Shown here piece after piece: positions 1 through 64,000 of a stretch of DNA of 64,000 nucleotides. The stretch comes from Neisseria cinerea. Its GTDB lineage: Bacteria; Pseudomonadota; Gammaproteobacteria; Burkholderiales; Neisseriaceae. The position numbers were made by a program, and so were the translations under genes. How positions within the stretch are numbered: the first letter of the stretch is position 1; each line of letters opens with the position of its first letter. The notes beneath the pieces are model-generated. The model was not told the DNA's origin, did not search any database, and saw only the letters and a list, made by a program, of their open reading frames with translations. The stretch lies in NCBI RefSeq assembly GCF_900475315.1, contig NZ_LS483369.1:496001-560000 (forward strand), written 5' to 3'.

Positions 1-26
1 GTTTTCAGGTTTGGCAGGGGCGTGAA

Positions 27-47
27 AAGCCCGCATAATGCGGGCAG
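27..47 (-). terminator. Terminator of the leftward repressor operon
   Basis: A perfect 7-bp stem (GCCCGCA/TGCGGGC) is followed on the minus strand by a short T-run (CTTTTC). It lies just past the stop of the 174-residue gene at 53-577, so it probably ends the leftward repressor transcript. Confidence 0.7.
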
Positions 48-52
48 GTTGT

Positions 53-577
53 TTAATCTGTGGGGCTGTATGCCACCTCAACTATCAGCTTCGTTTTCCT
101 TAGGTGTTGGTTGATAGTATAAATTTCGTGCCATGCCTTGCTTAGATAATACTGCCGAAGCATCGGGATTTTAGATAGCCGGTGTGGCATTGGGATATTT
201 CGTGCGCACCATAGCCGCAACAGAGTGTCTTCGTCATCGATTTGGATATGTTTTAAGATTAAGCCGCTTGAACCGACGGGCAATAGATACCTTGCGTCAG
301 GGTTGGCAAAATGCTTACCGGAACCATCAAAGTCATACAATACATTTGGCTTGAGGTCTTTGTAGTCCTCTTTTCTGCGAGGCGCAGATACTTCGCCAAG
401 CCACTCAAAGCACAGGGTTGCTGTTCTGTGATGCAACTCGTGAACCTTCAACTCTCCTTGTACGCCAAGGAAATTCATACCGGCATCGTACTCACCAGGC
501 CACCAAGGGGAATCAAAACGCCTATTTTTGACAATCTTGAAAGCCCTATCAATATTATCTCGTCGTAATAGCAACAT
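53..577 (-). CDS. Hypothetical prophage protein next to the repressor
   Basis: A 174-residue protein whose family I do not recognise. It has no signal peptide or membrane segment. It is rich in charged and aromatic residues, with a WWPGEYDAG stretch near residues 25-33. Its ATG lies 3 bases past the repressor stop on the same strand, so the two are almost certainly co-transcribed in the lysogen. Genes in this position in lambdoid phages are often expressed from the prophage and may affect the host or exclude other phages, but that is only inference from position. A terminator follows the stop. Confidence 0.75.
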   Translation of the reverse strand: MLLLRRDNIDRAFKIVKNRRFDSPWWPGEYDAGMNFLGVQGELKVHELHHRTATLCFEWLGEVSAPRRKEDYKDLKPNVLYDFDGSGKHFANPDARYLLPVGSSGLILKHIQIDDEDTLLRLWCARNIPMPHRLSKIPMLRQYYLSKAWHEIYTINQHLRKTKLIVEVAYSPTD

Positions 578-580
578 TTT

Positions 581-1279
581 TCAATCCAGCACGCTCCACC
601 AAAATACCCTACCTATAACGGTCAGGCTATCTAAAGGGGCAGTTTCGTCTTTGTATTCCGGGTTGTAGCTTTTGATGCGTACTTGGTTATCAGGCAGCTT
701 TTGCAAGATTTTTGTACGCAACAGCCCACCGTGGTTGATGGCATAGATTTTGCCGTCTTTAATTATTTTATCGGCGGTATTAATGCCTAGTGTAGCCCCA
801 TCGGGGAATACCGGCTCCATACTGTCTCCGTCGGCAGATACGCAGACAACATCATCGGGGCTTATCCCATGCCGTCTTAAGGTCGATTTCGAGAAGCGCA
901 GTTTATAGCCGTTATGGTCTTCAATGTCATCTGAAAAACCGTTACCGGCTGACAAACAAACGTCTTTATAAAATGGAACTTCGCAATCATCGTCAGATAA
1001 CGGTGTTTTGCTATCCCAAGCGTCAACAGTGCCGATAACGGTGGCGTTTGATTTGATGGAATCAACAGGGGTGCCCGGATCATCTTTTCCATCCATCCAT
1101 CCGCGCGGCAATCCAAGCGCGGTTTCAATTTGTGTGGCTACGCCGTCCCCAATATTCCTGTATCCATTAAGCCATTGGTTTATTTGTGCCGGCGCCTTGT
1201 TGATTGCCCGGGAAAACTCAGCTTGATTGCCGTTAAACCTGCCAGCTATCAGATTTTTAATTCTATCTACTCGGTTCAT
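581..1279 (-). CDS. Prophage CI-type repressor, LexA/S24 family
   Basis: A 232-residue repressor that should keep the lytic genes off and be destroyed by RecA-stimulated self-cleavage. An N-terminal helix-turn-helix spans about residues 17-58 (QAEFSRAINKAPAQINQWL). The S24 peptidase domain covers about residues 100-230. Catalytic Ser153 lies in GDSMEP and the general-base Lys190 in LLRTKIL. The expected Ala-Gly cleavage bond is A111-G112 in CLSAG. The start follows a GGAGGG ribosome site. It diverges from the Cro-like gene at 1393 across an AT-rich operator region. All parts needed for SOS induction are present, so the switch looks intact. Confidence 0.93.
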   Translation of the reverse strand: MNRVDRIKNLIAGRFNGNQAEFSRAINKAPAQINQWLNGYRNIGDGVATQIETALGLPRGWMDGKDDPGTPVDSIKSNATVIGTVDAWDSKTPLSDDDCEVPFYKDVCLSAGNGFSDDIEDHNGYKLRFSKSTLRRHGISPDDVVCVSADGDSMEPVFPDGATLGINTADKIIKDGKIYAINHGGLLRTKILQKLPDNQVRIKSYNPEYKDETAPLDSLTVIGRVFWWSVLD

Positions 1280-1308
1280 GTCATCCCTCCGTCAAATGAA
1301 TATAAATA

Positions 1309-1364
1309 TAAAGCATAGCTATATTTATCAATGCTACTATTTTATATTTAGCTATGCTATACTA
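1309..1364. promoter_or_regulatory. Operator/promoter region of the lysogeny switch
   Basis: The 10-mer AGCATAGCTA (1312-1321) recurs inverted as TAGCTATGCT (1349-1358) between the divergent repressor and Cro-like genes. A further partial copy (ATGCTACTAT) lies at about 1331-1340. The right copy overlaps a good -10 box, TATACT (1358-1363), directed at the Cro-like gene. The region is strongly AT-rich. These are the probable operators for the repressor and the Cro-like protein; binding is inferred from position and symmetry. Confidence 0.65.
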
Positions 1365-1392
1365 ACGCTAAATTGATTTAACAGAGGTCGGA

Positions 1393-1623
1393 ATGAATTT
1401 AAGAGATTATTGCGCAATACGCGGCAATCAGTCTGATTTGGCAAGAAAAACAGGAATTTCCCCGTCTTTTATCTATCAGATTGCCAAAGGATTGAAGCCC
1501 GTCCCTATTCAGTCAGCAGCGTTGATTGAAAAGTCAACAAACGGCAGGGTAACACGAAAAGAGATGTTTCCTGATACCTGGCATTTAATCTGGCCAGAAT
1601 TGGCAGGCGACCAAACCAAATAA
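1393..1623 (+). CDS. Cro-like regulator, YdaS-type helix-turn-helix
   Basis: A 76-residue DNA-binding protein. The helix-turn-helix lies at about residues 13-45 (QSDLARKTGISPSFIYQIA), followed by a short tail with a conserved-looking FPDTWHLIWPEL segment. This matches the YdaS/Cro-like family encoded opposite CI-type repressors. It is the first rightward gene after the operators and is preceded by an AGAGGT ribosome site. It probably turns off repressor synthesis on lytic growth. A hairpin with GCCCGTC/GACGGGC arms follows at 1627-1649. Confidence 0.8.
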   Translation: MNLRDYCAIRGNQSDLARKTGISPSFIYQIAKGLKPVPIQSAALIEKSTNGRVTRKEMFPDTWHLIWPELAGDQTK

Positions 1624-1626
1624 AAA

Positions 1627-1649
1627 AGCCCGTCGGGGATGACGGGCGA
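1627..1649 (+). terminator. Hairpin after the Cro-like gene
   Basis: GCCCGTC and GACGGGC form a 7-bp stem with a 6-base loop directly after the stop at 1623. No long T-run follows, so it may be a leaky terminator or antitermination target rather than a full stop. Confidence 0.45.
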
Positions 1650-1684
1650 AGGTGGCTGTTCTAAACCACGTTAAAGGATTTTGA

Positions 1685-1807
1685 ATGATGACAGATTTAA
1701 AAGAAACGCGCAAGGTCGTGGAAGACTCGCTGTGGGCTGGGGAAGCCGCATTGATGACGATAATTTTTAATATTGGAGTTCTCGATGAATCGAACAAAAA
1801 TGTGTAA
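1685..1807 (+). CDS. Small 40-residue early-region protein
   Basis: A short reading frame encoding about 40 residues (MMTDLKETRKVVEDSL...), preceded by the purine-rich AAAGGAT. It overlaps the next gene by 23 bases in another frame, an arrangement common in phage early operons that suggests translational coupling. No homologue is recognised. It could be spurious, but the ribosome site and continuous spacing from the Cro-like gene make it plausible. Confidence 0.4.
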   Translation: MMTDLKETRKVVEDSLWAGEAALMTIIFNIGVLDESNKNV

Positions 1808-2132
1808 GGAGTGCGGAGAGATTAAGCCGATAACGGCGTTTCCGAAAAACGGCTTTGACAGAAAAACCGGGCTGCAAAAATACGCGCTCCGATGCCGCCG
1901 ATGCCACAACGTCTATCAGCAAGATTTGCTGTACAAGCGCCGTGAAAAAGAATTTGAGCAAAAGCAGGCAGTCATGGCGGCATTGATGGACGCCGAGCGC
2001 GAAAAAGAGGAGGCAGCTAAGGCGCGAAGCATCGCACAGAGCGTCGTTTTGGCGAAAGCAGCCTGTCCGATACTGCACATCGGCTTGTGGACTGAGCCGT
2101 TATTTATCCCTAAAGGGATGTTACAGATTTAA
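1785..2132 (+). CDS. Small zinc-ribbon phage protein
   Basis: A 115-residue protein with two CxxC knuckles near the N-terminus (CKEC at about residues 7-10, CRRC at about 37-40), separated by an FPKNGFDRKTG loop. This looks like a treble-clef/HNH-type zinc fold. A charged helical middle region follows (about residues 48-85, rich in E, K and A) that could form a coiled coil. The ATG at 1785 is chosen because GGAG lies 6 bases upstream; an in-frame TTG lies slightly earlier. It sits between the Cro-like gene and the primase, so a role in DNA metabolism is likely but unproven. Confidence 0.7.
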   Translation: MNRTKMCKECGEIKPITAFPKNGFDRKTGLQKYALRCRRCHNVYQQDLLYKRREKEFEQKQAVMAALMDAEREKEEAAKARSIAQSVVLAKAACPILHIGLWTEPLFIPKGMLQI

Positions 2133-2246
2133 TTACCCTGTACTGATTAATCGCGCAATCAGTGTTTAGCCCGCCCTCTCCAGAGTGATTCTTGTGTGCG
2201 TGGGTGGGTATTTTTTACGCCTAAAAAACGTAAAGGATGACTGAAA

Positions 2247-5093
2247 ATGAATAAAAAATATGCAACAAAAGCCGAAATTAATGCCGCCGCGCATGGCCGG
2301 TGGCGTGAGGTTTTAGAAGCGTGCGGCATACCGTCCGAAATTTTAGATAAAAAACATCACCCCTGTCCGTCATGCGGCGGATCCGACAGATTCAGGTTTA
2401 CGGACGGTAACGGTTCAAGTCGCGGGAGTGGTGTTTGGATTTGTAATCAATGCAAGCCCGAAGGCGGCAGCCCGTTTGATTTGTTGATGGATGTTTGCGG
2501 TTATAGTTTTAACGAGGCTAGAGACAAAGTTGCCTCCTTGCTTGGGTTGGCGCATGGGGATTTGGTAGATAAGGCTCCGAAGCCGTTACCTCCTCCTGCT
2601 CCAGTAAAGGAGGAGGAGCGTGATTTGTGGAAGCCAATCGTTCCTGTGCCTGAATATGCGCTGAATTCTATGAGCTTTGGGAATGGATTTAGAAAATCAG
2701 ACGACCTGATTTTTAAATCTGTTTTCCGCGATAGCTCCGGCGCGGTTTTGGGCGGTGTTGCCCGATTTAGAAAATCAGACGGCGGAAAAATCGATCTGCC
2801 TTATACGTTTTGTGAGCATAAGAAAACAGGCGAAAAGATGTGGCGTTGGCGTTGTTGGGATAACCCGCACCCATTGTACGGTCTTGATTCTTTGGCTGCT
2901 GACCCATCATTACCGGTTTTGGTTGTTGAGGGGGAGAAATGTAAGAACGCGGCAGATGCTCAGGGTTATAACTATGCCGTCCTGACGTGGCATGGCGGTT
3001 GTAACAACTGGGATAAGTCGGATTGGTCGGCGGTTGTTGATCGTGATGTTGTCTTGTGGCCTGATTGTGATTCTTTGCGCCAAAAGTTGACGAAAAAAGA
3101 GCGTGAAGATGGTGTTGACCCTGAATCCAAACCGTTTCTGCCGCGCAATGAGCAGGGCGGAATGAAGGCGATGTTTGGTATTGCTGAGGTACTGACAAAG
3201 CAGAATTGCCGCGTTTGGTTGGTCAATATTCCTGCTCCAGGGATATGGCCTCATGGTTTCGATATTGCCGATGCAATTGCAGGCGGTGGGCGCATCGTCG
3301 ACCCTTCCGAAGTATTGAGCTGGATGGGCGCGGCGGATTGGCTGGTTGAGTATGTGCCGGAAGCGGAAATGCCGTCTGAAAACTTTCCCGCACCCATTCA
3401 AGATATGGAGCCGGAATCTGAGCAGTTGCATGAATCTCTCGAAGCAACAGGCAATCAAGGGGGCGCGGGGGATATGGATGACGAATTTTTGTCCAAATTG
3501 CAAAAGCTGAAATCAGAATTTGGGCTTGTTGAGGGTAAGGACCACGGGGTGAACAGGAAGACTGGGGTTACATATACCCGAAAAGCCATGACCGTTCATT
3601 TCGGCAAAGACGTTGTTGATGCTTGGTATGAATGGGGCCATGCGCCGGTGCTGACTATGTACGAAATCAACCGTCTGAAAAAAGACTATGCGTTGATTCA
3701 GGCGGTCAATGATGATGACACGCAAGATATGATGGAGCGTTTCATTTATCTTGATGGTTCGGCATCGATTTGGGACAACAAACTATGGCGCGTTGTCCCT
3801 GAAAAGGCGGCTCGTCTGTCGATGACTCCTGATGGTTTTAAAATTTGGGTCAATAGTCCGAGCCGAATTGTAAAACGGTTCGACCGATTGGTCTTTGAGC
3901 CTGGTCGGGTGTTGTCTGACGACTATATCAACATTTTTCGAGGCATGCCGATTGAACCGAAATTCCCGATTCCCAAAGAGGATATGCCCAAAACAAACTA
4001 CGAATTGTATAGATTATTCCCCGAAATCAAGCCGATTTTGAATCTGATTAATCATTTGTGCAATGGTGATTACCAACAGGTCGAGTATCTGCTGAATTGG
4101 CTTGCGTATCCGTTGCAAAACGTAGGCGCAAAGATGACGACCGCCGTTGTCATGCACGGTCATACCCACGGCGCTGGTAAATCGTTACTTTTCGAGCAGA
4201 TCATTAAGCCAATGTACGGCGAATATGGTGCAACATACGGACAAGAAGATTTAGAAAGCAATTACACGGCGAACCGATCAGGGAAAATGTTTGGTCTTTT
4301 TGAAGAGGTTTATACGAATCAGCAAAAATACAATAAGACAGGCAGCCAAAAACACATGATTACCGGTAAGACAATGCGCGTCGAGCGGAAATTTCAGGAT
4401 GCTTACGAAGAGGGAAATCACATGAATTGCGTGTTTCTTTCCAACGAGTCTCAGCCTTTCAAAATTGAAGAAAACGACCGCCGTTATTTCGTTGTGTGGC
4501 CTGAGAAAAAATTGGATGACGCATTGCGCAATGAGGTTTTGGAATGTATCGGTAACGATGGTGTCCGCCTGTTTTATAGCTTCCTGCTGTGTTGGAATTT
4601 TTATCTGACGCGCAGACAAAAAGAAGCGGAAAACGAGAAAGGATACGAAGTAATCAAACTGGAAGAGCCTGTGCGATTCGATCCAAACACGCCGCCGCCG
4701 ATGACTGCCGCGAAACAAAACGTCATTTCCTATGGCCGCTATGCTTGGCAGACCTTTTATTCTGAGTGGTCTGGTGGTGGGATTAAAGACCTGCCGTTTT
4801 GCTGTTGCATTACAGACGACCTTTGGTTGGTTTACAAAGAGTGGTGCAGGCAAAACGGCGAGCGGGAAACTGGTAAAACAAAGTTTCTCCAACACATTGC
4901 TGAGAAGATGCCGCGGGCGCGGCGCTGGTGGCGGACGAAAAATAAAGATGGCGACGTATCGTGTCAAAACTGGATTTTTAAGCCGGCTGGCTGGCAAGCG
5001 GCGGACGGATTGCCGGAAATGGATGCCCTGGGCAATGAGGTTTTACGATTCCGCAGCGCTGGTTGGAGGTATCGCGGCGGTGAAGAAGTTTGA
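2247..5093 (+). CDS. Phage primase-helicase, P4 alpha type
   Basis: A 948-residue replication protein combining primase and helicase functions. The N-terminus has a primase zinc ribbon (CPSC at about residue 40, CNQC at about 67). A TOPRIM-like segment follows at about residues 220-275 (VLVVEGEK and WPDCDS). The C-terminal half is an SF3/DUF5906-type helicase with a Walker A motif in GHTHGAGKS near residue 640. In P4-like phages one such protein primes, unwinds and binds iterons at the origin. Here an iteron-rich inverted repeat lies just downstream at 5190-5520, matching that scheme. A full DUS is embedded in the gene at 3369-3380 and encodes MPSE. Confidence 0.9.
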   Translation: MNKKYATKAEINAAAHGRWREVLEACGIPSEILDKKHHPCPSCGGSDRFRFTDGNGSSRGSGVWICNQCKPEGGSPFDLLMDVCGYSFNEARDKVASLLGLAHGDLVDKAPKPLPPPAPVKEEERDLWKPIVPVPEYALNSMSFGNGFRKSDDLIFKSVFRDSSGAVLGGVARFRKSDGGKIDLPYTFCEHKKTGEKMWRWRCWDNPHPLYGLDSLAADPSLPVLVVEGEKCKNAADAQGYNYAVLTWHGGCNNWDKSDWSAVVDRDVVLWPDCDSLRQKLTKKEREDGVDPESKPFLPRNEQGGMKAMFGIAEVLTKQNCRVWLVNIPAPGIWPHGFDIADAIAGGGRIVDPSEVLSWMGAADWLVEYVPEAEMPSENFPAPIQDMEPESEQLHESLEATGNQGGAGDMDDEFLSKLQKLKSEFGLVEGKDHGVNRKTGVTYTRKAMTVHFGKDVVDAWYEWGHAPVLTMYEINRLKKDYALIQAVNDDDTQDMMERFIYLDGSASIWDNKLWRVVPEKAARLSMTPDGFKIWVNSPSRIVKRFDRLVFEPGRVLSDDYINIFRGMPIEPKFPIPKEDMPKTNYELYRLFPEIKPILNLINHLCNGDYQQVEYLLNWLAYPLQNVGAKMTTAVVMHGHTHGAGKSLLFEQIIKPMYGEYGATYGQEDLESNYTANRSGKMFGLFEEVYTNQQKYNKTGSQKHMITGKTMRVERKFQDAYEEGNHMNCVFLSNESQPFKIEENDRRYFVVWPEKKLDDALRNEVLECIGNDGVRLFYSFLLCWNFYLTRRQKEAENEKGYEVIKLEEPVRFDPNTPPPMTAAKQNVISYGRYAWQTFYSEWSGGGIKDLPFCCCITDDLWLVYKEWCRQNGERETGKTKFLQHIAEKMPRARRWWRTKNKDGDVSCQNWIFKPAGWQAADGLPEMDALGNEVLRFRSAGWRYRGGEEV

Positions 5094-5189
5094 CGACTGA
5101 GTCTGACATATGTATGATGTTTTCAAAACGCGTGCGGCAGAGTTGTCGGGCGCGTTTTGTAGTTTGGATTTTTGGTTGTGCTATAAATT

Positions 5190-5520
5190 TGTGCCATTGT
5201 GCCATGCTCTGTGCCATTTTTTAAATCGCTGAAAGCCTTATGTGGCATGGCTTTGTGCCATTGTTCCATAAATTTCAGCGATTTTTGCTTTACGCGAGAA
5301 AAAATTTATAGGTTTTCAAAATATGACACGGTGTATATATACCGTGTCATATTTTTTTATGGCTGGATAATTTTTTTTCTTATGCGAGATTTTATAAAAA
5401 ATTTATGGAACAATGGCACAAAGCCATGCCACATAAGGCTTTCAGCGATTTAAAAAATGGCACAGAGCATGGCACAATGGCACAGGATTTTAAAATTTAT
5501 GGCACAGAGCATGGCACAGA
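5190..5520. repeat. 86-bp perfect inverted repeat with iterons, probable phage origin
   Basis: Arms 5190-5275 and 5399-5484 are perfect reverse complements (86 of 86 bases) around a 123-base AT-rich spacer. The octamer ATGGCACA occurs at 5413, 5457, 5469, 5477, 5499 and 5511 on the plus strand, and inverted at 5190, 5198, 5210 and 5254. The spacer holds a second palindrome at 5321-5352 with arms ATATGACACGGT. No convincing gene occupies 5094-5691. Position right after a P4-type primase-helicase and repeated binding-site-like octamers suggest a replication origin. Confidence 0.7.
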
Positions 5521-5631
5521 CGCAGTTTTGCCGGGTTTTCGTAGGCTGCCCCTGTCCGCTTTACTCGATTGTGTATGTTTCGTTTACTCTTTGTTGGTTT
5601 CTCCCAGTATAATTGCCGTGTAAAAAAATAA

Positions 5632-5655
5632 AGCCCTGCATATTGAGATGGGGCT
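5632..5655 (+). other. Hairpin upstream of the putative late regulator
   Basis: AGCCC...GGGCT arms flank a 12-14-base loop just before the gene at 5692. No T-run follows, so it is not a clear terminator. It may be part of a leader or an operator. Confidence 0.3.
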
Positions 5656-5691
5656 AAGGGTGGTCAGCGCGATATAGGACTGACTGAGAAA

Positions 5692-6072
5692 ATGAAATTT
5701 GAACTTGATTTACTTCTGGAATGGTGGGCCGAATGGTCTGCCAAGAGAGAGGATAACGGCTTGGGCTTCGGTTGCAGCCGTTTTAATCGTTTGATGGCGG
5801 CGGGTGATTTGCCGCCTAAGACGGAATTTGTAGCAATCCTGCCTTACGGCGTTGACGGAGACGGAATAGCAAGCGTGATGGATCGGGCGATTTGTCGGCT
5901 GAATCCCAATCGTAAGCAAGCTGTCATAACAGAATATCGACGCATTGGCACGCAAGACGGCAAAGCAAGGGCCTTAGGCATCACGCGTAAAGCCTATGAG
6001 CGGAGGTTGGCAAGTGCCCGGCTAAACTTGATGTCGGATTCGGCTGTTAAAAAGTTGTTAAAACGCTCTTGA
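5692..6072 (+). CDS. Putative late-gene regulator (Q-like or sigma-like)
   Basis: A 126-residue basic protein. The C-terminal half (about residues 75-125) reads as a helix-turn-helix (AVITEYRRIGTQDGKARALGITRKAYERRL), as in phage antitermination Q-like or sigma-70 region-4-like proteins. It lies after the replication block and immediately before HNH/terminase, where lambdoid phages carry Q. Function is inferred from position and this helix-turn-helix only; an ArpU/RinA-like activator is an equal alternative. Codon usage resembles the neighbours. Confidence 0.55.
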   Translation: MKFELDLLLEWWAEWSAKREDNGLGFGCSRFNRLMAAGDLPPKTEFVAILPYGVDGDGIASVMDRAICRLNPNRKQAVITEYRRIGTQDGKARALGITRKAYERRLASARLNLMSDSAVKKLLKRS

Positions 6073-6169
6073 CGTCTTGGGGGATTTTTGTTTAAATTGT
6101 GGCAAGCTGTGTTTAACTGTATGTCCGGTTAACGCAGCTTTTTCATTTTTCAGTCAAAAAAAGCGCGGA

Positions 6170-6200
6170 TGGCCCGTCTGAACAAGATTCAGACGGGCTT
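6170..6200 (+). terminator. Terminator built from DUS-like arms
   Basis: GCCCGTCTGAA and TTCAGACGGGC form a perfect 11-bp stem with a short loop, followed by TTTTG. It lies between the late-regulator candidate and the HNH gene, so it could be the site where Q-like antitermination acts. The arms resemble the neisserial DUS core (CCGTCTGAA) but differ at the outer bases. Confidence 0.7.
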
Positions 6201-6220
6201 TTGCGTTTGGAAAGAATTTT

Positions 6221-6538
6221 ATGGGTCGATTAAAACAAATGGCTTCGCGGCTCCGACCTGTTGAGCAAAACAGAATCGCCGTGAAGCATTCACCAAAGAC
6301 GGCGGAAAAGCGTATGCGCGGTCGTGGCTGGATGAATCTGCGCGAATCCGTGTTGATTCGTGACCAGTATCAATGCCGGCGGTGCGGTTGCGTGGTGCTT
6401 CCAAAGGATGCTGAGTGTGATCACGTCGTTCCGTTGGCGGATGGCGGCAGAGACGAAATGGAAAATCTGCAAACGCTTTGCAAAACCTGTCATGCCGAAA
6501 AATCAGCCGGCGAAAATCGTCGGCGCGGATTTGGTTGA
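6221..6538 (+). CDS. Phage HNH endonuclease
   Basis: A 105-residue HNH nuclease. The domain covers about residues 48-98 with CRRC, DHVVPLADGG (the first His of the motif), the Asn-containing ENLQTLC, and CKTCHAEK (last His). HNH proteins encoded beside terminase in HK97-type cos phages help the terminase cut DNA at cos. Its place just before the small terminase gene and a GC-rich candidate cos region supports that role. Confidence 0.88.
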   Translation: MGRLKQMASRLRPVEQNRIAVKHSPKTAEKRMRGRGWMNLRESVLIRDQYQCRRCGCVVLPKDAECDHVVPLADGGRDEMENLQTLCKTCHAEKSAGENRRRGFG

Positions 6539-6540
6539 TA

Positions 6541-6610
6541 AGGGTGGGGGGTGTCAAAAGTTCGCAGGGCTTGCCCTCGGAAACCCCCCGCCCTCCCATG
6601 TGCAGAATTT
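6541..6610. other. Candidate cos/packaging region
   Basis: The gene-free stretch between HNH and the small terminase contains GGGTGGGGGGTGT and AAACCCCCCGCCCTCCC about 45 bases apart, with GGGCTTGCCC symmetry between them. Cos sites of HNH-associated HK97-type phages usually lie here and are G/C-run rich. This is inference from context; no cut site can be defined by eye. Confidence 0.4.
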
Positions 6611-6683
6611 TTTCCTCTGTAAAACTGTTAAAGCTATATTTTAACAGGTTGTTTAACATTGAATTTTTAGCATTTTATGCTAC

Positions 6684-6714
6684 AAAAAGCCGCATTGAGA
6701 AAGCGGCTTTTTTT
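6684..6714 (+). terminator. Terminator ahead of the terminase operon
   Basis: AAAAAGCCGC and GCGGCTTTTTTT can pair around a short loop, followed by a U-run. It lies 15 bases before the small terminase start, so it may separate early from late transcription. Confidence 0.65.
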
Positions 6715-6728
6715 ATTGGAATTTCACT

Positions 6729-7316
6729 ATGGCAATGAATGAGCAAAAGGAATTGTTTGCCAAAGCGAAATTGCGAGGGTTGTCGAACCGGGAGGCTGCG
6801 ATAGCGGCTGGGTATAGCGAAAAGACGGCCAGCGCAAGCGGCAGTCGTTTGGCAAAAGATGAGGATGTTTTGGCGGAAATTGAACGCCTGAAGCTTCTCC
6901 GGTCGTCTGATCCGGTTTCCGTTTCTGTGGAGCGGGCTGCTGTAGAGGCTGTTCCTGATGTGCAGCCGGTTCAGGCTGTGCCTCTTGTTGAAAGACCTGC
7001 CGAGGCAGCGGAAAGTTTGGACAGGATTGCGTTGTCGGCGCGTGGGCGTGCCATCGTTCGTGGCACTACGATTGAATTGGATGGCGTTTGCTACGAACAA
7101 ACTGACCCGAAAGACCAGTTGATTTTGTGTTCTTTGGGTGTGATTTCGTTGAACCGTCAGCAGATTGATGCTGCGAAGGCGTTGTTGGGGTATTTCCACG
7201 GCAAGGTTGCGGATCAAGGCAAGAAGGATGCTGAACGCGAGCGCGCCGCGAATGCGGCAGGCGGTAGGTTTAGCCCGATGGATGCACCTAAGCCCGTGCA
7301 AGGTTTGTTATGTTGA
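6729..7316 (+). CDS. terS: Terminase small subunit
   Basis: A 195-residue protein. The N-terminus (about residues 5-55) is a typical terminase small-subunit helix-turn-helix (LFAKAKLRGLSNREAAIAAGYS), which recognises the packaging site. A variable middle and a charged C-terminal region that should bind the large subunit follow. It overlaps the large-subunit gene by 7 bases, showing translational coupling. Confidence 0.87.
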   Translation: MAMNEQKELFAKAKLRGLSNREAAIAAGYSEKTASASGSRLAKDEDVLAEIERLKLLRSSDPVSVSVERAAVEAVPDVQPVQAVPLVERPAEAAESLDRIALSARGRAIVRGTTIELDGVCYEQTDPKDQLILCSLGVISLNRQQIDAAKALLGYFHGKVADQGKKDAERERAANAAGGRFSPMDAPKPVQGLLC

Positions 7317-8998
7317 AGAAAACTTGGTCGACTGCCTGTCCTGATTGGCAGGAAAGGATTATTGCCGGGAAAAGCCTGATTCCGTTTCCTCCGCTGTATC
7401 AGGAGCCTGCTGAAATGGCGTTGCGCATTTTCAAGCAGTTGCGCTTGGTGGATGTGCCGGGCGAGCCGATGATGGGCGAGGTAACGCGCGAATGGGTGTA
7501 TGAATTTGTTGCAGCCATTTTCGGGGCGTATGAGCCTACTTCAGGTGTTCGGTTGATTCAGGAATTTTTCTTGTTGATTAGTAAGAAAAATATGAAATCG
7601 ACCTTGGCGGCGGGGGTGATGCTGACCGCGCTGATTTTGAATTGGCGGCGCGAGGCGGAATTTTTCATTATTGCACCGACGGTCGAGGTGGCAAACAACA
7701 GTTTCAAACCTGCGAAGGCGATGATACGGGCGGATGAGGAGCTGTCAGACCTGTTTCAGGTACAGGACCATACGCGGACGATTACGCACCGCACGACAGG
7801 GGCAACCTTGAAGATTCTTGCTGCCGAAAGCGATACGGTAGCGGGTATCAAGGGGACGGGCGTTTTGATTGAGGAGGTTTGGTTGTTCGGTAAGCGCGCG
7901 AAGGCGGCGGATATGTTTACCGAAGCCAAAGGCGGTTTGGCCAGCCGTCCTGAAGGGTTTGTGATTTACCTTTCCACGATGTCGGATGAGGCGCCGGCGG
8001 GTGTGTTTGCCGACTTGCTGAAACGCGCCCGCGAAGTGCGCGACGGTAAGCGTGTGGATAATCGGTTGTTGCCGGTGCTGTATGAGTTTCCGAAGGAGAT
8101 GTTGGACAGCGGTACTTACCGACTGCCTGAAAACTTCTACATCACCAATCCGAATATGGGCGCGTCTGTTTCCGAAGCCTACCTGATGGGGGAGTTTGAA
8201 ACAGCCAAGGCGGACGGAGAAATCGCGCTTCGCCGATTTATGGCGAAGCATTTGAATGTGCAGATTGCCTTGTCTCTGACTGCTGATTATTGGGCAGGAG
8301 CGGAATTTTGGGAGGATAGTGGAAAAAATCCCGAAATTAATTTGGATTGGATGCTGGAGCACTGCGAAGTCATCGACATTGGTGTGGACGGCGGCGGTTT
8401 GGATGACTTGCTGGGAATTTCTGCCGTTGGCCGTCTGAAAGACAATCCGCGGATGTGGGCGGCGTGGTTTCATGCTTGGGCGCATCCGTCGGTATTGGAG
8501 CGGCGCAAGGAAATCGCGCCTGTTTTGTTGGATTTTGCCAAGCAGGGGGATTTGACGATTGTCCACCGAATCGGCGATGACAGCGATGAGGTGGCGGGGT
8601 TGGCGGCTCGGGTTTATCAGAGCGGCTTGCTGGATAAATGCGGTCTTGACCCGCACGGGGTCGGTGCGATTTTGGACGCGATGTTGGAATATGGCGTTCC
8701 GGAAGATGCGGTTGTCGGTGTGTCGCAGGGCTGGAAGCTGGGCGCGGCGATTAAGACGGCGGAACGCAAGCTTGCGGAGGGCTGTTTTATCCATAGCGGC
8801 AGCGCGATGATGAATTGGGTGGTCGGGAATGCCCGCGTCGAGCCTCGCGCCAATGGTATTTTAATTACCAAGCAGGCGAGCGGTTCGGCGAAGATTGACC
8901 CGTTGATGGCGATGTTTGACGCGGTGTCGCTTTTGTCGCTGAATCCGACAGCCCGTGGTGCATCGGTTTATGAAACACGCGGAATCAGAATGTTGTGA
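7310..8998 (+). CDS. terL: Terminase large subunit (ATPase and nuclease)
   Basis: A 562-residue packaging motor. The ATPase has a deviant Walker A (SKKNMKST, about residue 93) and a Walker B with acidic residues (VLIEEVW, about residue 185). The RNase H-like nuclease begins near residue 358 (IGVDGGGLDD). Length and order match HK97-type phages. It cuts concatemeric DNA and pumps it into the prohead through the portal encoded next. The start overlaps the small subunit stop. Confidence 0.93.
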   Translation: MLKKTWSTACPDWQERIIAGKSLIPFPPLYQEPAEMALRIFKQLRLVDVPGEPMMGEVTREWVYEFVAAIFGAYEPTSGVRLIQEFFLLISKKNMKSTLAAGVMLTALILNWRREAEFFIIAPTVEVANNSFKPAKAMIRADEELSDLFQVQDHTRTITHRTTGATLKILAAESDTVAGIKGTGVLIEEVWLFGKRAKAADMFTEAKGGLASRPEGFVIYLSTMSDEAPAGVFADLLKRAREVRDGKRVDNRLLPVLYEFPKEMLDSGTYRLPENFYITNPNMGASVSEAYLMGEFETAKADGEIALRRFMAKHLNVQIALSLTADYWAGAEFWEDSGKNPEINLDWMLEHCEVIDIGVDGGGLDDLLGISAVGRLKDNPRMWAAWFHAWAHPSVLERRKEIAPVLLDFAKQGDLTIVHRIGDDSDEVAGLAARVYQSGLLDKCGLDPHGVGAILDAMLEYGVPEDAVVGVSQGWKLGAAIKTAERKLAEGCFIHSGSAMMNWVVGNARVEPRANGILITKQASGSAKIDPLMAMFDAVSLLSLNPTARGASVYETRGIRML

Positions 8999-9006
8999 GA
9001 TAGGAT

Positions 9007-10248
9007 ATGGCGAAAGAGAAAAAAGCCAAAAACAAAAGCCGCCCGCGTGCTGACTCGGGCGGCTTGGTTTTTGAGGGGTTGAACGACCCTGCGTTGTTGG
9101 AATTTATCCGCAGCGGTCAAATCGGCGGCGGTGTGGGCATTGATGGGCGAAAGGCTTTGTGCAATGCCGCGCTTTACCGGTGCATTACCTTAATCAGCCA
9201 AAGTATCGGGATGTTGCCGTTGAATGTGCTGCATAACGATGACGGACGTGAGACTGCTACGGAGCATCCTGTCTGGAAACTGCTGAAACGGCAGCCGAAT
9301 AAGTTTCAGACGGCCTATGAGTTCAAAAGTCTGCTGCAAAGCCATGTCTTGCAATATGGCAATGCCTACGCGCGGATTATCCGTTCGCGCGGTCAGGTCA
9401 TTCAGCTTGTGCCGATTCATCCGATAGCGGTGCAGGTCAAGCAGCGTGACGATTGGAGTGTGCATTATGTGGTTACGCGCAAAGACGGCGGTTTGCTGGA
9501 TTTTGAGGCGGATGATGTATTGCACCTGCGCGATTTGACCGACGACGGCTTAGAGGGCATGAGCCGCGTGAAGTTGGCGAAGCGGGCGTTGGGTATTGCT
9601 TTCGATGCTGAGGACGCGGCAAGCCGTATTTTCTCGGAAGGGGTGATGGCCGGCGGCTATTTGGCAACGGACAAGGCGTTGAGCGATAAGGCGTACAACC
9701 AACTTCAGGAATCTTTGCAAAAGCGGTATAGCGGCAAAGCGAATGCCGGCCGTTTTATGATTTTGGAAGAGGGTCTGAAGGCTGAGAAGTGGGGCAATAC
9801 TGCTTCTGACGCGCAGCATATTGAAAACCGAAATCATCAAATCGAGGAAATTGCGCGGATGTTTGGCGTGCCGCGCCCGTTGCTGATGATGGACGACACG
9901 TCATGGGGCAGCGGTATCAGTGAATTGGGGGTGTTTTTCCTGAAATACGGACTTCTGCCTTGGTTCACGATGTGGGAGCAGGCGTTGACACGATCTCTGC
10001 TGACGCCTGCTGAGCAAGACCGCCTGATATTCAAGTTTAATGCCGGTGCGCTGTTGCGCGGCAGCTTGGAAAATCAGGCGGAATTTTTTGCCAAAGCTTT
10101 GGGTAGCGGTGGACACGGCGCATGGATGACGCAAAACGAAGTGCGCGAAATTTCCGACCTGCCGAAATCAACAGATAGGTCTGCCGATACTTTGCGGCAG
10201 GCGCAACAAGGAAAGAATTATGAGCCTGAAAAATCTGCCGCAGATTAG
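9007..10248 (+). CDS. Portal protein, HK97 family
   Basis: A 413-residue HK97-type portal that forms the dodecameric DNA gate of the capsid. A basic, low-complexity N-terminus (residues 1-16) precedes the conserved core. Family-typical segments include YRCITLISQSIGMLPLNVL (about residues 58-76) and the IARMFGVPRPLL region (about residues 283-294). The gene follows terminase by 8 bases and overlaps the protease gene by 29 bases, a common arrangement that couples their translation. Confidence 0.92.
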   Translation: MAKEKKAKNKSRPRADSGGLVFEGLNDPALLEFIRSGQIGGGVGIDGRKALCNAALYRCITLISQSIGMLPLNVLHNDDGRETATEHPVWKLLKRQPNKFQTAYEFKSLLQSHVLQYGNAYARIIRSRGQVIQLVPIHPIAVQVKQRDDWSVHYVVTRKDGGLLDFEADDVLHLRDLTDDGLEGMSRVKLAKRALGIAFDAEDAASRIFSEGVMAGGYLATDKALSDKAYNQLQESLQKRYSGKANAGRFMILEEGLKAEKWGNTASDAQHIENRNHQIEEIARMFGVPRPLLMMDDTSWGSGISELGVFFLKYGLLPWFTMWEQALTRSLLTPAEQDRLIFKFNAGALLRGSLENQAEFFAKALGSGGHGAWMTQNEVREISDLPKSTDRSADTLRQAQQGKNYEPEKSAAD

Positions 10249-11065
10249 TGCGTTATCTTCTATGCCGAAATCGCTGTCTTTCGATATGCGCCCGGATGCG
10301 GCGAACCGTTGGGACAGCGGGGTTAAGGCGAAAACCGAAACCGACAATGTCATCACGATGTACGACCAAATCGGCGAGAGCTTTTGGAGCGAAGGGGTAA
10401 CGGCCAAGCGTGTTGCCGCCGCTCTGCGTGCTATCGGCGACAAAGAGGTTGTCGTCAACATCAACAGCCCCGGCGGTGACTACTTCGAGGGTATCTCTAT
10501 TTACAACCTGTTGGCGCAACATCCGGCAAAGGTAACGGTTCAGATTGTCGGCCTTGCCGCCTCTGCCGCCTCCGTGATTGCGATGGCGGGCGACGAGATT
10601 CTGATGGGTGAAGGGTCGTTCCTGATGATACACAACGCTTGGAGCCTTGCGATTGGCAACCGTCATGATTTGGCGGGCAGTATTGAAACGCTGGCGCAAA
10701 TTGATGACGTGATGGCTGATTTGTATGCCGCGCGTTCGAGCCTGTCGAAGGCGGAAATCGTCGGCATGATGGATCGTGAAAGCTGGATAGGAAAATCAAA
10801 AGCCCTTGAGGATGGTTTTGCCGACGGTGAAATCGATGTGAAGGAAATCGAGCAGTCCGGCGACGGCGAACAGAAAAAAGCGATGGCTCTGATTGAGTCA
10901 AGCCTCGCGCAACAGGGATACAGCCGCGCCCAACGCCGCGATGTATTCAACAATTTATTCCACGGCACGCCCCGCGCTGCCGAACCTGCCGTCAAGCCGT
11001 GCGCTGGCGGCGATTTGAAGACGGCGCAAGCCTTGCAAAATTTAATTCAGACCATGAAAGGTTAA
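10220..11065 (+). CDS. ClpP-like prohead maturation protease
   Basis: A 281-residue serine protease of the ClpP/S14 fold used to trim the capsid precursor. Conserved features are VNINSPGGDYFEG (residues 79-91), nucleophile Ser115 in GLAASAAS, His138 in MIHNAW, and an Asp near 162-163. The start at 10220 lies inside the portal gene. The target should be the N-terminal scaffold region of the capsid protein encoded immediately downstream. Confidence 0.93.
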   Translation: MSLKNLPQISALSSMPKSLSFDMRPDAANRWDSGVKAKTETDNVITMYDQIGESFWSEGVTAKRVAAALRAIGDKEVVVNINSPGGDYFEGISIYNLLAQHPAKVTVQIVGLAASAASVIAMAGDEILMGEGSFLMIHNAWSLAIGNRHDLAGSIETLAQIDDVMADLYAARSSLSKAEIVGMMDRESWIGKSKALEDGFADGEIDVKEIEQSGDGEQKKAMALIESSLAQQGYSRAQRRDVFNNLFHGTPRAAEPAVKPCAGGDLKTAQALQNLIQTMKG

Positions 11066-11068
11066 ACC

Positions 11069-12304
11069 ATGAAACAAACGATGATTGCTCGCGGCTTGCT
11101 TGCCGCTTTTGCCGATGCCGGCAATACTGCGCCCGATGTGGGCGCGTTGTTGGCGGAATTGAACAGTTCCTTTGCTGCGTTCAAAGACAGCAAAGAAAAA
11201 GAAATTGCCGCTTTGCAGAAAGGCAGTGAAGAAGCCAAAGCTTCTTCAGCCAAAGCCGAAGCCGAAATTTCCAAACTCCAAGCCTCTATCGACGACTTGT
11301 CTGTGCAAATGGCCGCCGCACAAATGAACGGCGGTGCCGGTAAGCTGGATAAGGAAGCGCAGGCGGCGGTTGACGCTACTGTGTCGTTTATGAAGTCCGG
11401 CGAAGTGCGCGCGGATTTGAAAAAATCGGACGACTCCAACGGCGGCTATTTGGTGCCGAAGGAATGGGACCGCACCATCACCGATAAGCTGCGTACTGTA
11501 TCGCCGCTGCGTAAGCTGTTTAAGGTTCAGACGACCTCGAAGCCGAAATTCAGCAAACTGTACAATATGCACGGCGCGGGCAGCGGTTGGGTGGGTGAAG
11601 AAGACGCCCGCGCCAAAACCGATACGCCGACGTTCAAGTCTTTGGACTTCGACACGGGCGAAATTTACGCCAATCCTGCCGCAACGCAACAGATGTTGGA
11701 CGATGCCGAAATCAATCTCGAAGCATTCCTTGCCGATGAAGTGAAAACTGAATTTGCTGTTGCCGAAAACAAAGCCTTTATCAGCGGCGACGGTCAAAAA
11801 GGTAAACCGACCGGCTTGCTGACCTATGCCGAAGGCGGCACCAATGCAACCAAGCACCCGTTGGGCGCAATCAAGGTTGTTAAATCCGGCAACGCGGCGG
11901 CGGTTACTGCCGATTCGGTCATTGATTTGGTTTATTCGCTGCCTGCGGAATATTCGCAAGGCGCGGGCTTTATGATGAACCGCAAAACGCTGGCCGCCGT
12001 CCGCAAGCTGAAAGATGGTCAGGGTAATTACCTGTGGCAGCCGAGCTATCAGCAAGACCAGCCGTCCACTTTGTGCGGCTATCCGGTTTATGAAGTCGCC
12101 GATATGCCTGATGTTGCCGCGAATGCGCTGTGTATCGCTTTTGGCGATTTCAACCGCGCGTATATGATTCTTGACCGCAAGGGTGTGAGCATTCTGCGTG
12201 ACCCGTATACGAACAAGCCGTTCGTGCAGTTCTACACGACCAAGCGCGTTGGCGGCGGTGTGGACAATCCTGAAGCCTGTGTGCTGCTGAAAGTAGCGGC
12301 GTAA
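11069..12304 (+). CDS. Major capsid protein, HK97 fold
   Basis: A 411-residue capsid precursor. The first about 95 residues are a charged, Ala/Lys/Glu-rich coiled coil (the delta-type scaffold domain) that the upstream ClpP-like protease should remove. The mature part starts near residues 105-125 (GEVRADLKKSDDSNGGYLVP), a sequence common at the start of HK97-type shells. It continues to the P-domain and the C-terminal YTTKRVGGGVDNPEA motif. It starts 3 bases after the protease stop. Confidence 0.93.
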   Translation: MKQTMIARGLLAAFADAGNTAPDVGALLAELNSSFAAFKDSKEKEIAALQKGSEEAKASSAKAEAEISKLQASIDDLSVQMAAAQMNGGAGKLDKEAQAAVDATVSFMKSGEVRADLKKSDDSNGGYLVPKEWDRTITDKLRTVSPLRKLFKVQTTSKPKFSKLYNMHGAGSGWVGEEDARAKTDTPTFKSLDFDTGEIYANPAATQQMLDDAEINLEAFLADEVKTEFAVAENKAFISGDGQKGKPTGLLTYAEGGTNATKHPLGAIKVVKSGNAAAVTADSVIDLVYSLPAEYSQGAGFMMNRKTLAAVRKLKDGQGNYLWQPSYQQDQPSTLCGYPVYEVADMPDVAANALCIAFGDFNRAYMILDRKGVSILRDPYTNKPFVQFYTTKRVGGGVDNPEACVLLKVAA

Positions 12305-12307
12305 TGT

Positions 12308-12378
12308 AAAACAAGGCCGTCTGAAAACGAGCTTCCGCCTGTATGGGCGGCGGCGTTTTAGTTTTCAGGCGGTATTTT
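12308..12378 (+). other. Short intergenic hairpin region with DUS core
   Basis: AGGCCGTCTGAAAAC and the opposing GTTTTCAGGCGG can pair imperfectly, with CCGCC/GGCGG inside. It lies between capsid and the next small gene. It may reduce read-through and so help capsid mRNA outnumber downstream messages; this is inference. Confidence 0.4.
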
Positions 12379-12397
12379 TATTTGAAAAGGAAATGTG

Positions 12398-12685
12398 ATG
12401 GCTAAATTTACCAAGCCGTTTTATGGTGTGCCCGATGGGGAGATTTATCCTGTTCAGTATGAGAAAGGCGATGAAGTGCCGGCTGAGTTGCTGGAGGCTG
12501 CGAAAGAAGCAGGCTGTGTTGGCGGCAAGAAAGGCGATTCGAAGCTGCCTGAAGACCCGCCGTCCGGCAATAAGCAGGATGGTGGTACGGGTAATGAAAC
12601 CGGTATCCAGCAGACCGGCGAAGGCGAAGGTCAGGGCGAGGGCCAGGGCGTTGCTGAGGGCAGTCAACAGGCTGAGCAGCAATGA
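12398..12685 (+). CDS. Small Gly/Gln/Glu-rich head-region protein
   Basis: A 95-residue protein. Residues 1-45 are a compact domain (FYGVPDGEIYPVQYEKGDEVP), and the remaining half is low-complexity, rich in G, E and Q with GEGQGEG repeats. I do not recognise the family. Proteins of this size between capsid and connector are sometimes head decoration or assembly factors. The ATG at 12398 is preceded by AAAAGGAAA. It overlaps the connector start by 4 bases. Confidence 0.75.
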   Translation: MAKFTKPFYGVPDGEIYPVQYEKGDEVPAELLEAAKEAGCVGGKKGDSKLPEDPPSGNKQDGGTGNETGIQQTGEGEGQGEGQGVAEGSQQAEQQ

Positions 12686-12999
12686 TACCCCTCGAATTGG
12701 TCAAGCTGCATCTTCGTGTCGACGGCGATGATGAGGACGATTTGATTTGTCTTTATTACGATGCGGCGGTGTCTGATTGTGTAGCTTATCTCAACCGTCC
12801 TTTGTACCAAGACGATGCTGAGGCGGATGCGGCTGCCAAAGTCGGCAAGGCTGACGGAGTGGTGCTGAATCCTTCTATCCGAAATGCGATTTTGCTGACG
12901 GTCGGGTATTTGTATTCTAACCGCGAAGATGGCGCGGTCGGGTTGCCGCGTGCGGCTCGGAGGTTGTTGGAGCCGTTTCGCAATTTGCCCGGCGTGTAG
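12682..12999 (+). CDS. Head-tail connector, HK97 gp6-like
   Basis: A 105-residue all-helical connector of the gp6/DNA-packaging family that docks under the portal. Typical features are the LVKLHLRVDGDDEDDLI start and the VAYLNRPLY helix, with a C-terminal AILLTVGYLYSNRE segment. The start overlaps the upstream stop (ATGA). Confidence 0.88.
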   Translation: MIPLELVKLHLRVDGDDEDDLICLYYDAAVSDCVAYLNRPLYQDDAEADAAAKVGKADGVVLNPSIRNAILLTVGYLYSNREDGAVGLPRAARRLLEPFRNLPGV

Positions 13000-13149
13000 T
13001 CGGGTTTCTCTGACGGTTAAGCGTAAACCGTACGCCAAAAAACGCTTTTCTGCTTTATTTTATTCTGATTAGGGCTTGATACGGCGTTGCCCGACTTCTT
13101 TGGGTGCAGCTAAGGCTTGCGGCTGCCTGTTTGAGTGCGAGCTAAGATG

Positions 13150-13188
13150 AAAACCGTCCGAACGGCAGATTTCGGGCGGTTTTTGATT
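13150..13188 (+). terminator. Terminator between connector and accessory genes
   Basis: AAAACCG-CCGAA pairs with TTCGG-CGGTTTT around a short loop, followed by a T-rich run. The 205-base gap 13000-13204 otherwise shows no convincing gene. The terminator marks off the three accessory genes that follow from the head operon. Confidence 0.6.
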
Positions 13189-13204
13189 TTAAAAATTACA
13201 GATC

Positions 13205-13426
13205 ATGGAAATTTCGAGGAAGAAAGAGGTTTTGGCGTATATCCGAAAGAATCCGGGATGTACGGCTACGGCTGTTGCCAATGAGGTGTTTGGTAAATGG
13301 CGTTGGAGCGGTTGGATTTTTGCTCGAAATGATATTGGCGCGCTTTGCGACGAGGGTTTGGTCGGTGAGCGTTTTTATCGTGGAGTTTCGGTGTTTTACC
13401 CTGTGGAAGTTAAAGAGGCGGTGTGA
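13205..13426 (+). CDS. Small winged-helix-like accessory protein
   Basis: A 73-residue protein with a winged-helix pattern: helix EVLAYIRKNPGCTATAVANEVF, a recognition-like helix, then a beta wing (GERFYRGVSVFYPV). It may bind nucleic acid. It overlaps or abuts the DUF3310 gene and is part of a small non-structural block inserted within the head-neck genes. Confidence 0.65.
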   Translation: MEISRKKEVLAYIRKNPGCTATAVANEVFGKWRWSGWIFARNDIGALCDEGLVGERFYRGVSVFYPVEVKEAV

Positions 13427-13428
13427 AG

Positions 13429-13830
13429 ATGGAAAAAGATAATATCAATCCGGCACATTACCGCCAGCAGCCGTATGAGTGCATCGAGTTTACGGAGCAT
13501 CTCAATTTCAACTTGGGCAATGCGTTCAAGTATATTTGGCGGTATCGGGACAAGAACGGCATCGAAGATTTGAAGAAGGCGCGTTGGTATCTGCAAAGGC
13601 AGTTGGATTCTGCGCCGATGTTTTCGCTGTTGGGTTTAGAACTTTGTAAAGACTTGAGCCGAAAATTGGATGAGTGCATGCGTTACGGAAAGTTCGTAAT
13701 TGGGCAATATCTTTTGCTGGTCGGCATCTTGCACTATTCTTTTTGTGAAGATAGCAAAACTTTATCAGATGGGATTGTAATATTAGATGATTTTATTAAG
13801 TGTATTGAATGTGACGAAGTAGGAATTTGA
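13429..13830 (+). CDS. DUF3310-family phage protein
   Basis: A 133-residue protein. Residues 5-60 carry the DUF3310 signature (NPAHY, YECIEF, AFKYIWRY, DLKKARWYL), widespread in phages and sometimes tied to nucleotide metabolism. The rest is unassigned. An alternative GTG start lies 6 bases earlier, overlapping the upstream gene. Its occurrence here, within structural genes, is unusual because DUF3310 genes normally sit in early regions. Confidence 0.8.
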   Translation: MEKDNINPAHYRQQPYECIEFTEHLNFNLGNAFKYIWRYRDKNGIEDLKKARWYLQRQLDSAPMFSLLGLELCKDLSRKLDECMRYGKFVIGQYLLLVGILHYSFCEDSKTLSDGIVILDDFIKCIECDEVGI

Positions 13831-13883
13831 CGGCTTATCAGGCGGCGGATAATATCGAATACTGTTTTTTAAAGGGAATATGT

Positions 13884-14513
13884 ATGAAGATTTTGTTGTT
13901 ATCTGCTGTTTTGCTTGCGTTGGCAGGGTGTGGCGGCGGTGAGCATGTGGACGCTGTGCGTTCTGCTTCTTCTGCTTCTTCAGTCGGTGCGGCTTCGTCC
14001 CCTGCACTGCCTGATGGTTCGGGATGGGTTTATTTGGGGGTTGCTGATGAAATGCGGGGCAAGACTTCTTATATGGCGAAGCTGCGGTCGGTCAATCGGG
14101 TCGATATTGGCGGCGGTCATGGTGATGTCGGGCTTGATTTGACTTTGGGCGGTTATGAGGAATATGATTTCCCGATTGCGTTGTTTAGGTTGTCTGACGG
14201 GGAGTTTGCTGATTGCGGGTCTGAAGGCTGCAGGGTCGAGTATCGGATTGATGATGACGAGGTGTTGGGTATTTCGGGAGATCTTACCGATTCGGACAGT
14301 ATTATGGGTTGTTCGGCTCGGACGGTCGAGCAGATGGGCATTACTGGCTGTATGATTGAGAATTTGGCGTTGTTTTATGGTCTTCTCGACGGTCGGAAGA
14401 TGATTGTGGAGGTCGATATTTCGGGTCGTGGTCCGACGCAGTTTGTGTTTGATGTGTCGGGGTTGCAGCCTTTGGATAGGTGGCACGATTCGGCGGTGGT
14501 TTATCGGAAGTAG
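13884..14513 (+). CDS. Prophage-encoded lipoprotein (moron candidate)
   Basis: A 209-residue protein with a clear lipoprotein signal: MKILLL start, hydrophobic stretch, lipobox LAGC with Cys16. A Ser/Ala-rich linker (residues 25-45) follows. The mature domain has four or more cysteines (DCGSEGC, MGCSA, TGCM) that could form disulfides in the periplasm. I do not recognise its family. The ATG at 13884 is preceded by AAAGGGA. Lipoproteins expressed from prophages can block superinfection or alter the surface; that role is inferred from position only. Confidence 0.8.
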   Translation: MKILLLSAVLLALAGCGGGEHVDAVRSASSASSVGAASSPALPDGSGWVYLGVADEMRGKTSYMAKLRSVNRVDIGGGHGDVGLDLTLGGYEEYDFPIALFRLSDGEFADCGSEGCRVEYRIDDDEVLGISGDLTDSDSIMGCSARTVEQMGITGCMIENLALFYGLLDGRKMIVEVDISGRGPTQFVFDVSGLQPLDRWHDSAVVYRK

Positions 14514-14567
14514 TTTTTTGTGGTTTGAGGTCGTCTGAAACAGGCGGCCTTTTTGTTTGGAGCGGTT

Positions 14568-14900
14568 ATGAAGGCTGGGCAGTTGCGGCACCGTGTGGAG
14601 ATTCTTCGGCGGGTAAAGGAAAAGGATAAGTCGGGCGCGACTGTGATGGTTTGGCGGCCGTTGTGCAAGGTGTGGGCGGATGTGCGTCATGTGTCCGGGT
14701 CGGAAACGATGCGGCATGATGTGTTGACGGCTTCGGTGCGGGCTTCAGTGCGTATTCGTTGGCGAACCGGGGTTTCGGCGGATATGCGTGTGAAGACGGG
14801 AAATGGGGTTTATGTTATCCGTGCGGCGATTCCTGATTTGCGCCGGCGTGAGTTTTTGGATTTGATTTGTGAGAGCCTGCCTGATGAAAGTGGACATTGA
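14568..14900 (+). CDS. Head closure / head-tail adaptor
   Basis: A 110-residue protein of the SPP1 gp16-like head-tail adaptor family. It shows the typical KAGQLRHRVEILRR start, a VWRPLCKVWADV strand and an ending DLRRREFLDLICE. It closes the capsid after packaging. The ATG at 14568 follows GGAGCGG. A DUS-like hairpin (GTCGTCTGAAACAGGCGGC) precedes it. It overlaps the next gene by 17 bases. Confidence 0.87.
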   Translation: MKAGQLRHRVEILRRVKEKDKSGATVMVWRPLCKVWADVRHVSGSETMRHDVLTASVRASVRIRWRTGVSADMRVKTGNGVYVIRAAIPDLRRREFLDLICESLPDESGH

Positions 14901-15405
14901 TGTTGATTTTTCGGACGCGATTGCGCGGTTTGACAGTTTGCCGGAGGCGGTAGGAGAGAAGCTGCGCTGGGCGGCGTTTCGGGGTGTATCCCTGTTGCGC
15001 GAGGAAATTAAGATTCAGGCTCCGCGTCATCATAAGCGGCATTATTTTTATAGTAAGGGCAGCCGCAATGCTGACGGGAGCAAGCGGCGATATGATTTTG
15101 AACCGGGCGATTTGAGACGCTCGGTTTTTGCTTTTTATGATAAGTCGGATTCGGTCGATGGTCGGCGGGCGGTTTATCAGGTGGGTTGGCGCGACCGTGA
15201 GGGTAATCGGGGACGTTATGAGGGCGGTGTGCTTCGGGCTGTGCCTTATGGGTACATGGTGCACAACGGGGTGCGTCGGAGAAATGGTAAGTCGATTGCG
15301 CCGCGTCCTTTTTTGTCCCGTGCTTTGAAGATTCAGGGTGCGAAGATGGAGGCGGTGATGCTGGATGCTGTTTTGGAGGTGGTGCGTGGAAGAATCTCTG
15401 ATTAG
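14884..15405 (+). CDS. Neck/tail completion protein, HK97 gp10 family
   Basis: A 173-residue protein matching HK97 gp10-type tail-completion proteins. Typical parts are the N-terminal helix (FDSLPEAVGEKLRWAAFRGVS), a basic middle with PRHHKRHYFYSK, and the C-terminal motif PYGYMVHNGVRRR...APRPFL. It joins the head to the tail. The gene overlaps both neighbours by 17-20 bases. Confidence 0.85.
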   Translation: MKVDIDVDFSDAIARFDSLPEAVGEKLRWAAFRGVSLLREEIKIQAPRHHKRHYFYSKGSRNADGSKRRYDFEPGDLRRSVFAFYDKSDSVDGRRAVYQVGWRDREGNRGRYEGGVLRAVPYGYMVHNGVRRRNGKSIAPRPFLSRALKIQGAKMEAVMLDAVLEVVRGRISD

Positions 15406-15724
15406 TGCGATCGGCCGTGCTTTGCCGGGCGTGGATGTTTATCATGATTTTGCGCCTGAAGAGGCGGAATTTCCGTTGGTAATTGTGCAGCGTGTCGGCG
15501 GCGCGGGTTGTTTGTTTTTAGACCATAACGATGATGGGTATGAAGTTCGGTTCTCGGTGTCGGTGTGGGATGTCGACCGTTTGGGCGCGGTGGAGAAGAG
15601 CCGCGCGGTGGAGCGGTCGGTGTTGGATTCGTTGGAAGGTTATGCGCTGTCGGCGGCGGATGCGGTCGTTTTGGACGATGGCCGGCGCGGGATGGTGCAG
15701 GATTTTGTTTTTATGACTGTTTAG
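15386..15724 (+). CDS. Tail terminator-like protein
   Basis: A 112-residue protein of the tail-terminator (gpU/DUF3168-like) class, which caps the tail tube at its correct length. The GTG start at 15386 is chosen because a strong GGAGGTGG ribosome site lies 5-10 bases upstream inside the previous gene. Strand-helix features include FPLVIVQRVGG and YEVRFSVSVWD. Position between gp10-like and tail tube genes agrees. Confidence 0.72.
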   Translation: MEESLISAIGRALPGVDVYHDFAPEEAEFPLVIVQRVGGAGCLFLDHNDDGYEVRFSVSVWDVDRLGAVEKSRAVERSVLDSLEGYALSAADAVVLDDGRRGMVQDFVFMTV

Positions 15725-15792
15725 GCGGTTTTTTGTTGGCGGCTGTCTGTTTGGGCAGCCTTTTTTATTTGGTTCTTTTTTAGGATTTTGAT

Positions 15793-16437
15793 ATGGCTGT
15801 TAATTTGGCTAATGGTTCGATCGTGCAGATCGCTACGAAGCTGCTGGCTGAGAAGAAGGTCACGGCAATCTCTAATGCAGCAGAGGCTGTATGTACGGCG
15901 ACGGCCCATGGTTTGCAAAACGGCGACTATGTGGCTTTGCTGTCGGGTTGGGGCATTTTGAATGAGCGTGTTTTCCGTGTAACAAGCGTCGATGCGAACA
16001 GTTTTAAGCTGGACGGCATCGATACGCGCGATGAAAACAAGTTTCCTGCCGGTTCGGGCACGGGCAGTTTTCAGAAGGTGGAAGCGTGGCAGCAAATTAC
16101 GCAGATCATGGAAGTTTCGAGTTCGGGCGGTGAGCAGCAGTTCACTCAGTTCGGCTTCTTGGAGGATGACTTTGAACGTCAGTTGCCGACGACCCAGTCT
16201 GCGTATTCGATGACGTTCAAAATTGCCGATGACCCGAATTTACCCGGTTATAAGGCGGCTCAAACGGCAAGCGACAGCGGTAAGCTGACGCCGCTGCGTA
16301 TTATTCTGAAGAATAAATCGGTAGTCGTGTACAACGGTTATGTGAGTATGAGTCCAATGCCTCAGCTTGTGCGTAACGAGGTGATGGCGGTCAATATGAC
16401 GTATTCGCTGTCTGGTTTGTTCAACCGCTATTTGTAA
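15793..16437 (+). CDS. Major tail tube protein
   Basis: A 214-residue tail tube protein, comparable to lambda gpV. It has an N-terminal insertion domain resembling the gene-product fold seen in many tubes (LQNGDYVALLSGWG, residues 38-65). The core has QQFTQFGFLEDDFERQ and SAYSMTFKIADDPN, and the C-terminal region ends LSGLFNRYL. It sits between the tail terminator and the frameshifted chaperone, as in lambda. Confidence 0.88.
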   Translation: MAVNLANGSIVQIATKLLAEKKVTAISNAAEAVCTATAHGLQNGDYVALLSGWGILNERVFRVTSVDANSFKLDGIDTRDENKFPAGSGTGSFQKVEAWQQITQIMEVSSSGGEQQFTQFGFLEDDFERQLPTTQSAYSMTFKIADDPNLPGYKAAQTASDSGKLTPLRIILKNKSVVVYNGYVSMSPMPQLVRNEVMAVNMTYSLSGLFNRYL

Positions 16438-16508
16438 TTTCGGTTGGTCTTTGGTTGACTTGTGTAGCTTTGCCGCCCTTCGGGGCGGTATTTTTTTAGG
16501 AAATTGTG

Positions 16509-16826
16509 ATGTCTAAATTGAAATTGGCGCATGCCGCTACGTTTAAAACTGAAGTAAAAATCCCTGTTCCTGCAGGCGAGCCGGTCGCGGTGGAATTTGA
16601 GTTTGTTTGGATGAACCGTAAGGCTATGGATGAGTTTGCGGATGATTGTGACCGCAAAGACCGGATCGATGCTGATTTGGTGTTAAAAATTACGAAGTCT
16701 TGGGGCTTCGAAGATGAATTCAATGCTGAAAATATGGCGTATCTGCTGGATGAATATCCGTATTCGGGCGGGGAAATCATCAGTGCGTTCTATCAGGCAT
16801 ATAGCGCCGCGCGCGAAAAAAACTGA
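16509..16826 (+). CDS. Tail assembly chaperone, lambda gpG-like
   Basis: A 105-residue protein beginning MSKLKLAHAATF. It matches the G-type chaperone that holds the tape measure protein during tail assembly. Its last codons before the stop form the slippery heptamer A-AAA-AAC (16817-16823). A -1 slip there reads through into the next frame (KKLIAAVRAMFSDD...) and joins the gene at 16844, making the GT-type fusion. The ATG at 16509 is preferred over the adjacent GTG. Confidence 0.87.
   Translation: MSKLKLAHAATFKTEVKIPVPAGEPVAVEFEFVWMNRKAMDEFADDCDRKDRIDADLVLKITKSWGFEDEFNAENMAYLLDEYPYSGGEIISAFYQAYSAAREKN
16817..16823 (+). promoter_or_regulatory. Programmed -1 frameshift site
   Basis: The heptamer A AAA AAC lies in the zero frame as GAA-AAA-AAC directly before the TGA stop. 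Slipping back one base continues without a stop into the downstream reading frame ending at 17146. This is the standard device that makes G and GT tail chaperones in lambda-like siphoviruses. Confidence 0.85.
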
Positions 16827-16843
16827 TTGCCGCCGTCCGTGCG

Positions 16844-17146
16844 ATGTTTTCTGACGACGAGAAGACGGTCTCGTCGTTGGGATTCTTCGGCTTTGATGCG
16901 GATGATGTGACGGCGGATGAGGTGGAGGTGTGGCCGAACAACTGGGAGGCTGTGCAGTTGTTTTCGTCGGTCTGCGGTCAGTGGCGCGTCAGTATGGCGG
17001 GGGCTTATGCGCTGGATTATAAGGCGGTCGCTGCCGCTATGGATTTGATGGGAATTAAGAAGCGGCGGCGGAAGAAGTTGTTTGAGTTTGTGCGTGTGAT
17101 GGAGCGTGAAGCGTTGTCGATAATGGGTGAGAAGAAAGATGGCTGA
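16844..17146 (+). CDS. T-domain of the frameshifted tail chaperone
   Basis: This frame encodes 100 residues from its first ATG (MFSDDEKTVSS...). It is probably made only as the C-terminal T part of a -1 frameshift fusion spanning 16509-17146. It resembles phage DUF1799-like T domains, with VEVWPNNWEAVQLF and a basic KKRRRKK segment. In lambda, the T part recruits tail tube subunits to the tape measure. No strong ribosome site precedes the internal ATG, which supports fusion. Its stop overlaps the tape measure start. Confidence 0.82.
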   Translation: MFSDDEKTVSSLGFFGFDADDVTADEVEVWPNNWEAVQLFSSVCGQWRVSMAGAYALDYKAVAAAMDLMGIKKRRRKKLFEFVRVMEREALSIMGEKKDG

Positions 17147-20100
17147 AAATACGATTAAGGCGGGTTTGGATGTCAGCGAAATCGAATCCGGTGCGAAAAA
17201 GGCTGGGGTTGCGCTTCGCAGTATCGGCAAGGCGGCAAAGGACGCGGGTCAGCAATCGGCAGCGGGCGCGGCGGCAACGGCGGCGGGCTATGATAAAGCG
17301 GTGAAGGAAGCGGAACGGCTAGCGAAGAAGCAGGAGCGCGCTACTCAGTCCATTATTAATGCGGTTCAGCGTGAAATTGCCGTCCGTGAGGCAGGCGGGC
17401 GCGGTACGTCGGCTTATTATGAGTTGTTGGCGCGTCAGCGCGGGGCGGATGTTGCGAGAATCAGTGAGGTGACTCAGGCGTTGAAGCGTCAAGAGAGCCA
17501 ACTGAAGCTGAATAATATTTCCGTCGGTCAGTACAACAATGCAATGCGTATGGTCCCGGCGCAGTTTACGGATATTTTTACGCAGTTGGCCGGCGGGCAG
17601 AATCCGTTTTTGATTGCATTGCAGCAGGGTGGTCAGCTTCGTGATTCGTTCGGCGGCTTCGGCAATATGTTCAAGGGATTGGCGGCGAGTATCAATCCTG
17701 CGACGGTTGCCGTTGGTGCTTTGGCGGGCGGCGTGGCCGCTTTGGGCAAGGCGTATTACGACGGGGCGGAGGAATCTAAGCGTTTTTCTGCGGCGGTCAT
17801 CTTTGCCGGCGGCAGCGCGGGCGCGGCATCGGGTAAGTTGATGTCGATTGCCGATTCGGTCGGGAATGCGACGGGCGGTTGGTCTGAGGCTCGTTCGGCT
17901 ATATTGGCTTTTGTCGAGAGCGGCTCGGTTGCTTCTGAAAACTATGGGCGGTTTGCGGAATCTGTGGTCTTGCAGTCTAAGGCGACGGGTAAGAGCGTGG
18001 AGGATTTGGCGCGCGTTTATGAGGAAATCGCGGATGACCCGTTGAAGGCGGTCGTTAATTTTTCGCGCGTTTATCAGACGCTGAATGCGGATGTCTATGA
18101 GCAGGCGCGGGCTTTGGTTGAGCAAGGTAGACAGCAGGAAGCTGTAGCTTTGATTCAGGGCAAGTTCGCGGACGAATCTCAGCAGATGTCTGAGCGTGTT
18201 TTGGAGAATTTGGGCGCGATTGAGCGCGGCTGGAATGCGGTTAAGAAGGCAGCTTCGGAAGCCTGGGAGGATATGAAGTCCATCGGGCAGGAGGCTACGC
18301 TGGAAAGCCGGTTGGCTGAAAAGCGCAAATTCTTGCTGCAAATTCCTGAAAATCCGTACACGCAGCCGCAGGTTGATGCGGCGAAGCGTGAAATTGATTT
18401 GTTGGAAAAGCAAATCAAGATGCGTGATGAGGCGCAGAAGCAGGCAGCCTCTATCCGAAAGGAGCAGGCTGATTCGGTCAGGTATATCGCTGATTTTGAC
18501 CGTTTGAAGGAGCAGACTCAGAGTAAGGCTGAAAAATTTGCGCGCGAAGAGCGGCAATGGCAGGAAAAGCTCAATGCACTTAAAAAGCATGGCAGTAATC
18601 AACAGATTGCCGATGCGGAAAAGGTGCTTGCTCGGTTGCGTCAGCAGCACAAAGAAGAATTGGCGGCTGATGCGGCGCGCGCTGCGAAGAAACGAAGTAC
18701 TGTTGATAAAAATTTATTTCCGACTACTTCTGCCGGTCTGCGTTTAAAGCCCGGTGCTGAGGACGGTGGTCGTGCGTTTGGCGGTACTTATGCTGCGATG
18801 CACGCGATGCAGCAGTTTTTGGGCAATAAACTGGTTCGGTTTGGTGCGGTAAACGACAAATACCATATTGGGAAGAACAGTTTTCACAATAAGGGTTTGG
18901 CGTTTGACATGACGCCGAATCTGTCGCTGAAGTCTGAGGACAAGGCGAAGGTTGCCCGCCAAATTAAGCAGTATTTCGAATCTTTGGGCTTTAGAGACGG
19001 CAAAGACTTTAATGTGAAATTTGAAGTCGGCGGTCAGGTCAATAAGAACGGCACGAAGGCAACCGCCGACCATTGGCATTTTAATTGGCGGTCTCAAGAG
19101 GCGGCGGCTCGTTTCGCCGGCGGCGTGGACGGTCAGGCTAAGGCGATGGCTCGGTCAGGTTTGTTTGCTGAGGCAAGGCAGACGAAACCTGAGCTTACCG
19201 ATTACCAAAAGTGGCAACAGGATTTTTCCAAGCGCCAACTTGCGGTAAACGCAGAGCTTTCTTTGTCTGCTGCCAATGTGAATAAGATTTATGCAGAGCA
19301 GCTTCGGTTGCTGTCTGACCCAACCTTTGAGAAATGGTCGGCCTCTGAGCGTCGGACGGCTATGGATTTGGCGGTCAAGGCTGACAATCAGGCTCAGTTG
19401 ACGAAAGAGGCGAAAAAATACGCGGATGCGTTGCGCGAACTTGAGGCTGCGGGTCAGCGTGATTTCGACGACCAGTTGTTTGAGTTGTCGTTGTTGGGTA
19501 AGGCGCGTGAGGAGGTTGAGCGGCTGACGGCGGCGCGCAAATACGACAAGCTGATCGCGGAAGCGCAGGCGGCGGGCGCGGGCGCGGATGTTATCGGCGG
19601 GCTGCAAACGGCGAAACTTGATAATGACGGCCGCCTGCAAGAGCAATTACGCTTGGCGAAGGAAACCAGGGAGGCTTTCGGTAACGATTGGCTGGCGGGT
19701 ATTTCGGACGGCATGCGGAATTATTCGGATTCGTTCAAATCGATGCGCGAAAGTATGTCTGATGCTGTGACGGGGTCGCTCGGTAAGATGTCGGATTCGT
19801 TGGCGGATTTTGTGGCCACGGGTAAGGCTGATTTTCGCGGATTGGCCGCGTCTATTCTGCAAGACTTGTCGAGAATGCTGATCAAAATGGCGTTATTCAA
19901 CGCGATGAAGGCGGCGATGGGTGCTTGGGGCGGCGGCGGATTCAGAGACGGCGGCATGGTGCAGCAGTTTTCGAACGGCGGCGCGGTGTGGGGCGCGGGC
20001 ACGTCAACCAGCGACAGCATTCCTGCGTTGTTGTCAAACGGTGAGTTTGTCGTCAATGCGGCCGCTACGCGCCGTCATCGCGCATTGTTGGAGGCGGTCA

Positions 20101-20348
20101 ATCAAAACCGTTACGCTTCCGGCGGTGCGGTGGGCAAACTGCCTGTGATGCCAGCGGTGCCTGCTTTCGGTGCGGCGGCTGGGGGCATGACGGTCAATAT
20201 CACTATCAACAGGGACGGAACGGCAAATGCAGATACATCGGAAGATACTCATGTTGCCAAGCGGCTTGCGGAGGCTCTTCCGGTGATGATTGAACGCTGG
20301 TTTGTGGACAATGTTCAACGCGTGGGCGGCAGATATTATGCCCGTTAA
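17139..20348 (+). CDS. Tail tape measure protein with M15-type peptidase domain
   Basis: A 1069-residue tape measure that sets tail length. Helical, Ala-rich regions span residues 1-200, 370-530 and 690-950. A hydrophobic patch lies near residues 185-205. The C-terminus has the family signature FRDGGMVQQFSNGG and SIPALLSNGEFVVNAAATR. Residues about 547-660 form a D-Ala-D-Ala carboxypeptidase (M15/VanY-like) domain: FHNKGLAFDM (metal-binding His and Asp) and ADHWHFNW (third His). It could open peptidoglycan during DNA entry. The ATG at 17139 overlaps the T-domain stop; an in-frame GTG lies 12 bases earlier. Confidence 0.92.
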   Translation: MAENTIKAGLDVSEIESGAKKAGVALRSIGKAAKDAGQQSAAGAAATAAGYDKAVKEAERLAKKQERATQSIINAVQREIAVREAGGRGTSAYYELLARQRGADVARISEVTQALKRQESQLKLNNISVGQYNNAMRMVPAQFTDIFTQLAGGQNPFLIALQQGGQLRDSFGGFGNMFKGLAASINPATVAVGALAGGVAALGKAYYDGAEESKRFSAAVIFAGGSAGAASGKLMSIADSVGNATGGWSEARSAILAFVESGSVASENYGRFAESVVLQSKATGKSVEDLARVYEEIADDPLKAVVNFSRVYQTLNADVYEQARALVEQGRQQEAVALIQGKFADESQQMSERVLENLGAIERGWNAVKKAASEAWEDMKSIGQEATLESRLAEKRKFLLQIPENPYTQPQVDAAKREIDLLEKQIKMRDEAQKQAASIRKEQADSVRYIADFDRLKEQTQSKAEKFAREERQWQEKLNALKKHGSNQQIADAEKVLARLRQQHKEELAADAARAAKKRSTVDKNLFPTTSAGLRLKPGAEDGGRAFGGTYAAMHAMQQFLGNKLVRFGAVNDKYHIGKNSFHNKGLAFDMTPNLSLKSEDKAKVARQIKQYFESLGFRDGKDFNVKFEVGGQVNKNGTKATADHWHFNWRSQEAAARFAGGVDGQAKAMARSGLFAEARQTKPELTDYQKWQQDFSKRQLAVNAELSLSAANVNKIYAEQLRLLSDPTFEKWSASERRTAMDLAVKADNQAQLTKEAKKYADALRELEAAGQRDFDDQLFELSLLGKAREEVERLTAARKYDKLIAEAQAAGAGADVIGGLQTAKLDNDGRLQEQLRLAKETREAFGNDWLAGISDGMRNYSDSFKSMRESMSDAVTGSLGKMSDSLADFVATGKADFRGLAASILQDLSRMLIKMALFNAMKAAMGAWGGGGFRDGGMVQQFSNGGAVWGAGTSTSDSIPALLSNGEFVVNAAATRRHRALLEAVNQNRYASGGAVGKLPVMPAVPAFGAAAGGMTVNITINRDGTANADTSEDTHVAKRLAEALPVMIERWFVDNVQRVGGRYYAR

Positions 20349-20366
20349 TGCCGTCTGAGGAGGAGT
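20344..20366 (+). promoter_or_regulatory. DUS-like sequence overlapping a ribosome-binding site
   Basis: ATGCCGTCTGAG matches 11 of 12 DUS bases and runs into GGAGGAG, the ribosome site for the gene at 20371. The uptake word and the translation signal share bases. Confidence 0.6.
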
Positions 20367-20370
20367 TTTT

Positions 20371-20697
20371 ATGGAGACGTTTTCGTGGCAGCCTGATTTG
20401 GACGGCGCACGGGCTGTGCATGAGTTTCAGGTGCGCACGGTTCGATTGGGGGACGGTGTGGTGCAGCGTCAGCCTTTGGCGTTACGTTCGAAGAAGCAGA
20501 CGTGGAGTCTGAAGAAAACCTGTATGGCACCCGAAGCGGCGGCAATCCGTGCGTTTTTAGACAGGCACGCGGGCGCGTCGCCTTTTTTTTGGACACCGCC
20601 CGCGCGTGAGAAGATGCAGTTTGTGGTGTCGAAATACACGGAAACGCCAAAAGGCGGCGGCGTGTGGGTGTTGGATTTCGAGTTTGAGGAGGTTTGA
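20371..20697 (+). CDS. Minor tail protein, lambda gpM-like
   Basis: A 108-residue tail-tip protein of the gpM family. It has METFSWQPD at the start, the VRLGDGVVQRQP strand, and SPFFWTPP near residue 71. It helps build the tail tip between tape measure and gpL. A strong GGAGGAG ribosome site precedes it. Confidence 0.83.
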   Translation: METFSWQPDLDGARAVHEFQVRTVRLGDGVVQRQPLALRSKKQTWSLKKTCMAPEAAAIRAFLDRHAGASPFFWTPPAREKMQFVVSKYTETPKGGGVWVLDFEFEEV

Positions 20698-20699
20698 TC

Positions 20700-21404
20700 G
20701 TGCGTGAGATGAGAGGGGTAATGCTCAAAGCCCTGTCGGAGACGGCTCAGGATGTGCTGGTCGAACTGTGGGAGTTGGATTTGCGTCCTTTAGGCGGGGA
20801 AATCCACCGTTTCTGCAATCAGGTCAATGCAGCCGGCGGCGCAGTTGTGTGGCAGGGGCGGTCGTATCAGGCGTATCCGTGCATCGCGGAAGGGTTTGAA
20901 ATGCGATCGGTCGGTTCGGGCAACCGCCCGCGCCTGACGGTGTCGAACCTGTTCGGGCTGGTTACGGGGCTGTCGGCGCGCTACGGGCAGCTTGCCGGGG
21001 CAGAAGTGGTGCGCCGTCTGACTTATGCGCGCTTTTTAGACGCCGTCAATTTTACAAACGGCAATCCGTCCGCCGATTCGACGCAGGAGGCGGTAGAGCG
21101 TTACACGGTCGAGCAGCTTGCATCGCTTACGGCAGAAACGGCGGTGTTGGAGCTTGCGGCTCCATCGGAGTCAGACGGGGCTGCTGTCCCGTCCCGTGTG
21201 ATGTTGGCTGACACATGCGTCTGGCAGTATCGCGGCGAAGGGTGTGGTTACACGGGGCGCGCGGTTGCCGATCGTTTCGATATGCCGACGACGGATGCGA
21301 CCAAGGATATGTGCAGCGGGACGTTGACCGGCTGTCGGGCGCGGTTTGGCATGACGGCGGTGTTGCCTTTCGGCGGTTTCCCGGGTGCGGATAAGGTGGG
21401 TTGA
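20700..21404 (+). CDS. Minor tail protein, lambda gpL-like
   Basis: A 234-residue tail-tip protein. The C-terminal third carries the L-type cysteine cluster (TCVWQYRGEGCGYTG and MCSGTLTGC) that in lambda gpL binds an iron-sulfur cluster. The GTG start at 20700 is chosen because GGAGG sits 9 bases upstream. The neighbours are in the same M-L-K-I-J order as lambda. Confidence 0.85.
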   Translation: MREMRGVMLKALSETAQDVLVELWELDLRPLGGEIHRFCNQVNAAGGAVVWQGRSYQAYPCIAEGFEMRSVGSGNRPRLTVSNLFGLVTGLSARYGQLAGAEVVRRLTYARFLDAVNFTNGNPSADSTQEAVERYTVEQLASLTAETAVLELAAPSESDGAAVPSRVMLADTCVWQYRGEGCGYTGRAVADRFDMPTTDATKDMCSGTLTGCRARFGMTAVLPFGGFPGADKVG

Positions 21405-21405
21405 G

Positions 21406-22152
21406 ATGGTTTTGGATGGGGATTTGAAACAGGCATTGCTTGATGCGGCAAGCGCGGCAATGCCGTCTGAAATGTGCGGTCTGTTGGTGGAATCGGGCGG
21501 ACGGTTAAGCTTTGTGCAGACGGACAATGCGGCGGTAAATCCGCAGACGGATTTTGAAATCTCGCCGGCGGAATGGATGCGCGCTGAAGCAGCCGGATCA
21601 GTTGCGGCGGTTGTGCATTCTCATGTTGACGCACCGTTATTTTTGTCTGGCGCGGATAGGAAAATGCAGGTGCAAACGGGCCTGCCGTGGGTATTGGTTG
21701 CGGACGGATTGGTACGAGTGTTTCGTTGCTGTCCGCATTTGCGCGGTCGTCGGTTTGACTACGGACTGGCTGATTGCGGCGCGCTTGTGCGTGATGCCTA
21801 CATGCTTATGGGGCTGGATTTTCCCGATTGCACCCGGTCAGATATGGATATTGACGCATCGACGGGCGTGTTGCCCGGGCATCTGTCGGAATGCGGTTTT
21901 GTGCGCGTTTCAGACGGCATAGTCCCAGGCGATGTCCTGACCGTGTCGTATGCAGGCGATGAAAACCACGCTCTTTTGGTGTTGCCCGATGGAATGTTGC
22001 TGCACCATGCCTACGGTCATTTGAGCCGCCGCGAGGTGCTGACGCAGTGGTGGCGCGATCGGGTGGTCGGGGTGTGGAGGCATCCGCGTTTTCTGCCTGA
22101 CATGATGCAGGCGGTGGCAAACGATTTGAATCATGCGGAGACGGTTTTGTGA
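21406..22152 (+). CDS. Tail tip peptidase, lambda gpK-like (JAMM plus NlpC/P60)
   Basis: A 248-residue two-domain protein. The N-terminal JAMM/MPN metallopeptidase has Glu22, the HSH motif His71/His73 and Asp84. The C-terminal NlpC/P60 cysteine peptidase has Cys124 (LADCGAL) and His188 (DENHALLV). In lambda-like phages gpK is a tail-tip assembly protein, possibly able to digest peptidoglycan. A full DUS (21460-21471) encodes MPSE, including the JAMM Glu. Four bases overlap the next gene. Confidence 0.88.
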   Translation: MVLDGDLKQALLDAASAAMPSEMCGLLVESGGRLSFVQTDNAAVNPQTDFEISPAEWMRAEAAGSVAAVVHSHVDAPLFLSGADRKMQVQTGLPWVLVADGLVRVFRCCPHLRGRRFDYGLADCGALVRDAYMLMGLDFPDCTRSDMDIDASTGVLPGHLSECGFVRVSDGIVPGDVLTVSYAGDENHALLVLPDGMLLHHAYGHLSRREVLTQWWRDRVVGVWRHPRFLPDMMQAVANDLNHAETVL

Positions 22153-22970
22153 TTACTGTGTGTCTTTACGGCGGTTTGCGCCGTTTCGGTCGGCGGTTTG
22201 TGCTGCGTGCGCGAAGCCCCGCCGAGGCTGTGCGCGCGCTGTCGGTGCAGCTTGACGGGTTTGCGGCTGATTTGCGGCGTGGCAATTGGCATGTCCGGTT
22301 TGATGGACACGATTGTTCCGAGGAGGATGTGCGTGCCCGGTTCGCGGATGACGGCACGGGGGTGTTGCATATTGTGCCGGTAGTTGCCGGGTCGGGTAGG
22401 GCGGCAATGGCAGTTGCAGGGGTGGTGATTGCTGCGGCCGGTTATTTTACCGGTCAGCCGTGGGCGGTGCAGATGGGCGTCGGCATGGCTTTGGGCGGGG
22501 TAGCGCAGATGCTGACGCGCCCGCCGGCAATGACTCCTTCGAACGGTGCAGATAAGGGACGGAACAGCTCGTTTTCTAATTTGACCAACAGTGCGGCTCA
22601 GGGGCAGGTTGTACCGCTTGCGTATGGGCGCGTTTATTGTGGCAGCCGTATTGTCTCACAGGGGGTCGAATCGCGTCGTCTTCCTGCTGACGGCGTGGAG
22701 CGGACGCTTTCCAATTCTGCGCCGCCGCTGATTGCAGCGCTGGCAAAAGCAGGCTTGTCGGGGCTGTCAGGCGGGGCATCCGCTGCGTTCAATCCTATTG
22801 CATCCGATTTAATCTTCGGAATACAGAAAACTTTTGTGCGCGGCCAGGCGGCAACTGCGCCCAACGGTGAAACTTACCAGACAGATTTTGACGACGATTC
22901 CGTTCGTGCCGTCAATTACATTGCCAAATATGCGCCTGAAGCGAAGGGAAGGAGAGAAAATGGGCGGTAA
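22149..22970 (+). CDS. Tail assembly protein, lambda gpI-like
   Basis: A 273-residue protein. The N-terminus is a ubiquitin-like tail assembly domain (TVCLYGGLRRFGRRFVL), followed by a Gly/Ala-rich hydrophobic stretch (about residues 85-120) typical of gpI. A longer tail has LAYGRVYCGSRIV. It ensures correct attachment of the tip fibre encoded downstream. Its GTG start overlaps the gpK stop; its end overlaps the gpJ start by 11 bases. Confidence 0.82.
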   Translation: MITVCLYGGLRRFGRRFVLRARSPAEAVRALSVQLDGFAADLRRGNWHVRFDGHDCSEEDVRARFADDGTGVLHIVPVVAGSGRAAMAVAGVVIAAAGYFTGQPWAVQMGVGMALGGVAQMLTRPPAMTPSNGADKGRNSSFSNLTNSAAQGQVVPLAYGRVYCGSRIVSQGVESRRLPADGVERTLSNSAPPLIAALAKAGLSGLSGGASAAFNPIASDLIFGIQKTFVRGQAATAPNGETYQTDFDDDSVRAVNYIAKYAPEAKGRRENGR

Positions 22971-25900
22971 AAGCGGCGGCGGTGCTGCCACCCCTTATGA
23001 AGCGCCGAATACTTTGAATTCCGCGCAATCGCTGCGCGTTGTTGATGCGGTGTGCGAAGGTGAGATCAAGGGTTTTGCCTACGGCAACGATGAGCCTTGG
23101 AAGTCGGTGTTTTTCGACGATACTCCGGTGCAGAATCAGGACGGTTCGTTCAATTTTAAGGGCGTGGCAGGTTTTTTTCTGCGCGGCACGCCTGACCAGG
23201 GTTATATCCCGGGATTCGATGCCGTCGAACGTACGGTATCGGTCGGAGTCGAGGTCAAGAAGCACGCGGCGGCAGTGCGCGCGGTAACGGATGCGCGCGT
23301 ATCCGGCTTGCGCGTTACAGTGGGTGTGGAGCGCAATGCGCATACGCAGGACAACGGCGATACGTTGGCGGCTCAAACCGCGCTGGTGGTGGAATTGGTC
23401 GGCAATTCGGGTGTGGTGAAGTCGCTGCCCGTGAGCTTTACGGAAAAATCGGGCGGGGTGTATTACGAAGACGTACTGTTTGACGAGTTGCCGTCTACTC
23501 CGTTCAATATTCGAGTGATTCGCGCGACGGAAGATAGCAGTAGCGACAGGGTGCAGAACAAGACGTTTTTCGCGTCATACACCGAAATAACCGATGCGAA
23601 ATTGTCTTATCCATACACTGCAATCGCGGCAATCGCTGCGGACTCCGACCAGTTTGGCTCAAACAATCCGCGCCGAAACTACCTGATTGACGGGATGTTG
23701 CTGAATGTGCCGTCTAATTACGACCCTTCAACGCGTACCTATTCGTCGGCGGTGTGGGACGGATCGTTTAAAAAAGCTTGGTCTGATAACCCGGCATGGG
23801 TTTTTTACGATGTGCTGACGCAACCACGTTACTCGACGTTGGCACGTCGTCTGAAAGTGTCGGACATCGATAAGTGGACGTTATACCGCATTGCTAAATA
23901 TTGCGATGAATTTGTCGATGACGGTTTTGGCGGAAAGGAACCGCGTTTTTCGGTCAACGCCTACCTGTCGGAGCGCAGACAGGCGGGTGAGCTGCTGAAC
24001 GACCTTGCCAGCGTGTTCAGAGGCTTGCCGGTGTGGAACGGCCAGTCGTTTTCGTTGGTGATGGATGCCGACAGCGACCCTGTTGCTATTTATGCCAACG
24101 CCAATGTCAAGGACGGGCAGTTTATTTATTCTGGTGCAGCGTTGAAGTCGGTTACGACGGCGGCTTTGGTTCAGTATGCCGACCGGCACGACGGTTGGCG
24201 GATGAAAACGGAGTATGTGCAGAACAATGAGGCGGTACGGCGTTACGGTTTGAATGTGAAGCAAGTTCAGGCGTTCGGTTGTTCGTCGCGCGGTCAGGCG
24301 GCCCGCTTTGGGGAGTGGCTGATTCAGACGGCATTGCGCCAACAGGAGACAGTAACGTTTTCCGTGGGGCGCGAAGGCCTGCGTCATCTGCCTTACGATG
24401 TCATCCAAATTGCTGACAACGATTATGCGGGCGCTCAAATCGCAGGGCGCGTGCAAGCTGTCAAAACCTACAATAACGGCAAGCGCAAGCTATTGACGCT
24501 CGATCGCGCGTTCACGCAACGAGGCTGGTTCAAAGTGTCGTTATCGGACGGTGCGACGGTTCGAATGCAAAACGCCTATGCGACAGTATACGCCGGCGGT
24601 GTGTCGAAAAACGAAATCGAACTGTCGGATGCGTCCGTCCCTGTGTCGGAGGGCGATGTGTGGGCGATACACGGCAGCGTTAAGCCGCGCCTGTTCCGGG
24701 TGGTTGCCACAAAAGACAATGGCGATGGGACTTTTGAAGTTTCAGCGGTGTCTCACGCGCCGGACAAATACGCCGACGTAGATGCGTCCGCGTCATTTTC
24801 CGCCGAGAGCAGAACTACGCTACACGACCGCCTTGCCCGTCCGTCCTTACCTGAAATTGAGGAGCGGGAAGGCAGTGCGGTGCTGTCGTGGGATACGGAA
24901 GCGGCCAGCGGCGAAATCTTGGATTACGACGTTAAAGTTTTCCGCAACGGCAAGCTTTACCGCCATATTCCCGATGCGAAATCAGCGGATGTCGGGCTGG
25001 AAAATCTGCCGCTAGGCAGCTATCGGGCGGAAATTCGCAGTCGTAATGCACGCGGAGTGCTGTCAGACGCAGCCGTCAAATCATGGACCATCGATTACAG
25101 CGTTAATATGCTGCAAGCCGTAGCGAAGTTTAATGCCATCGATTTATCGTGGAATGTGCCGCAAGTTGCAGTGAATGCGTTGAATACCGAAATTTGGTAC
25201 GGGACAACGGCGGATGTGCAGGGTATGAAGCGGTTGGCTGTGCTCCCATATCCGCAAAACACCTACACGATGGCCGGCGTTGCTGTAACCGATGTCTACT
25301 ATTTTGCTGTGCGTATCGTTGATGCGCACGGTAACAGTGGTGAATATTCGTCGGTCGTCTCCGGCCGGTCCGACCCCAATCCCGCGCCTGCGTTAGCTCA
25401 AATCCAAGGTCAAATCGGACGCGATACGCTGTCTGATACGCTGTGGAATGAGTTTGGCATAGAGACGGATCAGCGAGCGAGAGCCGAATCCGCAAGGTTG
25501 CGCGGCGAACTTGTGCCTCAAATCAACGCTGCCAGCAGCAAAGCCAGCCAAGCTGAAACGAAGGCAGGTCAGGCTCAGTCTGCTGCCAGCCAAGCCGAAA
25601 CGAAGGCAGGTCAGGCACAGACGGCTGCCAGCCAAGCTGAAACGAAGGCAGGTCAGGCACAGACGGCTGCCAGCCAAGCTGAAACGAAGGCAGGTCAGGC
25701 ACAGACGGCTGCCAGCCAAGCTGAAACGAAGGCAGGTCAGGCACAGAATAAAGCCGAAGAAACCGCCCGAGCTCTGACGCAGTTGCAGCGGGGTCTGTTG
25801 AACGAAGAGCGTGTGAATGAGCTGATACGCAATTCCGTGCCCTCTGCATCGAACGCTTCTTCGGTTTTGGATACGCGCAACGATAACCGCCCGCCTTCTT

Positions 25901-26838
25901 GGTATTGGGCGAATTATCCGAAGCAAACGGTGTCCGAGTTCAAACAGTTAAGCAGAATCGGTTTGAATTTGACAGGCATAGGTGCTTATGGGGTGCTTAC
26001 GACAGAAACAGGTTGGAGCGACCCGACAGGTGCGTCAATTACCCAAATCCTGCGTGTTTCAGACGGCAACGTGTACTACCGAGTGTCTGACGTGTCGTTC
26101 ACAAGGAACGCAAACCGTACCTTTAATTACACGAAAGACGCATGGTCTGCTTGGAACGCGATGGAAACGGCGGTATCGGCAGAACGCCGTACAGAGGTTA
26201 TCAAGACTGTTGCGGATAATGCCAAAAAACGCGCTGATGAAGCCTACAAACTTGCGGAGCAGGCTAAAAACTCAGCGGCGCAGAATGAAGTAACGCTGCG
26301 GGAAATTGACCGAAAAGTTACCCAATTCGGCAAAGACTCTCGGGCTGTGGCAACGACAGTGGCGAACTTGGAAAATGCCACAAGGTCTACCCTGACCTTA
26401 AAAACTGAAGCTCAGACAGCCAGTGGGCAAAAGGTAGTTACCGGTATTTCGCAGACGGCAGACGGAATAACGAATACCACTAAGGTAACAATACTGGCAG
26501 ATAAGCTTGAGGTAGTCAGTGCCAACAGGGGGAATCCTGTGCAGCCGTTTGTGGTTAAAACCATAAACGGTCGCGCTCAGGTTGGTATCAACGGCGATTT
26601 GGTTGCCGACGGCACGATACAGGGAAGGCATATTGCGGCCGGGCAGACTTTGCAGTCCCCGACTATTGTCGCAGGTGCGTTGCGTATGGGGACTTTTTCG
26701 ATGAATGCGGATGGTTCTTTTGAGTCATCGGCGAAAGAGGGCGCGGCTGGCATGAGCTTGCTCCAGTATGGTTTTGTCATTCGCGATGAGAAGGGGCGTA
26801 TTCGTGCTGTATTAGGGAATAGGGATAAATTGAAATGA
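22960..26838 (+). CDS. Host-specificity / central tail fibre protein, lambda gpJ-like
   Basis: A 1292-residue tip fibre that contacts the host receptor. The N-terminal two-thirds match gpJ proteins (LRVVDAVCEGEIKGF, NYLIDGMLLNVPSNYD, VFRGLPVWNGQSFSLVMDAD), followed by fibronectin III-like domains (about residues 630-800). A stretch near residues 860-930 has about five copies of a 14-residue repeat (SQAETKAGQAQTAA), probably a trimeric coiled coil. The C-terminus is likely the receptor-binding part. The ATG at 22960 has GGAGAG upstream. The repeat could vary in copy number. Confidence 0.9.
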   Translation: MGGKSGGGAATPYEAPNTLNSAQSLRVVDAVCEGEIKGFAYGNDEPWKSVFFDDTPVQNQDGSFNFKGVAGFFLRGTPDQGYIPGFDAVERTVSVGVEVKKHAAAVRAVTDARVSGLRVTVGVERNAHTQDNGDTLAAQTALVVELVGNSGVVKSLPVSFTEKSGGVYYEDVLFDELPSTPFNIRVIRATEDSSSDRVQNKTFFASYTEITDAKLSYPYTAIAAIAADSDQFGSNNPRRNYLIDGMLLNVPSNYDPSTRTYSSAVWDGSFKKAWSDNPAWVFYDVLTQPRYSTLARRLKVSDIDKWTLYRIAKYCDEFVDDGFGGKEPRFSVNAYLSERRQAGELLNDLASVFRGLPVWNGQSFSLVMDADSDPVAIYANANVKDGQFIYSGAALKSVTTAALVQYADRHDGWRMKTEYVQNNEAVRRYGLNVKQVQAFGCSSRGQAARFGEWLIQTALRQQETVTFSVGREGLRHLPYDVIQIADNDYAGAQIAGRVQAVKTYNNGKRKLLTLDRAFTQRGWFKVSLSDGATVRMQNAYATVYAGGVSKNEIELSDASVPVSEGDVWAIHGSVKPRLFRVVATKDNGDGTFEVSAVSHAPDKYADVDASASFSAESRTTLHDRLARPSLPEIEEREGSAVLSWDTEAASGEILDYDVKVFRNGKLYRHIPDAKSADVGLENLPLGSYRAEIRSRNARGVLSDAAVKSWTIDYSVNMLQAVAKFNAIDLSWNVPQVAVNALNTEIWYGTTADVQGMKRLAVLPYPQNTYTMAGVAVTDVYYFAVRIVDAHGNSGEYSSVVSGRSDPNPAPALAQIQGQIGRDTLSDTLWNEFGIETDQRARAESARLRGELVPQINAASSKASQAETKAGQAQSAASQAETKAGQAQTAASQAETKAGQAQTAASQAETKAGQAQTAASQAETKAGQAQNKAEETARALTQLQRGLLNEERVNELIRNSVPSASNASSVLDTRNDNRPPSWYWANYPKQTVSEFKQLSRIGLNLTGIGAYGVLTTETGWSDPTGASITQILRVSDGNVYYRVSDVSFTRNANRTFNYTKDAWSAWNAMETAVSAERRTEVIKTVADNAKKRADEAYKLAEQAKNSAAQNEVTLREIDRKVTQFGKDSRAVATTVANLENATRSTLTLKTEAQTASGQKVVTGISQTADGITNTTKVTILADKLEVVSANRGNPVQPFVVKTINGRAQVGINGDLVADGTIQGRHIAAGQTLQSPTIVAGALRMGTFSMNADGSFESSAKEGAAGMSLLQYGFVIRDEKGRIRAVLGNRDKLK
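25545..25750 (+). repeat. 42-bp tandem repeat within the tip-fibre gene
   Basis: Around five near-identical 42-base units encode the repeat unit SQAETKAGQAQTAA. Because 42 is a multiple of three, gain or loss of units would keep the frame and change fibre length. Confidence 0.9.
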
Positions 26839-27182
26839 GTTACGGTTTATTCACATTTGATAAGGACGGCAACCCGTCTGATATTCATCTACAGTCTTCA
26901 TTGGTTGTGGAGGGTGTCTTGTTTTTAGGTAATGCCCCAATGGGGTTGATTGCCTTGGATATGCTGTTCCCACGTCGGAATTTCTTTAAAGGGATTTTCC
27001 TCTTGCCGCAATCACATTCCATTGGGAATTGGCATACCGAGCATTTGAGTGTATCGAAGTTGCAAAACGGGACATTGCAATGGATACACTCTTATTACCA
27101 TAAAAGACACTTCGGAGACCGTATTACAACGCATTGCGGGGCATTTGCAGGGAGGAGTTTGCTCTATGGCTACTTCAACTAG
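26835..27182 (+). CDS. Tail-tip-associated hypothetical protein
   Basis: A 115-residue protein starting SYGLFTFDKDGNPS, a pattern like small phage proteins (DUF6453-type) encoded after gpJ. It overlaps the gpJ stop by 4 bases and its own 3' end overlaps the next gene by 17 bases. No specific function is known. An alternative is that it is the truncated first part of a longer fused gene, but the clean overlaps favour a separate protein. Confidence 0.65.
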   Translation: MSYGLFTFDKDGNPSDIHLQSSLVVEGVLFLGNAPMGLIALDMLFPRRNFFKGIFLLPQSHSIGNWHTEHLSVSKLQNGTLQWIHSYYHKRHFGDRITTHCGAFAGRSLLYGYFN

Positions 27183-29154
27183 TGATGACGCTTGGGGGTT
27201 CTCTGTTTATAACGAGGCAGGTATTGATTTAGTCAATTTCGGATTATTCACACCAAAATATATCGGCAAACTGCATTTGCGGTTGCGCGAATCCGGCGGC
27301 GACCCTTTGGGCAACCTGCGAATCGTGGCTGAAAACGGGCGTGAAGTCGGGATAAACGATGGGTCTTTGAACGTGCCATTTGTCAACCTTATTGCCGGGT
27401 GGCCCTCAAGCCGCACCCCTGAACAGTCTTCAGGGTTTATGCCTAAGGGTTTTATATTTCAGGCACCAAACAGCGGCATTCGTCTGATGTTGCCTGTATT
27501 TGGGAACTCTGAACTTGCCTATGAAAATGTCAGGTTTGGATTACTGCCTGCTGTCATACACGGCTGGGGAAGTGGGTTTAACAAGGAAAAGATAGAGATG
27601 GCTGACTTGATGTGTAGGTCGTTGAAATCAGGTTCTGATATTTTACACGCCCACTTAGAGATGAAGCATAAAGACGGAACGCTGACAGATGAGGAGAAGT
27701 CTAAGTATGTAACGGGGCTTGAGTACGCAGCGCTGGGTAGGCATTACAACCCGACCGGAATGCCTTTCACCGCCTCATTCAGGAGCACCCGTATAGGTAA
27801 TCATGATTTGGCAGGGTTTTCCGCCGTTAGTTTAGGCTGCGGCTATATGGTTGTCGATATGGCGGGGGGTACGGATTTAGAAATTTACTTTTATGAGACG
27901 GCAGGGTTGCCTTATAAATACCTATGCAAATGCTCCACGGTTATTGAGTATCAACCTTATGGTTTGTCCTTTTACCACCCCGAACCTCAGGAATTGAATT
28001 ATGTGATGGCGAAGAAAGGAAGTCAGGCGGAAGTTAGTGACGGTTTTAACCGTTCGGTAACGTTTTCTGATTTGATAGTCGGTAAGGTCGAGAGGTCAAG
28101 GTGGTTTTTCCCGCGAGCTTCGCCGAATAACAGGTATTTCCCTGACACTGTTCCCGCCATTATCGATGCGTTGAGGAATGGGGAGAACTCGGAAAATCGT
28201 AGGAAGCTCACGAAATTCTTAGAAGGGGATGAAAATGCGGAATTAAAATACAGTCAGTACGATAGTTCCCTGCAACCGTTAAAACTACTGGGTGCGCCGA
28301 ATCCAAAGGAAAGCGTAATTGTCAAACGGTCTGACTCTAACGGTATCTTCTACACGCTGTCAGGCGGGGATCTATCAAGAGCCGCGCAGCCTGTGGGGAT
28401 TATGGGTTGGGACAATGTTGAGTATCACCGGGTCGGGTTGCCCGATGGTCTTGGGGTTGGCATTCATAGCCTGTTCCAGCGGGGGGAGTCAAAAAGTCCT
28501 TATTTTCCACTACTCCCTACACCTGCTGATACTTTCAGATGGGAGCTTGATAAGATAAAACCGTACCAACCGGTTTTAAACTACCGTTACTCTAATATGG
28601 TTGCCGACACCAATATTTACGACAAACAGTTTGATTTGACCGGGTGGCAGAAGTTGAAGGTTGGCGCGGTAAATCTGTTCAACAGTCGGATGGCATCGGA
28701 TTTGACATATAGCTACCGTCAGTTCAACAAGGCTCAGGCGATTGCCCATGTCCCACGCAGCACTGACATCGTATTGGGTCATTATAAAAACCCTGTTTCG
28801 GAAACGAATTATTATGATGGAGAAATCCGCGAAGCCGAGCGGCGTGCAATGGAGGCTCGTTTGCAGTTTGAAGCCCGGCGGGAGCATGAGGCAGCAATGT
28901 GGGAAACCCAAATGGAGGCTGACAAGTGGGACGCTGAAATTAATGAGTTTAAAGCGAAAATGGGTATGCTTGAGCAGATTGCAAAGATTGTCAATACCAA
29001 TAATTCACAGTATTGGCAGATGCCTTTTTGGGGAATGTGGTCTTATAGGCATAGTGATGATTTAGAGTTGTTTTGCGCAGTGAGTGAAAGCATTGAAGAA
29101 ACACGAATACCGCTGTCTGATCAGTGGTTGTGTTGCAGAAGGCCTGATATTTGA
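27166..29154 (+). CDS. Large tail-tip / fibre-associated protein
   Basis: A 662-residue protein of unrecognised family. It starts ATSTSDDAWGFSVYNEAG, similar in style to the preceding small protein. Residues about 530-615 are charged and heptad-like (EIREAERRAMEARLQFEARREHEAAM), predicting a coiled coil. It ends with a Cys/Trp-rich tail. The ATG at 27166 is preferred because GGAGGAG lies 8 bases upstream; an in-frame earlier start at 27049 is possible. It is probably a fibre component. Confidence 0.68.
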   Translation: MATSTSDDAWGFSVYNEAGIDLVNFGLFTPKYIGKLHLRLRESGGDPLGNLRIVAENGREVGINDGSLNVPFVNLIAGWPSSRTPEQSSGFMPKGFIFQAPNSGIRLMLPVFGNSELAYENVRFGLLPAVIHGWGSGFNKEKIEMADLMCRSLKSGSDILHAHLEMKHKDGTLTDEEKSKYVTGLEYAALGRHYNPTGMPFTASFRSTRIGNHDLAGFSAVSLGCGYMVVDMAGGTDLEIYFYETAGLPYKYLCKCSTVIEYQPYGLSFYHPEPQELNYVMAKKGSQAEVSDGFNRSVTFSDLIVGKVERSRWFFPRASPNNRYFPDTVPAIIDALRNGENSENRRKLTKFLEGDENAELKYSQYDSSLQPLKLLGAPNPKESVIVKRSDSNGIFYTLSGGDLSRAAQPVGIMGWDNVEYHRVGLPDGLGVGIHSLFQRGESKSPYFPLLPTPADTFRWELDKIKPYQPVLNYRYSNMVADTNIYDKQFDLTGWQKLKVGAVNLFNSRMASDLTYSYRQFNKAQAIAHVPRSTDIVLGHYKNPVSETNYYDGEIREAERRAMEARLQFEARREHEAAMWETQMEADKWDAEINEFKAKMGMLEQIAKIVNTNNSQYWQMPFWGMWSYRHSDDLELFCAVSESIEETRIPLSDQWLCCRRPDI

Positions 29155-29161
29155 TTTTAAC

Positions 29162-29186
29162 CGCCGTCTTTCAGACGGCATTTTTA
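29162..29186 (+). terminator. DUS-containing hairpin after the large tail gene
   Basis: GCCGTCTTTCAGACGGC forms a stem around a short loop, with full DUS (reverse) at 29170-29181 and a following T-run. It is a probable terminator and uptake word. Confidence 0.7.
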
Positions 29187-29205
29187 TTTTCCAGGAGGAT
29201 TTTTT

Positions 29206-29523
29206 ATGTCTGAATCAGCTAAACATATTACCGGTATTCTTATTGAATTTGAGGATGAGGCAACGGGCGTTCCTTCGTCCTTCCACTCCGTTACTGGGTT
29301 GTCGTTTGACTACACATACCGATACTACACCGTAACATTGGGAAGTTGGTACAACAAGGCGGCGTTTGAAAAGGGACGGTCGCCTGTCGGCTCTGTTCAG
29401 TTGCAGTTAAGCGAAGCTCCTCCCCGTAATGTTGATGTGATTGACTGGGTTTTGCAGCAAGTCGTGTCTCAGCAAGGGGGCGATAACCGTTTTTCGGGCG
29501 CAGAACTGGTCTACGCAGAATAA
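29206..29523 (+). CDS. Small hypothetical tail-region protein
   Basis: A 105-residue protein, mostly beta-strand by pattern (ITGILIEFEDEATG, YTVTLGSWYNK). No family was recognised. A good AGGAGG ribosome site precedes the ATG. Its location between tail-tip and membrane-protein genes suggests a virion accessory role. Confidence 0.7.
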   Translation: MSESAKHITGILIEFEDEATGVPSSFHSVTGLSFDYTYRYYTVTLGSWYNKAAFEKGRSPVGSVQLQLSEAPPRNVDVIDWVLQQVVSQQGGDNRFSGAELVYAE

Positions 29524-29587
29524 GTTTTCAGACGGCATGACCGCCGCAGGGCTTTGGCTTTGCGGCGGTTGTTTTTGGGTGTGTTTT

Positions 29588-30049
29588 ATGAACAGGTTAG
29601 CTTTCTTACTAGATTGGCGGTCGCTGCCCTCCCGTTTTCAGGCGTGGTTGTTCGGCACGGGGACACGGGCTTTAGAGATGGTCAGCGGCTTGGGGTTGTT
29701 GGGTTACGCGGCTGTCTTCGCGCTCTCTCCCGACGATATTTATTCATGGCGGATTTACTACAAGTTCCACAACCTGCCTGAAATATGGCTGGTCGCCGTC
29801 TTCGGCGCGGTGGGGCTGCTTCAGACGGCATTGCTGATGTTTCGCGGCTTTCGGGCGAACGTTGCCAGCGCGTACCTGCTGACTTTGGCAGGTTTCATCT
29901 GGTTTCTTGTGTCTGTCGCGTTTTGGGGCGCATATCCGCCGGCACATACGGGGATGGTTATTCCGCCGCTGTTGGCGTTCCTCTGTGCGTTGGCAGGCAA
30001 CAACACGCTGAAGTTTTTGTTCACGAAAGGGAAAGATGAGGTGGCTTGA
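29588..30049 (+). CDS. Four-helix membrane protein, lysis/holin region
   Basis: A 153-residue membrane protein with about four hydrophobic helices (GLGLLGYAAVFAL, LVAVFGAVGLLQTALLMF, YLLTLAGFIWFLVSVAF, VIPPLLAFLCALAG). The tail end is charged. Together with the next gene it lies shortly before the putative endolysin genes, so it is a holin, antiholin or similar candidate. Function is inferred from topology and position. A DUS occurs within it at 29820-29831. Confidence 0.62.
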   Translation: MNRLAFLLDWRSLPSRFQAWLFGTGTRALEMVSGLGLLGYAAVFALSPDDIYSWRIYYKFHNLPEIWLVAVFGAVGLLQTALLMFRGFRANVASAYLLTLAGFIWFLVSVAFWGAYPPAHTGMVIPPLLAFLCALAGNNTLKFLFTKGKDEVA

Positions 30050-30382
30050 ATGGGTTTCATGCAGTTCGGGCTGCTCTTCGCGGCGGCAGGCGGTGTATTG
30101 GGCGGCGTGTGGGCAAGCCTTCAGGAACACGACCGCCCGATGCAGGCTGTTCTGGAGGCTTTTATTTCTGCAATCGCGGCGGCGGCTGTGGCCGAACGTT
30201 TCGTGCCGATGAATCAGGTGTGGACGTGCGCGGCGGCAGGAGTGTTCGTGGGCATTATGACGGGTCATGCGCTCGATACGGTGCGCGCGCTTGCGCCTAA
30301 GGTTTTACGCGGTTACTTGGGCGGCTTGGCTGAAAAGGTAACGGGCGTGAAAGACGGAGGGTCTTCGGATGGAAAAGATTAA
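30050..30382 (+). CDS. Small Ala/Gly-rich membrane protein, holin candidate
   Basis: A 110-residue protein with two to three hydrophobic helices (FGLLFAAAGGVLGGVWA, EAFISAIAAAAVAERF, TCAAAGVFVGIMTG) and a charged C-terminus. This suits a class I/III holin; a role in phage lysis is inferred. The start immediately follows the upstream stop (TGAATG), and the 3' end overlaps the next gene by 14 bases. Confidence 0.62.
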   Translation: MGFMQFGLLFAAAGGVLGGVWASLQEHDRPMQAVLEAFISAIAAAAVAERFVPMNQVWTCAAAGVFVGIMTGHALDTVRALAPKVLRGYLGGLAEKVTGVKDGGSSDGKD

Positions 30383-30704
30383 TTTCGAGTGGTATCGGGG
30401 CGATGACGAAACGGAGACGTTGGTTTTTGAGTCGGAGGGCGAGCCTGTCGACTTCACGGGCTGCTCGTTCGATATGGACATCGTGCCGGAAATGGGAGGT
30501 AGCCGTCGGATACACCTAAGCCTTTCAGACGGCATTGCGGTTAACGGAAACCGCGTACAAATCACGGTGTCGCACGACAAGACGGACGGCGCGATGTGGC
30601 AGTACGCCGCCTACGACTTGCAGATGACGGACGGTACGGGGCGCGTGAAGACGTTGTGTTTTGGGCGCATCCGCCTGTTGCACGATGTTACGCGCCAAGT
30701 GTGA
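30369..30704 (+). CDS. Hypothetical beta-rich phage protein
   Basis: A 111-residue protein with a strand-rich pattern (NFEWYRGDDETETLVFESEGEPVDFTG). It looks like the small Ig-like or BppU N-terminal domains found in tail fibre operons. A DUS (reverse) lies inside at 30524-30535 encoding LSDGIA. The start overlaps the previous gene. A specific role is unknown. Confidence 0.6.
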   Translation: MEKINFEWYRGDDETETLVFESEGEPVDFTGCSFDMDIVPEMGGSRRIHLSLSDGIAVNGNRVQITVSHDKTDGAMWQYAAYDLQMTDGTGRVKTLCFGRIRLLHDVTRQV

Positions 30705-30715
30705 AAGGAGGCAGT

Positions 30716-30874
30716 GTGAAAACCGAGCGTGAAGTGAAAGTGTCTGTGGTTCGGAAGCCCGACATCACGGTACGGCTTGAGCCTTGTGCCAAGCCTTTTG
30801 TGCCGCCCGACGGTGTGGTCAAGATTCCGTCTCTAGCGGATTTGATTTTTAGTTACAAACTGGGAGCTTTATAA
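30716..30874 (+). CDS. Small hypothetical protein, tail fibre operon
   Basis: A 52-residue protein with GTG start (MKTEREVKVSVVRKPD). AAAGGAGG lies a few bases upstream. It ends one base before the next GTG start. No family recognised. The tight fit between genes with overlaps or abutment supports its being real. Confidence 0.55.
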   Translation: MKTEREVKVSVVRKPDITVRLEPCAKPFVPPDGVVKIPSLADLIFSYKLGAL

Positions 30875-31246
30875 GTGAGTGATTTGAATAGTGAGTTGAG
30901 TACGTTATTAAAAAACATAGTCCAATTTCTTGGTGAGCAGGATAAAGACTTAAAAACCACGCTGCTCGCCAGCATCGGCACGGCGAAGGCGGAAGCGATT
31001 GAAGCCGCCTCTACCGCCGTCGCTACCCTCAGAACCGAGCTGGTCGACGGCGCGCCTGAATCTTTGGACACGTTCAAAGAGCTTGCCGCCGAGCTGAATC
31101 GCCTGAAAGAGGGCGGCAGCAGCACGCCTGAGGCTTTGTTGCAGAAAATCACGGAAATCAAAAACACCGTAGACCGCATCCAAGCCGACCTCAACGGCAT
31201 CACGCTTGAAGGCTTGCAAAACGCCTACCGGGCGGCTCAGGCTTAA
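30875..31246 (+). CDS. Coiled-coil tail fibre protein
   Basis: A 123-residue, almost entirely helical protein with GTG start. Heptad-like sequences (LLKNIVQFLGEQDKDLKTTL, LTEL...LDTFKELAAELNRL) indicate a trimeric or dimeric coiled coil, as in fibre shafts. It probably links to the receptor-binding product of the following gene. Confidence 0.65.
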   Translation: MSDLNSELSTLLKNIVQFLGEQDKDLKTTLLASIGTAKAEAIEAASTAVATLRTELVDGAPESLDTFKELAAELNRLKEGGSSTPEALLQKITEIKNTVDRIQADLNGITLEGLQNAYRAAQA

Positions 31247-31289
31247 GGTTTCACGGGGAAGCCCCGCGCTTCCCCATAGGGAGTAAGAC

Positions 31290-31949
31290 ATGAGTTTAAA
31301 AAATGTGCTGGAGGCCCATTCTGGTTTCGTTGCCGCCGAAATCGCGGCGGCAGGGGTGTTGAAGGGCGACGGCAGACCTGACCTGAAGCCAGAAATGGAC
31401 GGCAAGCCGAAAGGCACGCTCTACAAAGACAACGCCGTTACCGACGGCGCGGTGCTTTGGCTGAAAACGGGCAACGGCAGGAATTGGAAGGTTGTCAGCG
31501 GCGATACGGGATGGCTCAAATTGAAGAAAACCGCATCCCTGTTCGGCAACGTGTTCATCAAGATTCGCCGCATCGGCGATACCGTGTTCTACGCCTTCGG
31601 CGGCGGCTCGTGGGGCTGGTTCGGCATCGTCAGACGGGGCGCGCCCGGTTTCGCCGGGCATGGTGCATTTAAAGAGAAGGGCGTGAGAATTATTCCACCT
31701 GGCGGTATTCCCGAGGGTTTTCGCGCCACCGATTCTCTGGTGGGCAACATCTACAAGGACGGAGCGAGCCTGTACGGCACGATTTATTTGGGCGGCATGA
31801 GCGATTCCAATTTCATCGCATTGGGTTTTCAAGAGAACATCCCGACCGACCGGGACACGCCCGACATCCGCGTTTCCGCGCTTAACTACCCGACCGACCA
31901 AGCATGGCCGCGTTTGGACGTGTTGAGGAATCAGGGCTTTATTTATTAA
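31290..31949 (+). CDS. Putative tail fibre tip / receptor-binding protein
   Basis: A 219-residue protein with beta-rich, Gly-rich sequence (GGGSWGWFGIVRRGAPGF, SLYGTIYLGGMS), as seen in C-terminal fibre tips. The N-terminal about 90 residues contain a KDNAVTDGAVLWLKTGNG segment. Family not recognised. Position after the coiled-coil protein and before a DUF4376-like gene fits a fibre module. Confidence 0.6.
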   Translation: MSLKNVLEAHSGFVAAEIAAAGVLKGDGRPDLKPEMDGKPKGTLYKDNAVTDGAVLWLKTGNGRNWKVVSGDTGWLKLKKTASLFGNVFIKIRRIGDTVFYAFGGGSWGWFGIVRRGAPGFAGHGAFKEKGVRIIPPGGIPEGFRATDSLVGNIYKDGASLYGTIYLGGMSDSNFIALGFQENIPTDRDTPDIRVSALNYPTDQAWPRLDVLRNQGFIY

Positions 31950-31958
31950 GAGGTTTTT

Positions 31959-32423
31959 ATGGAAGAGAACCAAGCATTACCCGATCGCCCCCCCACGCCG
32001 TACCACATCTGGGACGGCGGCCAGTGGCTGCTGCCCGAAGCGGTACGCGAAACCGCCCGCTATTGGGCGGCGGCGGAAAAGTGGGAGGAAATCAAACAGA
32101 AACGACACGCCAACCGGCACGGCGGCGTGTTTGTCGATTCAATCGGCAAATGGTTTCACAGTACGGAGGAAGCGAGACAAAAGTACACCTTCATGCGAAC
32201 GCTGACTCAACTCCCGCCTAATTTGGTGTGGAGTACGATGGATGGAGAAATCGTTAAGTTCACGCGCGAGCTATTAGACGAATTGAGCCTCAAGATGTTG
32301 ACCGACGAACAGAAAGACTTTGCCAACGCTCGCCAACATAAAAAACTTTTAGGGCAGTCTCCCGAACCGTGGAACTACGACTATTCGGGCGGTTGGATGA
32401 AAATTTATCAGGAGGAATCATGA
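31959..32423 (+). CDS. Tail fibre assembly / DUF4376-like protein
   Basis: A 154-residue protein starting with a Pro-rich region (LPDRPPTPYHIWDGGQW) and a middle KQKRHANRHGGVFVD typical of DUF4376-type phage proteins found next to fibres. Probably an assembly chaperone; not proven. Its stop overlaps the following start by 4 bases (ATGA). Confidence 0.7.
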   Translation: MEENQALPDRPPTPYHIWDGGQWLLPEAVRETARYWAAAEKWEEIKQKRHANRHGGVFVDSIGKWFHSTEEARQKYTFMRTLTQLPPNLVWSTMDGEIVKFTRELLDELSLKMLTDEQKDFANARQHKKLLGQSPEPWNYDYSGGWMKIYQEES

Positions 32424-32884
32424 CTCAAAAAACGCTGTACCTCGCCCTGTACAAGGGTAACCGCGAGGGCTGGGGCATTGCCTCGATTAAAGCCCGTTTC
32501 GGCGACTGGATAACCCGAAAAATCACGCGCGGGATTTATTCCCATTGCGAAATTGCCTACCCACTGCCCAGCGGCGGCTATGCCTGCTATTCGTCCTCGA
32601 TACGCGACGGCGGCGTGAGAATGAAGGTGATGCCGTTGCCGTCTGAAAAGTGGGATTTGATACCGCTGGAAACCGTGCCCGCCGCCGACCTTGACCGCGT
32701 TTGGCAGGCGGCGCGGGGTAAAAAATACGACTGGGCCGGCGCAATCGGCACGGTTTTGAAAATCCGCCAAAGCGCAAACAAATGGTTCTGCTCCGAGTTT
32801 TGCGCGGCAGTCATGGGCATAGAAGATGGCTGGCGGTTCTCACCGAACGACTTGGCTGCGTTGGCGAAATCAGGGGCATTTTAG
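32420..32884 (+). CDS. Permuted NlpC/P60-like cysteine peptidase
   Basis: A 154-residue papain-like enzyme of the YiiX/YebB type. Likely catalytic His42 is in YSHCEIAY and Cys124 in FCSEFC; the order His-before-Cys shows circular permutation. These enzymes act on peptidoglycan or lipid-linked substrates. No signal peptide is seen, so export would need a holin or it may be virion-borne. GGAGG precedes the ATG. Lies in the lysis block. Confidence 0.72.
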   Translation: MTQKTLYLALYKGNREGWGIASIKARFGDWITRKITRGIYSHCEIAYPLPSGGYACYSSSIRDGGVRMKVMPLPSEKWDLIPLETVPAADLDRVWQAARGKKYDWAGAIGTVLKIRQSANKWFCSEFCAAVMGIEDGWRFSPNDLAALAKSGAF

Positions 32885-32896
32885 AAAGGTTTTGAA

Positions 32897-33394
32897 ATGA
32901 AAGAATTGGCATGGCTTGCCGAAGCCAGAAAACATATCGGCTTAAAAGAAATTCCCGGCGCGAAAAACAACCCTGTCATTCAGGCATGGCTGAAGGACTT
33001 GGGCGCGTGGTGGAAGGATGACGAAACGCCGTGGTGCGGCGTGTTTGTTGCCCATTGCCTCAAGGCAGGCGGGCGCGATTTGCCTAAAAACTGGTTTCGC
33101 GCTAAAGAGTATGAAACTTTCGGTTTGCCGCTGAAACAGCCTGCCTACGGCTGCGTGGTTACGTTCACGCGTCAAGGCGGCGGTCATGTCGGTTTCGTCG
33201 TTGGCGAAGACGGCAAGGGAAACCTGCTTGTATTGGGCGGCAATCAGTCAAACGGCGTGAACATTGCGGCGTTCCCGAAATCACGGGCGACAAGTTACCG
33301 CTGGCCGTCAAAAGGCGGTCAACTGCTGCCGCCTGACCCGTCCCGATACGTGCTGCCAAAGGGAATTGCGGCGGCAAGCAAAAGCGAGGCGTGA
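32897..33394 (+). CDS. Endolysin, CHAP/NlpC-like (TIGR02594 type)
   Basis: A 165-residue cell-wall hydrolase of the TIGR02594 type. The catalytic Cys47 lies in ETPWCGVFVAHC, His97 in GGGHVGFVV and the polar Asn116 in GGNQSNG. It probably cuts peptide cross-links in peptidoglycan at lysis. No signal peptide is present, consistent with holin-dependent release. It is followed by a strong terminator, ending the late operon. Confidence 0.85.
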   Translation: MKELAWLAEARKHIGLKEIPGAKNNPVIQAWLKDLGAWWKDDETPWCGVFVAHCLKAGGRDLPKNWFRAKEYETFGLPLKQPAYGCVVTFTRQGGGHVGFVVGEDGKGNLLVLGGNQSNGVNIAAFPKSRATSYRWPSKGGQLLPPDPSRYVLPKGIAAASKSEA

Positions 33395-33430
33395 ATAATT
33401 ATTGAGTTATTAAATAAAACTTAATAACTG

Positions 33431-33453
33431 AACCGTCAACTTCGGGTTGACGG
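33431..33453 (+). terminator. Terminator of the late operon
   Basis: CCGTCAAC-TTCG-GGTTGACGG is a perfect 8-9-bp stem with a stable UUCG loop. It stands 36 bases past the endolysin stop. Late transcription from terminase to endolysin probably ends here. Confidence 0.75.
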
Positions 33454-33473
33454 TTGACTGTATTACAGCATTG

Positions 33474-33502
33474 ATGCCGTCTGAAGGGCTTTCAGACGGC
33501 AT
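33474..33502 (+). terminator. Inverted DUS pair between convergent genes
   Basis: ATGCCGTCTGAA and TTCAGACGGCAT are 12-base perfect arms around a 5-base loop, followed by T's. It acts as a bidirectional terminator between the late operon and the leftward antirepressor gene, and as an uptake signal. Confidence 0.85.
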
Positions 33503-33820
33503 TTCTGTTTACCTTACCGTAGCCTTGCTGTAAATGCCTTCAAGACATCCGGCTATGCGGTCGGAGGTATCTTTGTCCGCATATCCCCGCAACACTTCGA
33601 GGGCTGCGACGGTTCTTTTCAGGATTGAACGGGTTTCGTGCCAAACCGTCCACATCGTAACCGCCTGTCTGTTGCCAAGCTGTTTGAGCGGCGCGGAGAT
33701 GTCTTTGCCCAATTCAATCATCCATGTGCCGTAATAAACCATAGCGGCAATGTCGGCTAAAGAGTTGTTGTCGATGGGCAGTTTCGGCTCGGCTTTGGGC
33801 GGTGCGTCCAACACTTCGCC
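33491..33820 (-). repeat. 330-bp direct repeat, copy 1 (shared antirepressor 3' module)
   Basis: Bases 33491-33820 are almost identical to 34894-35223 (offset 1403); the difference I noticed is TT versus CC at about 33770. The repeat includes half of a DUS and the shared C-terminal coding module of both antirepressor-type genes. Confidence 0.9.
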
Positions 33821-34417
33821 GTACAGCACGCCGTTTTCAACTGCCACGCGGCTCATCACGCTTAAAACTTCGGGGAACTGTTCGGCAGGCACTTCTTTGT
33901 AGCTGCATCCGAACTTGCTTTTGACGGCAGACCAAAGGGTAATAGCGATACGCGCCTGCGCTTCTTTGGGTGCTGATTTGGTCAGGGCGTTGTGCAGTTT
34001 TTTGACGGCTTCGATTTGTTCGCCGGTCAAACCGTCGGGCAGGGCGCGGGTGGGTTTGGGGTGTCCAACCCTTGGATTGAAGTGTTCGTTCAACACTCGG
34101 AAACATTCGCGCTGGTAGGTCAGCAGGCGGGAACGGATTTCGGGTTTCACCCGCCGCGCATCGACGCCGAACAGCCAGCCGTTGAGGTAGTCGAGGGGTA
34201 GGCATGCGGTTTCATAGGTTTTACCATCGGTGGCAGGTATGGTCATCATGACCATACCTGATTTTAAGATTTCACTGCGTTGGATTTTTTTATATTGTGA
34301 AACCCAATCCAAGCCGATATTTTCGACTATCGGCTTCATGGCGACGTAGTGTTGGTTGTTGTGGGAAAAGACGGGCACGGTTTGACCGTGGAAAGAGATA
34401 TTTTGAACTTGGTTCAT
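33509..34417 (-). CDS. P22 Ant-type antirepressor with shared C-terminal module
   Basis: A 302-residue protein. The N-terminus (about residues 1-115) is a P22 antirepressor domain (GQTVPVFSHNNQHYVAMKPI, ETACLPLDYLNGWLFGVDA, SRLLTYQRECF). The C-terminal about 100 residues, from GEVLDAPPKAEPKLP onward, are nearly identical to those of the leftward gene 34912-35802. Antirepressors inactivate a phage repressor to promote lytic growth. The start has TAGGAAACC upstream, and this RBS segment is complementary to the 5' end of the leader RNA element. Confidence 0.85.
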   Translation of the reverse strand: MNQVQNISFHGQTVPVFSHNNQHYVAMKPIVENIGLDWVSQYKKIQRSEILKSGMVMMTIPATDGKTYETACLPLDYLNGWLFGVDARRVKPEIRSRLLTYQRECFRVLNEHFNPRVGHPKPTRALPDGLTGEQIEAVKKLHNALTKSAPKEAQARIAITLWSAVKSKFGCSYKEVPAEQFPEVLSVMSRVAVENGVLYGEVLDAPPKAEPKLPIDNNSLADIAAMVYYGTWMIELGKDISAPLKQLGNRQAVTMWTVWHETRSILKRTVAALEVLRGYADKDTSDRIAGCLEGIYSKATVR

Positions 34418-34420
34418 GAT

Positions 34421-34545
34421 GGTTTCCTAGTTTAGTTTCGAAAGACCCAAATGGGCGGTCGGGAGGTTCGAAAACCTACTAGAAAAGGCCGGCGTTATTC
34501 CCCTCGCGGGTATTGTATTCCGCACCCTCCCGACCATAGGAAACC
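34421..34545 (-). ncRNA. C4-like antisense/leader RNA upstream of the Ant-type gene
   Basis: Read on the minus strand, the 5' segment GGTTTCCTA (34537-34545) is exactly complementary to TAGGAAACC (34421-34429), which contains the gene's ribosome site. Inside lies a 10-bp stem GGTCGGGAGG/CCTCCCGACC (34526-34535 with 34457-34466), then a GGTGCGG...CGCCGG core and an AGGTT-TTCG-AACCT hairpin. Size, core and position resemble the C4 RNA that blocks ant translation in P1/P7. The function is inferred. Confidence 0.6.
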
Positions 34546-34546
34546 A

Positions 34547-34724
34547 GTTCGGATATATCGAAACAAACAACCAAACAAGGAAACTATGGACATGAAAAAA
34601 TCACATTGACGGAGTGATTGCCGTTCTAGTAGAGGTTTTCGACGCCTCGTGAACCAAACTATACAAAAAAACCGCCTTCGTGTAAAGCGGTTGAAGAGAG
34701 CCTTTTATTTTGACAGGAGGTAGG
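34547..34724. other. Intergenic control region between the antirepressor leader and small gene
   Basis: Contains CGAAACAAACAACCAA (34559 onward), which recurs at 35926 upstream of the second leader. At 34624-34649 a copy of the leader's TTCTAGTAG-GGTTTTCG loop appears in opposite orientation. CCGCCTT...AAGCGG at about 34671-34690 forms a hairpin ahead of the small gene. No other gene is evident. Confidence 0.45.
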
Positions 34725-34886
34725 ATGAACGCCAAAGAATTTTGTGAAAAGCAAATCGCCTATTGGCTGAATGAGAGCCGAAATGCGAGCGATCGTGCCG
34801 ATTTGAAGGCCTTTGAATTTGCCGAACGGGAATTGGCGAATTATCGGGAAATGTTGAAACAAATATTGAAACGTTATGCCGTCTGA
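34725..34886 (+). CDS. 53-residue small prophage protein, copy 1
   Basis: A small charged helical protein (MNAKEFCEKQIAYWLNES...KRYAV), not among recognised families. A CAGGAGG ribosome site lies upstream. A paralogue at 38223-38384 shares most residues and an identical 3' stretch of about 87 bases, and similar upstream sequence (CTTTTTATTTTGACAGG). Its last codons GCC-GTC-TGA are supplied by a DUS. The duplication and conserved ribosome site strongly support a translated gene. Confidence 0.7.
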   Translation: MNAKEFCEKQIAYWLNESRNASDRADLKAFEFAERELANYREMLKQILKRYAV

Positions 34887-34905
34887 AGCCTTGTTCAGAC
34901 GGCAT
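34876..34905 (+). terminator. Inverted DUS pair
   Basis: Two 12-base DUS arms face each other around a short loop between the convergent genes 34725-34886 and 34912-35802. The left arm supplies the stop codon of the 53-residue gene. Confidence 0.85.
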
Positions 34906-35223
34906 TTCTGTTTACCTTACCGTAGCCTTGCTGTAAATGCCTTCAAGACATCCGGCTATGCGGTCGGAGGTATCTTTGTCCGCATATCCCCGCAACACTT
35001 CGAGGGCTGCGACGGTTCTTTTCAGGATTGAACGGGTTTCGTGCCAAACCGTCCACATCGTAACCGCCTGTCTGTTGCCAAGCTGTTTGAGCGGCGCGGA
35101 GATGTCTTTGCCCAATTCAATCATCCATGTGCCGTAATAAACCATAGCGGCAATGTCGGCTAAAGAGTTGCCGTCGATGGGCAGTTTCGGCTCGGCTTTG
35201 GGCGGTGCGTCCAACACTTCGCC
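34894..35223 (-). repeat. 330-bp direct repeat, copy 2
   Basis: Near-identical partner of 33491-33820, covering a DUS half and the C-terminal module of the Rha-type gene. Recombination between copies would delete about 1.4 kb and fuse the alternate N-terminal domain to the same C-terminus. Confidence 0.9.
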
Positions 35224-35802
35224 CGTCAAGCCTGTGTGCAGGGTCAGCGCGTGGGCATAGGCGACGGCTTCGGGCAGCTTTTCGGCGGGGATGTCTTCGA
35301 TGGCTTCGACGTTGAAGCGTTGGTGAATCATACTGTACGCGGAGGAGTAGTCTATGCCTTTGCGTCCGACAAGCGCGGCAACGGCTTGGCGCAATCCGGT
35401 ACGGTCGTCAGCGGTGGTTTTGGCAGGCTTGATGCCGTCTGAAACGGTGTTGTTTAAATCTAGAATAGCTTTACTCATGGCATTGAAGGCTTCGATATAG
35501 GCAATTTTAATTGCCATCGCCTGTTTGCCTGTGAATCCCATCACTAGCAACATAAAACCGTCTTTGGTCAGTTCGTAGCTTTTTGTTTCGCGAAAACCGA
35601 AGCCTGTCTTTACCTGTTTTGCTTTGGGCTTAAAATTAAGCTCAAAGAAAGAAGCCTTGATTTCTTTAGAGATTTGTTCAATTCGCGCCAACAGGTTTTT
35701 ATGCTCTTTCCCGAATGCTTGGGCTACAAATTCGCTGGTGGTTACGATTTGGGAATTTTGGATTTGGACAAAATTTTGAAAGTTGATTGAAATTGCGTTC
35801 AT
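34912..35802 (-). CDS. Rha-type regulatory protein with shared C-terminal module
   Basis: A 296-residue protein. The N-terminal about 115 residues form a phage Rha domain (IVTTSEFVAQAFGKEHKNLLARI and SYELTKDGFMLLVMGFTG), found in antirepressor-like regulators. A linker (residues 125-195) follows. The C-terminal module from GEVLDAPPKAEPKLP is nearly identical to the P22 Ant-type gene next door. ACGGAG precedes the ATG. A DUS sits within it at 35432-35443. It likely counteracts a repressor. Confidence 0.85.
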   Translation of the reverse strand: MNAISINFQNFVQIQNSQIVTTSEFVAQAFGKEHKNLLARIEQISKEIKASFFELNFKPKAKQVKTGFGFRETKSYELTKDGFMLLVMGFTGKQAMAIKIAYIEAFNAMSKAILDLNNTVSDGIKPAKTTADDRTGLRQAVAALVGRKGIDYSSAYSMIHQRFNVEAIEDIPAEKLPEAVAYAHALTLHTGLTGEVLDAPPKAEPKLPIDGNSLADIAAMVYYGTWMIELGKDISAPLKQLGNRQAVTMWTVWHETRSILKRTVAALEVLRGYADKDTSDRIAGCLEGIYSKATVR

Positions 35803-35820
35803 ACTGAACTCCGTAAGTTT

Positions 35821-35918
35821 AGGATTAAAAGAATACCCAAGGAATGGGTGGGGGTGTCCTACGTCTTACGAACGCCGGGTCGTTGCCGATACCCGCACCC
35901 CCGTAAACTTTTAATCCT
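35821..35918 (-). ncRNA. C4-like antisense/leader RNA upstream of the Rha-type gene
   Basis: On the minus strand an outer stem AGGATTAAAAG/CTTTTAATCCT (35908-35918 with 35821-35831) encloses GGGGGTG/CACCCCC (35896-35902 with 35850-35856). Core GGTGCGGGTA...CCGGCGTT and an ACCCATTCCTTGGGT hairpin are present. AAGTTT next to the outer stem could pair with AAACTT just before the ribosome site, giving an alternative fold. Layout matches the leader of the Ant-type gene although the sequence differs, suggesting a shared regulatory class. Confidence 0.55.
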
Positions 35919-35924
35919 ATCGCT

Positions 35925-36368
35925 ATCGAAACAAACAACCAAGGAGCAACAGAATGAAATTCGGGAATGTGTAGATATGAAAAAACCGACAACAGGTCGG
36001 GTGCTGCGTAAGAGTAGGAAATTCGATAATAGTTTTTTTCGGTTGAGACTGTCAATAGGTAACTGAAAAATCCAGTGTGCAAAATCTCATAGTGAAACAA
36101 AATCAAATACCTATACCACTCCTCAAAATTGAGGAGTGAAACAGAATCAATGGCTTATTGTTTTATTTCATGTTCCTCAAATTTGAGGAACAAATAAAAA
36201 TCAATATTTTATCTTCTCAAAAATCCAAGCCGCGCGTTTGCGTCAAGTTCAGACGGCATAAAGCAGCCCGCAGGCTGCGTACAATATATTTTTAACTAGT
36301 AATTTATTATTTGCAAATATATTACTTGCAATATATAATTTGCACATATTTTCAATAGGAGAAAAGTA
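35925..36368. promoter_or_regulatory. Regulatory region between Rha-type and P63C genes
   Basis: Two 20-bp perfect palindromes occur: ACTCCTCAAAATTGAGGAGT (36118-36137) and GTTCCTCAAATTTGAGGAAC (36172-36191), sharing core CCTCAAA-TTTGAGG type. Direct repeats AGTGAAACA(A/G)AATCAA (36091 and 36135) accompany them. Further right, TTGCAAATATATT, TTGCAATATATAA and TTGCACATATT (36314-36352) form a three-copy array just before the P63C gene. Two or more DNA-binding regulators probably act here. No convincing gene is seen within this stretch. Confidence 0.65.
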
Positions 36369-37409
36369 ATGTCAAAAACTCAATCAGTAACAGGCCGTGC
36401 TATTGGCGGGAAAGTCAGAGCAGAGAAAATGACACCGGAGCAACGCAAGGAACAGGCGGCTAAAATGGTAGCTGCTAAGCAAGCTAAGGCAGCAATGCCG
36501 AAAGTGATTCACAAGAAATTGCCTTTAATATTGGGAGATGTTCAGATTCCATGTGCCGTTATTCAATATCCAAATGGCGAAGTAAAGCGCGTTTTGACTG
36601 AAAACGGTATCCTGACAGCTATCTACGGCAAAGCAGGGATGGCATCTGGCGCTTCAAAAAGAAGCCGAGAAAAAGCGTTGAACAACGGCATGGCCCCTAT
36701 GCCGTTATTTCTATCCCCAGAACGACTTAGACCACTGATTCTAGAAGATGAAACGTTATCGGCCCTACTGCTAAAAATAGAGTACATGGACGATAAGGAA
36801 ATAGTCAGTGGATATGATGCCTCTATTCTGCCATCTGTCTGTGAGATATGGCTTAAAGCTAGGGATATGGGAATTTTGCAAAGCCAACAGTTAGGTCGAG
36901 CGCAAAAAGCTGAATTGTTAATGCGAGCATTGGCTCATATAGGCATTATTGCTCTTGTTGATGAGGCAACTGGCTATCAAGACGTACGATCAAAAGATGC
37001 CCTTGCTAAAATCCTTGAGGCTTTCGTTGCGAAAGAGCTGCAGCCTTGGGTTAAAACATTCCCTTTGGAATATTATAAAGAGCTTTGCCGGTTGTATAAC
37101 GTTCCTTTCCCTCCGCTTAAGAACAACCAATTCCCGCAGTTCTTCGGGCATATTACCAACAACGCTATATATACCCGTCTTGCTCCAGAGCTACTGCCTG
37201 AGTTGAAAAAAGCGGCCAGCAAACAGGAGAAAAAAGCCAAACTACATCAACTTTTAACGCAAGATGTCGGGCATCCGAAACTGAAGGAGCACCTGGCTTC
37301 CGTCGTTACGTTATTGAAGTTGGCCAAAGATAAGGATGACTTCAGCCGTATGCTAGATATTGTCCATCCCAAACTAAATAACACCATACCGCTTGATTTG
37401 GGCGAGTAA
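36369..37409 (+). CDS. P63C-domain phage protein
   Basis: A 346-residue protein with a basic, Gly/Ala/Lys-rich N-terminus (residues 1-45). The middle includes KRVLTENGILTAIYGKAG. The C-terminal P63C domain spans about residues 210-320 (WVKTFPLEYYKELCRLYNVP, FFGHITNNAIYTRLAP, LHQLLTQDVGHPKL). P63C proteins are common in phages and mobile elements and often linked to antirepressor functions, but their biochemistry is unknown. An AGGAG ribosome site precedes the ATG. A terminator follows. Confidence 0.85.
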   Translation: MSKTQSVTGRAIGGKVRAEKMTPEQRKEQAAKMVAAKQAKAAMPKVIHKKLPLILGDVQIPCAVIQYPNGEVKRVLTENGILTAIYGKAGMASGASKRSREKALNNGMAPMPLFLSPERLRPLILEDETLSALLLKIEYMDDKEIVSGYDASILPSVCEIWLKARDMGILQSQQLGRAQKAELLMRALAHIGIIALVDEATGYQDVRSKDALAKILEAFVAKELQPWVKTFPLEYYKELCRLYNVPFPPLKNNQFPQFFGHITNNAIYTRLAPELLPELKKAASKQEKKAKLHQLLTQDVGHPKLKEHLASVVTLLKLAKDKDDFSRMLDIVHPKLNNTIPLDLGE

Positions 37410-37430
37410 AAAGCAGCCATCTCCTACATA

Positions 37431-37457
37431 AAGAACCCCCTGCATATGCAAGGGGTT
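37431..37457 (+). terminator. Terminator of the P63C gene
   Basis: ACCCCCTGCATATGCAAGGGGTTTTG: CCCCTTG/AAGGGG-type stem with AT-rich palindromic loop and a following T-run. Directly after the P63C stop, it ends that transcript. Confidence 0.75.
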
Positions 37458-37634
37458 TTGTTACCTTATTTGGGTTTGCGTTTAAAATTCTCGCAAACTA
37501 TCCGTGAGATGGCGGGTCAGCAGGGGGGTAGCGATAGCACCATCATCATCAATTCGACAGGCGGCGACTTCATCCATAAAAAGGATTTGGCGAAGCTGTT
37601 GAAACAGATGAAACGGGACTTTAAATTTGTCTGA
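37446..37634 (+). CDS. Small phage protein or remnant
   Basis: A 62-residue reading frame starting inside the preceding terminator (37446); the true start may be later. The C-terminal half (STIIINSTGGDFIHKKDLAKLL) resembles C-terminal ends of larger phage structural proteins rather than a free protein. No ribosome site is evident. Best considered a remnant left near the prophage end. A DUS pair follows at 37639-37664. Confidence 0.4.
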   Translation: MQGVLLPYLGLRLKFSQTIREMAGQQGGSDSTIIINSTGGDFIHKKDLAKLLKQMKRDFKFV

Positions 37635-37638
37635 GAAA

Positions 37639-37664
37639 ATGCCGTCTGAAGATTCAGACGGCAT
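37639..37664 (+). terminator. Inverted DUS pair
   Basis: ATGCCGTCTGAA-GA-TTCAGACGGCAT, a tight 12-bp hairpin between convergent genes. Confidence 0.85.
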
Positions 37665-37692
37665 CGCCCCCGCCGTTTGCCAGCAAAAAACC

Positions 37693-37721
37693 GCCAAGTT
37701 TTCGGCTTGGCGGCGGTCGGG
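37693..37721 (-). terminator. Terminator of the ribbon-helix-helix gene
   Basis: CCGCCAAG-TTTTCGG-CTTGGCGG stem lies just beyond the stop of the minus-strand gene 37722-37889 and is followed on that strand by TTTTTT. A rho-independent terminator. Confidence 0.75.
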
Positions 37722-37889
37722 CTATTTTAAGAACTCTTTTCGGATTTGTTCTTTAACCCATTGGGAAAAATCAATTTTATTTGCAAACTCGAGTAAATCT
37801 TTCTCGGTTTCGTTGTTAAAAGAGACATTTTTTATCGTCCGTTTGGCTGCCGCCCGTTTGCGGTATTCCGCCAGTTTTTCATCAACCAT
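37722..37889 (-). CDS. Ribbon-helix-helix small DNA-binding protein
   Basis: A 55-residue protein encoded on the minus strand, too short for routine calling. The pattern RTIKNVSFNNETEKDLLEFA then SQWVKEQIRKEF matches ribbon-helix-helix (CopG/Arc-like) proteins: a beta strand followed by two helices. AAGGAT precedes its ATG. It lies near the prophage right end and could bind one of the palindromes at 36.1 kb or control its own promoter. Confidence 0.6.
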   Translation of the reverse strand: MVDEKLAEYRKRAAAKRTIKNVSFNNETEKDLLEFANKIDFSQWVKEQIRKEFLK

Positions 37890-37991
37890 AGGGAATCCTT
37901 GATTTTTAAAACCGTTGTAGTAAAATGGCTCGTAGAAAGGTTGGCGAAAGGGGCGCGGTGCTCTGCCACCCCTTGTTATTTCAGTTTTTCA

Positions 37992-38048
37992 TTAGTAGGC
38001 CGGAGAGCAAACTAACAAAAGAAACAGGAATAAAATAACTTTCGCCAT
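37992..38048 (-). CDS. 18-residue hydrophobic peptide
   Basis: The minus strand has AGGAGG, then ATG and MAKVILFLFLLLVCSPAY. This resembles a short signal-like or type I toxin/holin-type peptide. The strong ribosome site argues for translation; size and lack of known family keep confidence low. Confidence 0.35.
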   Translation of the reverse strand: MAKVILFLFLLLVCSPAY

Positions 38049-38082
38049 TTCTTCAAGCCTCCTTTCTATCCGATAAGCCCCC

Positions 38083-38113
38083 GAAGTTGCCGCTTCGGGG
38101 CTTTGCTTTATCG
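38083..38113. terminator. GC-rich hairpin, probable terminator
   Basis: CCCCGAAG-TTGCC-GCTTCGGGG is a stable stem followed on the plus strand by CTTTGCTTT. It could also separate the 18-residue peptide from upstream leftward transcription. Confidence 0.55.
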
Positions 38114-38222
38114 AATAGATGTATTATATTATGTATAGACATAATTATCAAGCGTTTTATGCGAAAATCCGCCTTTGTATAAGGCAATTGTAGAAAGCTT
38201 TTTATTTTGACAGGGTACAGAA

Positions 38223-38384
38223 ATGACCGCCGAAGAATTTTGTGAAAAGCAAATCGACTATTGGTTGAACGAGAGCCGTAAGGCATCAGATAACGCCGAT
38301 TTGAAGGCCTTTGAATTTGCCGAACGGGAATTGGCGAATTATCGGGAAATGTTGAAACAAATATTGAAACGTTATGCCGTCTAA
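38223..38384 (+). CDS. 53-residue small prophage protein, copy 2
   Basis: Paralogue of 34725-34886 (MTAEEFCEKQIDYWLNES...KRYAV). Residues differ at several positions in the first half, while the last about 29 residues and their DNA are identical. The final GCC-GTC-TAA uses a DUS variant with one base changed so that TAA replaces TGA. The ribosome site (GACAGGGT) is weaker than in copy 1. It is the last gene before the probable prophage end. Confidence 0.65.
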   Translation: MTAEEFCEKQIDYWLNESRKASDNADLKAFEFAERELANYREMLKQILKRYAV

Positions 38385-38407
38385 ATCTTCAGACGGCATT
38401 GACCGTA

Positions 38408-38443
38408 AAAACAAGCCGCCATATTTCAGGCGGCTTGTTTTTT
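38408..38443 (+). terminator. Strong terminator near the prophage right end
   Basis: AACAAGCCGCC and GGCGGCTTGTT form an 11-bp stem with a run of seven or more T's. It ends transcription of the last prophage gene. Confidence 0.85.
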
Positions 38444-38642
38444 TATTCCTCATCGTCATATTTTTTGAAAATATTTTTATTTTATTTGCACCTTTTTTGC
38501 ACCTTTTTTTATAAATATTATTCAAATATTTGATTTATATATTAATTTAATAAAATATCACATGACCTTGCATAGGGGCAAGGATGATTCGGGTTTTTTG
38601 TTTGGGTTCGTTTGTTTGTCTGTCAATCATGATTTGGGTAGG
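38444..38642. other. AT-rich gene-free stretch, likely prophage right boundary
   Basis: Bases between the terminator and the Correia element are AT-rich with no supported gene. CCTTGCATAGGGGCAAGG at 38567-38584 forms a hairpin. The attachment site (attR) is probably within this stretch or close to it, but the matching left end is not in the window. Confidence 0.4.
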
Positions 38643-38749
38643 TATAGTGGATTAAATTTAAACCAGTACAGCGTTGCCTCGCCTTGCCGTACTATTTGTA
38701 CTGTCTGCGGCTTCGTCGCCTTGTCCTGATTTAAATTTAATCCACTATA
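38643..38749. repeat. Correia element (CREE)
   Basis: A 107-bp element begins TATAGTGGATTAAATTT and ends AAATTTAATCCACTATA, with internal CAGTACAGCGTTGCC, GCCGTACTATTTGTACTGTC and GGCTTCGTCGCCTTGTCCTG. This is a full-length neisserial Correia repeat, a mobile MITE-like unit. It can carry promoters or be cleaved by RNase III in transcripts. Confidence 0.95.
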
Positions 38750-38762
38750 TTTGGTTCAAACA

Positions 38763-38797
38763 ATGCCGTCTGAAGGCTTTCGGCGTTCAGACGGCAT
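38763..38797 (-). terminator. Inverted DUS pair, terminator of the FAD/Fe-S oxidase gene
   Basis: Two DUS arms around an 11-base loop lie immediately past the stop of the minus-strand gene. Confidence 0.8.
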
Positions 38798-38811
38798 TTC
38801 CGTGTCCGTTT

Positions 38812-41800
38812 TTACAGCAACACTTTCTCTACGCCGCCGTTGTTGGCTTTTTTCACGAACTCATCCAGCCAGTTTTCGCCGAGGATGTGTTTCGCCATTT
38901 CGATAACGATGTAGTCGGCAGGCATATTGTTGTCGTCGGCGTAGCGGCTCAAGCCTTGCAGGCAGGCTGGGCAGGTGGTGAGCATTTTCACAGGTTCGCC
39001 CTGCGGCAGCTCTTTGAGGTTTTTCTCGATTTCTTCCTGCTTGCGGAATTTGACTTGGGTGGCGATGTCGGGGCGTTTGACGGCAAACATGCCGGATTCG
39101 CCGCAGCAGCGGTCGCTTAAGACGACTTTCTGCCCCATGAGGCTGCTGGCCATTTGGGTGGCGTTCATGGTTTTGATGGGCGTGTGGCAGGGGTCGTGAT
39201 AGAGGTATTGCTGACCTTTCACGCCGTTTAGTTTCACGCCTTTTTCAAGCAGGTATTCGTGGATGTCGATGATGCGGCAGCCGGGGAAGATTTCTTCGAA
39301 GCGGTATTTTTCGAGCTGGTCGTAGCAGGTGCCGCAACTGACGACGACGGTTTTAATATCGAGGTAGTTGAGGGTGTTCGCCATGCGGTGGAAGGCAACG
39401 CGGTTGTTGGTGCTCATTTCTTCGGCTTTAGCCTTATTGCCTCCAGCGTCTTGCGGATAGCCGCAACACATATAGCCGGGCGGCAGGACGGTTTGTACGC
39501 CGACGTGCCAGAGCATGGCTTGGACGGCGAGTCCGATTTGGCTGAACAAACGCTCGGAACCGCAGCCGGGGAAGTAGAACACGGCTTCGGCATCTTCGGG
39601 CGCGGCGGGGTTGCGGATGATGGGGATGCTTTTGTCGTCTTCTATGCCGAGCATGGAGCGCGGTGTTTTGGCAGGTACGCTTTTGGGCAAAGGACGGTTG
39701 ATGAAGTGGATGATTTGTTCTTTGACCGGAGCGGTGCCGACGGTGGCTTTGGGTTCGGCTTTTTGCTTTTTGGTACCGACGGGCAGCAGTTTGCCAATTT
39801 TGTAAGCGAAGTTCTGCGCAGGGAAACCGGTTTGTATCATGGCGGCGCGCAGGGCTTTGATGGTTTTAGGGCCGGTGGCGTTTAGGAATGCCATGCCCAT
39901 CGATGCGGCGGGTGCAAAGCGTTTATGACCGGAATCGGCAAGGTAGTTGCGGATGGCTACGGTTACGTCGCCGAAGTCGATGTTGACGGGGCAAGGCTTG
40001 ACGCAGCGGTGGCACACGGTGCAGTGGTCGCCGATGTCCATGAGTTCTTCAAAGTGTTTGATGGAAACGCCGCGGCGGGTTTGTTCTTCGTATAAGAATG
40101 CTTCGGTCAACAGCCCCACGCCGAGGATTTTGTTGCGCGGACTGTACAGCAGGTTGGCGCGCGGAACGTGGGTGGAGCAAACAGGTTTGCATTTGCCACA
40201 GCGCAGACAGTCTTTGACGGAATCGGCAATGGTGCCGAGGTCTGATTTTTCCATAATCAGAGATTCCGCCCCCAAAAGCTCGAAAGACGGCGTGTAGGCG
40301 TTGCGCAGGTCCGAGCCTTTCATCAGTTTGTGACGATTGAAGGTATGTTTCGGATCGACTTGGTTTTTATAGTTCCAAAACGGTTGCAAATCTTCATCGG
40401 TCAAAAATTCGAGCTTGGTAATGCCGATGCCGTGTTCGCCGGAAATTACGCCGCCGAGCGAACGGGCGATTTTCATGATGCGTTCGACCGAACGATAGGC
40501 CGTCTGAAGCATTTCGGCATCGTCTGAGTTAACCGGAATATTGGTGTGAACGTTACCGTCGCCGGCGTGCATATGCAGGGCAACGAAGACGCGGCTGCGT
40601 ACGGTTTTAGCGTGGATTTTGCCCAAGCCTTGGATAATTTTGGTATCGGTTTTGCCGCTGAAGATTTCAGAAAGCGGCTTCATTACGTCCGCTTTGACAG
40701 ACACGCGCAGGCGGAAATCGCGGAAGGCAATAAAGCAACTTTCATTGTCTTTGGCTTCGGGAGCAGCGTGGACGGCTGCGCCGTAGCGAGCTTTATAGTC
40801 GGCAAGTGGCGCATCTAAGTTAGCAAGCAGCCATTCCCAACGCGCTTTGACAGCGGAAACGTGGGCTAGGGCGTGTTTGCCGCGTTCGCCCAACAGTTCG
40901 GCGGTTGGAAGGTCTGTTCCCATTTTGTCGATGGGGAGTTTGCCGGACAGATATTGCTCCAAGGCGGCACAGAGTTTGAGTTTGTTTTGGATGGAAAGCT
41001 CAATGTTGATGCGTTCGATGCCGTCTGAATACTCGCCGAGCCTTTCGAGTGGGATTACCACGTCTTCGTTGATTTTAAAGGCGTTGGTGTGTTTTGCGAT
41101 GGCGGCGGTGCGGCTGCGGTCGAGCCAGAAGGTTTTGCGCGCTTCAGGCGATACGGCGATAAAGCCTTCGCCGTCGCGGGCGCGGGCGAGTTCGCAGATG
41201 TGTTCGGCGGCTGCCTCTACGGCGGCTTCGTCGTCTGAAACCACGTCCGCCAGCAAGACCATTTTCGGCCGCCCCTTACCTGCCGCTTTGGTGGCGTAGC
41301 CGACGGCGCGGACATAACGCCAGTCCAAATGCTCCAAACCCGCCAACCGCACGCTGTCGTGGGCAAGCAGGAAATCGCGGATTTCGACGATGGACGGCGT
41401 GGCGGTGGCGACCGTGCCGAAAAACTCCATGCACACGGTGCGCGTGTGTTTCGGCATTTTGTGCAACACAAAGGCGACGCTGGTGATGATGCCGTCCGTG
41501 CCTTCTTTCTGCACGCCGGGCAGGCCGCTCAAGAATTTGTCAGTAACGTCTTTGCCCAAACCGACTTTGCGGAATTTGTGACCGGGGATTTCCAAACGTT
41601 CGGTTTTAACGATATTGAGGCCGTCTGAATCCAGCGTGTGAACGTCGAATACGGCGGTTTCTTCGTCGTGGATTTTGCCGAAATTGTGGCGCACGCGCTC
41701 GATGCGCAGCCATTCGCCCTGCGGGTTGACCATTTGCCAGTAGGCGAGGTTGTCCAACGCCGTCCCCCACAGCACGGCTTTTTTGCCGCCCGCGTTCATC

Positions 41801-42645
41801 GCCACATTGCCGCCCACGCATGACGCGTCGGCAGAAGTCGGATCAACGGCAAACACCAAACCCGCCTGATGCGCAGTTTCTTCCACCCGCCGCGTGACCA
41901 CGCCCGCACCGCAATGGATAATCGGATGCTTGCCGTCTAAGCCTGTCAGCTCGACAAATTCCACGCCGCGATGCTTGTCGAGTTTTTCGGTATTGATGAC
42001 TGCGCTGTTTGCGTCCAAAGGTACTGCACCGCCGGTATAACCCGTGCCGCCGCCGCGTGGAATAATGACCAAATCCAGCTCGATTAAGGCACGCACCAAA
42101 GGCGCGATCTCTGCCTCGGTATCAGGATTGACGACGACAAATGGATACTCCACGCGCCAGTCGGTTGCATCGGTAACGTGCGTTACGCGAGCCAAGCCGT
42201 CAAACATAATATTGTGCGGCTTGGTGATTTTGCTCAAACGTTCCAAAATCTGCCGCCGCTTTTGGCGCGTTTCGTCAAAGCTGCCGTCAAAACGCTCGAC
42301 TGCCTTTTCCGCCGCCACGACCAATACATCAACTTGCGGATTGTCGTCGCGGCGTTTGCGTATTTCGTTCAAACGGTGGCGCATTTCCCGCACCAGCGCA
42401 GCGCGGCGTTTCGGATGCTCCAGTAAATCATCGACCAGATACGGATTGCGCACGACCACCCAAATATCGCCCAACACTTCAAACAACATCCGCGCCGAAC
42501 GTCCTGTTTTGCGTTGACCGCGCAGGTCTTGCAGGATTTGCCACGCTTCATCGCCCAACAGGCGGATGACGATTTCGCGGTCGGTATAAGAAGTATAGTT
42601 GTAGGGAATTTCCCGAATACGCTGCGGGGCGGTAGTCGTGGTCAT
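38812..42645 (-). CDS. Fused FAD/Fe-S oxidoreductase (D-lactate/glycolate oxidase type)
   Basis: A 1277-residue, membrane-associated-type oxidoreductase. A DUF3683-like N-terminus (residues 1-150) precedes the FAD-binding PCMH domain (about 165-420; [17 protein letters not shown]). A FAD-oxidase C-terminal domain (to about 790) follows with [10 protein letters not shown] and SGEHGIG. Two 4Fe-4S motifs come next ([11 protein letters not shown] and [12 protein letters not shown]), then two CCG heterodisulfide-type domains ([20 protein letters not shown] and [15 protein letters not shown]). It likely oxidises a 2-hydroxy acid and passes electrons to quinone. It is divergent from ffs and dld. Confidence 0.88.
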
Positions 42646-42863
42646 GGCGTGTCCGTGTTTGGTTGTTTTTATTTGAGCGTGTCCGAACGGTCGGTTGCAG
42701 ACAAATTTTGAAAGGCAATAATGTAGTTTAATTCTTAATATTTTTCAATGCCGAAACAGGAAATACCCTTATAGAAACAAAATGACGCTTTGAAAAATTG
42801 TTGACAATATTATCGGACATAAGTTTTAGACAGTGTTTCCGGCGTATGACCGTATCAAAACGG

Positions 42864-42891
42864 TTGAGTTTTTCACAAAACCCGTTATAAT
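42864..42891 (+). promoter_or_regulatory. Promoter of 4.5S RNA
   Basis: TTGAGT (42864-42869) and a perfect TATAAT (42886-42891) are spaced by 16 bases, 12-13 bases before the 4.5S RNA. Confidence 0.8.
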
Positions 42892-42903
42892 GCCGTTTCT
42901 CTG

Positions 42904-43002
42904 AGGCGGGTCTCTCCGCATGGTCAGTCGGAACAACGGGTCAGGGGCGGAAGCCAGCAGCCCACTCCGATACGCCAGTGCCGGAGGTTTGGCTCGCCAC
43001 CC
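42904..43002 (+). ncRNA. ffs: 4.5S RNA (signal recognition particle RNA)
   Basis: The conserved SRP domain IV core GGGTCAGGGGCGGAAGCCAGCAGCCC is present in pieces (GGTCAGG, GGAAGCCAGCAGCC), with closing arms GGCGGGTCTC at the 5' end and GGAGGTTTGGCTCGCC at the 3' end. It pairs with Ffh to target membrane proteins. A perfect -10 promoter precedes it and a terminator follows. Confidence 0.92.
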
Positions 43003-43007
43003 TATTT

Positions 43008-43042
43008 GAAACGCCGGAATCTGAAAATTCCGGCGTTTTCCT
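43008..43042 (+). terminator. Terminator of 4.5S RNA
   Basis: AACGCCGGAAT and ATTCCGGCGTT form an 11-bp stem with loop CTGAAA, then TTTCCTTT. Confidence 0.85.
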
Positions 43043-43174
43043 TTATGTCGCTGCAGCGTATACGATAACGCCCTTTCAGACGGCATTTTCTTTACTTTGC
43101 CATAACGTATAACTACAATGTGAAAACAATTCCAATGTGCATATGCACCTGCCGACAATTTTAAGGAAACTGCC

Positions 43175-44866
43175 ATGAGCGCATCACAATTACTGTCAAG
43201 CCTGACCCAAATCACCGGCGAAAAATACATTATTACCGACCCCGCGAAAACCGAACAATACCGCCAAGGCTACCGTTTCGGCGAGGGCAGGGCGTTGGCG
43301 GTGGTTCGCCCCGGAACCATTCTGGAAATGTGGAAAATTTTGCAGGCCTGTGTTGAAGCGGACGTGATTGTGATTACGCAGGCGGCGAATACCGGTTTGA
43401 CGGGCGGTTCGACCCCCGACGGCAACGATTACGACCGCGACATCGTGATTGTGAACACCATGCGGATGAACATCATTCAAACCATCAACAACAACGAACA
43501 AGTCGTCTGCCTGCCCGGTTCTACCCTGAACCAGCTCGAATTACTGCTGAAACCTTTGGGGCGCGAACCGCATTCGGTCATCGGCTCATCCTGCATCGGC
43601 GCGTCCGTCTTGGGCGGCGTGTGCAACAACTCCGGCGGCGCATTGGTGCAGCGCGGCCCTGCCTACACCGAAATGGCGCTGTTCGCCCAAATCAACGAAG
43701 AGGGCAAGCTGGAGCTGGTCAACCATTTGGGCATAGATTTGGGTAGTACGCCCGAAGAAATCCTGACCAATCTTCAAGGTCATCATTATCAAAACAAAGA
43801 CATTACGCAAGATGCTGGCAAAGGACACGACCACGCCTATTGTGAACACGTCCGTCAAGTGGACGAGCCGACTGCCGCGCGTTTCAATGCCGACCCGGCG
43901 CGCCATTACGAAGCGTCCGGTTGCGCGGGCAAACTGATGGTTTTCGCCGTCCGTTTGGACACCTTCCCGCAAGAGAAGCAAACCGCCGTGTTCTACATCG
44001 GTACCAACGACATCAACGAACTGACCGACATCCGCCGCGCCGCCTTGGGCGAATTTGAAAGCCTGCCCGTTTCCGGCGAATACATCCATCGCCACGCTTT
44101 CGATATTGCCGACGTGTACGGTAAAGACACATTCTACGTCATCAAGAAATTCGGTACGCACCAACTGCCGAAATTATTTGATTTCAAAGCTAAAGTTGAC
44201 CGATTCGGCAAAAAGGTCAGCTTCCTGCCCAAACATTTTTCCGATAAGGTTATGCAGTTCGTCAGCAAATACCTGCCCGACCACCTGCCCAAATCCATGC
44301 GCGATTACCGCGACAAATACGAACACCATCTGATTCTGAAAATGGGCGGAAAAGGCGTGGATGAGGCGCGCGCGTTCTTAAAAGAATATTTTGCCCACCA
44401 CGGCGGCGCGTTTTTTGAATGTAACGCCGAAGAAACCCAAGCCGCGATGCTGCACCGTTTCGCCGTCGCTTCCGCCGCCATACGCTACCGTTCCGTACAC
44501 GACGACGAAGTGGAGGACTTGGTTGCGCTCGACATCGCCCTGCGCCGCGACGACCGCGACTGGTTTGAAAAACTGCCGCCGGAAATCGACAATAAAATCA
44601 TACACAAGCTCTACTACGGACATTTCATGTGCCACGTTTTCCATCAGGATTACATCATCAAAAAAGGCAACGACTGCATGGCATTGGAACACGAAATGCT
44701 GCATCTCTTAGACCAACGCGGCGCGCAATATCCCGCCGAACATAACGTCGGTCATTTATACGAAGCCAAGCCTGCGCTCAAACAGTTCTACCGTAAACTC
44801 GACCCGACCAACAGCTTCAACCCGGGCATCGGCAAAACCAGCAAGAAGAAAAACTGGGCGGAATAA
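43175..44866 (+). CDS. dld: Respiratory D-lactate dehydrogenase (quinone)
   Basis: A 563-residue FAD enzyme that oxidises D-lactate to pyruvate and reduces quinone at the inner membrane face. It closely follows the E. coli Dld family: TDPAKTEQYRQGYRFGEGRALAVVRPG near the start, ANTGLTGGSTPDGNDYDRD (FAD-binding, about residues 70-90), SSCIGASVLGGVCNNSGG (about 142-160), and the C-terminal membrane-binding cap. AAGGAA precedes the ATG. Lactate is a main carbon source for Neisseria. Confidence 0.93.
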   Translation: MSASQLLSSLTQITGEKYIITDPAKTEQYRQGYRFGEGRALAVVRPGTILEMWKILQACVEADVIVITQAANTGLTGGSTPDGNDYDRDIVIVNTMRMNIIQTINNNEQVVCLPGSTLNQLELLLKPLGREPHSVIGSSCIGASVLGGVCNNSGGALVQRGPAYTEMALFAQINEEGKLELVNHLGIDLGSTPEEILTNLQGHHYQNKDITQDAGKGHDHAYCEHVRQVDEPTAARFNADPARHYEASGCAGKLMVFAVRLDTFPQEKQTAVFYIGTNDINELTDIRRAALGEFESLPVSGEYIHRHAFDIADVYGKDTFYVIKKFGTHQLPKLFDFKAKVDRFGKKVSFLPKHFSDKVMQFVSKYLPDHLPKSMRDYRDKYEHHLILKMGGKGVDEARAFLKEYFAHHGGAFFECNAEETQAAMLHRFAVASAAIRYRSVHDDEVEDLVALDIALRRDDRDWFEKLPPEIDNKIIHKLYYGHFMCHVFHQDYIIKKGNDCMALEHEMLHLLDQRGAQYPAEHNVGHLYEAKPALKQFYRKLDPTNSFNPGIGKTSKKKNWAE

Positions 44867-44890
44867 GCGCATCCGGTTCGGACTCAAACC

Positions 44891-44926
44891 ATGCCGTCTG
44901 AAGGCAAGACACCGTTCAGACGGCAT
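44891..44926 (+). terminator. Inverted DUS pair, terminator of dld
   Basis: ATGCCGTCTGAA and TTCAGACGGCAT arms around a 12-base loop 24 bases after the dld stop. Confidence 0.8.
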
Positions 44927-45054
44927 TGTCAGGTTTGAAGCTCCCCGTCGGGCAATCGCTTTCAAGCCATATGCCGGCACACGGGTGCGCCCCTTTCGGC
45001 AGCCGTACCCCGGGATTTTGCCCGGGAGACGGGTTTGAAGCATTAAGGAATAAG

Positions 45055-45426
45055 ATGAAACAATATAAAATCTACACACATCCCGCCCTGCCGTATGAAG
45101 CCGTCAAACAGGGCTGGTCATGGCTGGGTCTTTTGTTCGGCACGCTGTGGGCGTGTTTCAAGAGAATGTGGGGTTTGGGGCTGGGGCTGACGGGCGCGAT
45201 GTTCGTGTTGGCAGTGTTTGCCCAACTGGTTTACGGCGACACGCCCGCCACAGACTCGGCGTTTAACGTATTGGGTTTGGCCGTTTCCGTATGGTTTGGG
45301 GCGAGAGGCAACAATCTTTACGCCCAACACCTTCTGTCGCGCGGTTACACCGAACTGCCCGAAACGGTTGAGGCAGCAAATCCCCAAGCCGCATTGGCGC
45401 AATATTTCGGGCGCGAAGGCCGATAA
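45055..45426 (+). CDS. DUF2628-family small membrane protein
   Basis: A 123-residue protein with the DUF2628 hallmarks: KQYKIYTHP start and GWSWLGLLFGTLWACFKRMW, followed by two hydrophobic helices (residues 28-62 and 75-92). Function unknown. The ATG at 45055 follows AAGGAATAAG; an upstream in-frame start would add an unlikely leader. Confidence 0.82.
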   Translation: MKQYKIYTHPALPYEAVKQGWSWLGLLFGTLWACFKRMWGLGLGLTGAMFVLAVFAQLVYGDTPATDSAFNVLGLAVSVWFGARGNNLYAQHLLSRGYTELPETVEAANPQAALAQYFGREGR

Positions 45427-45445
45427 GCGCGTTTTCTTTTCCATC

Positions 45446-45474
45446 ATGCCGTCTGAAAAATGTTCAGACGGCAT
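45446..45474 (+). terminator. Inverted DUS pair
   Basis: Perfect DUS arms around a 5-base loop after the DUF2628 gene. Confidence 0.85.
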
Positions 45475-45585
45475 TTCTTATAACTTTTCGTTTGCAGCAC
45501 ATAACCAATCAGTCTTTCCCATTTCATTCCGAAATGCGTACCATGCGTCCATCCCTTCAATAATATTGCAAACAAGGAAAGAAAC

Positions 45586-46134
45586 ATGGCACGTTTAACC
45601 GTACACACCCTCGAAACCGCTCCCGAAGCCGCCAAACCGCGCGTAGAGGCCGTACTTCAAAACAACGGCTTTATTCCCAACCTCATCGGCGTGTTGGCCA
45701 ATGCCCCCGAAGCTTTGGCGTTTTACCAAGAGGTAGGCAAGCTCAACGCCGCCAACAGTCTGACTGCCGGCGAAGTCGAAGTCATCCAGATCATCGCCGC
45801 CCGTACCAACCAATGCGGTTTCTGCGTGGCAGGACACACCAAGCTGGCGACCCTGAAAAAACTCCTGTCCGAACAGTCCGTCAAAGCTTCTCGCGATTTG
45901 GATGCAGGCGCGTTTGACGATGCCAAACTCGGTGCGCTTGCCGCCTTTACCCAAGCTGTAATGGCAAAAAAAGGCGCAGTATCCGACGACGAACTCAAAG
46001 CATTTTTCGATGCGGGTTACAACCAGCAGCAGGCAGTCGAAGTCGTGATGGGCGTAGCCTTGGCAACTTTGTGCAACTACGTCAACAACCTCGGACAAAC
46101 CGAAATCAACCCTGAATTGCAGGCCTATGCCTAA
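45586..46134 (+). CDS. AhpD-like / carboxymuconolactone decarboxylase family protein
   Basis: A 182-residue all-helical protein of the AhpD-like fold. The CxxC redox motif with a following His is in TNQCGFCVAGH (about residues 76-86). Such proteins usually reduce peroxides with thiol partners. The gene precedes acyl-CoA dehydrogenase and rubredoxin genes, suggesting a redox or oxidative-stress role. An AAGGAAAG ribosome site precedes the ATG. A hairpin (AACCGCC-TGAATGCA-GGCGGTT) follows. Confidence 0.82.
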   Translation: MARLTVHTLETAPEAAKPRVEAVLQNNGFIPNLIGVLANAPEALAFYQEVGKLNAANSLTAGEVEVIQIIAARTNQCGFCVAGHTKLATLKKLLSEQSVKASRDLDAGAFDDAKLGALAAFTQAVMAKKGAVSDDELKAFFDAGYNQQQAVEVVMGVALATLCNYVNNLGQTEINPELQAYA

Positions 46135-46142
46135 GCAAACAA

Positions 46143-46170
46143 AAACCGCCTGAATGCAGGCGGTTTTTTC
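46143..46170 (+). terminator. Terminator of the AhpD-like gene
   Basis: AAACCGCCTG-AATG-CAGGCGGTTTTTTC is a perfect 9-10-bp stem with a U-run, 8 bases past the stop. Confidence 0.9.
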
Positions 46171-46229
46171 AAAGCATCATCATCCCCCGACAAAATACAG
46201 GCTGCCGTACGGCCGAAAGGAGAAAAATC

Positions 46230-47321
46230 ATGAAAACCCAAACCCTGCTTACCAATGTTGCCGAACTGGTCAAAACCAAGCTCAAACCCCTTGTTGACGA
46301 CATCGACCGCAAAGGATACTACCCCGAAGCATTTATGCGTGAACTCGGCACTATCGGCGGTTATGCCTCGGTCGGCACACAGGAAGAAGGCGGTAACGGC
46401 TTGGGGCTTGCCGCACAAATCGCCGTATTGCGCGAAATCAGCAAAGAATGCGGCGCCACCTCGTTCAGCGCGTGGTGTCAGGCGGCTTGTGCGTGGTATC
46501 TGCATCAAGCACCCAACCAAGCCGTTAAAGACAAATACCTTGCCGATATCCTGCAAGGCAAAGTATTGGCGGGTACGGGCATGTCCAATACCGTCAAACA
46601 CCTTGCCGGCATTGAAAAACACAACCTTCAAGCCGAGCGCGTGGAGGGCGGTTATACAGTCAACGGCGCGTTGCCGTGGGTGTCTAATATCGGCGAAGAA
46701 CATATTTGGGCAAATACCGCCCAAATCGGCGGCGGCTACGTCATGTTTATCACCGGCGGACAATGGGAAGGCGTAAGCCTGCAAAACTGCCCCGAATTTT
46801 GCGCCCTCGAAGGCACGCGCACCTTCAGCCTGAATTTCAAAGACGTATTTATTCCCGACGAAGACATCATCGCCACACCCGAACAGTTTGCCGACTATAT
46901 TCAAAGCATCAAAGCAGGCTTCATCTTGCTGCAAATCGGCATCGGTGCGGGCGTGATTGACGGCAGCCTCGGCATCATCCGCATAGCCGATGTCGTCAAC
47001 GCCGAGGTCAACAGTTACCTCGACGACGGTTATGACAGCCTCAAAGCAAGGTTGGACGGCGCATGGGTAGAAACCGAAAGGCTTGCCGGTTTGGCATGGA
47101 ACAACACGCCGGACACATTGGCGACCCTCAAGCTGCGCGAAGCCGCCGCCGTACTTGCCCTTGCAGCCTCGCAATCTGCCGCGCTGCATGCAGGCGCAAA
47201 AGGCTACCTTATGCGCAGTCCGGCACAACGGCGCGTCCGCGAAGCAATGTTTGTTGCCATCGTAACCCCCGCAATCAAACACCTCCGCAAAGAGATAGCG
47301 GCAATCGAAGCCGCAAAATAA
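46230..47321 (+). CDS. Acyl-CoA dehydrogenase family protein
   Basis: A 363-residue flavoprotein-like enzyme. The N-terminal helical domain (AFMRELGTIGGYASVGTQEEGGNG), middle beta domain (GTGMSNTVKHLAGIEKH, VNGALPWVSNIGEEHIW) and C-terminal helices fit the acyl-CoA dehydrogenase superfamily, including monooxygenase-like members. The substrate cannot be assigned. GAAAGGAG precedes the ATG. Proximity to the rubredoxin gene hints at electron transfer. Confidence 0.82.
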   Translation: MKTQTLLTNVAELVKTKLKPLVDDIDRKGYYPEAFMRELGTIGGYASVGTQEEGGNGLGLAAQIAVLREISKECGATSFSAWCQAACAWYLHQAPNQAVKDKYLADILQGKVLAGTGMSNTVKHLAGIEKHNLQAERVEGGYTVNGALPWVSNIGEEHIWANTAQIGGGYVMFITGGQWEGVSLQNCPEFCALEGTRTFSLNFKDVFIPDEDIIATPEQFADYIQSIKAGFILLQIGIGAGVIDGSLGIIRIADVVNAEVNSYLDDGYDSLKARLDGAWVETERLAGLAWNNTPDTLATLKLREAAAVLALAASQSAALHAGAKGYLMRSPAQRRVREAMFVAIVTPAIKHLRKEIAAIEAAK

Positions 47322-47445
47322 ACAGGCGGAAAATGCCGTCTGAAGCGCAAACCGCACCCAGGCAGGATAGATGCGGCCGTATGCTTCAGACGGCATCATA
47401 GAATCAAAACCATAACGACATGGTGCAAACTACAAGGAAATACAG

Positions 47446-47616
47446 ATGGCGCAATATATGTGCGGCCCTTGCGGCTGGATTTATGATGAAGAATTTGGCG
47501 ATCCGGAACACGGGCTTGCCCCGGGTACAAAGTTTGAAGACATCCCCGACGACTGGAAATGCCCCGAATGCGGGGTTGGTAAGGAAGATTTTTACCTGCT
47601 CGATTTTGTAATATAG
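47446..47616 (+). CDS. Rubredoxin
   Basis: A 56-residue rubredoxin. Two CxxC pairs (MCGPCGW at residues 6-9 and KCPECGV near 39-42) bind one iron; the GDPEHGLAPGTKFEDIPDDW segment is typical. It transfers electrons in the cytoplasm, for instance to peroxide reductases or monooxygenases. AAGGAAATACAG precedes the ATG. It follows the acyl-CoA dehydrogenase with a DUS pair in between (47335-47396). Confidence 0.95.
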   Translation: MAQYMCGPCGWIYDEEFGDPEHGLAPGTKFEDIPDDWKCPECGVGKEDFYLLDFVI

Positions 47617-47682
47617 TCCGGTCTTTTCCCGTTAAGTTTACGTACACGATATGAAAAAACCTTGCTTTTATCTGTAACGAAA

Positions 47683-47712
47683 ATGCCGTCTGAAAAGGTT
47701 TTCAGACGGCAT
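47683..47712. terminator. Inverted DUS pair between convergent genes
   Basis: DUS arms around a short loop separate the rubredoxin gene from the leftward receptor gene and can stop transcription both ways. Confidence 0.85.
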
Positions 47713-47729
47713 TGCTTTAAAACGGCAGG

Positions 47730-49799
47730 TCAGAAACGGTAGTTCAGGCCGAAGATAAACTCTCTGCCACGTTCGTAGAACGGTACGCGAGCCACACCGT
47801 CAGGGAAGCGCTGGCTGTGTGAACGGTATTTTTTGTTGCTGATATTGTTGACGGCAAAGTTGACGTTCATATTGTCTTTGCCCAAAGGCTGCCAGTTGGC
47901 GTAGAGGTCGTGTACGCCGTAGCCGTTTTTAACGGATTTAACCGTACCTTTTTTCCGTGCGGCATCGGTAAAGCTTGTGCTTTGGGCATAACGTCCGCGC
48001 CAGCCGATTTCCAATTTAGGCTGTTCAAACCGGTAGGACAGGCCGGTCAACCATTGACGACCGGTATTCCAGAAGGTAAACGAGCTTTCGTGGTCGTCTG
48101 CCAGTATCGGGCTTTCGCCGTAGTACATTTCGCCTTTCAAACGCGGTTTGACGTAGGATACCCCTAAACGTGCGGTCAGACCGCCGTTTCGATAGGATGC
48201 ATCGATTTCGTAGCCGTTGGTAGTCAGTTTGCCGCCGTTGAAGATGCGTCCGCGCTCGTTAATGACAGCCTTTTTGTTGTCAATTTTTGCCCATTGGTAA
48301 ACCACCAAGTCTTTAATGTTTTGATGGAATACGCTTCCGCTCAGGTTAAAGCCGTTTTGCTGCCATTTGAAGCCGATTTCGGCACGTCGGGCGGTTTCTG
48401 CTTTCAAATCTTTATCGACATCGACCGCATTGCCCGCGCGTTCGTTGGCAAGCAGGGCTTCATTCAGGCGGGGGGAACGGCTTGCCTGATTCAAGTTACC
48501 CAAGAGGGAGAAGTTGTCGTTGACATCCCAAATGATACCCACACTCGGATTAAGTTGACCGTCGGCAGCGTTTTGACCGTTGGCTGCGGTGTATTTGAAA
48601 TGATCGTAACGCAAGCCGGTAGTCAGGGTTACGGGATGCAGATTCCAAATGCCTTCGGTATAGATGCCATAATCGGTTTTTTTCTCGTCATTGACATCGT
48701 TGAGTTTTAGGATTTTCAGCCAAGGGCTTTTGTCTGAAGATTTGGCACTTTCATGACGGTAATTGAAACCGTATTTGACGAGATGACCGTCGCCCAAGGT
48801 GCTGGCAAGGTTAAGATTGGCACCTTTTGCTTTGATTTTGCTCAATTCGAGTTCGTTGCTTTTTTGTGTGCCGTCCGGCGCGCCTTTAGGCGGTTTGTAG
48901 TCGTCGGTATGGATTTGGAAGAGGTTGGCATCGATTTTGTCTAAGAATCCGACGTGACGGCCTTTATATTCCAAATTATATGACTGTTCTTTTTGGGCAG
49001 TACCCGCAAAGCCTTTATAAGCAGCATCAGTTTGGAATTCGGCTTTGTCCGTGCGGTTGCCTTTTTGATATTCTTGGCGGTAGCTCAGGCGGATGCCGTG
49101 ATCTTCGTTGAAGTCATAACCCAGTTTGCCCAAATAGCTGTGTTGTTCCAGTTTGCTGCCCTGATTGATTTTGCCCGCACCGTCTTTGTAGTCGCGGTTG
49201 TTCAGGAAGTTGCCGGCAAACAATGCATCAAAACCGTCTTGGTAGGCATAGACGGCGGCATTGCTGCCGGTACCTTTGTTGGAGCTGACTGTCGAACCCA
49301 ATTTGAAGCCGAATGGTTTTCCGTCAACCAATAAGTCTTTGGCGTCAACAGTGGTTACGCGGATGGTGCCGCCTACTGAACCGATACCTGAACTTGCCGC
49401 ACCGGTACCTTTTTCTACGTTAATGCTTTTAATTAATGCCGGATCGAGTTGGAAGCGGCTTTGGTGGTGGAAAATTTTAGTAGATTGGCTGGTTCCGTCC
49501 ACATCCAAATTGATTTTGTCTTCTCCTACGCCGCGAATACTGTAAAACTGTGCCACGCCGTTGCCGCCGCCGACATCCATACCAATCTGGTCTTTCATGA
49601 CCTGTTTCAAATCGGTTGCAGTTTCACGGTCGAGTTGGTTGCGGTGGGTACGGGTACTGACGGCGGTACCGCTGACTTTAATTTCCGACAGCTCGGCCGT
49701 ATGGTTGTGACCGAAATTTCCGTCCGCATGGGAAAACCCGGCAGACAGGGAAAGTGCCATCAGGCTGTATCGGAATACAGGTAAGTTGTTGCCTTTCAT
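47730..49799 (-). CDS. TonB-dependent outer membrane receptor, FetA/FrpB family
   Basis: A 689-residue receptor with signal peptide (cleavage after about residue 25), a TonB box-like ELSEIKVSG, plug domain (QFYSIRGVGEDKINLDVDG, SSGIGSVGGTIRVTT) and a 22-strand barrel ending in GLNYRF with terminal Phe. It parallels meningococcal FetA/FrpB (NYASRSPRL-like ASRSPRLNEAL, NLEIGWRGRY-like KLEIGWRGRYAQ), but loops differ, so it is a paralogue. Substrate (siderophore, haem or other) is unknown. A Fur-like site lies upstream. Confidence 0.88.
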   Translation of the reverse strand: MKGNNLPVFRYSLMALSLSAGFSHADGNFGHNHTAELSEIKVSGTAVSTRTHRNQLDRETATDLKQVMKDQIGMDVGGGNGVAQFYSIRGVGEDKINLDVDGTSQSTKIFHHQSRFQLDPALIKSINVEKGTGAASSGIGSVGGTIRVTTVDAKDLLVDGKPFGFKLGSTVSSNKGTGSNAAVYAYQDGFDALFAGNFLNNRDYKDGAGKINQGSKLEQHSYLGKLGYDFNEDHGIRLSYRQEYQKGNRTDKAEFQTDAAYKGFAGTAQKEQSYNLEYKGRHVGFLDKIDANLFQIHTDDYKPPKGAPDGTQKSNELELSKIKAKGANLNLASTLGDGHLVKYGFNYRHESAKSSDKSPWLKILKLNDVNDEKKTDYGIYTEGIWNLHPVTLTTGLRYDHFKYTAANGQNAADGQLNPSVGIIWDVNDNFSLLGNLNQASRSPRLNEALLANERAGNAVDVDKDLKAETARRAEIGFKWQQNGFNLSGSVFHQNIKDLVVYQWAKIDNKKAVINERGRIFNGGKLTTNGYEIDASYRNGGLTARLGVSYVKPRLKGEMYYGESPILADDHESSFTFWNTGRQWLTGLSYRFEQPKLEIGWRGRYAQSTSFTDAARKKGTVKSVKNGYGVHDLYANWQPLGKDNMNVNFAVNNISNKKYRSHSQRFPDGVARVPFYERGREFIFGLNYRF

Positions 49800-49844
49800 T
49801 TTTCATCCTTAGGTTAGTTAGTGAGGATATTTTAATTATTTTAA

Positions 49845-49862
49845 AAATGATTATCAAAACTT
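49845..49862 (-). promoter_or_regulatory. Fur-box-like site upstream of the receptor
   Basis: Minus strand TTTTGATAATCATTTTT matches much of the Fur consensus (GATAATCATT). It lies about 50 bases before the receptor ATG, in an AT-rich promoter region. Iron-dependent repression is inferred. Confidence 0.6.
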
Positions 49863-50056
49863 GAATTTTATATGTATTATATGTTTTTCTAATTATTAAA
49901 CAAGATATTGTTTTATTAAAAATTACTTATATTTTCACAATGTTGTTTTCTTACAACGTTGAAAACGATGCGATACGTTTTTGATGATTTGAAGACGGGA
50001 AGCTGTTTCCAAATTTGATTGTGAGAAGTGGGGTGGATGGATGAGGGATAAAATAA
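49863..50056. other. AT-rich gap upstream of the FetA-like gene
   Basis: Strongly AT-rich promoter-type DNA with no supported gene. Confidence 0.5.
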
Positions 50057-50082
50057 ATGCCGTCTGAATCTTCAGACGGCAT
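50057..50082 (-). terminator. Inverted DUS pair, terminator of gyrA
   Basis: ATGCCGTCTGAA-TC-TTCAGACGGCAT lies 14 bases past the gyrA stop. Confidence 0.85.
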
Positions 50083-50095
50083 TGGGATATGATTT

Positions 50096-52852
<2,757 letters not shown>

Positions 52853-52984
52853 GGTTTTAATATTTCGTGCTGGCAAAAATAGTGGCTTATTTTAGCATAT
52901 TTCAACGTAAAACTGTGTTTCGGGTTGCAGGTATGCCGTCTGAAAGATGGGGGTGCGCCTTCACAAATTTGTTTTGGAGGTATT

Positions 52985-53344
52985 TTGGATGGACTATCGC
53001 CCCGCCAGTTCTTGATTTACCTGGTTATGGCCCGTCTGTGTTTGGAGGGAAGGAAGATAGACTGCGGCAGTCAGTACGAATTTGCTGAAATGGTATGGGC
53101 GGACTATGCGGGCCGGCGTGACAGGGTGTCGGACGATGTCAGTCTGAGGAAGTGGTTGGAGGAGGATCCCGTAAAGCCCCAGTATATTTTCTTCTGGAAC
53201 CGCTTTCTTGAGGAACGCTCTAAAATTACGAAGGTTTTGCTTCGGGTATTGGGCGAGCATGGGCGGAGATTCAGTATTGTTTCCCGCAACAAATGTTATT
53301 TTTTGGATGTTCCCCCACGGCTTTTGTCTGTTGTGGACAGGTAG
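52985..53344 (+). CDS. Hypothetical protein between gyrA and hscB
   Basis: A 119-residue protein, starting at TTG 52985 with GGAGG 5 bases upstream; a longer version from 52925 is possible but overlaps a DUS. The sequence (GLSPRQFLIYLVMARLCLEG...) then basic helices and RRFSIVSRNKCYFL suggests a winged-helix domain like response-regulator C-termini. Family and function are not recognised. Confidence 0.55.
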   Translation: MDGLSPRQFLIYLVMARLCLEGRKIDCGSQYEFAEMVWADYAGRRDRVSDDVSLRKWLEEDPVKPQYIFFWNRFLEERSKITKVLLRVLGEHGRRFSIVSRNKCYFLDVPPRLLSVVDR

Positions 53345-53404
53345 CCGGTATGTTCAGACGGCATGGCGTATGAAGCGGGTATGCCGTCTGAAACGCGGTG
53401 CGGA

Positions 53405-53905
53405 TTATAATGCGGAGGAGATTTCGTTGCGGAGTTTGTCGAGAAACCTGCCTTGGCGGACTTGTTGTGCGGCGGTGTCGTAGTCTTGGCACGCGAATGA
53501 CTGTTTCAGGTCGCAGAACAGTTTTTCTTGTTCGGCACGGATTTCGTCATTCAGATTTTCCAGGGTTTTCAGGTCGCTTTCTGCCCGTGCCTCCATCAGC
53601 GTTTCGCGCCATTCCATTTGCTGCATGAGGAAGTCGGGAGCGAAAGAGGTGTGTTCCGGCGCGTCGGCGTCTATCCCCAATGTCTTCAGCAGATATGCGG
53701 CGCGGTCGATGGGATTTCTCAAGGTACGGTAGGCATCGTTGATGGTGGAAGACATCATTACTGCCTGTTTCTGCTCGAAAGCGGAAGCTGAAGCGAATTT
53801 ATCGGGATGGAAACGGGCAGCCAAGGCACGGTAGGTTTGCTCCAAGTTTTCGGCGTCGATATCGAAAGCGGGTTCAAGCTGGAAGAGTGTGAAATATTGA
53901 GACAT
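53405..53905 (-). CDS. hscB: Fe-S cluster co-chaperone HscB
   Basis: A 166-residue J-domain protein that delivers IscU to the HscA chaperone. HPD motif at residues 33-35 (ARFHPDKF); C-terminal three-helix domain binds IscU (FLMQQMEWRETLMEA). Length is typical. The gene is near iscA, iscU, iscS and iscR. Confidence 0.93.
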   Translation of the reverse strand: MSQYFTLFQLEPAFDIDAENLEQTYRALAARFHPDKFASASAFEQKQAVMMSSTINDAYRTLRNPIDRAAYLLKTLGIDADAPEHTSFAPDFLMQQMEWRETLMEARAESDLKTLENLNDEIRAEQEKLFCDLKQSFACQDYDTAAQQVRQGRFLDKLRNEISSAL

Positions 53906-53987
53906 GGCGGGATAATGAATGTGAAATGTTCGGCAGAAACCTGATTTTGCCTTATAATCCGCTGCTTCTTAAGCAAAAGGACTGAAT

Positions 53988-54209
53988 ATGAGCGGTAAAG
54001 TGCAGCACAATAAAGGTAAAATACGCGACAATGCTTTAAAAGCCTTAGTGAAATCCGATTTGTTCCGACACAAGGTGGAACGGAAAAGAAAAGGCAAAGG
54101 CAGCTACAACAGGCAGGAAGCGAAAAAATGGCGGGACGGTTTTGATACGGTCCCGCCATTTTTATGTCTTAAACGTGGAAGCTCTCGCCGCAGCCGCAGG
54201 AGTCTTTGA
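53988..54209 (+). CDS. arfA: Alternative ribosome-rescue factor A, with terminator inside the frame
   Basis: This frame begins [23 protein letters not shown] and contains [14 protein letters not shown], the core of ArfA, which with RF2 frees ribosomes stalled on mRNAs lacking stop codons. Within the frame (54126-54161) lies a strong terminator hairpin. mRNA therefore should end without a stop codon, and tmRNA would destroy the product unless tmRNA fails, the known ArfA control. Functional protein is likely about 50 residues. The rest of the frame (after the hairpin) overlaps iscA on the opposite strand. Confidence 0.82.
54126..54165. terminator. Bidirectional terminator inside arfA
   Basis: AAATGGCGGGAC and GTCCCGCCATTT form a perfect 12-bp stem with a 12-base loop, followed by TTTT. 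It lies within the arfA frame and also just beyond iscA on the other strand. Confidence 0.9.
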
Positions 54210-54489
54210 CATTCGGGTTTTCAAATTTGAAACCTTCTTGCAAACCTTCTTTGGTGTAATCGACTTGCGTACCGTCTAAATAAACCAAGCTTTTCGGATC
54301 GATATAAATGCGCGCGCCGTGTTCTTCGAAAATCAGGTCGTCCTCGTTCGCTTCATCGACAAATTCAAGGTTGTATGCCATACCCGAGCAGCCGCTGGTT
54401 TTCACACCTAAGCGTACGCCCAAGCCTTTGCCGCGTTTGGTCAGGTAATTGTTGATGTATTTGGCTGCATTTTCTGTGATGGTAATCAT
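54169..54489 (-). CDS. iscA: Iron-sulfur assembly protein IscA (A-type carrier)
   Basis: A 106-residue A-type carrier for Fe-S clusters. The three conserved cysteines are in TSGCSGMAY and the C-terminal DSCGCGESF. Start at [12 protein letters not shown]; an in-frame upstream start adds seven residues. The stop overlaps the arfA frame on the other strand. Confidence 0.94.
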
Positions 54490-54574
54490 GCTTCTTTCCT
54501 CATTTCGCAATTATTTTCTGTTTTGCCCATGTTATCGCGGCAGAAACGGCGGCTTTTGCCTGCGGACTGTTTTT

Positions 54575-54745
54575 CTAACGGGTTGAGCCGGTTAATTGTG
54601 CACCCTGTTCCAAAACATCGTCCAAATCTGCTGCCGCCAGTGTGGCAATATCATCCAAGCCCATTTGCTGCAAACGCTGCAATACGGTTTTGCCTATGCC
54701 TTTGACAGCAAGCAGGGATTGGGCTTCTTCATCGCTAAAAGGCAT
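54575..54745 (-). CDS. Small helix-hairpin-helix protein
   Basis: A 56-residue protein: PFSDEEAQSLLAVKGIGKTVLQRLQQMGL is a helix-hairpin-helix (GIGKT) that could bind DNA or pair with partners. GGAGG precedes its ATG. It lies between iscA and iscU. Function unknown. Confidence 0.7.
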   Translation of the reverse strand: MPFSDEEAQSLLAVKGIGKTVLQRLQQMGLDDIATLAAADLDDVLEQGAQLTGSTR

Positions 54746-54853
54746 TTTAGCCTCCTTTGATTTTGAAGGGACAAGCGCGCTTATATGGTAGTTGGTACCT
54801 ATCAAGTCGATTTAGGTATTAAGGTCCGCAAACTAAGTATCTGGAAAACAGGG

Positions 54854-55240
54854 TTATTTGTTTTCCTGACGTTTACGGTAGTCGGCAACGGCCGCTTTTA
54901 CCGCGTCTTCCGCCAAAATGGAGCAGTGGATTTTTACCGGCGGCAATTCCAACTCTTCGGCGATTTCGCTGTTTTTGATTGCCAGCGCATCATCCAAGCT
55001 TTTGCCTTTGACCCACTCTGTAATCAGGCTGGACGAAGCGATTGCAGAACCGCAGCCGTAGGTTTTGAATTTGGCGTCTTCGATGATGCCTTCGTCGTTG
55101 ACTTTGATTTGCAGGCGCATCACGTCGCCGCAAGCAGGCGCGCCGACCATGCCAGTGCCGACGGACTCGTCGTTTTTGTCGAAAGTGCCGACGTTACGTG
55201 GGTTTTCGTAGTGGTCGATTACTTTATCGCTGTATGCCAT
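54854..55240 (-). CDS. iscU: Fe-S scaffold IscU
   Basis: A 128-residue scaffold on which [2Fe-2S] clusters are built. Cysteines are in APACGDV, KTYGCGSA and IHCSILAE; the HscA recognition motif LPPVK is present just before the third. It acts with IscS, HscA/HscB and IscA, encoded around it. Confidence 0.96.
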   Translation of the reverse strand: MAYSDKVIDHYENPRNVGTFDKNDESVGTGMVGAPACGDVMRLQIKVNDEGIIEDAKFKTYGCGSAIASSSLITEWVKGKSLDDALAIKNSEIAEELELPPVKIHCSILAEDAVKAAVADYRKRQENK

Positions 55241-55306
55241 GATGTGGTTTCCTTAATGTTTTTGATGATTTAAGTGGTTTGTTTGCCTGTTTTCAGATGG
55301 CCTGAG

Positions 55307-55435
55307 TTAGATTTTGCACGCACCACCTTCGCAGCCGTCGTCATTTTCTGAATCGACGCCACCCTCTACGGTAACGCCGTCGAAATCGTCCAGCAGGTTG
55401 TCGAGGTTATCTAAATCGAAATCTTGATCTTTCAT
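55307..55435 (-). CDS. Acidic 42-residue protein in the isc cluster
   Basis: A highly acidic protein (MKDQDFDLDNLDNLLDDFDG...) with a C-terminal cysteine pair in GCEGGACK. It lies between iscS and iscU on the same strand and is too short for routine calling. AAGAGAAAAAT precedes the ATG (weak). No family recognised; its pair of cysteines and setting suggest a link to Fe-S work. Confidence 0.55.
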   Translation of the reverse strand: MKDQDFDLDNLDNLLDDFDGVTVEGGVDSENDDGCEGGACKI

Positions 55436-55475
55436 ATTTTTCTCTTGATTGGATTAGAACGGTCTGTTTTCCTAG

Positions 55476-55501
55476 ATGCCGTCTGAAATTTCAGACGGCA
55501 T
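55476..55501 (-). terminator. Inverted DUS pair after iscS
   Basis: DUS arms with a 2-base loop lie between iscS and the acidic small gene. It may attenuate read-through from iscS to iscU. Confidence 0.8.
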
Positions 55502-55515
55502 TGCAGGGTAGCAGG

Positions 55516-56730
55516 TTAATGCGCCGCCCATTCAATCGAGTTCAAATCAATCCCGTCTTTGAACATTTCCCACAGCGGTGACAGTTCGCGCAGTTTGCCA
55601 ATTTTGGATTTAATCAGTTCTGCTGCGAATTGGACTTCTTCTTCGGTGGTCATGCGGCCAAAGGTGATACGTAGGGATGAGTGCGCCAATTCGTCGTTAC
55701 GGCCGAGTGCGCGTAAAACGTAGCTTGGCTCAAGGCTTGCGGAAGTACAGGCGGAGCCGCTGGATACGGCGAGTTCTTTCACCGCCATAATCAGGCTTTC
55801 GCCTTCGACGAAGTTGAAGCTGACGTTCAGGTTGTTCGGAGCACGGTGTTCGAGGTCGCCGTTGATATAGACTTCTTCGATGCCTTCGATGCCTTTGAGG
55901 AAGATATCGCGCAGTTTCAGGTAGTGCGCAGTGTCTTGTGCCAATTCTTCTTTGGCAATGCGGAAGGCTTCGCCCATGCCGACGATTTGATGGGTCGGCA
56001 AGGTGCCGGAACGGAAACCGCGTTCGTGGCCGCCGCCGTGCATTTGGGCTTCGAGGCGGACGCGGGGTTTGCGGCGGACGTACAGTGCGCCGATGCCTTT
56101 AGGACCGTACACTTTATGACCGGACATGGACAGCAGGTCGATTTTGGCGGCTTCTACGTCAACAGGCACTTTGCCGCAGGCTTGGGCGGCATCGACGTGG
56201 AAGATGATTTTGCGTTCGCGGCAGATTTCGCCGATAGCGGGAATGTCTTGCACCACGCCGATTTCGTTGTTTACCCACATGACGGAAACAAGGATGGTGT
56301 CTTCGCGGATAGCGGCTTTCAGTACGTCTAAATCAACCAAACCGTTTTCTTGTACGTCCAGATAAGTTACTTCGTAACCTTGGCGTTCGAGTTCGCGCAT
56401 AGTATCGAGCACGGCTTTGTGCTCGGTTTTTACAGTAATGAGGTGATTACCTTTAGATTTGTAGAAGTGCGCCGCGCCTTTGATGGCGAGGTTGTTAGAC
56501 TCGGTTGCGCCGCTAGTGAAAACAATTTCTTTAGAGTCGGCATTAATCAGGGCGGCAATATCTGCACGTGCTTTTTCTACGGCTTCTTCCGCTGTCCAAC
56601 CGAATGCGTGGCTGTTGGAAGCGGGGTTGCCGAAGGTTTCGGTCAGATAGGGAATCATTTTTTCGGCAACGCGTTTGTCAACGGGGGTGGTGGCGGCGTA
56701 GTCGAGATAAACGGGGGTTTTGACGGTCAT
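55516..56730 (-). CDS. iscS: Cysteine desulfurase IscS
   Basis: A 404-residue PLP enzyme that removes sulfur from cysteine for Fe-S clusters and tRNA thiolation. The PLP lysine is in [12 protein letters not shown]; the active-site Cys is in the loop [13 protein letters not shown]. Length matches IscS. The start lies 29 bases from the iscR stop. Confidence 0.96.
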
Positions 56731-56759
56731 GGTTTGCTCTTTCTTTTTCTGTAATGTAC

Positions 56760-57206
56760 TTAATGGATATGTGTAAATTGGATGACGTGGCTGCCGTCAT
56801 CGCTGTTTTTCTGTTCGATGATGCTTTGCAGGGTAACGCTACTGAGGTAATCGTTGATGGTTTTGTTCAGGTTTTCCCAAAGGTCGTGCGTCAGGCAGGG
56901 AGCACCGTGGTGGCAGTTGGCTTTGCTGCTGCATTGGGTGGCGTCCAGTTTGTCTTCGGCGGCGGAAATGATTTGGGCGATGTTGATTTGTGCGGGAGGG
57001 GCGGCGAGGATGTAACCGCCGCCGGGTCCGCGCAGGCTTTCAACCAGTCCGGCACGCCGCAGTTTGCTGAATAATTGTTCGAGATAGGAAAGCGAAATGC
57101 TTTGGCGTTCGCTGATGGCGCTGAGTTTGATGGCGCCAGTTTGCGCGTTCATCGCCAAATCAATCATGGCGGTGACGGCAAAACGCCCTTTTGTGGTCAG
57201 TCTCAT
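56760..57206 (-). CDS. iscR: Fe-S sensing regulator IscR
   Basis: A 148-residue Rrf2-family regulator. The winged helix-turn-helix spans residues 1-75; cluster ligands are the three cysteines spaced by five residues ([14 protein letters not shown]) with a following His. With a [2Fe-2S] cluster it represses its own isc operon. It is the first gene of the leftward isc operon; an IscR site lies in its promoter. Confidence 0.95.
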
Positions 57207-57254
57207 GGTAGTTGCCTGTGCCAGCGTTCTTATAGTTGGTGGCTTGATTGTCTA

Positions 57255-57279
57255 ATATCTGAGTGATTCGGTCAAGTAT
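57255..57279 (-). promoter_or_regulatory. Type 1 IscR operator in the isc promoter
   Basis: Minus-strand ATACTTGACCGAATCACTCAGATAT fits the type 1 IscR consensus (ATASYYGACTRWWWYAGTCRRSTAT) at 22 of 25 positions. It overlaps TTGACC, a good -35, and lies about 50 bases before the iscR ATG. It predicts autoregulation by holo-IscR. Confidence 0.75.
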
Positions 57280-57560
57280 ATTCAAGAATCTTCCGATTGT
57301 TTGTTTAAATGACTGTGCGAACTGATTTTTATCCGTCTAAAGATTTCTCTTTTTTATCTGGAACTTGAATCAGAGGCCGTCTGAAAATTGCTATCGCCCC
57401 ACTTTGGGTAGGGTTAAAACCATTTGCTTTATAATTGATATTGATATAGATTATCTAATTCATACTAAATCATTATGGTATTGCAAAAGTCTGCCTTAAA
57501 CCAACCTGCCTGTTTAGGCGGCTCAATCCATAAGCAACCCCTTAACAGAGGCAATCAATA
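57280..57560. other. Divergent promoter region of iscR and lldD
   Basis: No gene is evident. A DUS core (GGCCGTCTGAA) occurs at 57376. TTGATATTGATATAGATTATC at 57438-57458 is AT-rich and could hold the lldD promoter. AACAGAGGCA lies before the lldD ATG. Confidence 0.5.
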
Positions 57561-58733
57561 ATGAAACGCGATTTGAGCAAAATGACCTGTATCGAAGACC
57601 TGCGCCTTGTCGCCAAGCGCAAGATGCCGCGCATGTTTTACGATTACATCGATTCAGGTTCTTGGACGGAAACTACCTACCGCGAAAACACTTCGGATTT
57701 CAAAGATATCCGTTTCCGACAAAAGGTATTGGTCAATATGGAAGGCCGTAGTTTAGAGACCAAAATGATCGGTCAGGATGTGAAAATGCCGGTGGCGATT
57801 GCGCCGACGGGTTTTACCGGCATGGCGCATGCCGACGGTGAAATCTTGGCGGCGCGTGCGGCGGAGAAGTTCGGTATTCCGTTTACGCTGTCGACCATGT
57901 CTATCTGCTCGATTGAAGATGTTGCCGAGAACACCAGCGCGCCGTTTTGGTTTCAGCTTTATGTGATGCGCGACCGCGAGTTTATGGAAAACCTGATTAA
58001 ACGTGCGAAAGATGCTAAATGTTCGGCGTTGGTTTTGACCGCCGATTTGCAGGTTTTGGGTCAACGCCACAAAGACATCAAAAACGGCCTGTCCGCACCG
58101 CCGAAACCGACCATCGCCAATTTAATCAATCTGGCGACCAAGCCTGAATGGTGCATGAAAATGCTGAACACGGAACGCCGCACGTTCCGCAACATCGTCG
58201 GACACGCTAAAAACGTCGGCGATTTGTCTTCGCTGTCTTCTTGGACGTCCGAACAATTCGACCCGCGCCTGAGCTGGGACGACGTTGCCCGCATTAAAGA
58301 TTTGTGGGGCGGCAAGCTGATTATCAAAGGCATTATGGAACCTGAAGATGCGGAAAAAGCAGCGAAAAGCGGAGCGGACGCATTGGTCGTTTCCAATCAC
58401 GGCGGCCGCCAGCTTGACGATACCGTATCGGCCATCAAGGCCTTGCCCGACATCGTCAGCGCAGTGGGCAGTGACATCGAGGTTTGGATGGACAGCGGTA
58501 TTCGCAGCGGTCAGGACATCCTCAAAGCATGGGCTTTGGGCGCGAAAGGTACGATGATAGGCCGGGCGTTTCTGTATGGTTTGGGTGCGTATGGTGAAGA
58601 AGGCGTTACCCGTGCGCTGGAAATCCTGTATAAAGAAATGGATATATCTATGGCGTTTACGGGACACCGCGATATTCAAGATGTCGATGCCTCGATTTTA
58701 AGGGGTAAAGATTGGGGTAGGGAAACGGTTTAG
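57561..58733 (+). CDS. lldD: L-lactate dehydrogenase (FMN, quinone-linked)
   Basis: A 390-residue FMN enzyme oxidising L-lactate to pyruvate in the respiratory chain. The FMN/substrate signature is VVSNHGGRQLD (about residues 277-287); the N-terminal sequence (CIEDLRLVAKRKMPRMFYDYIDSG) is typical. Together with Dld, it gives the cell enzymes for both lactate isomers. A DUS hairpin terminates it. Confidence 0.95.
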   Translation: MKRDLSKMTCIEDLRLVAKRKMPRMFYDYIDSGSWTETTYRENTSDFKDIRFRQKVLVNMEGRSLETKMIGQDVKMPVAIAPTGFTGMAHADGEILAARAAEKFGIPFTLSTMSICSIEDVAENTSAPFWFQLYVMRDREFMENLIKRAKDAKCSALVLTADLQVLGQRHKDIKNGLSAPPKPTIANLINLATKPEWCMKMLNTERRTFRNIVGHAKNVGDLSSLSSWTSEQFDPRLSWDDVARIKDLWGGKLIIKGIMEPEDAEKAAKSGADALVVSNHGGRQLDDTVSAIKALPDIVSAVGSDIEVWMDSGIRSGQDILKAWALGAKGTMIGRAFLYGLGAYGEEGVTRALEILYKEMDISMAFTGHRDIQDVDASILRGKDWGRETV

Positions 58734-58744
58734 ATACTGAAAAA

Positions 58745-58783
58745 TATGATGCCGTCTGAACACAGGGTTCGGACGGCATCATA
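58745..58783 (+). terminator. Extended DUS-type hairpin after lldD
   Basis: AAATATGATGCCGTC and GACGGCATCATATTT give a 15-bp stem around a loop, with a following T-run. The right DUS arm has one change (TTCGGACGGCAT). Confidence 0.85.
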
Positions 58784-58797
58784 TTTTTAATTCCCAC

Positions 58798-59721
58798 TCA
58801 GGCTGAGGATACCGCAGTATTCATCAGCCGCAACGTTTTCAGACGGCATATTTCCTTTTGATATTCTGCCAAACCGACAAATTCTCCGGTTTCAGTGTAA
58901 ACGCGTACCGGCGTGTCGGAAGGTAGGTCTTCCTCGAAACGCGGACGTTGTCCGCAGCGGAGCATATGGACGGCATAATTGTTTAAAACGGTTTGGGGAA
59001 AGTGTGAAACCAATACGTCGCAGGGTAGCAGCAAGCTGTCGCGTTCTGTTTCGTTCAAATTTGCCAAGGCCTCAAGCGTGTGGCTTTGGGCGATGGTAAA
59101 GCCGGCGGTTTCGGTGCGGCGCAGGGCGGTCAGGTGGGCGAACGTGCCGATGTGTTTGGCGATGTCTTCGCTGAGGGTGCGGATATAGGTGCCTTTGCTG
59201 CAACGCACGCTTATCACGGCTTTGGGCGCGTCAAACTCGGTAATATCAATGGCGTAAATGGTGATGTCGCGCGGTTTACGTTCGATGACGATGCCTTTGC
59301 GCGCGTATTCGTACAGCGGTTTGCCTTCGTGCTTGAGTGCGGAAAACATCGGCGGGACTTGGCGGATGTTGCCTGTCAGGGCTTGGCATGCCGTCTGAAA
59401 TTCGGCTAAGGAAATATCGGTGCGGGCGGCAGCGATGATTTCGCCTTCGGCATCGCCCGTGCTGCTGGCTTCGCCGAGTTTCAGCGTGGCGGTGTAGGCT
59501 TTGTCGGCATCAATCAGATATTGGGCGAACTTGGTCGCTTCGCCGAAGCAGATGGGCAAAAGTCCGGTTGCCAAAGGGTCGAGTACACCGGTATGCCCTG
59601 CTTTTTCGGCATGAAATAAACGCCGCGCTTTTTGCAGCGCGGTGTTGCTGGAAAGGCCGGGGGGTTTGTCCAAGAGCAAAACACCGTTGACGGCACGTTT
59701 TTGGGGTTTGCCTGTATTCAT
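58798..59721 (-). CDS. truB: tRNA pseudouridine-55 synthase
   Basis: A 307-residue enzyme making pseudouridine 55 in the T-loop of tRNAs. Catalytic Asp lies in HTGVLDPLATG (about residues 44-54); RNA-binding GTYIRTLSEDI and C-terminal PUA domain are present. The start used is MNTGKPQKRAVNG; a longer frame into rbfA arises by chance. It follows rbfA on the same strand, 32 bases apart. Confidence 0.95.
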   Translation of the reverse strand: MNTGKPQKRAVNGVLLLDKPPGLSSNTALQKARRLFHAEKAGHTGVLDPLATGLLPICFGEATKFAQYLIDADKAYTATLKLGEASSTGDAEGEIIAAARTDISLAEFQTACQALTGNIRQVPPMFSALKHEGKPLYEYARKGIVIERKPRDITIYAIDITEFDAPKAVISVRCSKGTYIRTLSEDIAKHIGTFAHLTALRRTETAGFTIAQSHTLEALANLNETERDSLLLPCDVLVSHFPQTVLNNYAVHMLRCGQRPRFEEDLPSDTPVRVYTETGEFVGLAEYQKEICRLKTLRLMNTAVSSA

Positions 59722-59753
59722 GGTTCGATGTTCGGACGGCATGGGCATATCCG

Positions 59754-60125
59754 TCAGTCTTCGACGGGTTTTTCCGCCGCCACTTGATCGATAAGGGCAG
59801 ACAGGTTCATACCGCGCTCCAAAGATTCGTCGTATTTGAAATGGAGTTCGGGGATTTTGAACAGTTTGATGCGTTTGGCCAATTCGCTGCGGAGGTGTCC
59901 ACGTGCGTGTTCCAGCACTTCTTCCGTAATTTCGCGCGCGTCTTGGTTTAACACCGTATAGAACACGGTGGCATGGCTGTAATCTCGGGTGACTTCGACT
60001 TCGTTGATGGTGATGAAGCCGGCGCGGGGGTCTTTCAGTCCGGTACGGACGAGTTCGGCAAGCTCGCGCATGATTTGTTCTTTGACACGGTCTTGGCGGG
60101 CATAGCCGCGTTGGGGTTTTCTCAT
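59754..60125 (-). CDS. rbfA: Ribosome-binding factor A
   Basis: A 123-residue KH-fold protein needed for 16S rRNA 5' end maturation and growth at low temperature. Typical features are RQDRVKEQIMRELAEL and the GFITINEVEVTRDYSHATVFYT segment. Co-transcribed with truB. Confidence 0.95.
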   Translation of the reverse strand: MRKPQRGYARQDRVKEQIMRELAELVRTGLKDPRAGFITINEVEVTRDYSHATVFYTVLNQDAREITEEVLEHARGHLRSELAKRIKLFKIPELHFKYDESLERGMNLSALIDQVAAEKPVED

Positions 60126-60289
60126 GGATGTCCTTAGGTTTGACTTCAGACGGCATGATTGCCGTGTGAAAAATTCAATTTGATTGTATTATAACAAATT
60201 GAGTTTTTTTCTGTGCGATAACAGAATATACTTGACAACCCGATTACGGCGCATGCCGTTTCCGTAACGAATTATTGTAAAGAAAACTT
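60126..60289. other. Divergent promoter region of rbfA and clpX
   Basis: Contains a DUS arm (60146-60156) and AT-rich sequence; CTTGACA (about 60230-60236) could be the -35 of clpX. Confidence 0.45.
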
Positions 60290-61534
60290 ATGTCCAACGA
60301 AAACCGTACCTGTTCCTTTTGCGGAAAATCCAAACAACACGTCAAACATTTGATTGAGGGCGAAAACGCCTATATCTGCGACGAATGCGTCTCAAACTGT
60401 ATTGAAATATTGTATGAAGACGGAAATGACGGCACACCTTCGGAAAGTGTCGGACAGACATCGGAAGAGCCCGGCAAGCTGCCCACACCCGCCGAAATCG
60501 TCGCCAACCTTAACGACCACGTTATCGGTCAGGAACAAGCCAAGAAAGCCTTGGCGGTGTCGGTGTACAATCATTACAAACGCCTGCGCCATCCTAAAGC
60601 TGGCGGTAATGTTGAATTGTCGAAATCCAACATCCTGCTTATCGGCCCGACCGGATCGGGTAAAACCCTGCTGGCGCAATCTTTGGCGCGCAAACTGGAC
60701 GTACCGTTCGTGATGGCGGATGCCACAACTTTGACTGAAGCAGGTTATGTTGGTGAAGACGTCGAGCAAATCATTACCAAGCTTTTGGGCAAATGTGATT
60801 TCGATGTCGAAAAAGCCCAGCGCGGCATTGTCTATATCGACGAAATCGATAAAATTTCACGCAAAAGTGACAACCCGTCGATTACCCGCGACGTATCCGG
60901 CGAAGGTGTGCAACAAGCCTTGCTGAAACTGATTGAAGGTACGGTGGCCAGCGTTCCGCCCCAAGGCGGCCGCAAGCATCCGAATCAGGAATTTATCAAC
61001 GTCGATACCACCAACATCCTGTTTATCTGCGGCGGGGCGTTTGCAGGCTTGGAAAAAGTGATTCGCCAGCGCACAGAGAAAGGCGGTATCGGTTTCGGTG
61101 CGTCCGTTCACAGCAAGGACGAAAATGCCGACATTACCAAGCTGTTCGGTATTGTCGAACCGGAAGATTTGATTAAATTCGGCCTGATTCCGGAATTAAT
61201 CGGACGTTTGCCCGTGATTGCAACACTAGAAGAACTGGATGAGGACGCGCTGATTAATATTTTGACCGAGCCGAAAAATGCTTTGGTCAAGCAGTACCAA
61301 GCTTTGTTCGGCATGGAAAACGTCGAGTTGGAATTTGAAGAAAACGCTTTGCGCAGCATCGCCCGTCAGGCAATGGAACGTAAAACCGGCGCACGCGGTC
61401 TGAGGTCGATCGTTGAACGCTGCCTGTTGGATACCATGTACCGCCTGCCTGATTTGAAAGGTTTGAAAAAAGTGGTTGTCGGCGAGGCGGTTATTGAGGA
61501 AGGTAAAGAGCCGGAATTGATATTCGAATCCTAA
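60290..61534 (+). CDS. clpX: ClpX ATPase, ClpXP protease unfoldase
   Basis: A 414-residue AAA+ unfoldase that feeds proteins to ClpP. N-terminal zinc-binding domain (CSFCGKS at residue 8, CDECV near 34), Walker A GPTGSGKT (about residues 123-130), Walker B VYIDEIDK, pore loop GYVGEDVE and sensor IPELIGRLP. Full length. AAGAAAAC precedes the ATG. Confidence 0.96.
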
Positions 61535-61600
61535 TTTCGGGCGGGTATTAAAACCGTTTTTACCACACGGGAATAAGTATAAAAAGCGGTTTGCTCTTTG

Positions 61601-61635
61601 ATGCCGTCTGAAGGTTTCCTACCTTCAGACGGCAT
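61601..61635 (+). terminator. Inverted DUS pair after clpX
   Basis: DUS arms extended by AAGGT/ACCTT around a small loop, then TTTTG. Confidence 0.85.
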
Positions 61636-62134
61636 TTTGTTACAGATGATTGGGCGCAGGGACAAATCCATCGGTATCTTCAGGCAGTTTGTAGGATTTT
61701 TGCCTCCGGCAATGAAAACGGGGAGGGCAAGGTATCACGGTCTTCCGCTAAAATGAGCATATTGTGTTTCAGTATGATACAGGGCTTTCAAACGGAATAT
61801 TCGGACGCGGGCTGAGGTTTCATTCCGACCGGCGTATTGTTTGAGTAAGGCAAGGTCGGGTTATCGGTGAAATCGGTGGTTTGTTTGAGGGTGGTAGCGG
61901 TTCAATAAAATAAATTATATTTAAATCAATGAATTAATTATTTTTTTGTAATGTTTTAGGTGGCGTTGTTGAAAGAGGGGAGAACTTTGTTTACAATGTG
62001 GAAATATCAAATTTCCAGATATCTAAGATTTATCATGCAAATTCAAGCGTTTTCATCTGTCTGCTTTTATTGGTGCCACACAAACGTGCGGTACTTTTTT
62101 GCGCTTGCTTGAAACACTTAGTATATTTACGCAA
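61636..62134. other. Gene-poor 500-base stretch
   Basis: No supported gene. The minus strand has a short open tail ending at 61640 (KLPEDTDGFVPAPNHL) that could be the remnant of a decayed gene, but nothing upstream continues it convincingly. The right part (61900-61960) is very AT-rich. Confidence 0.4.
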
Positions 62135-62169
62135 AACAGGCCGCTCGGAACAGGGCGGCTTTTTTGTTA
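62135..62169 (+). terminator. Terminator upstream of gene 62228
   Basis: GCCGC-TCGGAACAG-GGCGGC-type stem with TTTTTTG. It has no clear gene before it, so it may be a leader attenuator. Confidence 0.55.
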
Positions 62170-62227
62170 CCTCTCAAAGGCAGGTCGCCCGATTCGGACT
62201 ACAGACGACAGAATCAGGAATATGACC

Positions 62228-62728
62228 ATGAATGCAATGCCTCAAACCGCCGAACAAAGTGAAATCCTTCATACTCTCAGCATTATTGTCGATGATGCGC
62301 AAGATTTTTCCCCTGCGTTTCTTGATGCAGGTCAGTGTGGGACGCTTATTAGCGAATCGATGATTCCGCAAGTCCGTACCGTTGCAACTATGATTGCTGC
62401 CGAACGGCATGATTTCAGCAGTACCAGCCCTGCCGAATTTACCGATGCCGCCGATTTTTTTGCCGCACGGATTTTGGTTTTAGGCGTACGCTGCTTTCAT
62501 TTGGATGTATCTCTGTCCCAGGTTTTGAAAACTGCAAATAACCGTGCCCGCCGTTTTGCTGAAAAACACCATCTGTTTTTTATTCCAGCACAAGCCGAAT
62601 TAAGCCTGAATAAGTGTAAAAACAGTCATCTGCTGACTGTCGAAACCGAAATTAAGGCAGAAAACAAGGGCAGCCTTGTTGCAAATAGTATTGAGTTTGC
62701 TCGCAGGTTGAAACTACTGCCTCTGTAA
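62228..62728 (+). CDS. Conserved hypothetical protein near clpX
   Basis: A 166-residue cytoplasmic-looking protein (MNAMPQTAEQSEILHTLS...). Start chosen at 62228 with AGGA 8-9 bases upstream; 62222 is an alternative. Family not recognised; no signal peptide or membrane helix. The C-terminal part ends RRLKLLPL. Confidence 0.6.
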   Translation: MNAMPQTAEQSEILHTLSIIVDDAQDFSPAFLDAGQCGTLISESMIPQVRTVATMIAAERHDFSSTSPAEFTDAADFFAARILVLGVRCFHLDVSLSQVLKTANNRARRFAEKHHLFFIPAQAELSLNKCKNSHLLTVETEIKAENKGSLVANSIEFARRLKLLPL

Positions 62729-62822
62729 CGGCTTTATATAAATAAATTTTCCTGTCTGCATACTTGATAAATATGTCGGCAACGATACAATAAAACCGAA
62801 TTCACAAATAAACAGGACATAC

Positions 62823-63377
62823 ATGAACAAACTGACCGCATCCGCACTTATCGCGATATTGACACTGACGGCCTGCAAAGACGATATGCAGGCGCAACTC
62901 GAACAGCAGCAGAAACAGATTGAGGCTCTGCAACAGCAACTTGAGCAACAGGTAGACGATACGGTCTACCAATTGGCACCGGATGCAGTGAAAGAAACCA
63001 TCCCCGCCGATGCATTGGCAAACGGAAACAACGGGCAGCCTGTAACTGGAAAGGACGGGCAGCAGTATATCTATGATCAATCGACAGGAAGCTGGCTGCT
63101 GCAAAGCTTGGTCGGTGCGGCGGCGGGCGCGTTTATCGGGAATGCATTGTCAAGTAAATTTATGCAGGCAGGCAATCAAAACAGCCCTGTTGCCCGGCGC
63201 GCACGTGCAGCCTACCATCAATCTGCACGCCCCAATGCACGCACCAGCAGGGATTTGAACACGCGCAGCCTACGGGCAAAACAACAGGCGGCGCAACCGC
63301 AGCGTTACCGTCCGACAACACGCCCGCCCGCCAATTACCGTCGTCCGGCCATGCGCGGTTTCGGTAGGAGGAGGTAA
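62823..63377 (+). CDS. Putative lipoprotein with coiled coil and glycine-zipper-like helix
   Basis: A 184-residue lipoprotein: signal LIAILTLTAC with lipidated Cys18. A Gln/Glu-rich coiled coil (residues 23-50) follows, then a Gly/Ala helix (LVGAAAGAFIGNALSS) resembling glycine zippers. The C-terminus is Arg/Pro/Gln-rich and basic (PAMRGFGRRR). It could tether to the cell envelope. Function unknown. Confidence 0.75.
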   Translation: MNKLTASALIAILTLTACKDDMQAQLEQQQKQIEALQQQLEQQVDDTVYQLAPDAVKETIPADALANGNNGQPVTGKDGQQYIYDQSTGSWLLQSLVGAAAGAFIGNALSSKFMQAGNQNSPVARRARAAYHQSARPNARTSRDLNTRSLRAKQQAAQPQRYRPTTRPPANYRRPAMRGFGRRR

Positions 63378-63390
63378 ATCCGTTGCCTCA

Positions 63391-63418
63391 ATGCCGTCTG
63401 AAGGGTTTCAGACGGCAT
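63391..63418 (+). terminator. Inverted DUS pair
   Basis: Perfect DUS arms, 4-base loop and T-run after the lipoprotein gene. Confidence 0.9.
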
Positions 63419-63504
63419 TTTTGTATTGTCTTCGCCGTCTGCCGGTAATCGTATGTTTAATCTGTCGGGTAAGAACAGTTGCCGAATAGCGCACTTACCG
63501 TGGC

Positions 63505-63651
63505 ATGACACAAAGCGAAGCTGCCACAAAAGCAAGTATCAGCCAAGCCGCGTTAAGCCAAATCGAAAAACAAGGCTCACGCCCTCAAACATAAATGCAC
63601 GAATAATTCGCCAAAATATACGGTTGCCATTCCGACCAATTGGCCGGCTAG
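63505..63651 (+). pseudogene. Broken XRE-family helix-turn-helix regulator
   Basis: The frame reads MTQSEAATKASISQAALSQ then IEKQGSRPQT, stop, MHE, stop, FAKIYGCHSDQLAG, stop. This is a typical XRE/HigA-type helix-turn-helix interrupted by two in-frame stops. The sequence upstream also contains an in-frame stop (TAG at 63487). It is a decayed antitoxin or regulator gene. Confidence 0.8.
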
Positions 63652-63655
63652 TAAA

Positions 63656-63691
63656 ATGCCGTCTGAAACGGAAATATGTTTCAGACGGCAT
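63656..63691. terminator. Inverted DUS pair before the helicase end
   Basis: DUS arms extended with AAAC/GTTT form a 15-bp stem; lies beyond the stop of the minus-strand helicase tail. Confidence 0.9.
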
Positions 63692-63722
63692 CTTATTTTC
63701 AGTAAGAAAGTATCAGGCGGAT

Positions 63723-64000
63723 TCAGCGGTCTTTATAGCGGCTGCTGCCTTTTCCGGTAAAAGAACCATTGTTTGGGCGTTTGCCTTTAAAGCCTTCGCC
63801 GCCTTTTTTGAAACCGTCGGATTTCTTGAAACCGTCTTTCTTAAAGCCGTCTTTTTTGAAACCGTCTTTTTTGAAACCGTCTTTTTTATGGCCTTCTCCG
63901 CGTGAATTTCCGCCGAAGCCTTCTTTACCCGGTTTCTTATCGCCGCGCCAGCCGCCGGATTTTCTCTCGCCCCAGCCGCCTTTGCCTTTCGGCTTGCCGC
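63723..64000 (-). CDS. C-terminal tail of a probable DEAD-box RNA helicase (partial)
   Basis: Only the last 92 codons are inside the window. They are Gly-, Lys- and Arg-rich, with several tandem KKDGF repeats and RG-type motifs (GGWRGDKKPG, KGSSRYKDR at the end). Such tails in neisserial RhlE-type helicases bind RNA. The assignment relies on this tail and on memory that such a helicase follows the clpX area; the catalytic core is outside. Confidence 0.6.
   Translation of the reverse strand, partial: GKPKGKGGWGERKSGGWRGDKKPGKEGFGGNSRGEGHKKDGFKKDGFKKDGFKKDGFKKSDGFKKGGEGFKGKRPNNGSFTGKGSSRYKDR
63795..63890 (-). repeat. Tandem 15-base repeats encoding KKDGF
   Basis: AAAAAAGACGGTTTC units, four exact-like copies plus variants. 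Units are multiples of three, so copy number changes would keep the frame. Confidence 0.85.

What the first reader, a model, noticed from the sequence alone, without database searches (positions are those of the whole stretch)
33491..35802. Two antirepressor-type genes with different heads and an identical tail module
One leftward gene carries a P22 Ant N-domain, the next a Rha N-domain. Their C-terminal about 100 residues and 330 bases of DNA are nearly identical, including the flanking DUS half (offset 1403 bases). This is seen directly. It suggests domain shuffling by recombination between the repeats, giving a prophage two inputs feeding a common effector, perhaps against one repressor. 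The shared tail is the probable repressor- or partner-binding part (inference).
Basis: partly seen in the sequence, partly recalled or inferred. Interest (0 to 1): 0.78.

Follow-up and report, generated by a model that had tools for sequence, protein, structure and literature searches.

The report
Two antirepressors under separate RNA locks
A prophage in a Neisseria-type chromosome carries two antirepressor-family genes with unrelated front ends and an almost identical back end, and in front of each lies a different predicted structured RNA whose loop matches that gene's own ribosome-binding site, so each gene is likely kept silent by its own antisense RNA.

Summary
Confirmed: two leftward genes with P22_AR_N and Rha heads share a 330-base tail with 2 mismatches. 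The tail recurs in Neisseria behind four head families, and in nine pairs inferred to share a contig the two tails match each other better than tails between contigs: they are homogenised.

The more interesting part lies upstream. ORF-A follows an sRNA-Xcc1 RNA (RF02221, E 1e-11); ORF-R follows a c4-2-like RNA (RF02944, below cut-off). Each RNA's loop is complementary to its own gene's ribosome-binding site and to an element beside an upstream terminator. Over 19 distinct Neisseriaceae loops the three sites co-vary (0 of 20,000 permutations); 29 further sRNA-Xcc1 loci and 10 c4-2 loci agree. Predicted cross-pairing between the two window modules is weaker.

So the "two inputs" are most likely two separate antisense-RNA switches, laid out like P1/P7 C4, P4 immunity and Gifsy-1 IsrK. 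sRNA-Xcc1, treated as a virulence sRNA or left without function in passages I read, likely belongs to this class.

Tail as the repressor-specific part: not supported, since tail type does not track repressor type. Function is untested.

The parts
33509..34417 (-). ORF-A: P22_AR_N head, middle module mid1, shared tail
34912..35802 (-). ORF-R: Rha head, middle module mid2, shared tail
33491..33820 (-). shared tail block of ORF-A with one arm of the DUS hairpin
34894..35223 (-). shared tail block of ORF-R with one arm of the DUS hairpin
34450..34534 (-). sRNA-Xcc1 RNA (RF02221), 32 bases before the start codon of ORF-A
   Evidence: 69.9 bits, cut-off 53
34418..34443 (-). target: ribosome-binding site of ORF-A, complementary to the RNA loop
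   Evidence: -16.8 kcal/mol; 18 of 2000 shuffles as good; co-variation
34621..34651 (-). element A of module A, complementary to the same loop
   Evidence: -21.4 kcal/mol; 10 of 2000 shuffles as good; co-variation
34594..34619 (-). terminator-like hairpin of module A
   Evidence: not listed by the scan, whose limits (loop of at most 8, 3 G-C pairs) it misses
34658..34686 (-). promoter-like site of module A (TTTACA-17-TATAGT); overlaps another terminator-like hairpin, 34670-34692
   Evidence: 10 of 12 consensus bases
34556..34574 (-). 19-mer shared exactly by both leaders, role unknown
   Evidence: 2 matches in the window, 0.04 expected
35839..35907 (-). c4-2-like RNA (RF02944), 36 bases before the start codon of ORF-R
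   Evidence: 34.8 bits, below cut-off 41, E 1.2e-4
35803..35831 (-). target: ribosome-binding site of ORF-R, complementary to the RNA loop
   Evidence: -15.4 kcal/mol; 32 of 2000 shuffles as good; 10 of 10 c4-2 loci
36000..36021 (-). element A of module R, complementary to the same loop
   Evidence: -22.4 kcal/mol; 0 of 2000 shuffles as good
35979..36000 (-). terminator-like hairpin of module R
36026..36055 (-). promoter-like site of module R (TTGACA-18-TATTAT)
   Evidence: 11 of 12 consensus bases, best of 10 in the region, 3.6 expected
35924..35942 (-). second copy of the shared 19-mer
581..1279 (-). CI-like repressor with HTH and S24 peptidase domain, the presumed target of antirepression

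Best explanation
The two genes are antirepressor-family genes with unrelated heads and a near-identical tail, and each has in its leader a different predicted C4-type RNA (sRNA-Xcc1 for ORF-A, c4-2-like for ORF-R) whose loop is complementary to that gene's own ribosome-binding site and to an element beside an upstream terminator, so each is likely silenced in the lysogen by its own antisense RNA. Inferred working: the RNA is released from the leader and blocks translation at the ribosome-binding site; by pairing with the upstream element it may also favour early termination, as CI RNA does in P4. A superinfecting phage with the same loop would be silenced by the resident's RNA, one with another loop would make its antirepressor. 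Two modules with different loops thus would put one shared effector tail under two separate locks. Shown by sequence: the modules, the RNA family matches, the complementarity and its co-variation in relatives, the weaker predicted cross-pairing, module swapping and tail homogenisation. Untested: expression, processing, action in trans, control of termination, and what heads and tail bind.
For: RNA matches. In the window, own pairings -16.8, -21.4, -15.4, -22.4 kcal/mol, cross pairings -10.2, -8.2, -4.8, -11.2. Co-variation of loop, target and element A over 19 distinct loops, 0 of 20,000 permutations each; 29 phylum loci outside the family downstream and 28 upstream, 0 of 20,000; 10 c4-2 loci, 0 of 20,000. 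RNA directly before ant in phages Aaphi23 and Rac-SA53. Of 28 family ORFs behind RF02221, 25 matches to antirepressor heads. Promoter-like sites upstream of both modules. Tail homogenisation in nine pairs.
Against: The c4-2 match is below its cut-off in the window and in all other loci. Single pairings in the window are only moderately unusual (18, 10, 32 and 0 of 2000 shuffles). In the phylum set 11 of 29 loops have no run of six or more to the downstream 64 bases, and by duplex energy the own target is best in only 6 of 58. In one search the own run is strictly the longest for 8 (target) and 14 (element A) of 19 loops. 4 of 27 distinct tail-bearing genes have no recognised RNA leader. 16 of 27 phylum ORFs behind RF02221 match neither an antirepressor head nor SymE. 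Permutations do not remove relatedness. No expression data.
Confidence: 0.75

Rival explanations
1. One reading: the shared tail is the part that binds one repressor (581-1279), and the two heads sense different inputs.
For: Two heads on one tail, homogenised; antirepressors of this kind are named for action on phage repressors (established knowledge).
Against: Tail type does not track the CI-like repressor over 12 prophages (Mantel r 0.16, p 0.11; without the duplicate L014 r 0.09, p 0.22); repressor 95% with tail 51%, repressor 100% with tail 54%, repressor 39% with tail 89%. Heads do not track it either.
Confidence: 0.2
2. The pairings act only in cis: each leader is a folded attenuator that hides its own ribosome-binding site, and no separate antisense RNA acts on other transcripts.
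For: Loop, target and element A lie on one transcript, and no RNA data are at hand.
Against: The RNA forms a closed, conserved structure of its own; sRNA-Xcc1 is a discrete 88 nt RNA in Xanthomonas (PMC2996969, passages); C4 acts in trans in P1/P7 (established knowledge); RNAs without a gene directly behind exist.
Confidence: 0.2
3. Element A is not a second target for termination but a short terminated RNA that soaks up the antisense RNA and so switches the antirepressor on, as short IsrK does in Gifsy-1.
For: Promoter-like site, element A and terminator would give an RNA of 50-60 nt; element A and target share a mean of 6.58 identical bases; IsrK precedent (PMC4825925, passages).
Against: In 16 of 22 distinct segments an alternative hairpin interlocks with the terminator (no null was run), which fits an attenuator as in P4. 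Both could hold.
Confidence: 0.35
4. The matched tails are a by-product of gene conversion between nearby repeats and have no functional meaning.
For: Conversion between repeats 1.4 kb apart needs no selection; both copies abut DUS hairpins.
Against: Heads and middles are unrelated, so this is not a whole-gene duplicate; pairs with different heads and matched tails recur on nine inferred contigs, which fits but does not prove selection.
Confidence: 0.4

Closest known systems
C4 antisense RNA of phages P1/P7 (RF01695; clan mates c4-2 RF02944 and upstream targets c4-a1b1 RF03163)
   Same: Structured RNA in the leader of an antirepressor gene, complementary to the ribosome-binding site; upstream target sites; loop types that differ between phages.
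   Different: ORF-A's RNA is of another Rfam family (sRNA-Xcc1, no clan); here two RNA classes stand over two genes with one tail; at least 19 loops in one bacterial family.
sRNA-Xcc1 (RF02221)
   Same: ORF-A's leader RNA is a member by score.
   Different: In print it appears, in the passages I read, as a trans-acting or virulence-linked sRNA, upstream of symE in integrons; here it has a co-varying match to the downstream gene's own ribosome-binding site.
P4 immunity (CI RNA with seqA and seqC)
   Same: Antisense RNA with one complementary site upstream and one downstream.
   Different: P4 controls replication genes by termination; here the downstream site is the ribosome-binding site of an antirepressor gene and termination control is only inferred.
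IsrK-anrP of Gifsy-1
   Same: Short terminated RNA upstream, then a leader before an antirepressor gene; complementary sequences between the two.
   Different: There orf45 is translated and coupled to anrP; no such leader ORF is claimed here, and the isrK model does not match the window.
Shuffled phage regulators with Bro-N, KilA-N, AntA, Rha and P22_AR_N heads (Iyer and others 2002, recalled)
   Same: Unrelated heads on shared C-terminal modules.
   Different: Here one tail at 92% identity or more behind four head families among the 120 proteins listed, and homogenised between two genes of one element.

Membership tests
sRNA-Xcc1 (RF02221), ORF-A leader | covariance-model score at or above the gathering score | tested here: met
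   69.9 bits against 53
c4-2 (RF02944), ORF-R leader | covariance-model score at or above the gathering score | tested here: not met
   34.8 bits against 41, E 1.2e-4; hence called c4-2-like
C4-type antirepressor control (as a way of working) | RNA in the leader of an antirepressor gene, complementary to its ribosome-binding site | tested here: met
C4-type antirepressor control (as a way of working) | further complementary sites upstream of the RNA | tested here: met
C4-type antirepressor control (as a way of working) | RNA processed from the leader and acting in trans | not testable with these tools
   needs transcript and reporter data
C4 (RF01695) proper | match of the C4 model in the window | tested here: not met
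   no C4 match at E 1 or better in 33400-38700
P4-type immunity | antisense RNA makes transcription terminate early | not testable with these tools
   only the interlocked hairpins were seen
IsrK | match of the isrK model (RF01394) | tested here: not met
   no match at E 1 or better in 33400-38700; matches exist in L006 and L164, below cut-off
P22 Ant (ORF-A) | P22_AR_N above cut-off | tested here: met
   127.6 bits against 30.7
P22 Ant (ORF-A) | P22_AR_C above cut-off | tested here: not met
   15.1 bits against 22.4
Rha (ORF-R) | Phage_pRha above cut-off | tested here: met
   88.2 bits against 29.9
Antirepressor function (both) | inactivates a phage repressor | not testable with these tools
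   family names only; tail and head do not track the repressor

The most novel reading that the evidence does not exclude
C4-type RNAs, now including sRNA-Xcc1, form a diversifying RNA immunity system of temperate phages: loop, ribosome-binding site and upstream element change specificity together, antirepressor heads and tails are shuffled freely beneath them, and some RNAs persist in tandem without a gene of their own as stored immunity against the antirepressors of other phages. This prophage carries two such locks on one effector, so that a superinfecting relative is silenced only if both of its loops are matched.
Probability: 0.33. Interest if true: 0.88.

Novelty: new variant of a known kind. 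Interest (0 to 1): 0.72.

Why it matters
It offers a testable function for sRNA-Xcc1, an Rfam family found here in 57 of 398 sampled genomes of the phylum, and a reason why it stands before symE in Xanthomonas integrons. It would make superinfection immunity of these prophages readable from sequence: a loop of about seven bases and its two matching sites. And it shows one effector tail kept nearly identical in two genes whose heads and RNA control differ, which makes the question of what that tail contacts directly testable.

Tried and rejected
Tail as the repressor-specific module: tested against the CI-like repressors of 11 other prophages; no tracking. Of 20 records given to, 7 had no match and 2 only weak ones (29% and 31%), and these 9 were not used. 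In one search the tail of L039 was cut wrongly (its hinge reads GEILD); one search repeats the tail table with that put right.

My early idea that mid1 with this tail was peculiar to the window, and so a local conversion from ORF-R: wrong. One search shows mid1 with this tail behind KilA-N and P22_AR_N heads elsewhere in Neisseria.

Duplex energy as the sole measure: dominated by base composition (own target best in 6 of 58, although the mean beats all 10,000 permutations). Run length with permutation was used instead. In one search, 2 of 28 aligned leaders were left out (L148: no element A in reach; L163: no gene behind it); 26 gave 19 distinct loops.

Close phage records gave short matches only. 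The scan of named genomes gave 6 loci, among them N. sicca and N. gonorrhoeae.

Literature limits: the 2011 sRNA-Xcc1 paper is not held. That I found no link between sRNA-Xcc1 and C4 in print rests on searches and on passages of 7 of the 18 papers listed.
Full report
Observation. The two leftward genes are as described: ORF-A (33509-34417, P22_AR_N head) and ORF-R (34912-35802, Rha head). A 330-base block is shared with two mismatches at an offset of 1403. Heads are 18%, middles 25% and tails 99% identical. The block runs from a DUS hairpin behind each gene to a GEVLD hinge. The window lies in a 1.83 Mb single-contig genome; it holds 46 exact copies of the DUS 12-mer (motif recalled), and named proteins with this tail come from several Neisseria species, so the host is of Neisseria type. 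Terminase, portal, capsid, tape measure, a CHAP-domain protein and an S24 repressor in the window show a tailed-phage prophage.

The tail travels. A search with the tail alone gave 963 proteins at E 1e-5 or better; the 120 listed have KilA-N, Bro-N, Rha or P22_AR_N heads and 92% identity or more in the tail. Two middle modules occur. Recombinants exist: L013 and P0024 share head (90%) and middle (99%) with tails 51% identical; L020 and L038 share head (96%) and middle (89%) with tails 53%; ORF-A and P0024 share middle (100%) and tail (98%) with heads 21%. Exchange thus happens at two hinges. This kind of shuffling is known for these families (Iyer and others 2002, recalled, not read here).

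The tails are homogenised. This fits concerted evolution by gene conversion.

Upstream. Rfam finds an sRNA-Xcc1 RNA at 34534-34450, 32 bases before ORF-A's start codon, and a c4-2-like RNA, below its cut-off, at 35907-35839, 36 bases before ORF-R's. Further upstream lie, in order from the promoter side, a promoter-like site (module A: TTTACA-17-TATAGT, 10 of 12; module R: TTGACA-18-TATTAT, 11 of 12; 10 such sites in the region against 3.6 expected), an element that I call A, a terminator-like hairpin (that of module R is listed, that of module A is not), and a 19-mer that occurs exactly twice in the window, once per leader. The loop of each RNA is complementary to the ribosome-binding site of its own gene and to its own element A: -16.8 and -21.4 kcal/mol for module A, -15.4 and -22.4 for module R; the four cross pairings are -10.2, -8.2, -4.8 and -11.2. 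Taken alone these are only moderately unusual: 18, 10, 32 and 0 of 2000 shuffles are as good.

Co-variation. I aligned 28 sRNA-Xcc1-type leaders from Neisseriaceae and their proviruses, left out two (L148, L163) and had 19 distinct loops. The longest complementary run averages 6.95 to the own target against 3.75 to others, and 7.37 to the own element A against 3.59; target and A share 6.58 identical bases against 3.64. None of 20,000 permutations reaches any of these. The own partner is at least joint best for 14 (target) and 17 (A) of 19 loops, strictly best for 8 and 14. L037 and L038 have nearly the same leader and head, yet loop, target and A have changed together. Outside the family, 29 sRNA-Xcc1 loci from the phylum give 6.41 against 4.74 downstream (18 of 29 with a run of six or more, 19% for others) and, for the 28 with enough sequence, 7.11 against 5.63 upstream; 0 of 20,000 in both. 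Ten c4-2 loci, all below the family's cut-off, give 6.80 against 4.64 and 7.20 against 5.01, each with a run of six or more to both sites, 0 of 20,000. Permutation controls composition, not relatedness; joint changes between near-identical leaders answer part of that.

What the RNAs stand before. RF02221 matches 25 of 83 genomes of the family (19 above cut-off) and 57 of 398 sampled from the phylum (39 above cut-off), the window's own included; 0 of 14 control genomes match. Of 30 family loci, 28 gave a downstream ORF, with 25 matches to antirepressor heads: AntA 7, Bro-N 6, P22_AR_N 5, KilA-N 5, Rha 2. Of 29 phylum loci, 27 gave an ORF: Bro-N 5, Rha 3, KilA-N 1, SymE 2; the other 16 match none of these. 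In phages Aaphi23 and Rac-SA53 the RNA lies directly before the gene annotated ant. Of 27 distinct tail-bearing genes (two cut-off fragments left out of 29), 16 have an sRNA-Xcc1-type leader (13 at or above cut-off; L033, L036 and L011 recognised by alignment), 4 a c4-2-like leader below cut-off, 3 a C4-type leader (L006 above cut-off, L005 below, L027 with the same leader as L005) and 4, of one Bro-N type, none recognised (L019, L018, L021 scanned; L009 has the same leader). The five c4-2 loci with ORFs of 260 aa or more look antirepressor-like by eye; the ORFs of the other five (109-141 aa) were not tested.

Literature. sRNA-Xcc1 was found as an 88 nt RNA in Xanthomonas with predicted targets but no settled function (PMC2996969, passages). 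A 2025 paper notes it upstream of symE in integron cassettes and suggests a divergent regulatory mechanism (PMC12444791, passages). Others link it to virulence (PMC8780938 and PMC12189769, passages). In my set both SymE loci (L107, L127) have loops that match the leader by seven bases at the ribosome-binding site, which would explain that arrangement. C4 pairs around the ant ribosome-binding site (review PMC12197685, passages); c4-a1b1 was listed in 2010 (PMC2864571, passages) and is described in Rfam as the a1, b1 targets of C4. P4's CI RNA pairs with seqA upstream and seqC downstream, and IsrK is compared with it (PMC4825925, passages). Gonococcal prophage antirepressors of Bro-N type were described in 2007 (PMC1931599, passages). 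The layout is of a known kind; the placing of sRNA-Xcc1 in it, and two RNA classes over one shared tail, I did not find in the searches named.

Mechanism. Most likely each RNA is released from its leader and blocks translation of its own antirepressor (inferred). In 16 of 22 distinct A segments an alternative hairpin interlocks with the terminator, with CGG/CCG replaced by CCG/CGG in some (no null was run), so pairing with A may also promote termination, as in P4. The sponge reading, as in IsrK, stays open. Action in cis only is possible too, but 4 of 59 RF02221 loci have no ORF of 55 aa or more directly behind, and L013 and L016 carry an extra RNA upstream of the one before the gene. The loop of L160, one of the four, would fit the ribosome-binding sites of L153 (8 bases) and L152 (7). 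Against a simple reading, the extra RNA of L013 and L016 does not match its own element A, and the orphan loop of L164 matches no target in my set by more than five bases.

Verdict. The shared tail is real and part of a widespread, shuffled and homogenised set. The finding gains most of its interest from the leaders: two different C4-type RNA modules, each fitted to its own gene. I rate it a new variant of a known kind.

Noticed in passing
L013 and L016 (RNAs at 3002-3086 and 3521-3605); L164 (C4, sRNA-Xcc1, C4, sRNA-Xcc1 between 1066 and 2107): C4-type RNA modules stand in tandem, with one gene behind the last; some have no gene directly behind. A possible RNA immunity array.
   Followed up: partly
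L160, RNA at 1501-1586 (-): sRNA-Xcc1 RNA (45.9 bits, below cut-off) without an ORF directly behind it; its loop fits the ribosome-binding sites of antirepressor genes in two other genomes, L152 and L153.
   Followed up: partly
34556-34574 and 35924-35942 (-): An identical 19-mer, TTGGTTGTTTGTTTCGATA, between terminator and RNA in both leaders and, in similar form, in many Neisseria leaders. Possibly a processing site or second promoter; role unknown.
   Followed up: partly
34710-34886 and 38223-38384 (+): Two similar small ORFs (about 53-58 aa), one between the two antirepressor genes and one behind the P63C gene.
   Followed up: no
36369-37409 (+): Gene with a P63C domain (E 7e-25) next to the antirepressor pair.
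   Followed up: no
L107 and L127: sRNA-Xcc1 RNA before a SymE gene, with a seven-base match of the loop to the leader at the ribosome-binding site; bears on the symE cassettes of Xanthomonas integrons.
   Followed up: partly
L018, L019, L021, L009: Tail-bearing Bro-N genes without a recognised RNA leader, of the type described in gonococcal prophages.
   Followed up: no
42905-43001 (+): Bacterial small SRP RNA, an ordinary host gene.
   Followed up: no
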